IMG/VR virus record: IMGVR_UViG_3300024518_003711
Location: 1-23,470 of that record
DNA from: a virus
Direction: 5' to 3' (one strand)
DNA: 23,470 nucleotides
Shown here: positions 1 through 23,470 of the stretch, in pieces
How positions within the stretch are numbered: the stretch's first letter is position 1
How the letters are laid out: the number at the start of each line of letters is the position of its first letter
Position numbers and translations under genes: made by a program
Notes under the pieces: generated by a model
What the model was told of the DNA's origin: nothing
What the model saw: the letters and a program-made list of their open reading frames with translations, nothing else
Database searches by the model: none

Positions 1-117
1 GCCCGCGAGGCTGAGCGCCTACGCGGTGAGCGGGACGCGGCACGCGCGAAGGCCAAAGAGTGGCGTGACGAATCCGGCTGGGGCGACCTTCTCCCGTGGG
101 AGGATGGTGGGTCATGA
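1..117 (+). CDS. C-terminal end of an unknown protein (partial)
   Basis: Frame 1 is open from the window edge to a TGA at 115-117 and encodes the last 38 residues of a protein. The visible part is a highly charged, Ala/Arg/Glu-rich probable helix (AREAERLRGERDAARAKAKE) followed by a Trp/acidic tail (GWGDLLPWEDGGS). The stop overlaps the next start as ATGA, the junction style used across this phage, which supports the frame. A coiled-coil tail of this sort could belong to many phage proteins, including an Rz-like spanin, but nothing visible identifies the function. Confidence 0.6.
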   Translation, partial: AREAERLRGERDAARAKAKEWRDESGWGDLLPWEDGGS

Positions 118-401
118 GCACCCCTACACAGGAGGGCGTGGCCCGGTACGACATCGCTCAAGCACGGCGCGTCGCGGAGCGCTGGGAGTCCACAGGCTAC
201 GGCGTGGCCCGGCTCACGGTGCGCGGCGACGAGTGGCGACTGGAGCTGGCCACGGGCGGCTGGTCCGCAAACGAGGACATGCTCGTGGAACTCCAGCTCG
301 GCTACCGAGGCGGGCGCCATGTCCTCGGGTCCTACGGCTGGCAGGACGATACTGCGTCGAAGATTGCTCACGTCCGGTTGGCTGGCGAGGCCCCACGATG
401 A
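114..401 (+). CDS. Small hypothetical protein (95 aa)
   Basis: The ATG at 114 overlaps the previous stop as ATGA, and the TGA at 399-401 overlaps the next ATG at 398 in the same way, so this is the middle gene of a coupled trio. That context decides the start over an in-frame ATG at 96. The protein is soluble, with a helical N-terminal part (YDIAQARRVAERWES) and a likely beta-rich centre (WRLELATGGW, VLGSYGWQ). There is no signal peptide or membrane segment. I do not recognise the family. Its position beside small zinc-binding proteins suggests a phage accessory gene. Confidence 0.7.
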   Translation: MSTPTQEGVARYDIAQARRVAERWESTGYGVARLTVRGDEWRLELATGGWSANEDMLVELQLGYRGGRHVLGSYGWQDDTASKIAHVRLAGEAPR

Positions 402-814
402 GCGGGGACACCGAAGGCTCGAAGTTCAGGCACCTGCGCAACCGGCGACCCATCGACGCGCTCGCGCGAAGGGTGACCGCCCCGGCCGAGCGCCATGACG
501 TGGGCCTCATCGAGGGTGAAAGCGAGACGCCGCTTCCGATGTGGCCATGGTGTGGGCCAGGCTGCAAGAAGGCTAACGACCTCACCGGGACACGGCGCGG
601 GCTGATGACCATCATGGGCTATGCCGGCGACGAGGGCAGGTACCGTGGCCCTGGCATGCGACCGAAGTCCAAGAGCGGCCGAGGGTCCCGGTGGGTCGCT
701 CGCTGCGTGTGCGGGACATACGCTTACCGGCGGTCCAAGCGGTGGAAGACGCCCGGCTGGGACGCGTGCTCCAGGTGCCGCGCCAAGAACATAGGCCCTG
801 GCGTGGTAACCTAG
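398..814 (+). CDS. Putative zinc-ribbon accessory protein (138 aa)
   Basis: The start is the ATG at 398, coupled to the previous gene by ATGA. The open frame runs further upstream, but only this start fits the operon. The N-terminal ~50 residues are basic and probably disordered. Cysteines are at residues 52, 56, 103, 105, 124 and 127. The last four form a CxC...CxxC knuckle in the context WVARCVCGTYAYRRSKRW...DACSRC. This resembles small phage zinc-finger proteins with an R-C-x-C-G-x-Y-x-x-R-x-x-K core and a C-terminal CxxC. No HNH catalytic motif is present, so this is not an obvious endonuclease. A nucleic-acid-binding role is inferred from the fold only. Confidence 0.7.
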   Translation: MSGDTEGSKFRHLRNRRPIDALARRVTAPAERHDVGLIEGESETPLPMWPWCGPGCKKANDLTGTRRGLMTIMGYAGDEGRYRGPGMRPKSKSGRGSRWVARCVCGTYAYRRSKRWKTPGWDACSRCRAKNIGPGVVT

Positions 815-821
815 CCCACCC
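805..821 (+). promoter_or_regulatory. Weak TGGTAACCT -10-like element before the 822 gene
   Basis: TGGTAACCT lies 9 bases before the ATG at 822 and resembles the TGGTAGACT element found before other first genes here, with two positions changed. No Shine-Dalgarno sequence lies between it and the ATG (AGCCCACCC), so a nearly leaderless transcript is possible. The previous stop is only 7 bases upstream of the ATG, so simple operon read-through is an alternative. No good -35 is visible. Confidence 0.25.
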
Positions 822-1049
822 ATGGACAGGCACACCGAACCCAAGCGGGCTAGGCGGCGGCGGGACTCGGCCCGGATGGTCGCCCGCGCCAAACGACTGC
901 TCTCCTCGCACTTCGGCGGCGAATTCCTCGACCAGGTCGCGTCGCTGCGGGCTGACAACTTCAGCGTGTGCAGCTGCGGGCTATGCGGCAACCCTCGACG
1001 GCGCGGCCACGTGACCATGCAGGAGCGGCGGGCTCCGACTGTCCGATAA
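822..1049 (+). CDS. Small CSCxxCGNPR-motif protein (75 aa)
   Basis: A very basic N-terminus (MDRHTEPKRARRRRDSARM) leads into a C-terminal cysteine cluster, CSCGLCGNPRRRGHVTMQER, with Cys at residues 50, 52 and 55. The CSC-x2-CGNPR...G..T.QE.R pattern matches a small family of uncharacterised proteins common in bacterial genomes and phages. They probably bind a metal, and I know of no assigned function. The ATG at 822 lies 7 bases after the preceding stop and lacks a Shine-Dalgarno sequence. Together with the zinc-ribbon gene upstream it makes a pair of tiny Cys-rich, Arg-rich proteins that may contact DNA or RNA. Confidence 0.75.
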   Translation: MDRHTEPKRARRRRDSARMVARAKRLLSSHFGGEFLDQVASLRADNFSVCSCGLCGNPRRRGHVTMQERRAPTVR

Positions 1050-1062
1050 ACGAGAATTACCC

Positions 1063-1149
1063 ATGGACAGGCTCTTCACCCGCGCCGTGCTCGTCATGCT
1101 GGCCGTCGCCCTCGCTCCCCAGGTGACCCGTTGGGCTCTCTCGCTCTAG
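1063..1149 (+). CDS. 28-aa membrane or signal-peptide-like ORF
   Basis: ATG to TAG encodes MDRLFTRAVLVMLAVALAPQ and eight more residues: a positively charged N-terminus, a hydrophobic stretch of about 14 residues, then Ala-Pro. This looks like an export signal or single-pass membrane peptide. It overlaps the start of the transglycosylase reading frame (TTG 1131) in a different frame. It could be a minute holin-like or anchor peptide, or the detached signal sequence of the transglycosylase, lost through a one-base change. There is no Shine-Dalgarno sequence, and a GAGAAT element lies 5 bases before the ATG. Confidence 0.4.
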   Translation: MDRLFTRAVLVMLAVALAPQVTRWALSL

Positions 1150-1510
1150 CCCTGGGCCTCAGCCCGCCTTCTGCGGCCCGCTGGTGCCTCGAGCGCATCT
1201 CCTGGCGAGAGAGCAGGCACAACCCGCTGGTGGGCATCCACGTGCGCGACGCGATGCTGTCGAGGCGCAGTTGGCTCGGGCAGGTGAAGCTCGGGCACCT
1301 GGACCCCGAGTGCCAGCCCTACGTCGATGGGTGGTGGTCGACCCGCGGCCCCTTCGGCCTCAACGCTGCGCTGCGGTGCACTGGCAATATTTGCCGGAGT
1401 GCTACCAGCCCGAGATCCTCGACATCGTCTTCGTGAGCGCACTTGTTGCGGCTCGGAAGTTCAGGCGTCGATGTGAGGATGCGCCCAAGGTGGGGTGGTG
1501 TAAATCCTGA
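1131..1510 (+). pseudogene. Lytic transglycosylase-like endolysin, split by a -1 frameshift
   Basis: The first half, from TTG 1131 behind AGGTGA, contains a soluble-lytic-transglycosylase-type core: RISWRESRHNP, with Glu as the likely catalytic acid (compare the ES-x-NP motif), then WSTRGPFGLNAA (compare the GLMQ region). That frame runs into junk and stops at 1436. The sensible continuation, YLPECYQPEILD then FVSALVAARKFRRRC, is in another frame that ends with TGA at 1508-1510. Adding one base near 1380 (in CGGTGCAC) would join the two into a protein of about 125 residues. It would cleave peptidoglycan during host lysis. The break could be a true mutation, programmed frameshifting or a sequencing error. 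The preceding 28-codon ORF may be its signal peptide. Confidence 0.6.
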
Positions 1511-1648
1511 ACGGGTCGCGGGTGGTGTGCGACTATCAAGGTGCGCCAGTGAGTTGCGGACATAGGCGGCCAGCTTCGACGCTGGGCCCGCCGACAAATC
1601 TCACCACTCGCGGAGAAGGGCTCGCTACCCGACTGCCGCGGACTCTCC

Positions 1649-1680
1649 GAGCCCCGCTAGACCCTCCTCTAGCGGGGCTC
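1649..1680 (+). terminator. Perfect 13-bp hairpin, probable terminator
   Basis: GAGCCCCGCTAGA (1649-1661), loop CCCTCC, then the exact reverse complement TCTAGCGGGGCTC (1668-1680). It lies after the last gene of the left plus-strand block and before the promoter of the next. The downstream sequence ATCTAATT is only moderately T-rich, so intrinsic termination may be incomplete. A structured RNA element or a protein-binding palindrome is the alternative. Confidence 0.6.
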
Positions 1681-1736
1681 ATCTAATTGCCCCGCTGGTC
1701 CCGTGGCAGACTGCGAGCTAACTCACGCCAGCCGGT

Positions 1737-1752
1737 GTGGTAGACTCCGCCC
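1737..1752 (+). promoter_or_regulatory. TGGTAGACT extended -10 element, copy 1 (leaderless-type)
   Basis: GTGGTAGACT followed by CCGCCC and ATG at 1753. TAGACT resembles a sigma-70 -10 element with the TGn extension, and lies 6 bases before the ATG, which would place transcription start at or next to the start codon. No Shine-Dalgarno sequence is present. The same GTGGTAGAC occurs directly before two other genes, at 5773 (plus) and 5613 (minus). The -35 region is poor (CTAACT with 17-base spacing). Confidence 0.55.
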
Positions 1753-1815
1753 ATGCGGGACGGCCTCCTCGTTCGAACACTCGACCTCAGCAGCTTCACC
1801 GAGGGTGCGCGATGA
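1753..1815 (+). CDS. 20-aa leader ORF, translationally coupled
   Basis: ATG to TGA encodes MRDGLLVRTLDLSSFTEGAR. Its TGA overlaps the ATG of the large appendage gene as ATGA, so it may deliver ribosomes to that gene. Its start resembles that of the 5790 gene (MTAPILVRTEALPF) in pattern, xLVRTxxLxxF, and both have the same TGGTAGACT element 6-7 bases upstream. It could be a true leader peptide or the remnant 5' end of a gene related to the 5790 gene. Confidence 0.4.
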   Translation: MRDGLLVRTLDLSSFTEGAR

Positions 1816-3560
1816 CCGAGGCGTCTGGGAGCGAGCCTGGCGGGGGCGGTGGCGGTGGCATAGCGACCCAACTCGGCGACAACTGGCAGATCGTCACAAC
1901 GTGGGCGATGTTCGCGGCGCTGTCGGTCGAGGGCCCAGCCGGCGTATGGACCTACGATGTCCCGATCTTGGTCGATGGGACGATACCTGTGCCAGTAGGC
2001 GAGAGGCTCATCAGCGGCGAAAACGGGTTCTTGACGTCGTTTCAGTGGAGTCAGGCCCAGATCGTTGGAGACGTAGACGGGGACCTTATCTCAGGTCCAG
2101 TCGTCATCAACAACATCGCAGTAAAGAACAAAAACACAGGCGCAGCGGCGTGGGATGTGCACGCGAGCTCGTTTTTCGGCCGGACCCTCATCTTCGGCCA
2201 ATCCACCACATCGGGGATCCGGGGCCTGCGCGTCAGCAATGTCCTTGGGGCCGCCGCTGTCCCCGACTCCGCACACATCTCCGGGCCTGTCCTCATCAGC
2301 TACGAGGTCGGCGGTGTGATCGGAGCGTTTACGAGCAGTAACTTCTCTGCAATCGTCGATACGAGTGGGTCGCTTGGCTTCGTGATCGGGCCAACTACCG
2401 TAATCGCTGCGGGGTTAGTGACAGTCAACCTGGCAGTTGCCATCTCGTCGGCGGACGAATACGCTGTAGCGATCTCGGGTTTGATCAAGCGGATCCCGGG
2501 GGCCGTGCTCCACTTCAGCGGTTGCAGTAACTCCGGGCGTCAAGACCATTTCTTCCGCCAGCTTCCTGGCGACCTCGATGTCGATGAGGTGGGCTTGGTC
2601 GCGGCCGGCAACCCATCTGTGGCGGACTGGGCAGCCTCAATCTCGGTCGTTCGTGTCGATGCTGAGCCAGGCCACGAAGTCAGTGTCTCTCTGCCCGCCG
2701 GCCCTGGGCCGGTGACTATACCGTACGAAAACGGTGTCGATCCGGCTACGATTAGCGTAACAGCTAGCACCAGGTGGCGGCTGGTAAAAAACCCGTCGGA
2801 TACCAGCGATTGGTACATGGAGTACCGCGGGCTGCGCGGGAATGCGCAGATGGACGTATCATGGCGCGCATCATTCGACCGAAATTCTGGGTCTGGCTAT
2901 ATGCAGACCCAGGCCATGGTTCGCCGTGCAGAACCAGTGTACAGCGCCCAACTCGATGACGGTGGCGTCTTCACAGACCAAACCGATGAGGCTCAGAACC
3001 CGACCATAGACGACGTCGAGCTGTTGCCCGCGACCATCACGATCGGCGATGCCACCTACTTCGGCGGCGACCCGGCCGTTGAGATGCCCGCGATCGTCAA
3101 GGTCCTAATCAGCCAGTCTGGCATCGGGGCTTACACAGTCGCATGGGAGACATTCAACGGAGCTACGTGGGTCGCGGCCACCGGAGTCGTTGACGGCACG
3201 CTCGGGTTCAAGGCCGCGACAGGAGAGTACGACGTATACCATGTCCCGCAGGTGGGGGACACGGCCACCACGGTCAACGGTGCGAATGGCTACTACCTGC
3301 GAGCGCGCGTGACCGCTACGGGCATGTCGCAGCAACCGCTAGGGACTCAAGTCTTCACATACACGTCATATGAGGTGATCGGGTCAACTGTTACGCCATC
3401 GGAGAACACGTCAGGCTCGCGGCGTAACGCGAGTGGCACCGGTCCCGATGTGGTGGATAGGTTCGATCGTGTGAACGCTGCGATGCAAAACGGCGTTACG
3501 TCCGCCGCCCAGGCAGTGCGCGTCTTTTCGCTCAACCAGGAATGCAGGGTGCTCCCATGA
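1812..3560 (+). CDS. Virion appendage / tail fibre-like protein (582 aa)
   Basis: The start is the ATG at 1812, which overlaps the leader stop and has GAGGGTG just upstream. A longer in-frame GTG at 1737 lies in the promoter motif and is unlikely. The protein begins with a seven-glycine linker (residues ~10-16), then long Val/Ile/Gly/Thr-rich beta-strand sequence. Around residues 400-520 is a beta-sandwich-like segment with W-E-T-F-N-G-A-T-W, V-D-G-T-L-G-F and G-Y-Y-L-R-A-R-V. That W..W...DGT..f...GyylRaRv pattern is typical of phage baseplate or fibre modules. I infer an external, possibly host-binding, structural protein. Base composition looks less GC-rich than the structural operon, which fits a horizontally exchanged host-range gene. 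Confidence 0.6.
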   Translation: MTEASGSEPGGGGGGGIATQLGDNWQIVTTWAMFAALSVEGPAGVWTYDVPILVDGTIPVPVGERLISGENGFLTSFQWSQAQIVGDVDGDLISGPVVINNIAVKNKNTGAAAWDVHASSFFGRTLIFGQSTTSGIRGLRVSNVLGAAAVPDSAHISGPVLISYEVGGVIGAFTSSNFSAIVDTSGSLGFVIGPTTVIAAGLVTVNLAVAISSADEYAVAISGLIKRIPGAVLHFSGCSNSGRQDHFFRQLPGDLDVDEVGLVAAGNPSVADWAASISVVRVDAEPGHEVSVSLPAGPGPVTIPYENGVDPATISVTASTRWRLVKNPSDTSDWYMEYRGLRGNAQMDVSWRASFDRNSGSGYMQTQAMVRRAEPVYSAQLDDGGVFTDQTDEAQNPTIDDVELLPATITIGDATYFGGDPAVEMPAIVKVLISQSGIGAYTVAWETFNGATWVAATGVVDGTLGFKAATGEYDVYHVPQVGDTATTVNGANGYYLRARVTATGMSQQPLGTQVFTYTSYEVIGSTVTPSENTSGSRRNASGTGPDVVDRFDRVNAAMQNGVTSAAQAVRVFSLNQECRVLP

Positions 3561-3829
3561 AAGCCAAAGATCAGATGCACGCGGCGCTTGCGGCCGAGGG
3601 GTTGTGCTGGACCAGGCCGACAGCCGACCAGAATGGCGCCGAGCAGATGGTTCTCGTGGACGCTAGCCACCCAGCCGCGGATCCAGATGCTCGCAATACG
3701 ATCTCTCTGACGACCTACGCCGTGGTGGTGCACGTGAAGGGTGTCTCATGCGAGGCCCTGGCCGCAGCGCTCCGTGAGGCCAAGGTCGACAAAGACGACG
3801 CCGCGCTGATGGCCATCCTCGAGAGTTGA
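3557..3829 (+). CDS. Small hypothetical protein (90 aa)
   Basis: The ATG at 3557 overlaps the appendage gene's stop as ATGA, which decides the start over an ATG at 3542. It encodes a small soluble alpha/beta protein with a central strand-rich part (ISLTTYAVVVHVKGV) and a C-terminal helix-rich part with acidic and lysine residues (EALAAALREAKVDKDDAALM). I do not recognise the family. Coupling directly downstream of a fibre-like gene suggests a fibre chaperone or assembly partner, but this is context only. Confidence 0.65.
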   Translation: MKAKDQMHAALAAEGLCWTRPTADQNGAEQMVLVDASHPAADPDARNTISLTTYAVVVHVKGVSCEALAAALREAKVDKDDAALMAILES

Positions 3830-3841
3830 GGGGTGTTTTTT
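3813..3841 (+). terminator. Weak intrinsic terminator
   Basis: CCTC (3817-3820) can pair with GAGG (3828-3831) around a 7-base loop, extended by a T-G wobble, and is followed by TTTTTT at 3836-3841. The T-run is good but the stem is short. It overlaps the stop codon of the 90-aa gene, a common place for an operon end. Confidence 0.4.
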
Positions 3842-3872
3842 GTCGGGAGCGCTATCGCACCGGGTCATTGTC

Positions 3873-3881
3873 TGATATACG
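3873..3881 (+). promoter_or_regulatory. Possible TGATATACG extended -10 promoter for the lipoprotein gene
   Basis: TG-A-TATACG lies about 55 bases before the GTG start of the lipoprotein gene, downstream of the weak terminator. It is one of the few AT-rich spots in the intergenic region 3830-3936. No convincing -35 is visible. Unlike the TGGTAGAC genes, this gene has a Shine-Dalgarno sequence, so a transcript with a 5' leader fits. Confidence 0.35.
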
Positions 3882-3936
3882 TGCAGCCACATAGTGCCCA
3901 GCTGCGGTAACAGCATGGGCAGTCAGGAGCATCATT

Positions 3937-4458
3937 GTGACACAAGCTACTCCCAACGACGGCAATACTAGCACGCGCGCGACCCACAGTGCGCTACTCG
4001 CAACACTGACCCTTGTGTGGTCGCTTACGTGTCTGGGCTGCATGCCGCTGGTCGTGGTTGATACGGGGGATTGGGGCGGGGATGGTGACGGCGAGGGCGC
4101 GACCGAGACCGAGCTCGAGACGGCCGAGCCCTCGAGGCCTGACATGGGCGGCTGTGAGCGCCTGGACATCGCGGAGATCGAGTGCAGCGAACAGGGGTGC
4201 TCGGGCCGCTGGGTTGGCACGGAGTCGTGGTCCCCTGCCATGTCGGCGGACATCATAGGCACACTGCCAGAGTACGACCTGGCCACCGTGTGGGCCTGCG
4301 AGCCTGATCCTGATGTTGACGTGTGCGTCATCATCGACGGCGTGGACCACGTCGCCTGCCTGCGCATGTTCGATGGCTGGGGCGTAAGCGTGGCGCCCGT
4401 GTGTTCTGGGCTTGACGGCCTTGACGTCGGGTGCGGCATGGTGGCTGGCACGCACTAG
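3937..4458 (+). CDS. Putative outer-surface lipoprotein (173 aa)
   Basis: GTG start with AGGAG 7-8 bases upstream. Residues ~18-35 form a hydrophobic signal segment ending in LTCLGC, a lipobox with Cys35 as the probable lipidated residue. Then comes a low-complexity linker rich in Gly/Asp/Glu/Thr (GDWGGDGDGEGATETE), and a compact domain with many cysteines (CERLDIAEIECSEQGC, VWACEPDPDVDVCVI, HVACLRM, APVCSGLDGLDVGCG), probably disulphide-bonded. Linkers of this type are common in myxobacterial lipoproteins. Lying between two phage appendage genes with its own regulatory region, it looks like a moron expressed from the prophage, for example to alter the host surface or exclude other phages. 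The function is not established. Its stop interlocks with the opposing fibre gene in CTAG. Confidence 0.65.
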   Translation: MTQATPNDGNTSTRATHSALLATLTLVWSLTCLGCMPLVVVDTGDWGGDGDGEGATETELETAEPSRPDMGGCERLDIAEIECSEQGCSGRWVGTESWSPAMSADIIGTLPEYDLATVWACEPDPDVDVCVIIDGVDHVACLRMFDGWGVSVAPVCSGLDGLDVGCGMVAGTH

Positions 4459-5597
4459 ACCTTGAAATTGCTGGTGACCTTGAGCCCAATGAAAGCGGCG
4501 GCCAGGTTGCCTGAGGCGTTGCCTAGCCGCGCGGTGAATGTGAAGTCTGCCTCTGTTACGATTGCATCGTCAGATGGCCCCCAGTCTAACTCAAACGCCG
4601 CAGTGTACCCCCTGGCGGCTAGATCGGCGTTCACAGTTGTGTTCAGGACTGTGCCGTTACCCACGCCGCTCGTATAGGTGATTTTTGAGATGATAGCGAT
4701 GTCTGCAACCGAGTTCTCGTACCTGAACGTTAGCGTAACCCAGACGCGCTCATTGACCGCAATGCGCCTGGTGACCACGGCTCCGGTGTCGAGTTCACCG
4801 GCACTGACGGCGAACGTCGGGTCATACCCTCGTTTCTGGTCGCTGAACGTGTGAACCCCGAGCGTGTCTCGCACGGACCAAAAGGTGCCATTGTTCCTGA
4901 ACGCGCCCGCCACAGTCGGGAGCGTCGTGCCTGAATCGGTGAACCGCGCCTCCCCAGTCAGGGCCAGATCGCCTAGAACCGTCGCGTCTCCGAGGATGAT
5001 CGCAGCCAGCGCGCATAGGTTCAGGAAACACGGCGCGGGGATCACTGACGCCGGGGTGCTGACGCTGGTGAGCTCCCCGGCGTCAGTGACGAGGATCCAT
5101 ATGTTGACGTAGCCCACGGTCGGAGTGGGCGCGCCGGCCCCGTTGCCGACCTCTTGCAGCTCGTAGTTGCCCTCCTCATCGAGGTTGAGGTAGGTGTCCT
5201 TGTTCGCGGTGAGCGTCTCGGGCGAGCCCGGGGGCCCCTTGATCTCGAGCACGACGCCGCCGTCTCCAGTAGCGTCGACCACGACGCGGGTTGGCGTCAG
5301 CGTGACGTTGAGCGTGGCAGCACCGATGTTCCACGTCCCCTGGCTCACGATGCACGTGGCGAAAAGTCCCTCGTCGGCGAACACCGAGCGGTTGACCAGC
5401 GAGCGGATCCAGCGACCGTACCGGCTGTACGGGTAGTTTAGGGAGTTGGCGTTGAGGGCAGTTGCGGGGTCGAACCCGTCATCCTCCATTGGGGAGGGAA
5501 CGGTGAAGGGCCCGCCGTCCTCACCCCACGTCGCTACGTTCTGCGAGCCGTCGCCGTCGACGGGGATGTCTGTGGGTGCTGTGATTTCGAATCCCAT
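4455..5597 (-). CDS. Tail fibre / appendage-like protein (380 aa)
   Basis: The ATG at 5597 follows a TGGTAGACA element with no Shine-Dalgarno sequence. N-terminal ~80 residues: acidic, with a conserved-looking NYPYSRYGRWIRSL stretch. Residues ~85-180 are beta-rich with a TANKDTYLNLDEEGNYELQEV strip and YVNIWILVTDAGELTSV, patterns common in phage fibre or appendage proteins. Residues ~197-250 contain ILGDATVLGDLALTGEARF, a shaft-like repeat, then NNGTFWSVRD. The last ~120 residues are a beta-rich domain (VWVTLTFRYEN, FTFTARLGN) that could be a receptor-binding tip. It is transcribed in the same direction as the structural operon but separated from it by an opposing gene and a terminator, so it is probably expressed independently. 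Confidence 0.6.
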   Translation of the reverse strand: MGFEITAPTDIPVDGDGSQNVATWGEDGGPFTVPSPMEDDGFDPATALNANSLNYPYSRYGRWIRSLVNRSVFADEGLFATCIVSQGTWNIGAATLNVTLTPTRVVVDATGDGGVVLEIKGPPGSPETLTANKDTYLNLDEEGNYELQEVGNGAGAPTPTVGYVNIWILVTDAGELTSVSTPASVIPAPCFLNLCALAAIILGDATVLGDLALTGEARFTDSGTTLPTVAGAFRNNGTFWSVRDTLGVHTFSDQKRGYDPTFAVSAGELDTGAVVTRRIAVNERVWVTLTFRYENSVADIAIISKITYTSGVGNGTVLNTTVNADLAARGYTAAFELDWGPSDDAIVTEADFTFTARLGNASGNLAAAFIGLKVTSNFKV

Positions 5598-5613
5598 GCA
5601 CCGTGTCTACCAC
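5598..5613 (-). promoter_or_regulatory. TGGTAGACA extended -10 element, copy 3 (minus strand)
   Basis: Read on the minus strand: GTGGTAGACA, then CGGTGC, then ATG at 5597. The six-base gap to the start codon and the absence of a Shine-Dalgarno sequence match the plus-strand copies at 1737 and 5773. This copy lies just downstream of the minus-strand terminator at 5622-5658, so it would restart transcription for the fibre gene. Confidence 0.55.
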
Positions 5614-5621
5614 GCGCGCGC

Positions 5622-5658
5622 AAAAAAGGGACCCCGGGTCATGGGACACCCAGGGCCC
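5622..5658 (-). terminator. Rho-independent terminator of the structural operon
   Basis: On the minus strand: GGGCCC-T-GGGT, loop GTCCCATG, ACCC-G-GGG-T-CCC, then TTTTTT. The stem has ten Watson-Crick pairs plus a G-T wobble, with one bulged T. The wobble becomes a C-A mismatch on the plus strand, and the T-run is correct only for minus-strand transcription, so the direction is clear. It is the first such signal after the structural operon, but lies beyond the opposing 5790-6215 gene. Confidence 0.75.
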
Positions 5659-5668
5659 CTAGCGACGC

Positions 5669-5684
5669 CGACCGATCACGGTCG
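5669..5684. repeat. Inverted repeat CGACCG-ATCA-CGGTCG
   Basis: A perfect six-base inverted repeat with a four-base ATCA centre, in the middle of the divergent intergenic region between the 5597 and 5790 genes. It could be a regulator-binding site shared by the two promoters, or a small hairpin read on the plus strand ahead of TTTCC. No recogniser is identifiable. Confidence 0.35.
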
Positions 5685-5754
5685 TTTCCTCAGGCTCTTA
5701 CGAAAGCCGCGCCGCGTGGCTACCGGCTCGGACCGTAGCACACCCACCCGAGCG

Positions 5755-5789
5755 CTGACGCCGCCGCCCAGCGTGGTAGACTCCCGCCC
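5755..5789 (+). promoter_or_regulatory. TGGTAGACT extended -10 element, copy 2, with a -35-like CTGACG
   Basis: CTGACG (5755-5760) is separated by 16 bases from TAGACT (5777-5782), which carries the TGG extension. Seven bases (CCCGCCC) then separate it from the ATG at 5790, and no Shine-Dalgarno sequence is present. This is the best-formed of the three GTGGTAGAC promoters and drives the 141-aa gene against the direction of the structural operon. Confidence 0.6.
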
Positions 5790-6215
5790 ATGACCGCCCC
5801 GATCCTCGTGCGCACCGAAGCCCTACCCTTTGCCGGGGACACGTGGGCAGCCGACGGGAGCCAGGAGGCGCCGACCGCTGGCCTCGAGCTGCTGTGCACC
5901 GCCTCGCCCGTGCTCTGGAAGATCACCGGGTACACAGGCACCGGCCCAACGGCGGAGCCGGTCACGGACGCGCTCACGACCATCGACGCGCGCCTGGTCA
6001 TGCGAGACCCGAACCCCGATGCAGTGCTCGAGACCGCGACCACAACCAGGCTGACCGACGGAGGCGCGCCCGAGCGGCCCCTCGGAACCGGCCTGCGAGA
6101 CCGCGACATCGCTCCGGGGCAGCGCTTCTTTTGCGGGCTGGTCTCGGTCACCCACACGGGGCCAGCGTCCGCGGTGCGGATCGTGATCACCAGCGGCGCG
6201 AAGCTGGTCGTCTAG
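5790..6215 (+). CDS. Small beta-rich hypothetical protein (141 aa)
   Basis: The ATG at 5790 follows a TGGTAGACT element and begins MTAPILVRTEALPFAGDTW. The protein is soluble and rich in Thr, Val, Ala and Pro, with short predicted strands (LELLCTASPVLWKITGYTG; DARLVMRD; RFFCGLVSVTH; AVRIVITSGAKLVV) that suggest a single beta-sandwich. I do not recognise the family. Lying between the baseplate end of the structural operon and a fibre gene, it could be a small appendage or decoration protein. It is transcribed convergently with the structural operon, and its TAG stop is interlocked with the gpI-like gene's TAG in CTAG. Confidence 0.6.
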   Translation: MTAPILVRTEALPFAGDTWAADGSQEAPTAGLELLCTASPVLWKITGYTGTGPTAEPVTDALTTIDARLVMRDPNPDAVLETATTTRLTDGGAPERPLGTGLRDRDIAPGQRFFCGLVSVTHTGPASAVRIVITSGAKLVV

Positions 6216-6790
6216 GCTAGCCCGGCGAGGACGTGCGGCCCGTCGAGCAAGCTCGTGTCGAGCACGAACGTGTCCGCCTTGGCTACCGGGCTATAGATCA
6301 AGCACAGCGTGGTCCCGCGAGGACGGACGAATTCCAGCGCGTTCAGATACAGCTCCGCTTCATCGGCCGTCGTGGAGTAGAACACCACGCAGTAGACCAG
6401 CGGTGTCGTGTGCGATATCTCGACGGTCTGAGCCCCATCGACCAGTGCTTCGGCGAGGTCGATCGTCGCCTGCGGCTCGCGGCGGCCGAACGCGCCTCCG
6501 TCGATCGCCAGGACCGGCGCTTTGTAGCGGGCGTCAGACCAGCCATCGGGGCGAGGCCAGGAGAGCTCGGCACCCTTGGCCGTGAGAAAGATCCCCTCGG
6601 TGCCAGCGATCCCACGCGTCCGCCATCGAAGCATGAACTGCGACTCGAGCAGGTCGTCGAACATCCCGGTCACGACATCGCGCCACACGAGCCCCTCGGG
6701 GTCCATGACCAGGGGCGGCCTGAATGTCTGTTCCCACAGGGCCTTGGTGTCGATCGTGATCGAGCCATAGACGGGGTCGGGGTAGGGCAT
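6212..6790 (-). CDS. Baseplate wedge tip protein, gpI / DUF2612-like (192 aa)
   Basis: The last gene of the structural operon, starting 3 bases after gpJ stops. This position matches gpI, which links the baseplate wedge to the fibres in P2/Mu-type tails. Residues ~60-110 hold a segment with the expected pattern of a Gly-rich turn and an arginine-containing YKAPVLAIDGGAFGRREPQ, and residues ~115-170 a beta-alpha-beta part (VEISHTTPLVYCVVFYST, ALEFVRPRGTTLCLIYSP). The RPRGT element resembles the paGv motif of DUF2612/gpI proteins. Fold assignment rests mainly on order and these short motifs. Confidence 0.65.
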   Translation of the reverse strand: MPYPDPVYGSITIDTKALWEQTFRPPLVMDPEGLVWRDVVTGMFDDLLESQFMLRWRTRGIAGTEGIFLTAKGAELSWPRPDGWSDARYKAPVLAIDGGAFGRREPQATIDLAEALVDGAQTVEISHTTPLVYCVVFYSTTADEAELYLNALEFVRPRGTTLCLIYSPVAKADTFVLDTSLLDGPHVLAGLA

Positions 6791-6793
6791 GGC

Positions 6794-7996
6794 TCAAGCT
6801 CCGATCACGTCGACATCCACGAGCGCGATCGTGGCCTGCTCGCGGTCTGGGATGATCAATGTGCCGTTGACGGTCGGCGGGTCGACGAACCCCACGAGGA
6901 CGACGGCGTCGGCGATGCCGGGGATCCCAGCGGAGCCAACGACGGTTTGCAGTTGGAAACTCACAACGTCCTGGCCGGCGACGTAGAGAGCAGCGGCCGC
7001 GACGATCGCCTCCTTGATCGTCGTCTCGCGAGCTACAGACGCCCCCGACGACGCGTCCGCGGGGTAGCCCTCTCCCTGGCTGATCGTGACCTCCACGTGG
7101 ACCTGGACAGGGACGGGGCGCGAGAACTTGTTGGTGACCGAGCCGCCGACATAGCTCGCATCCGTGAGCGCGACGGAGACATTGCCGACCGTGGTCACCG
7201 ACTTCGCGCGGGCACCCTGGATCGCGGTGGCGATCTCGACGTCATCCCCGCCGACCGCGATGATCTCGATCCACCTCTTGAGGCCCCAGAACGCGTCAGC
7301 CGAATCATACGGCCACTCGATCATGGTGGCAGCGGTGACGCCCGTGACCTTTAGGACGGCTGCCACGACGTTGTCCGACGTGCTCGCGCGGAACCGGGCC
7401 CGGTACTCGGCGTCAGTCTCGATGTCGCGCCCGACAACGGCCGGTGCTGCGTTCGTGTTGGTCACCCACCCGCTGACCGGGGTGGTGATCGCCCACGTCG
7501 ACGAGACGATCGCGGTCTTGGGCCCGGTCTCCGAGAACGTGTACTCACCGTCAATGAAGCCGCCACCAGGGATCACCACTGGCGCGTCGAGCGACCAGGG
7601 CAGCGTCTCGCCGTCGATCACGAGCTTCGACCCCGCCGGCACGTTGACCGCCGGCCCCGCGGCCGCGCCCATGCTGATCGTGATCGTCGAGGCCGTGGCC
7701 AGCAGCTTGGGGCCGATCTTCGGGGTCAACTGCAGCTCGAGGGAGCTGCCGCTGGCCACGCCACCGGTCCCAGGTGCGCCGTCCACCCAACCCGCGTTAT
7801 ATACGCCGAGCTGATCGTCATACGCCGCCTTCAAGATGACAGCGAACGAGCGCCCCTGGTCGGCAGCTGCGCCGTTCTCAACGTCGACGTTCTCCGTGGT
7901 TGCCGCTGTGTAGGCGGTCTGCCACGAGGCGAACAGGCCGTCGTAGGTCGCGGGCACAAACCCGAGGGTCTCGTCATATCCAAAATCCGTGCTCAT
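6794..7996 (-). CDS. Baseplate wedge protein, gpJ family (400 aa)
   Basis: Starts at ATG 7996, overlapping the gp25-like gene's stop as ATGA. The N-terminal ~80 residues (LASWQTAYTAATTENVDVEN... Y) and the middle with RDIETDAEYRARFRAS (residues ~185-200) are characteristic of baseplate J proteins, where a TDEEYR-R-R motif is a family hallmark. The C-terminal part holds beta strands and a helix (KEAIVAAAALYVAGQDV) as in gpJ/gp47. Two or three copies per wedge build the hexagonal baseplate. Length and order (gp25-like, J, I) match the family. Confidence 0.9.
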   Translation of the reverse strand: MSTDFGYDETLGFVPATYDGLFASWQTAYTAATTENVDVENGAAADQGRSFAVILKAAYDDQLGVYNAGWVDGAPGTGGVASGSSLELQLTPKIGPKLLATASTITISMGAAAGPAVNVPAGSKLVIDGETLPWSLDAPVVIPGGGFIDGEYTFSETGPKTAIVSSTWAITTPVSGWVTNTNAAPAVVGRDIETDAEYRARFRASTSDNVVAAVLKVTGVTAATMIEWPYDSADAFWGLKRWIEIIAVGGDDVEIATAIQGARAKSVTTVGNVSVALTDASYVGGSVTNKFSRPVPVQVHVEVTISQGEGYPADASSGASVARETTIKEAIVAAAALYVAGQDVVSFQLQTVVGSAGIPGIADAVVLVGFVDPPTVNGTLIIPDREQATIALVDVDVIGA

Positions 7997-8358
7997 AACG
8001 TCACCGCGATCGGGTCATCGTAGATCGTCCGAGCCTCGACCTTGATCGAGAGCCTCGGCCCTGGCTCGACATCGAAATCCACGGATACATCTGGCTCACC
8101 TGTGATCTCCGCGACGCCCTCGACATCGAGCACAGCCTCTCGCACCATCGCCGACCGCTCAGCGTCACTCGTGTCCGGCTGCATGAGCCGCCTATGGTCG
8201 AGGCCGTCCTTGGTGTCGAGGGCGTTGCCGCCGAGCGGCGTAGCAAGCTTCATCCACACGCGCACCCGCACGGCCTCGGACCCGGTCACGTACACCAACG
8301 GGTGCACGAGCGCGGGCGGATCCGCGTCCGTGTCGATGTCCCACACTGCGCCGGACAT
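7993..8358 (-). CDS. Baseplate wedge protein, gpW/gp25-like, DUF2634 type (121 aa)
   Basis: Starts at ATG 8358, sharing one base with the hub gene's stop (TGATG). A longer open frame continues upstream but is a shadow of the hub gene. After a short acidic N-terminus (WDIDTDADPP) the protein carries ALDTKDGLDHRRLM, matching the conserved dG.dy....  element of the gp25/DUF2634 lysozyme-like wedge fold, then a helix (SAMVREAVLDVEGV) and strands (VSVDFDV, RLSIKVEAR). It attaches the gpJ wedge to the hub and nucleates the sheath in this tail type. Confidence 0.8.
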   Translation of the reverse strand: MSGAVWDIDTDADPPALVHPLVYVTGSEAVRVRVWMKLATPLGGNALDTKDGLDHRRLMQPDTSDAERSAMVREAVLDVEGVAEITGEPDVSVDFDVEPGPRLSIKVEARTIYDDPIAVTL

Positions 8359-9398
8359 CAGAACACCTCCGGGATCGTCTGGAGGGCGTCGAGCTTGAGC
8401 CGCGAGGACCCTCCCCCATACGTGTCGAGTTCGAGGTCTGCCTGGTCGATCCGGTACTGTGTGCCCACGTCCACCCCTTGAATCTCGACTTGCCTGCCCG
8501 GTCGAGCCAGCGGGTTCGCCCATGTGACCGCCGCCATCTCCTGGGCTTGCAGCCGCTCCACTGGCCCCTGGAGGGTTCCGTCCGCGTCGGACAACATGAG
8601 CACCGGGAAGCCTGGGATCACGCTGCTCGAGTCGAGCAAGAGGAACTCTCCGCTCTGGATCGACCAGCGCAGGTCGACCGCGGACAGGAACGACCGGAGA
8701 TGATCGACGGCCGGGCCGCTGCACGTGTAGCTCCCAGAGATGAGCAAATCCGCCGCCGTCCCACCGCCTGCGATCGTCGACGTCGCCAGCGTGTTCTCCA
8801 GCCGAGCTCGGTCCACGGTCAGCCCGATCGCGTTGATCAGGTCCACGACGATGTCCACGACGTTCGTCCCCGCGCTGTATGACTTGCTGCGAAAGCTCAC
8901 GAGCCCGCCCCCGCTCACCTGCACGACCGACGCCGCGCCAAGCGTGTGGCCGCCGTCCTCGGCGCGGATCGTCGTGACCATGTCGAGGCCGTCCGGCTTG
9001 GTCGTGATGCTGTTCGAGCTGCCCACGAAACCCAGGGACAGGGGCGGGATGATCGCCGCTGCGCCGGGCACGTGGTAGCCCCAGTCGAGCTCGACCGAGG
9101 CCAGGCCGGCGTTGTCTGTCGTGATCTCGATCGGCGCAGCACTGGCCCCAGCCAGGAGTAACTGTGCCCGCTCCTTCGGCGTCCAGTCGATCCGCTTGCG
9201 CACTGTGCCCGAGATCAGATCCGCTGTCTCCGGCGCGAGGTTGAATAGCCGGATCTCGATCGTGTTCGGCGTGGGCTCGAGGGTCCACGTGCCACTGGCT
9301 TGAATCCTGATCCGCTCGGCCGTGATTGGGTTGCCAGAGTCAAACGTGCCGGTGCCGTTGGTCACGCGGCACCGTGCGAACAGGCGCGGCTGGGTCAC
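8358..9398 (-). CDS. Baseplate hub protein, gp27/gpD-like (346 aa)
   Basis: GTG start at 9398 in a GTGA overlap with the previous stop. The first ~110 residues are beta-rich and include TIEIRLFNLAPETADLI, the pattern of phage hub proteins in which each monomer contributes tube-like domains (x-I-x-I-x-N-L). Residues ~165-250 contain RSKSYSAGTNVVDIVVDLINAIGL and AVDHLRSFLSAVDLRWSIQSGEFLLLD, as in hub domain III. The trimeric hub joins the spike to the tail tube. Internal similarity and gene order support it; no catalytic domain is visible. Confidence 0.8.
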   Translation of the reverse strand: MTQPRLFARCRVTNGTGTFDSGNPITAERIRIQASGTWTLEPTPNTIEIRLFNLAPETADLISGTVRKRIDWTPKERAQLLLAGASAAPIEITTDNAGLASVELDWGYHVPGAAAIIPPLSLGFVGSSNSITTKPDGLDMVTTIRAEDGGHTLGAASVVQVSGGGLVSFRSKSYSAGTNVVDIVVDLINAIGLTVDRARLENTLATSTIAGGGTAADLLISGSYTCSGPAVDHLRSFLSAVDLRWSIQSGEFLLLDSSSVIPGFPVLMLSDADGTLQGPVERLQAQEMAAVTWANPLARPGRQVEIQGVDVGTQYRIDQADLELDTYGGGSSRLKLDALQTIPEVF

Positions 9399-9748
9399 GA
9401 GATCACCCCTGCCGCCAGTTTCTCAGCGGCCGTGACATACATGAGGCGGACAGCACCGTCCGAGTCGAGGTCGTTGCGGCCGGGGTCTTGCTGGCGGTTG
9501 CTCGTGTCCCGGCAGACCAGCGCGCCGTCGGGTAGACGCGGGTCGCTGATCGACCGTAGTAGGTCGGCGTTGTGCCTGAGCGCGCGCCCTTGGATGGGCA
9601 GGGGCTCGCGCTCGGCATCGTACAGCGAAGCAACCCAGATCTGTTCGGTGTCCAGCCAGAACACTTCGATCTGATAGTCGACACCGTCGAGTTTCTGCTC
9701 GGTGGATCGACCGGTCTTGCCGTCGACGTCGAGATTCAAGATGATCAC
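9395..9748 (-). CDS. Baseplate plug protein, DUF6983 / Pam3-gp18-like (117 aa)
   Basis: GTG start at 9748 overlapping the preceding TGA. The N-terminus has a strand pair around LDGVDYQIEVFWLDTEQIWVASLYDAEREPL, matching the family pattern of L-dg-..Y.i.l.wn...-.w.ldlyda-g.pl. This family lies inside the distal tube and plugs it in related simple contractile tails. The C-terminal ~50 residues (GALVCRDTSNRQQDPGRNDLDSDGAVRLMYV) match the later strand region. A small protein between the Dit-like and hub genes is the usual arrangement. Confidence 0.75.
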   Translation of the reverse strand: MIILNLDVDGKTGRSTEQKLDGVDYQIEVFWLDTEQIWVASLYDAEREPLPIQGRALRHNADLLRSISDPRLPDGALVCRDTSNRQQDPGRNDLDSDGAVRLMYVTAAEKLAAGVIS

Positions 9749-10323
9749 GACAGCCCCCCGACAACGGCCGCGGTGGTGCCAGCGTCCGCCGTGGTCGCGC
9801 TCTGCCGGCCCCCCTCGCTCACACCGCCGACCGCATCAGCGAGAGATGGGTCGACGTTGGGCAGGGCCGAGGTGAACAGTGTCTCGGCGCGCTCCGACTC
9901 GCCGAGCGTGATCGTGGCTGCCCAGGTCCCGTCCTTGCCGGGCTCGAGGGTGTCGTCGATCTCGTCGATCACCCAGACCGTGCGCCCCGCTGGCGTGCGC
10001 CGGAACTCGCGGCCGTCGAACACGTCGAGCTCCTCGCCGGTGTCCTGGAGTCGTAGCAGCCGCTCGCGCGTCCTGATCGAGTGGAAGAGTTCCCAAATGA
10101 GGGGGGGCAGCGCGAGCGCGTAGGGGTTCGCGTCGGTGATCAGGACCTCCATCACGATCTGCTGCGCGAGCCGCTGGCGGTGTCGGGTGATCGGGGCGCC
10201 GCTCTCCAAGCGCGTAGTGGTCCGATCGAACCGGACCGGCGAGGAGATCGAGGTGATGACGTCGATCTGCACGTCACCGATCCGACCGGGGCTGCCGAGG
10301 GAGCCGAGGGGCAGGAGTGGCAT
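9745..10323 (-). CDS. Dit-like baseplate protein (192 aa)
   Basis: Starts at ATG 10323, sharing one base with the spike gene's stop; the open frame upstream is a shadow. Residues ~15-55 (GDVQIDVITSISSPVRFDRTTTRLESGAPITRHRQRLAQQI) fit the N-terminal pattern of Dit-like phage baseplate proteins: a PVE-x-GA-x-I-x-DH-type motif followed by a strand. The middle holds helical and strand segments (LIWELFHSIRTRERLL, REFRRTPAGRTVWVIDEI), and the C-terminal ~40 residues are low-complexity Ala/Thr/Gly. It probably forms a ring joining tube end and hub. Confidence 0.7.
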   Translation of the reverse strand: MPLLPLGSLGSPGRIGDVQIDVITSISSPVRFDRTTTRLESGAPITRHRQRLAQQIVMEVLITDANPYALALPPLIWELFHSIRTRERLLRLQDTGEELDVFDGREFRRTPAGRTVWVIDEIDDTLEPGKDGTWAATITLGESERAETLFTSALPNVDPSLADAVGGVSEGGRQSATTADAGTTAAVVGGLS

Positions 10324-11117
10324 CAGACGCCCATCGCTTTCGTGGTGGCGATCGCGGATTTGGCGGCGTCCCACGCGATCTGCCCCGCCGTGAGGCCCGC
10401 TGTCCCGCCGTCGCCGTTCGGCGGGACGATGGCCGCCGCTGCTGAAACCGCCGCGGTCCACCCAGCATCGATGGCCGTGAGCAACGCCTGCGCCTTGGCC
10501 AGTGCCTCGGCGGCAGGGGCCCCAGCGTTGACCGTCGAGCCGTCGAGCGTGATCGTGCCGGCCGTGGTCGCCGTGATGTCGCCTGTTTTGGTCAGCGTCA
10601 GAGTCGCGTTCTCCGTGGTGATCGTGACCTCGCCGTCCAGGCCGGCCACCTTGATCGCGTGACCCGCCGGGCCGACCAGATAGAAGTCATCCCCCCAGTC
10701 CACGGGCGCCGTCTCGGGTGCGGTGATCGACACCGGCAAAAGCATCGCGTCGTTGAGATTGTGGTGCCGCGCGTCGAAGATGAAGCTCTGCCCGGGGTCG
10801 CGGTTCTTGCGCCACGCCTGCGCGCCACGGTCCGCACACAAGCCCAGGACCTCGTCGCCCACGCGGACCGGTATGAGCAGGCCGAACCCGCCGCCGCCGA
10901 TGGTCAGAACTGGGGCGTTGTCCACGGGCCCGTCTCCGACCTGCTCGCCACCCTCGCGCCGACCCGGGCCGGGGTCGAACTCAACGTCGCGCTCGCGCTG
11001 TAGTTGCCGCCGTTTCGCGGTGACCACGCCTGGGACGACCGTGCGAAGCGCCTCGCGGGCGACATCGCCGACCAGATTGATCGCCTCGAGAAACTTGCCG
11101 CTGACCAGGCTAGCCAC
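10323..11117 (-). CDS. Central spike / puncturing protein, Gp138-N (gpV-like) family (264 aa)
   Basis: GTG start at 11117, overlapping the tape-measure stop by 8 bases. Residues ~25-135 form the OB-fold domain of tail spikes: VVPGVV, then GFGLLIPVRVGDEVLGLCADR, then SFIFDARHHNLNDAMLLPVSI, matching the VPG-V...P...GD.vl...-er...R.h-lsDa..lP pattern. Residues ~145-200 are short strand repeats (AIKVAGLDGEVTITTENATL; TLTKTGDITATTAGTITLDG) typical of the triangular beta-helix needle. The C-terminal ~65 residues are Ala-rich helix. It is unusual that the gene lies straight after the tape measure rather than after the hub. Confidence 0.85.
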   Translation of the reverse strand: MASLVSGKFLEAINLVGDVAREALRTVVPGVVTAKRRQLQRERDVEFDPGPGRREGGEQVGDGPVDNAPVLTIGGGGFGLLIPVRVGDEVLGLCADRGAQAWRKNRDPGQSFIFDARHHNLNDAMLLPVSITAPETAPVDWGDDFYLVGPAGHAIKVAGLDGEVTITTENATLTLTKTGDITATTAGTITLDGSTVNAGAPAAEALAKAQALLTAIDAGWTAAVSAAAAIVPPNGDGGTAGLTAGQIAWDAAKSAIATTKAMGV

Positions 11118-13188
11118 CGGACACCCCCGGGAGCTGGCGGCCGCCGCCTTGCTGATTCACGAGGGCCTCAGCGTTCACCTCGATGATTGATACCACGGCC
11201 TTCTGTACGGCGGTGAGGGTGGACTCCAGGGCCGTGGCGATCTCGGCCCCGGCCGCCGCCGCGTTTTGCCCGAGGGTCGAGCCAGCCGCGGCGCTGATAT
11301 TCACCACGAGATTCTCGATCATCTTCACGACCACGTTGAGATTGATGATCAGCGTGTGCGGTGGGGGTCGCTTCTCCATGACCGCGCCGGGACCCTTGAG
11401 CCCTAGCACATCGAGGATGTTCTCGGTCCCATCGTCGACGGCCGTGGGCTTGGCTTTCTTGCGGCCCTTGCCCTTGCGCCGTGGTCGTTTCTTCCTCTTG
11501 CCCGCGATCGTCTTGGCGGCCTTGCCTTCGAGCTTGGCCAGGTCGCCGGACACTTCTTGCTCGAGGGCCGCCATCGCTGCCCGGCGCACGAGCGGACTCT
11601 CCCCCGCACCCTCGCCGCGAGCGATCGCCTCGGTGGCCTTGCGTGACGCGCGTCCGGCACCAGCGGTCTCCCGCACATCCTCGCGGGCCTGCTGGGCAAA
11701 GAACGCGGCGCCCTCTTCGCTGATCCCTCGGCTGAGCGCGCGGTCTTTGGCCGCTGTCGCTGCTGCCTCGGCGAGGTCGATCGTGTCCACCTTCTTGACC
11801 TTTTGGCCGCCGGCGATGAACCCAGGCGCACCGCGTTTGGCAGTGGTGCCGCCGCTGAGAGCGTCGAGCTTTGCGAGCTCATCGTCGAGGCCGGTGACGC
11901 CCTCGAGCAGCCCCTCGACGGCGTCGCTCGCACCCAGGAACTTGTTCAGGAGCGCACCGATCGCAACACCAGCAGCCCCAGCTGCGAACACTAGCCCGGC
12001 CGGGCCCATGAATGCAGCCTGTAGGGCGATGGTCCCGACGGCGAGCGTGGCAAAGGCGGCCTCGGTGCTGCCCGTTACATCGATCACGACTCGCATGGCG
12101 CCGACCAGGAGGTCAAGCACGGTCGCCATCGCCGTCGCTATGTCCATGAACCCGGTGAAGAAACTCTCAACGTCCTCCTTTGTGATCGATTGGATCGCCT
12201 CACGCAGCGATTTGAGCACCTTGATCAGGGACGACGCGAGCGTGCCAGCGAGCCCCTCCCCATCGCCGCCAACGTTGGCGATGTCCTTTAGCAGCCCCTT
12301 GAATTCGTCGAGCACGCCGAGTTGCGCAACTTGGTCGAAGAAGTTGGCGATCCCATCCTTGAGGTTGGAGATCACGCCCTTGGTCGTGTCCATCTGCACA
12401 GCCATCGACCCTGATACGCCTTCGAGCTGTCCGAAGCCTACTAACGCATTGGTGATTGCAGCCTCGGTGTTGTCGACCTCGGTGGTCTGGCCCTTGAAGG
12501 CCAACGACACCTTGTCGCCGTTGACCTTCATCCTGATACCAAGCTCCTTCAGCCGCTCGCCCTCGCCTTGGGTCGCGTCGAGCACAGCCTCGGTGACCTG
12601 GTCGAGTTCCTTTCCGTTGGCCGCGGCGATGTCGCCGAATGCCGTGAGCCGCTCCTCCGTCGGCTTGATCCCGCGGTTCTGTAGCTTGATGAAACTCTCT
12701 GTGATCTGCTCAACCTGAAAGGGCGTCGACTTCGCAAACCCTTGAATCTGTTTGAAAGCGGCCGTCCCCTCATCGACGCCGCCGAGGAGGTTATTGAGCT
12801 GCGCTCGCAGGCTCTCGAACTTCGCACCGACCCCGACGACAGCCGCGCCGACGCCCACGACCCCCAACGCAGCGACCCCCATGCCTCGCGCGACGTTCAA
12901 GGCCAGCGGGCCCATGCTCCGCATGCTGGTGCCGAGCGCAGCCCAACCCAACGCCGCACCCTTGGCTTTGCGCCCAGATGACGCGGCAGCAGCCCCGGCC
13001 TTGCGCGCTCCGGCTGCTGTCTTGACTGCCGCTCGAGCAGCTTGGTCCTGAGCCTTGTCGAGCGCCTTGACGCCGAGAGCTGCCTTCTTGGCTTGCTTGG
13101 CCAAATTCGCCAAGTCGCGGTTGGCCTTCTTGACCCCGCGATCCGAATACTTCGTGATGATCGCGATCACGAACTTGCGGATCACCAT
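11110..13188 (-). CDS. Tail tape measure protein (692 aa)
   Basis: Start chosen at ATG 13188, ten bases after the chaperone stop; an upstream in-frame TTG at 13221 is within the chaperone gene. Domains: N-terminal Lys/Ala-rich helix (residues ~15-85), hydrophobic segment (~103-123, VAALGVVGVGAAVVGVGAKF), then a TP901-type core with FAKSTPFQVEQITESFIKL and DATQGEGERLKELGI, a second hydrophobic stretch (~375-415), a polybasic tract (~557-579), and Val/Ile/Ala-rich C-terminus. It sets tail length, fills the tube and is ejected with the DNA. At about 1.5 Å per residue the length would correspond to roughly 100 nm. Confidence 0.92.
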   Translation of the reverse strand: MVIRKFVIAIITKYSDRGVKKANRDLANLAKQAKKAALGVKALDKAQDQAARAAVKTAAGARKAGAAAASSGRKAKGAALGWAALGTSMRSMGPLALNVARGMGVAALGVVGVGAAVVGVGAKFESLRAQLNNLLGGVDEGTAAFKQIQGFAKSTPFQVEQITESFIKLQNRGIKPTEERLTAFGDIAAANGKELDQVTEAVLDATQGEGERLKELGIRMKVNGDKVSLAFKGQTTEVDNTEAAITNALVGFGQLEGVSGSMAVQMDTTKGVISNLKDGIANFFDQVAQLGVLDEFKGLLKDIANVGGDGEGLAGTLASSLIKVLKSLREAIQSITKEDVESFFTGFMDIATAMATVLDLLVGAMRVVIDVTGSTEAAFATLAVGTIALQAAFMGPAGLVFAAGAAGVAIGALLNKFLGASDAVEGLLEGVTGLDDELAKLDALSGGTTAKRGAPGFIAGGQKVKKVDTIDLAEAAATAAKDRALSRGISEEGAAFFAQQAREDVRETAGAGRASRKATEAIARGEGAGESPLVRRAAMAALEQEVSGDLAKLEGKAAKTIAGKRKKRPRRKGKGRKKAKPTAVDDGTENILDVLGLKGPGAVMEKRPPPHTLIINLNVVVKMIENLVVNISAAAGSTLGQNAAAAGAEIATALESTLTAVQKAVVSIIEVNAEALVNQQGGGRQLPGVSGG

Positions 13189-13198
13189 GAGAGCACCA

Positions 13199-13894
13199 TC
13201 ACGATTCCGACCTCGCGGCAAGTTGTGCCCGCCGCTCGCGCTCCGCCGTGTAGGCCAGCGCCTCGACGGCGTCGATCAGTTCGACCGGTGTCCACGAGGT
13301 GAGGATCTCTCGCGCGCTCGTGGCCCTGCCCTGGGCTGCAAGTTGGTCGCACCACATGCCCACCGGGGTAACACCAGGCGGCATCGGCACGTCGTCACGG
13401 CGCGGGCCAGTGAGGTGAGCTCGAAGGTCGTAGGGTGAGCGGGTCCACAGGGGACCGTATGTGAGCCTGATCGCCTGGCCGATCGCGGTCCACCTTGCGC
13501 GCGGGCTCGATCCGAACGCGCGAGACCAGTCGGCCATATCGTCGATCTCCCGGCCATTCACCGACATGCGGCCGAGCACCAGCGTGCCGAACACTTCGAG
13601 CACCAGCTCGAGGTCGAGGCGCATGGCAGCCAGGCACGCGGTGATCGTGCGAGCGATCAGGGCCAGGCGCAGGATCTCTTGCTCCGCCTCGGTCTCACCA
13701 CGCGATGCACGTTCGACGATCCCCTCGGCGATCGTGTGCGGGGCGGCGATCGCTAGGGCGAGCGTGTCCCCAGCTGCGCCGACGATCCTCGGCTCGAGCT
13801 CGAAGGCCGCTTCGGGATGCAGGATCTGTAGATGGCAGTGCTTGCCACCGATCTCGACTCGTTCCCACGGCTGCGTGTAGCGGCCTCGACGCAC
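13199..13894 (-). CDS. Tail assembly chaperone 2, paralogue of the preceding gene with a C-terminal extension (231 aa)
   Basis: Start chosen at GTG 13894, four bases after the chaperone-1 stop, behind GGGGGAGGGG; an ATG at 13939 inside the upstream gene is the alternative (246 aa). The first ~155 residues resemble chaperone 1: a short strand then HPEAAFELEPRIV, a LDLELVLEVFGTLV helix, and DDMADWSRAFGSSPRARW...IRLTYGPL. The last ~75 residues (PYDLRAHLTGPRRDDVPMPPGV..., SWTPVELIDAVEALAY) are an extension that chaperone 1 lacks, reminiscent of the T part of lambda G/GT. Context (tube, chaperone, chaperone, tape measure) fits a role in loading tube subunits onto the tape measure. Confidence 0.7.
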   Translation of the reverse strand: MRRGRYTQPWERVEIGGKHCHLQILHPEAAFELEPRIVGAAGDTLALAIAAPHTIAEGIVERASRGETEAEQEILRLALIARTITACLAAMRLDLELVLEVFGTLVLGRMSVNGREIDDMADWSRAFGSSPRARWTAIGQAIRLTYGPLWTRSPYDLRAHLTGPRRDDVPMPPGVTPVGMWCDQLAAQGRATSAREILTSWTPVELIDAVEALAYTAERERRAQLAARSES

Positions 13895-13898
13895 GCGC

Positions 13899-14486
13899 TC
13901 ACCCCTCCCCCTCATCGGCCTGGCTCTGGCCTGGGCCATACGTCACGGCGAGGGCGGCTGCGAGCAGCTCCCACTTTGCCGCGGGTGGGTGACCAGCGAG
14001 CAGGCGACCAGCGGCGGCCCAGTCGGCGAGGCGGGCACCTTGTGGGTGCGACTCGGTCTCCGGGCAGCACCCGCGGATGACGACCAGCTCGAACAGCCGG
14101 CGCACGTCATCGAGGTCGAGGCGGTCCGTGATCGTGGGCAGGGCGCGCACGACGATGTCCCCGGCGGTCTCGGCGAGGGCGCCCAGCATGGTCTCCCAAG
14201 CATCACGGACGCGAGGGTCACGAGAGAACCCGGTGCTGTCGTCGTCCTCGTCGCCGCCCTCCCACAGTTGCATGAGGCCGGCGAGGTCGAAGCTGTCGCC
14301 CTCTCCGGTGAGCTTGCGCAGAGCCACGAGCAGCGCGGGCACGAGGCCTTCGACGGCCGCGGCCGCACCGTAGGCAACAGCCGCGCCGAACACCCGCGCG
14401 ATCATGACCTCGATCTCGAATTGCGCCTCGACCCCCAGCGGGGTGACGTGCCATGTTCGGCCGGCGGTGATGATCTCTGTGGTCAT
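13899..14486 (-). CDS. Tail assembly chaperone 1 (195 aa)
   Basis: ATG at 14486 overlaps the tube stop as ATGA. An N-terminal strand and turn (TEIITAGRTWHVTPLG) leads to VEAQFEIEVMIARVFGAAVAYGAA, then acidic segments (GEGDSFDL; GGDEDDDSTGF), a LDLDDVRRLFELVVIRG helix, and ADWAAAGRLLAGHPPAAKWELLAAALAVTYGP. Position between tube and tape measure is where short tail chaperones (lambda G-like) are found. It ends in GAT GAG GGG GAG GGG TGA, a purine-rich end that is also the Shine-Dalgarno sequence of the next gene and a possible frameshift site. Confidence 0.7.
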   Translation of the reverse strand: MTTEIITAGRTWHVTPLGVEAQFEIEVMIARVFGAAVAYGAAAAVEGLVPALLVALRKLTGEGDSFDLAGLMQLWEGGDEDDDSTGFSRDPRVRDAWETMLGALAETAGDIVVRALPTITDRLDLDDVRRLFELVVIRGCCPETESHPQGARLADWAAAGRLLAGHPPAAKWELLAAALAVTYGPGQSQADEGEG

Positions 14487-14959
14487 TGGAGCGACGCGGT
14501 GACCTGGTCAGCAGTGAGAGTGCCCGGGTTTACGAACTTACCCATGTTCACGAGCGGGAAGTTGCCGGAGATCGTCCACGCGTTGACCTCGGTTCCGTCA
14601 GAAGAAAAGGTAACGGTAGGATCCGCCATGATGACGCAGGCGTCGCTGATCCATTTGCTGGTCTGATGGACCGCGCTCATGGTCAGGATGAGGCCGGAGT
14701 TCTCGGTCTCTTGCGCAGCGCCAAACAGCCACGCGTCGTCGCTCGACCCCGGCAGGACGTTGATCGTGGCCGTGTAGAGAGAGGACTTGATGATCGAGAT
14801 CTTGAGCGTATTGAACAACCCCGCGGTGATCGCTGCCCTTGGGCTCCCCTTTTCGATCGTCGCGATCACGCCGGTGTCTGGCATCGCATGGATTCGGCGA
14901 TTGAGAACGCGCAGGTCGAATTCTTCGATGCTGAAAACGATAGTTTCGTTGGCTGCCAT
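14483..14959 (-). CDS. Tail tube protein, DUF3277-like (158 aa)
   Basis: ATG at 14959 with AGGAG six bases upstream, nine bases after the sheath stop. The protein begins with a strand-forming NETIVFSIEEFDLRVLNRRI, followed by IATIEKGSPRAAITAGLFN and SSLYTATINVLPGSSDDAWL, which match the DUF3277 tube pattern (...mg-dG...-v..tl...S.-n..L). The second half is strands (VTFSSDGTEVNAWTISG). Tube proteins stack as hexameric rings inside the sheath and conduct DNA. Length (~150 aa) and place after the sheath match the family. Confidence 0.85.
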   Translation of the reverse strand: MAANETIVFSIEEFDLRVLNRRIHAMPDTGVIATIEKGSPRAAITAGLFNTLKISIIKSSLYTATINVLPGSSDDAWLFGAAQETENSGLILTMSAVHQTSKWISDACVIMADPTVTFSSDGTEVNAWTISGNFPLVNMGKFVNPGTLTADQVTASLQ

Positions 14960-14968
14960 GGTGGACTC

Positions 14969-16363
14969 CTACGCGGGCACAACCGCGAACTCTGCCCGGA
15001 CGGCGAGACTGCGCAGCTTGGGGGTGAGGACACCGGACACCGTGATGCGGCCGGTGGTCTGGTAGTCGCCGATCGCCAACTCGCCGGGCGGGATGTCTGC
15101 GATCGGCGTGAAGGTCACGCTCACCGAGCTGGCCGCGAGCACCCGCGCGTTGATCATCGGAGTCGTGGCGACCTCGACGGCTGTCGCTAGCCCGCGCAGC
15201 CCAGCCTCATCGAGGTCGGCGCCCGCGTTTGACTTCATCTCCGCATCCATGGCGACGGTGGTCGCGAACCACCACCAGTCGGCGGCGTGGACCTGGGCAA
15301 CGAAGTGGTCGTCTGGGAGTTGGCCGTGGTGGATCGTCAATTCCGAGGTGGGCCCGTAGAATCGAGCGGTGTAGCCGACGCGCCGATCAAAGAGCGTCTG
15401 CAACTGGCCCGCGGTCCTGGCTGGCGTCAGCGTGCTCTCTACGCTCCCAGACAGCGGGAGGTAGTGCCAGGCGCGCGAGCCAGGAAATGCCCCGCCAACC
15501 TTGCCGATCATGGCCGCAACCATGTACTCGGTAGGGGTTGGGTGGGTCCAGACCTTCGACCGCGCGCGCTTTGCGAGCTGCCAGGTCAAGGCGAGGTTGT
15601 CCGTGTCGACGGAGTCCGCAAGTCCAACGTCGACCTGCTGAGCGAACAGGAAGCCGCGGCGAGTGGTGGTGTCGGCGTCGACCCAGCGGCGGGCCTCATC
15701 GAGCGCCAAGCTGTTCTCCTCGCTCGGAAGCAACAGGCCCCACCACTGCTGGAGCGTGTAGGCCGCGGTGAGGTCAGCGAACAGCCCGACCGCGTCGACC
15801 GTCCTGGTGATCGTCGGGGCGGTGCCGCTCGGAGCTGAGCCGGTGAGCGTGAACGGTACGCCGGGGGGAGCGTCGCCGGTGACGCTCAGGGTCGCGGCGA
15901 TCGTGTCGGTTGCGGTGTGCGAGGCCGCGAATGCCCCAAGGTTGATCGCGTCCGTTAGGCCGGTGCGGATGACGTCTACCGTGTCCGTCGACGCGGTGAA
16001 CGTGCCTGCAACAACGCCCCCGATCTCAGCGGTGTGGATCCCGTCGTCGGCGCTGTTGACCAGGTAGGTCCACACCTCATCGACAGGCGAGGCGCGCTTG
16101 ACGACGATGATCCGCGTGACGGCGGTGTCCGTGGCGACGGCGCTGTTTCCAAAGAGGTCCTCGGCCGCGTCGAACACGGCATCGCCAGCGACCCAACCGT
16201 CGTCAGTGAGGCCGGTGAGCGAGGTGTAGATCGTGGCGAACGCGGTCACCGCGGCAGGCTCGGAGCCCACGGGGGCCACGAGGCCGTAGACCCGCGCGGT
16301 ATCCGGTGGAGCCGGGGGCGTCGGCTGAAGGCTGGTGCTGATTAGGATCCACGGATTCTGCAT
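14969..16363 (-). CDS. Contractile tail sheath protein, DUF3383-like (464 aa)
   Basis: ATG at 16363, six bases after the neck-terminator stop. Residues ~1-95 are the N-terminal sheath domain; ~98-190 look like an inserted beta-sandwich (EIGGVVAGTFTASTDTVDVIR ... ATLSVTGDAPPGVPFTLTG, abbreviated); ~195-460 are the conserved core (YTLQQWWGLLLPSEENSLA, FDRRVGYTARFYG, HAADWWWFATTVAMDAEM). This shows a contractile, myovirus-type tail. The sheath contracts to drive the tube through the host envelope. Confidence 0.9.
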   Translation of the reverse strand: MQNPWILISTSLQPTPPAPPDTARVYGLVAPVGSEPAAVTAFATIYTSLTGLTDDGWVAGDAVFDAAEDLFGNSAVATDTAVTRIIVVKRASPVDEVWTYLVNSADDGIHTAEIGGVVAGTFTASTDTVDVIRTGLTDAINLGAFAASHTATDTIAATLSVTGDAPPGVPFTLTGSAPSGTAPTITRTVDAVGLFADLTAAYTLQQWWGLLLPSEENSLALDEARRWVDADTTTRRGFLFAQQVDVGLADSVDTDNLALTWQLAKRARSKVWTHPTPTEYMVAAMIGKVGGAFPGSRAWHYLPLSGSVESTLTPARTAGQLQTLFDRRVGYTARFYGPTSELTIHHGQLPDDHFVAQVHAADWWWFATTVAMDAEMKSNAGADLDEAGLRGLATAVEVATTPMINARVLAASSVSVTFTPIADIPPGELAIGDYQTTGRITVSGVLTPKLRSLAVRAEFAVVPA

Positions 16364-16369
16364 GGTGGT

Positions 16370-17188
16370 CTACCCTGTGAAAGCGGAGGCAGGTTGAGCG
16401 GCCGCGCGCATGGCGATCGCCTGGACAGCCTCGGTGGCGTTGCCCTCGAGCGCGAAGTCGAAGATCGCCGCGGTCTCTTTCTTGCCGTCGGTCGGTGCGG
16501 AGCTCGACGCGAGGGCGCCTTTGTACAGCCACCCCGCCGCGCCGAGCTTGGGGCGCAGGCTTCGGTCGAGCGCCATCTTGGCTTTGGACAGCAAGGCGAT
16601 CGCTGTGTCGTGGCCTCGGGTCTTGGCGGACCGAAATGTCACGCGCCAGGTCATGCGCGTCCAGGCAGACCGGACCGTGGCGAAGCGCTCGAGCAACGTG
16701 GTCACCGAGAGAAACGCGATATCGGCCGAGGTCGCCGAGTACAGCGGCTCTGACTCGGACCCCGTGACGATGACGCTCGCCGTGTCCTCGGGGTCCGCTG
16801 CTGCGGTGACGCCGGTGGGCAGGTCGGTCCCCAGCTTCACCAGCAAGGCGGCCGCGCTCGTGGCAGGCGGGTCGCCAACGCCAGCGGTGATCGAGATCGT
16901 CTGCGGGGTGAGCGTGTAGCCCAGGTAGAACTGCACGCCGACCGTGCCGGGCCCGTCGGCCGTGACCGTGTACCGCTGCTGCATGATCTGCGGGACGCGG
17001 TCCTCATCGGTGCGGCCGATGGTGTTGATCGTGAGGGTCTCGATCTCCGCGGCGGGCGGAGCGGGGCGGGGCAAGCCGACCTCACGCTGCTCGAGAAAGT
17101 AGACGTCGGAGCCGGGGATCGAGGTGGCACTCGCGACCCAGTCGTGGACCGCGTCTTCGAGCATGACCCAGGCGATCGGGGCGGTCAT
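16370..17188 (-). CDS. Neck terminator protein, LIC_12616-like (272 aa)
   Basis: ATG at 17188 overlaps the previous stop as ATGA. N-terminus: AWVMLEDAVHDWVAS then VYFLEQREVGLPRPAPPAAEIETLTI, with proline-rich P-x-P at residues ~40-45, fitting the l..a..w......P.p..py pattern of neck terminator (gp12-like) proteins. Residues ~88-155 appear to be an inserted beta domain with TISITAGVGDPPATSAAALL and TASVIVTGSESE. The C-terminal ~110 residues are helix-strand (RMTWRVTFRSAKTRGHD; AAGWLYKGALAS; AIFDFALEGN). It caps the tail and meets the connector. The inserted domain is larger than I expect for the family. Confidence 0.7.
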   Translation of the reverse strand: MTAPIAWVMLEDAVHDWVASATSIPGSDVYFLEQREVGLPRPAPPAAEIETLTINTIGRTDEDRVPQIMQQRYTVTADGPGTVGVQFYLGYTLTPQTISITAGVGDPPATSAAALLVKLGTDLPTGVTAAADPEDTASVIVTGSESEPLYSATSADIAFLSVTTLLERFATVRSAWTRMTWRVTFRSAKTRGHDTAIALLSKAKMALDRSLRPKLGAAGWLYKGALASSSAPTDGKKETAAIFDFALEGNATEAVQAIAMRAAAQPASAFTG

Positions 17189-17619
17189 GCTGCCCCCCGA
17201 TCCGTCGCCATGTAGCGCTGGTAGGCGCCGTTCTCGCTCCAGGCTTCATCTTCGGTGAGCTCCCACGATCGGCCGTTCCACGCCACGCGCGCGCCGGGTG
17301 GCCCGTCGGCGTCCTCGGGCGGAGCAAACGGAAGCGTCACCAGGCCGAGCGGGGTCTCGGCGCCGTCGCCGAGTTCGAAGGCCTTGGCCACCTCGGAGTC
17401 AGTCACCCACACGCGGGCCTCCCCACCGCTGCTCTGGTCGCCGCTGTTGTCTCGGCGGAGCGTGGTCGGGCGAGCGGTGCCGGGCTGCACGTGGAGCTTG
17501 ACGACCGCGGTGACTGGTGCGGCCGATGTCGCGCGCCCGTCTGGCCCTCGAGTGGCGAGGCCGGGCAGCAGCACCTCGACAAGGCGCGAGCGCTTGCGGA
17601 TGACGCCGGCGATGCTCAC
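17185..17619 (-). CDS. Hypothetical neck or tail-completion protein (144 aa)
   Basis: The GTG at 17619 makes a GTGA overlap with the gp10-like gene's stop; the upstream open frame is a shadow of that gene. It is followed by an ATGA overlap with the neck-terminator gene. N-terminus: SIAGVIRKRSRLVEVLLPG; C-terminus: RVAWNGRSWELTEDEAWSENGAYQRYMATDRG. The region RVAWNGRSWELTEDE is reminiscent of small head-closure proteins (strand-turn-strand around W-N-G-x-x-W). Its position between an HK97-gp10-like protein and the neck terminator supports a role in the head-tail joining complex. Function is inferred from position. Confidence 0.65.
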   Translation of the reverse strand: MSIAGVIRKRSRLVEVLLPGLATRGPDGRATSAAPVTAVVKLHVQPGTARPTTLRRDNSGDQSSGGEARVWVTDSEVAKAFELGDGAETPLGLVTLPFAPPEDADGPPGARVAWNGRSWELTEDEAWSENGAYQRYMATDRGAA

Positions 17620-18101
17620 GGCTTGACCGCCTTGCGCACTCGCACGCGGTGGGTGATCGAGTCCACCATGTGGGGGTCGCGTGATTTGCGGTTCGCGCGC
17701 TTGCCGATCAGGACTTGCGCGTGGCGCTTGGCGCGGATCGTGCTCTCGGCGTTCGCAGGCCCTGGCACTCGGCCGCTCATGATCGTGTCGACCAGGCGAT
17801 CCTCGATGAGCTTGCCTGTGGGTGTGTAGGCCACCTTTGGATCCACGCCCTTGATGATCGCGGAGACACCCTTGCCAGCGACAGCACCGATCGCGTCGAC
17901 GGAGTTGTCCCCGGTCACGCTCGCCCATGGCCTCGAGGGCAGCTTGCCGTCACGGCTGCCAACCTCGTTTAGGAATCCTTTGCGCGCTTGCTTCTGACTG
18001 AACAACCCGGCCTCGATGCGAGCACCGCCCGAACGCCGCAACCTCGCAGTGAGGATGTCCCACTGCGTGCGGTCTTCGGTGACGGTGATCTCGATGCCCA
18101 T
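17616..18101 (-). CDS. Neck protein, HK97-gp10-like (161 aa)
   Basis: ATG at 18101, three bases after the previous stop. The N-terminal ~20 residues form a strand and helix (VTEDRTQWDILTARLRRSG), then ARIEAGLFS and GFLNEVGSRDGKLPSRPW, matching the N-E-x-G......-P-R-P-(F/W) motif of HK97-gp10 neck proteins. Residues ~90-130 are helical (LIEDRLVDTIMSGR) and the C-terminus is SRDPHMVDSITHRVRVR, corresponding to the common l-x-d-S-i-x-x-x-V ending. These proteins form the head-to-tail collar. The middle segment (~60-90) with DNSVDAIGAVAGKGVSAI is Gly/Ala-rich. Confidence 0.75.
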   Translation of the reverse strand: MGIEITVTEDRTQWDILTARLRRSGGARIEAGLFSQKQARKGFLNEVGSRDGKLPSRPWASVTGDNSVDAIGAVAGKGVSAIIKGVDPKVAYTPTGKLIEDRLVDTIMSGRVPGPANAESTIRAKRHAQVLIGKRANRKSRDPHMVDSITHRVRVRKAVKP

Positions 18102-18104
18102 GGG

Positions 18105-18368
18105 TCAGTCTTTGGCGGGCTTGGGGGGCTCGCGCAGGCGCTTGCCGTCGACGCGGCAGCGCTCACCGATCGGGTGGGACCTGAGCGCCTCAACGGTGTT
18201 GGGTTCGAGATCGTTGTCGCCGGGCATGAGCACCAGCGAGTTGCCCGCGAGTCGGCATGCCCCAGGCTGCGCGTCTGCGAACACGACGGTGATGGTCTCC
18301 GACGAGACCGGCTCCTCACGCGTGACGGCGGAGGCTGTGTCGGTGCTCTTGGGTTTCTTCTTGGCCAT
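18105..18368 (-). CDS. Small hypothetical head/connector-region protein (87 aa)
   Basis: Start chosen at ATG 18368, behind GAGGAC and ten bases after the connector stop; an upstream in-frame ATG at 18527 is within the connector gene. Sequence: basic, disordered N-terminus (MAKKKPKSTDTASAV), then strands (TITVVFADAQPGACRLAG; NSLVLMPGDNDLEPNTVEALR), ending Lys/Pro-rich (EPPKPAKD). Small proteins with a central beta part and a GxNxL.PG.n.....-v..l motif are often found here in this phage lineage. I do not know their function. Confidence 0.7.
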   Translation of the reverse strand: MAKKKPKSTDTASAVTREEPVSSETITVVFADAQPGACRLAGNSLVLMPGDNDLEPNTVEALRSHPIGERCRVDGKRLREPPKPAKD

Positions 18369-18378
18369 TGGTTGGTCC

Positions 18379-18762
18379 TCATCGAACAGCGAGCGGGAAG
18401 CCTCGACCTCTCCGGCGTCGAGGTAGTTGAGCGAGGATGCCGGCGACCACGAGGCCGTAGCAGGACCCCGCCCAGATGCCGAGGGCGCTGGCAGCAGCGA
18501 CTTGCTTGGTCTCGGAAACATCGCCAACGCGCTCGCTCTTGGTGGTGCCGCTGTCCGTGCTTCCGTCGCCGAGCCCGGCGCAGGTCAGCAAGTGAGCGGC
18601 ACCGTTCCAGTGAGCGATCTTCGCAACGTCCTCGCCGAGGTGCCGGGTGATCTGTGCGTCCGGCAGCATCGCGCACGCGCTATCGAGAGCCGCCTGCGCG
18701 TCGACGGGGTCGACGGCGGCGAACTCTGTCGGCAAGTCAGCGATGACAGCCGGGCAGCTCAT
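18379..18762 (-). CDS. Head-tail connector (adaptor), DUF4054 family (127 aa)
   Basis: ATG at 18762 overlaps the previous stop as ATGA. Helical protein: PVDAQAALDSACAMLPDAQI, then HWNGAAHLLTCAGLGDGSTDSGT, SERVGDVSETKQV and GIWAGSCYGLVVAGILAQ. This follows the DUF4054 pattern (i...l..A......-wg...........A-a-hL-t-l.......... G..ts-s.g......-s..-.-yG..y..l). It forms the head completion ring below the portal. Its position after the capsid gene and before the gp10-like neck gene is normal. The C-terminus (RRRRGRGFPLAVR) is basic. Confidence 0.8.
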   Translation of the reverse strand: MSCPAVIADLPTEFAAVDPVDAQAALDSACAMLPDAQITRHLGEDVAKIAHWNGAAHLLTCAGLGDGSTDSGTTKSERVGDVSETKQVAAASALGIWAGSCYGLVVAGILAQLPRRRRGRGFPLAVR

Positions 18763-19295
18763 GCGCTTGGCTGCGCCTCCACGGTGCGGATCGGGGCCAC
18801 GGCCGCGAGGCCAGACATCGAGAGCATGACGGGCGGCGCGTAGTCCCCGAAGATGCGCACGCGCTCCCGGATGCCGGCAAGGATCCGCCTCCGAGGCTCA
18901 TCGCGCGCGGCCTCGGACTTCTCCCACGCTCGCAGGACGCGACCATGACGGGTGACCTTGACGACCTTGCGAATGTAGGCGACCGGGCGGGCGAGGACGG
19001 CGGCCGGAGAGCGGAACACCTCGAGGCATCCGCGCTCATCGAGGTCCACGAGGCCCGGCGACTTGGCGGCGACGTGGTCGGCCCACAACGCAGCGTCCAC
19101 CTCGGTGGCCCCCGCGTGCAGGGTGAGCGGAGCCAGCTTGTAGGCCCGATCGCTGATCGTCGTGCCAGACTCGTGGGTCCATTCGTCGGAGCCGACGGTG
19201 CCCATGTAGACCACCGTGATCTTGGCGCCTGGCTGTAGCTCGACGGTGTTGCCATCGATGTCGACGGCGATCGTGTTGGCGTTCTTTTTTCCCAT
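18759..19295 (-). CDS. Hypothetical protein between capsid and connector genes (178 aa)
   Basis: ATG at 19295, eighteen bases after the major capsid stop. Basic start (MGKKNANTIAVDIDGNTVEL), strands (AKITVVYMGTVGSDEW), a central helix (TEVDAALWADHVAAKSPGLV) and a basic helix (YIRKVVKVTRHGRVLRAWEKS) and an Arg-rich stretch (DEPRRRILAGIRERVRI). No family recognised. Position suggests head completion or decoration. The A AAA AAG run in codons 2-4 is a classic slippery sequence but so near the start that it is probably chance. Confidence 0.7.
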   Translation of the reverse strand: MGKKNANTIAVDIDGNTVELQPGAKITVVYMGTVGSDEWTHESGTTISDRAYKLAPLTLHAGATEVDAALWADHVAAKSPGLVDLDERGCLEVFRSPAAVLARPVAYIRKVVKVTRHGRVLRAWEKSEAARDEPRRRILAGIRERVRIFGDYAPPVMLSMSGLAAVAPIRTVEAQPSA

Positions 19296-19313
19296 GATGT
19301 CGTGGTCTCTCGG

Positions 19314-20411
19314 TCAGCTGGAGAACTGGTAGCGGACCTGGCGCTCGGGTCGGCGGGAGATGACGCCGCCGAGGTGGCTGATCAGCGCGAAGCTGGTGCG
19401 CAGGCCATCGGTCCAAGGGCCATACAGCGCGGGGGTGGGTGAGAGCTCGGTCCAGAGCTCGTTCGGGTCGTCGGACCACATCTGCCAGATGTTCCCGCCG
19501 GTGGGCGAGCGCCCCTCGAGGCCGTCGATCCAGACGACCTGAGCCAGCCACGGGAAGGCGGCTTGAGCGAGGGGCAAGAACGCGGCCCCCTCGCCAGCGG
19601 TCCCGTAGCGCATCCGCTGGAGCGCGTAGAGATCTGTCTTGGGGGCGATCACCCCTGTCACCATGCCGCCATAGCTCTTGGCCAGGCGGCTGAAGTGGTG
19701 ATCCATGATCTGGAGCAGCACCATCGCCTCATCGGCCTGGGTCGAAGCGAGCGCACCGAAGCCGGCTCCGAGGTTGACGATCCACGCGTTGGAGTTCGCC
19801 AGTAGGCCCGGGATGTTCTGGTCAATGTCTCCGTCGAGGAGTACCTTCTCATTGAAGCGCTGGAGCGTGGACTGGGCGGTCTGCGCTCGCGACTGATCGA
19901 GCGACTGGCCAAGCTCGGCGGCCTGCCACCCCTCGATCAACCCGAACCCGTAGCCGACACCAGACCATGTGGTCTCATGCTTCTTGCGCTCGGAGAACTC
20001 GCCAACCTGGGGAAGGCGGCGCATCCCGTCGGGCTCGACAAAGCTCGCGTTGCCGGTGGGGGTCTCGATGTCGTAGACCAGCGCGGTCTGACCAGGGCGG
20101 AGCGTTGTCTTGATCGGCAGCAGCGCGTCGGGCCCTGTCATGAACGTGGTCGTTGACGGACCACGCGTGATCGAGGCCATCATCTGCTCGAGCTCGTTGG
20201 TCCAGAAGACCTCGGCCGCGTCGACGGCGATCGCGTCGGATCGGCGCGCGTTGCCCTCGGCGAGTTGGATCGTGCCGCTCGAGATCCCCTGGCTGAAGAT
20301 CCTGGCCATGCGCTCGATCGCGTCGTTGCGTCCGCTGATCGGCCGACCAAACTCGGTGACGTCGACGAATCCGGCGGAGCCGCTCATGCGTGGGTTGATC
20401 ATGGTGTTCAT
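19314..20411 (-). CDS. Major capsid protein, DUF2184-type HK97 fold (365 aa)
   Basis: ATG at 20411 with AGGAC seven bases upstream. N-terminal arm (residues ~1-60), then LLPIKTTLRPGQTALVYDIETPTGNA, and the hallmark strip at ~134-205: LPQVGEFSERKKHETTWSG, GVGYGFGLIEGWQAAELGQS, LDQSRAQTAQSTLQRFNEKV, LLDGD...PGLLAN, which fits DUF2184 capsid proteins (spine helix region followed by an f.G....GLLN-like loop). The C-terminal ~150 residues are the P-domain and end in VRYQFSS. Hundreds of copies form the icosahedral shell. Gene order protease, cement, capsid is the standard one for this family. Confidence 0.9.
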   Translation of the reverse strand: MNTMINPRMSGSAGFVDVTEFGRPISGRNDAIERMARIFSQGISSGTIQLAEGNARRSDAIAVDAAEVFWTNELEQMMASITRGPSTTTFMTGPDALLPIKTTLRPGQTALVYDIETPTGNASFVEPDGMRRLPQVGEFSERKKHETTWSGVGYGFGLIEGWQAAELGQSLDQSRAQTAQSTLQRFNEKVLLDGDIDQNIPGLLANSNAWIVNLGAGFGALASTQADEAMVLLQIMDHHFSRLAKSYGGMVTGVIAPKTDLYALQRMRYGTAGEGAAFLPLAQAAFPWLAQVVWIDGLEGRSPTGGNIWQMWSDDPNELWTELSPTPALYGPWTDGLRTSFALISHLGGVISRRPERQVRYQFSS

Positions 20412-20422
20412 GGGCTGGGTCC

Positions 20423-21697
20423 TTACAGGCTGAAGTCGATCGACGCCGAGCCGGCCGAGGCCGTGGTGCGCGACATCTTCGGGCCGATGGCTTTCACGTG
20501 GTCGTTCGTGGCGGGTGTGGTGATGACGGGCGTCATGACACCCGCGTCAGATCCGGTGATGCTGATCGTGTGGTCGGGTAGTTGCGACTCCATGATCAGG
20601 GTCGTGGTGCCGCTGGTCACGATGAACCCGCCGGTGACGACCGCGCCCGCGTCGAGGTCCCCTCGGATCCCGTCACAGATCTCGATGTCCGTGGCCCCCG
20701 CGTCGCTGAGGAAGCTGTAGAGGGTGCTCGCCACGAGGGCCCCTGCGCCATCGTAGACGCTGACGCTGCCCGCGTAGGTCGTGTCATTGACCACGACCGG
20801 GGTCGCGGTGACGACCTGGCCGACGAAGTCTGGGTCATCGTTGACGGCCCCGAACACCTCGGCCCCTGTGGCGGTGGTGCGGATCCAGACATCGTCGAAG
20901 GCATCGACGGCCCCCTCGGAGGTCACCGTGTAGTGACCCTCCTTGGGCAGGATCGGGATGGTCCGCCCGGCCCGGTATGCGCGGAACGTGTAGCCGAGCT
21001 CGGAGTCGATCGCCTCGCCGCGGTTGCCGTCCGCGACCACGCCCCACATGTCGTCGTAGGTGTCGCCGGGGGCCACGGGCCGGATCACTGGGGTGCGACC
21101 GTCGGCAGCGAGGGCGCCGGTGCGAGCGACCCAGACGCCCATTCGCAGGTTTGCCAAGACAGCGTTGACGGTGACGACAACCGGCGCGGTGCCGCCAGCC
21201 TCGGGCAACATGGCGATCGTGTAGGTCGCGCCAGGGTTGACCCCGACCGTGGTCAGGACGCCCGAGGCGTTGGTCACGGTGAGGATCTCGGACAGCCGAG
21301 TGCTCGCTCCCACACCCTCGACCGTGGTGATCGTGGATGACGCGAGGGCAGCGGCCACGAACTGGATGCCGAGCGCGTCGGCGGTCGCGGTCGCGTTGAC
21401 CGTCACCGTGAGCACGACTGGCACCTGCGCATCAGCGAGGGCCACCCCGTGGCCGGTGCGGACCGGCGTGATCGTCATGGTCCACACGTTGCCCTCGGTG
21501 ATCGTGCCGCCGAGGGTGATCGTGTTCTCGTGCTGGACCGCGGGGTAGAGGCCGTCTCGCGCGGGGTGGAGGTCCGCGGTGCCGTCGATCGGCCGACCCG
21601 GTGGGGGCAGCGGGTTGAGCTCGATCAGGCTCGCGGCGGGGTCGATCGTGCGGGGGAGGGCGAGGGGATTGGTCTGGACGTATCCTTCGTATGCCAT
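20423..21697 (-). CDS. Capsid cement / decoration protein (424 aa)
   Basis: ATG at 21697, three bases after the protease stop. Residues ~60-165 are an apparent beta-sandwich (NTITLGGTITEGNVWTMTI ... LGIQFVAAALASSTI ... SEILTVTNASGVL ... PGATYTIAM). Residues ~185-345 are the probable cement core (RMGVWVARTG, MWGVVADGNRGEAID, YRAGRTIPILPKEGHYTV, DDVWIRTTATG), with DUF2190/Gp24-like features: a G-v-v.......-y..Gd-ipv...G..-v-..e..v..-d.v. The C-terminal ~70 residues are another beta-rich part. Proteins of this kind lock capsomers together. At 424 residues it is much longer than simple cement proteins (~130-200), so it carries extra domains. Confidence 0.7.
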   Translation of the reverse strand: MAYEGYVQTNPLALPRTIDPAASLIELNPLPPPGRPIDGTADLHPARDGLYPAVQHENTITLGGTITEGNVWTMTITPVRTGHGVALADAQVPVVLTVTVNATATADALGIQFVAAALASSTITTVEGVGASTRLSEILTVTNASGVLTTVGVNPGATYTIAMLPEAGGTAPVVVTVNAVLANLRMGVWVARTGALAADGRTPVIRPVAPGDTYDDMWGVVADGNRGEAIDSELGYTFRAYRAGRTIPILPKEGHYTVTSEGAVDAFDDVWIRTTATGAEVFGAVNDDPDFVGQVVTATPVVVNDTTYAGSVSVYDGAGALVASTLYSFLSDAGATDIEICDGIRGDLDAGAVVTGGFIVTSGTTTLIMESQLPDHTISITGSDAGVMTPVITTPATNDHVKAIGPKMSRTTASAGSASIDFSL

Positions 21698-21700
21698 CGG

Positions 21701-22312
21701 TCAGCTCGCCTTCTTCGCGTCGTGCGTCTTGCGCTGTGCTCGGGTCATGCCGGCACGGTCGGAGGCGGCCTTGCGGTCTGCCTGGGTGGTGTCCTTGGGA
21801 GCTCCGTCCTGGGCGTTCTTCGCTCGTGACGCTTGGATCTCGGTGAGCAGCACGGCGCCATGGTCGACGCGGGAGTCAGCCTCGAACTTCTTGGCGGCGC
21901 GCGCGAACACGTAGCCGAGCGCGCCGGGGTCCTTGGCGACGGCGTCGCGTTCGTCTTTGCCGAGCACCTTCTCGATCGTGTCGAGCTTCATGTTCTTGGT
22001 GTCGGCTGCGGTGTAGCCCAGGCCAAGGACGACGCGGGCCACGGACAGCGCGTCAGCGCGGTCGGCGTTCGCGGCCTGGGTGGCCTCGAGCTCCTTGATC
22101 TTGGCGGCCTGCGTGGCGTCAACCTTGGGCTTCTCGTCGAGCTTCGGCTTGACCTTGGCCAGCGCCTCATCGACCGCCAGCTTGATCGCGGCGTCCTGGG
22201 CTTTCTTGGCCTCGGCCGCGCCGTGCTTGGTGACCGCGTCTGCGATCTGTTGAGGGGTCGCCTTGTCGGGCACGTCGAGCTCGACGTCTTTGCCATCGAT
22301 CTGGAATTTCAT
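21701..22312 (-). CDS. Nested in-frame scaffold protein (203 aa)
   Basis: The ATG at 22312 is codon 231 of the protease gene, and is preceded by AAGGA at a seven-base spacing (ACCAAGGATACCAAG-ATG), a good ribosome binding site in the middle of a reading frame. The product starts MKFQIDGKDVELDVPDKA, a clean domain beginning after the protease region, and consists of charged helices. This is the same arrangement as lambda C/Nu3, where the scaffold is made from an internal start so that it exceeds the protease in number. Independent expression is inferred from the signal, not shown. Confidence 0.6.
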   Translation of the reverse strand: MKFQIDGKDVELDVPDKATPQQIADAVTKHGAAEAKKAQDAAIKLAVDEALAKVKPKLDEKPKVDATQAAKIKELEATQAANADRADALSVARVVLGLGYTAADTKNMKLDTIEKVLGKDERDAVAKDPGALGYVFARAAKKFEADSRVDHGAVLLTEIQASRAKNAQDGAPKDTTQADRKAASDRAGMTRAQRKTHDAKKAS

Positions 22313-23002
22313 CTTGGTATCCTTGGTCTTGGTGTGCTGTCGACGTAGGTCGGCGGAGTCGTGGCGCGACCAGCGGCCCTGATCTACATAGACCCGGCGC
22401 TGGCGCTTGGATGCAATGTTTGCGAGCAGCTTGGGGTCTGCGAAGTCCCAAGCGTCGGCGGCGTCTGTGACCACTCGCGCGGTGCCAGCTCGCCCGGCGA
22501 GGACGGCGGCAACGTGGTTGATCCTGATGTTCCGTTGGATCGCGTCGTACCGCTCGCCCGAGGCTGTGACCCCCGGGGTTGGGTCGATATCGAGCATGTA
22601 TCCGGCGGACAGTTCCATGTCACGGCCCTCGGCGGCTGCGGCGTCGAACTTGTCGATCAACTCCGCATCCCAGACAGACAGGCGGCCGGCTACATGGCGA
22701 CCGTCGGTGTGCTTGCGGCCCGCACTCGTGGCACCGCGGGCGTAGAACCTAGCGTTCTCGCCGTCGAGGTTGACCGGTGGGTGGAGGTCTGCGAGGGGGC
22801 GGAGGTCGTAGCTTGCGAGCGATGGGTCGGAGAACACCTCGCCGTCCGGCCTGTGTTCCACGATGATCCCGCCCTTGCCGTCGGGGTAGCTCTGCGGGCC
22901 GGACCGTGCGAACAGCGCGTCATAAATGCGGAAGCCCTCGGCCGTGACCTCGACGGCGTCGCGCCGAAGCAGCGTCACCGTGTCGATCCGAAGGACACTC
23001 AC
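21701..23002 (-). CDS. Prohead protease-scaffold fusion, DUF2213 (433 aa)
   Basis: GTG at 23002 in a GTGA overlap with the 37-aa ORF. Residues ~1-185: DUF2213 protease with ARSGPQSYPD, VEHRPDGEVFSDPSLAS, LADLHPPVNL (His74), MELSAGYMLDID (Ser132), QRNIRINHVAAVLAGRAGTA (His163). His74 and Ser132 are the probable catalytic pair by comparison with U35-type prohead proteases. Residues ~231-433: Lys/Ala/Glu-rich helical scaffold region (KELEATQAANADRADALS; AKKFEADSRVD), ending Lys-rich. The protease matures the capsid and then removes the scaffold. A second in-frame start at residue 231 would produce the scaffold alone. Confidence 0.85.
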   Translation of the reverse strand: MSVLRIDTVTLLRRDAVEVTAEGFRIYDALFARSGPQSYPDGKGGIIVEHRPDGEVFSDPSLASYDLRPLADLHPPVNLDGENARFYARGATSAGRKHTDGRHVAGRLSVWDAELIDKFDAAAAEGRDMELSAGYMLDIDPTPGVTASGERYDAIQRNIRINHVAAVLAGRAGTARVVTDAADAWDFADPKLLANIASKRQRRVYVDQGRWSRHDSADLRRQHTKTKDTKMKFQIDGKDVELDVPDKATPQQIADAVTKHGAAEAKKAQDAAIKLAVDEALAKVKPKLDEKPKVDATQAAKIKELEATQAANADRADALSVARVVLGLGYTAADTKNMKLDTIEKVLGKDERDAVAKDPGALGYVFARAAKKFEADSRVDHGAVLLTEIQASRAKNAQDGAPKDTTQADRKAASDRAGMTRAQRKTHDAKKAS

Positions 23003-23112
23003 GCCGCACCCCTGCGAGGGAGACCCAGGACGACTCGCTCGAGCTCCACCCGATCAGCTGCGCCGAGGCTCGATGCGTCACCCTCGAGCACCAACCGCAG
23101 CCGCGCGCTCAT
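22999..23112 (-). CDS. Very small coupled ORF (37 aa)
   Basis: ATG at 23112 forms ATGA with the stop of the zinc-ribbon ORF; TGA at 23001-22999 forms GTGA with the protease start. GAGG lies five bases before the ATG. It encodes an amphipathic helical peptide (MSARLRLVLEGDASSLGAAD ... VLGLPRRGAA). An upstream in-frame ATG at 23190 is possible but would overlap the zinc-ribbon ORF. The double overlap is the main evidence for a real gene. No function is apparent. Confidence 0.55.
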   Translation of the reverse strand: MSARLRLVLEGDASSLGAADRVELERVVLGLPRRGAA

Positions 23113-23273
23113 CCTTGCCTCGATTCGGTCCACCGCTGGTACCAGCATGGATCCGTGGTCGGGCAGGTCGGGCGTCCGCATTCTGCGCATTTCGGCACCG
23201 TGGTGGCTTGCTTCACCGCTGGCCCCCGACGCTGCTCGCGGGTGCTCGTGTGCGGTGGAACGGGGCTAGGCAT
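23109..23273 (-). CDS. Small putative zinc-binding protein at the operon start (54 aa)
   Basis: Start chosen at ATG 23273; the ATG at 23294 (61 aa) lies upstream of a TAGCGT -10-like element and is less likely. The N-terminal half is disordered and basic; residues 29-43 are CAECGRPTCPTTDPC, with Cys29, 32, 37 and 43 as a likely zinc knuckle. It overlaps the next ORF as ATGA. It is unlike the Mu Com zinc finger in spacing. It may be a regulator or a virion assembly factor; this is unresolved. There is no Shine-Dalgarno sequence, consistent with a near-leaderless first gene. Confidence 0.5.
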   Translation of the reverse strand: MPSPVPPHTSTREQRRGPAVKQATTVPKCAECGRPTCPTTDPCWYQRWTESRQG

Positions 23274-23283
23274 GAAACACGGC

Positions 23284-23292
23284 GACGCTAGC
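23284..23292 (-). promoter_or_regulatory. Possible operon promoter, TGCTAGCGT extended -10
   Basis: On the minus strand TG-C-TAGCGT lies 11 bases before the ATG at 23273, in the short space between the divergent genes. Its form (TGn-TAGxxT) echoes TGGTAGACT elsewhere in the window. It would drive the whole structural operon. No -35 is recognised; a phage activator may be required. Confidence 0.35.
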
Positions 23293-23324
23293 ATAGGCGC
23301 TCTTTGCGTGCAACTATGCGTGGC

Positions 23325-23470
23325 ATGGCTGACACGAAAGATGTCTCCCCCTTCGAGGGCTTGGATTACGAGACCGGCCGAAGGGGGTGGCGGGATCGGC
23401 CTAGGGCACCGTCAACGGCCGCCATTGGGCCACTGGCGCTCGATCTGTGCAAACTGTTCGCCGTGCCCGG
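23325..23470 (+). CDS. N-terminal part of an unknown divergent gene (partial)
   Basis: ATG at 23325 (or in frame at 23316) opens a frame to the window edge. The visible ~48 residues begin MADTKDVSPFEGLDYETGRR, then WRDRPRAPSTAAIGPLALDL and CKLFAVP. No family is recognised. A TATGCG element lies four bases before the ATG and there is no Shine-Dalgarno sequence. It is divergent from the structural operon, so it starts another transcription unit; whether it belongs to packaging, regulation or the host cannot be told. Confidence 0.5.
   Translation, partial: MADTKDVSPFEGLDYETGRRGWRDRPRAPSTAAIGPLALDLCKLFAVP

Follow-up and report, generated by a model that had tools for sequence, protein, structure and literature searches.

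An extended −10 motif close to start codons points to leaderless gene starts in an uncultured contractile-tail phage

Leaderless starts in bacteria and phages

A TAnnnT element approximately 12 nt ahead of the start codon marks leaderless genes in bacteria; in the delta-proteobacteria, 8 of 33 genomes contained such genes, at an average of 15.8% of genes (PMC3160421). According to GeneMarkS-2 predictions, 21.6% of bacterial species use leaderless transcription (PMC9581028). Leaderless initiation was found in lambda, and the cI transcript is the classic leaderless phage mRNA, as cited in PMC3160421 and PMC4965119. E. coli contains mRNAs with a 5′-terminal upstream AUG (uAUG) ahead of Shine-Dalgarno (SD)-led genes (PMC4965119).

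Here we describe a 23,470-base IMG/VR fragment (66% GC; hereafter the window) from a contractile-tail phage, in which a baseplate wedge, a baseplate hub, a major head protein and a head maturation protease were recognised. The leaderless promoter class is already known, and the window is a well-supported further case of it. As in the TA-led leaderless genes (PMC3160421), TAnnnT lies at 12–13 nt, an SD is absent, the sites stand at unit heads and the genome is high in GC; in contrast to them, the genes belong to a phage, the consensus is the fuller TGGTAGAC(T/A), and the transcription start is predicted. Like that of lambda cI, the phage mRNA would carry its start codon at the 5′ end, whereas several units share the arrangement here and their genes look structural or accessory, not like a repressor. 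The E. coli 5′-uAUG mRNAs (PMC4965119) resemble the site at 1753, where a uAUG and a short upstream ORF (uORF) precede an SD-led gene, but this predicted uORF terminates right at the next start through an ATGA overlap.

The initial annotation of this DNA considered leaderless starts unusual for a phage of a Gram-negative host. Lambda, the 8 of 33 delta-proteobacterial genomes (PMC3160421) and an enrichment of the arrangement in Myxococcota, the likeliest host group, contradict that view. As predicted here, leaderless expression would also occur in an uncultured phage with a contractile tail, whose host is probably a member of the Myxococcota. The phage relatives found were a near-identical contig and L006; scans of viral contigs with 5790–6215 and 1812–3560 gave no further relatives. 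L006 makes this known mode of gene starting unusually clear, with promoter and start codon kept and a different gene behind them.

Motif copies and start sites in the window

The sequence GTGGTAGAC occurs exactly three times in the window, at 1737–1745 (+), 5773–5781 (+) and 5613–5605 (−), and is followed by T, T and A, respectively. This exact count agrees with the initial annotation, which had seen three copies and none elsewhere, and its concern that the motif might be equally common inside genes did not materialise (0 of the 3 copies lie within a predicted gene of the window). The spacing between the end of TAGAC(T/A) and the ATG, given there as 6 or 7 bases, was measured as 6 nt (1753), 7 nt (5790) and 6 nt (5597, −), and the first T of TAnnnT lies 12, 13 and 12 nt from these ATGs.

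TGGTAGAC was observed three times against 0.31 expected, and 0 of 100 shuffles contained three or more copies. Combined with an ATG 6–9 nt downstream of the 8-mer, it was again observed three times, whereas in 400 dinucleotide shuffles this combination averaged 0.0075 and never exceeded 1. For the looser pattern of TGnTAnnnW with an ATG, six cases were found against a shuffle mean of 0.83, and no shuffle exceeded 4. Sharing of an 8-mer is not significant alone, with 330 of 3000 random start-codon sets (~11%) sharing one in at least three members; what is remarkable is the motif combined with its position.

Among examined starts, which were hand-picked from the ORF list (a few listed coordinates off any start codon were given no weight), five have an extended −10 no more than 30 nt away: 822, 1753, 5790, 5597 and 23273. 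SD pairing at these five is weak or absent, with ΔG values of 0 to −3.8 kcal/mol (−3.8 at 1753, −2.9 at 5790 and −3.0 at 5597). None of the other examined starts has an extended −10, and SD pairing at many of them reaches −5 to −11. This census and the comparison with L006 support the earlier proposal that SD sites serve genes inside operons and the motif the heads of transcription units. If TAGACA at 5609 is counted, TGn directly precedes TAnnnT at each of the five sites. A sigma-70 consensus scan of the window called no promoter and missed all motif sites, because the −10 is degenerate and the −35s are weak. Rfam and tRNA scans of the window gave no match.

Divergent promoters and comparison with L006

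Two of the copies face away from each other in a region with the following features.

5755–5760, + strand: −35-like CTGACG, 16 bp before TAGACT; conserved in L006
5774–5782, + strand: extended −10 TGGTAGACT; kept in L006 with a gap of 7 and the ATG
5790–6215, + strand: 141-aa gene with a predicted leaderless start; 89% amino acid identity to L006; no earlier in-frame start
5627–5660, − strand: intrinsic terminator with a 13-bp stem and a T6 run, immediately ahead of the next promoter; stem kept in L006
5604–5612, − strand: extended −10 TGGTAGACA; conserved in L006
4455–5597, − strand: fibre-like gene of 380 aa with a predicted leaderless start; second in its unit and SD-led in L006

L006 shows 87% DNA identity to the window over 4.6 kb, spans the divergent region and keeps both motifs. 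On the + side, TGGTAGACT, the 7-nt gap, the ATG and CTGACG at 16 bp are all retained, and five positions within the spacer have all changed. No −35 element is evident at the 5612 (−) site. The terminator stem on this side is retained with different bases (GGGGCCCTGGGT/ACCCGGGGTCCC in the window and GGGAGCGCCTGGGT/ACTCGGGCGCTCCC in L006), with a T run after both.

Directly after the terminator, the window and L006 both continue with GCGTGGTAGACACGG and then ATGGGA, and their homology breaks a few bases past this start codon. In L006, the conserved ATG opens a different 79-aa gene (8318–8564) that the window lacks. Next in the L006 unit, in second place, comes the homologue of the window's 5597 gene (45% identity, E 3e-29), led by TAGGAGaacatcATG; this strong SD is missing in the window, where the gene sits first. 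This constitutes a natural comparison of the same gene without an SD when first after the promoter and with one when second, and therefore the ATG appears to belong to the promoter and not to the gene. Because the homology ends just past the start codon and different genes follow, the promoter–ATG junction might even act as an expression slot for modular gene exchange, a reading that we regard as rather doubtful. If the start codon were part of the promoter unit and neither leader nor SD were needed, any frame joined at the ATG would be expressed.

A further conserved sequence, TGCTACGGT, lies at 5740–5732 (−), 128 nt upstream of the 5597 start. Its flanks are perfectly conserved in L006, and it has no ATG. 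The terminator at 5660–5627 comes after it, and L006 lacks approximately 36 nt in between. It is possibly the promoter of an RNA of ~100 nt or a dyad operator between the divergent promoters.

The 1737 site

The third copy stands ahead of a two-frame arrangement.

1649–1680, + strand: perfect 13-bp GC-rich hairpin upstream of the promoter, z −7.2, no T run
1738–1746, + strand: extended −10 TGGTAGACT, 6 nt to the ATG; predicted transcription start ~1753
1753–1815, + strand: 20-aa uORF, predicted 5′-terminal, MRDGLLVRTLDLSSFTEGAR*, whose TGA overlaps the next ATG (ATGA)
1801–1804, + strand: GAGG, the Shine-Dalgarno site for the gene at 1812, 7 nt upstream, ΔG −6.4
1812–3560, + strand: gene of 582 aa without a family match; its fibre-like character was judged by eye only

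The initial annotation had read the ATG behind this copy as a leaderless start without an SD. The copy fronts a predicted 5′-terminal uAUG and the 20-aa uORF, which has no family match, before the SD-led gene. Because the ATG at 1753 opens just this short ORF, the reported lack of an SD holds for the uORF, as it does for 5790 and 5597, and fails for the 582-aa gene, whose GAGG is well placed. The layout of 1753 and 1812 fits an AUG at the predicted 5′ end followed by an SD-led gene. No −35 element is evident at the 1738 site. The hairpin at 1649–1680, between two + strand units, probably marks a unit boundary, and it is possibly a bidirectional terminator.

Related elements at 804 and 23293

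Two similar sites were observed in the window.

804–812, + strand: related extended −10 TGGTAACCT, 9 nt before the ATG at 822
822–1049, + strand: 75-aa ORF, SD-less, predicted near-leaderless
23285–23293, − strand: related extended −10 TGCTAGCGT, 11 nt before the ATG at 23273
23109–23273, − strand: 54-aa ORF without an SD, ahead of a structural gene cluster

Both elements are present before SD-less ORFs, as had been noted. They do not extend to strictly leaderless starts, because the gaps of 9 (TGGTAACCT) and 11 (TGCTAGCGT) imply leaders of approximately 3–5 nt, near-leaderless at best.

The arrangement in other genomes

Searching the collection for the motif followed by an ATG gave at least 118 stretches; among the matches listed, 107 of 118 ATGs open an ORF of at least 60 codons, compared with 55 for random ATGs. 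In four Kiritimatiellae-type metagenome-assembled genomes (MAGs), TGGTAGACT-N5-8-ATG occurs 30–39 times per ~3.3-Mb genome against 0–1 for the reversed motif, often with TTGC-like −35s. The more degenerate TGnTAnnnT-N6-8-ATG reached 228 against 18 reversed (13-fold) in one Kiritimatiellae-type genome. Gut MAGs of this type (G009–G012; L018, L036, L030 and L045) very often carry TGGTAGACT or TAGAAT 7–8 nt before an ATG. A text search of the literature for Kiritimatiellae together with leaderless returned no paper describing this start usage. In these gut bacteria, TGGTAGACT-ATG is a common start signal worth modelling in gene finders.

In most Myxococcota genomes tested, TGnTAnnnT-N6-8-ATG is enriched approximately 2–11-fold over the reversed control (276/69, 260/73, 163/15, 198/70, 162/37 and 188/41), and two genomes show little or no enrichment (67/83 and 153/123). 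Thioalkalivibrio and Trichlorobacter show 1.5–1.9-fold enrichment. In other phyla, the counts stay close to those of the control (25/25, 125/134, 45/38, 28/22 and 23/32); the genomes without clear enrichment come from an alphaproteobacterium, an acidobacterium, a planctomycete, an actinobacterium and a rhodospirillale. Exact copies of TGGTAGACT are rare in Myxococcota, mostly 0–5 per genome, and therefore the exact phage consensus differs from that of the favoured host group.

In unselected sequence of the Polyangia genome G529, an ORF ATG follows 17 of the 45 TGnTAnnnT sites at a gap of 6–10, against a background of 0.33 per offset. ATG gap peaks at 6–8 nt recur in other genomes; the gap-peak figures for G009 are biased, as the sampled contigs were picked for holding matches, and the whole-genome counts are unbiased. 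An unrelated virus, L128, carries TTGACA-N17-TAGACT-N6-ATG.

Proposed mechanism and alternative explanations

Taken with its spacing, the motif is very probably a sigma-70-type extended −10 (TGnTAnnnT) placed for leaderless or nearly leaderless mRNAs. The host housekeeping sigma-70-type RNA polymerase would read it, here as TGGTAGAC(T/A), and because the element lies very close to the ATG, transcription is predicted to start on or within 1–2 bases of its A. The mRNAs at 5790 (+) and 5597 (−) would consequently be leaderless, and 70S ribosomes or initiator-tRNA-loaded subunits may bind the 5′-terminal AUG without an SD, which would then not be needed. At 1753, the same promoter type would yield a 5′-terminal uAUG and the 20-aa uORF, which by its ATGA overlap probably feeds ribosomes to the SD-led 582-aa gene. 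Genes deeper in the units would rely on SD sites or translational coupling. The original idea of an extended −10 that starts transcription at the ATG is thus supported by L006 and the other genomes, but does not cover the main gene behind the 1737 copy or the gaps at 804 and 23293.

Alternatively, a phage regulator could coordinate the three units by binding the motif as an operator or activator box that overlaps ordinary promoters located elsewhere. The 8–9 identical bases at three sites are tighter than a degenerate TAnnnT requires, GTGGCAGACT is found 34 bp ahead of the 1737 copy, and the divergent region contains further conserved blocks. However, the site is not palindromic, its distance to the ATG is fixed, the same sequence and distance occur in unrelated bacteria and viruses, and L128 has TTGACA at 17 bp; we consider such a box unlikely.

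A translation-level element would also account for SD-less starts with the motif near the ATG. It would serve ribosome binding or start context independently of an SD, inside a leader whose transcription begins further upstream, and the conserved TGCTACGGT 128 nt upstream of 5597 (−) could be the upstream promoter. The conserved-stem terminator between TGCTACGGT and the 5597 ATG argues against this, and the TG one base before TAnnnT and the −35 at 16–17 bp fit RNA polymerase and not a ribosome, which makes this explanation quite improbable. Least probable of all are ordinary leadered promoters with incidental closeness to the ATG, or copies from local duplication of one promoter: the two + copies are 83% alike over 23 nt, so that duplication is possible, and the main gene of the 1738 site is leadered (59 nt) and SD-led, but 5790 and 5597 have neither an alternative in-frame start nor an SD, the gap is kept in L006, and the 6–8 nt gap peaks recur elsewhere.

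Host

We favour Myxococcota as the host; this assignment is somewhat better than even and not proven. A search with the capsid protein among genome contigs gave no match, and neither did the capsid (57 genomes) or the protease (240 genomes) within the Kiritimatiellae-type class. Tetranucleotide comparison was rejected as a host test, as the values for Kiritimatiellae (0.59) and Sorangium (0.58) are not separable. The ORF at 3937–4458 (+) is predicted to be lipoprotein-like with a GDGDGEGATETE linker and recalls myxobacterial lipoproteins; no homologue was found in 331 Myxococcota genomes. G529 contains a syntenic distant relative, with protease, capsid and sheath ordered as in the window. The Polyangia contig L181, where these three genes follow each other as they do in the window, represents a distant prophage relative.
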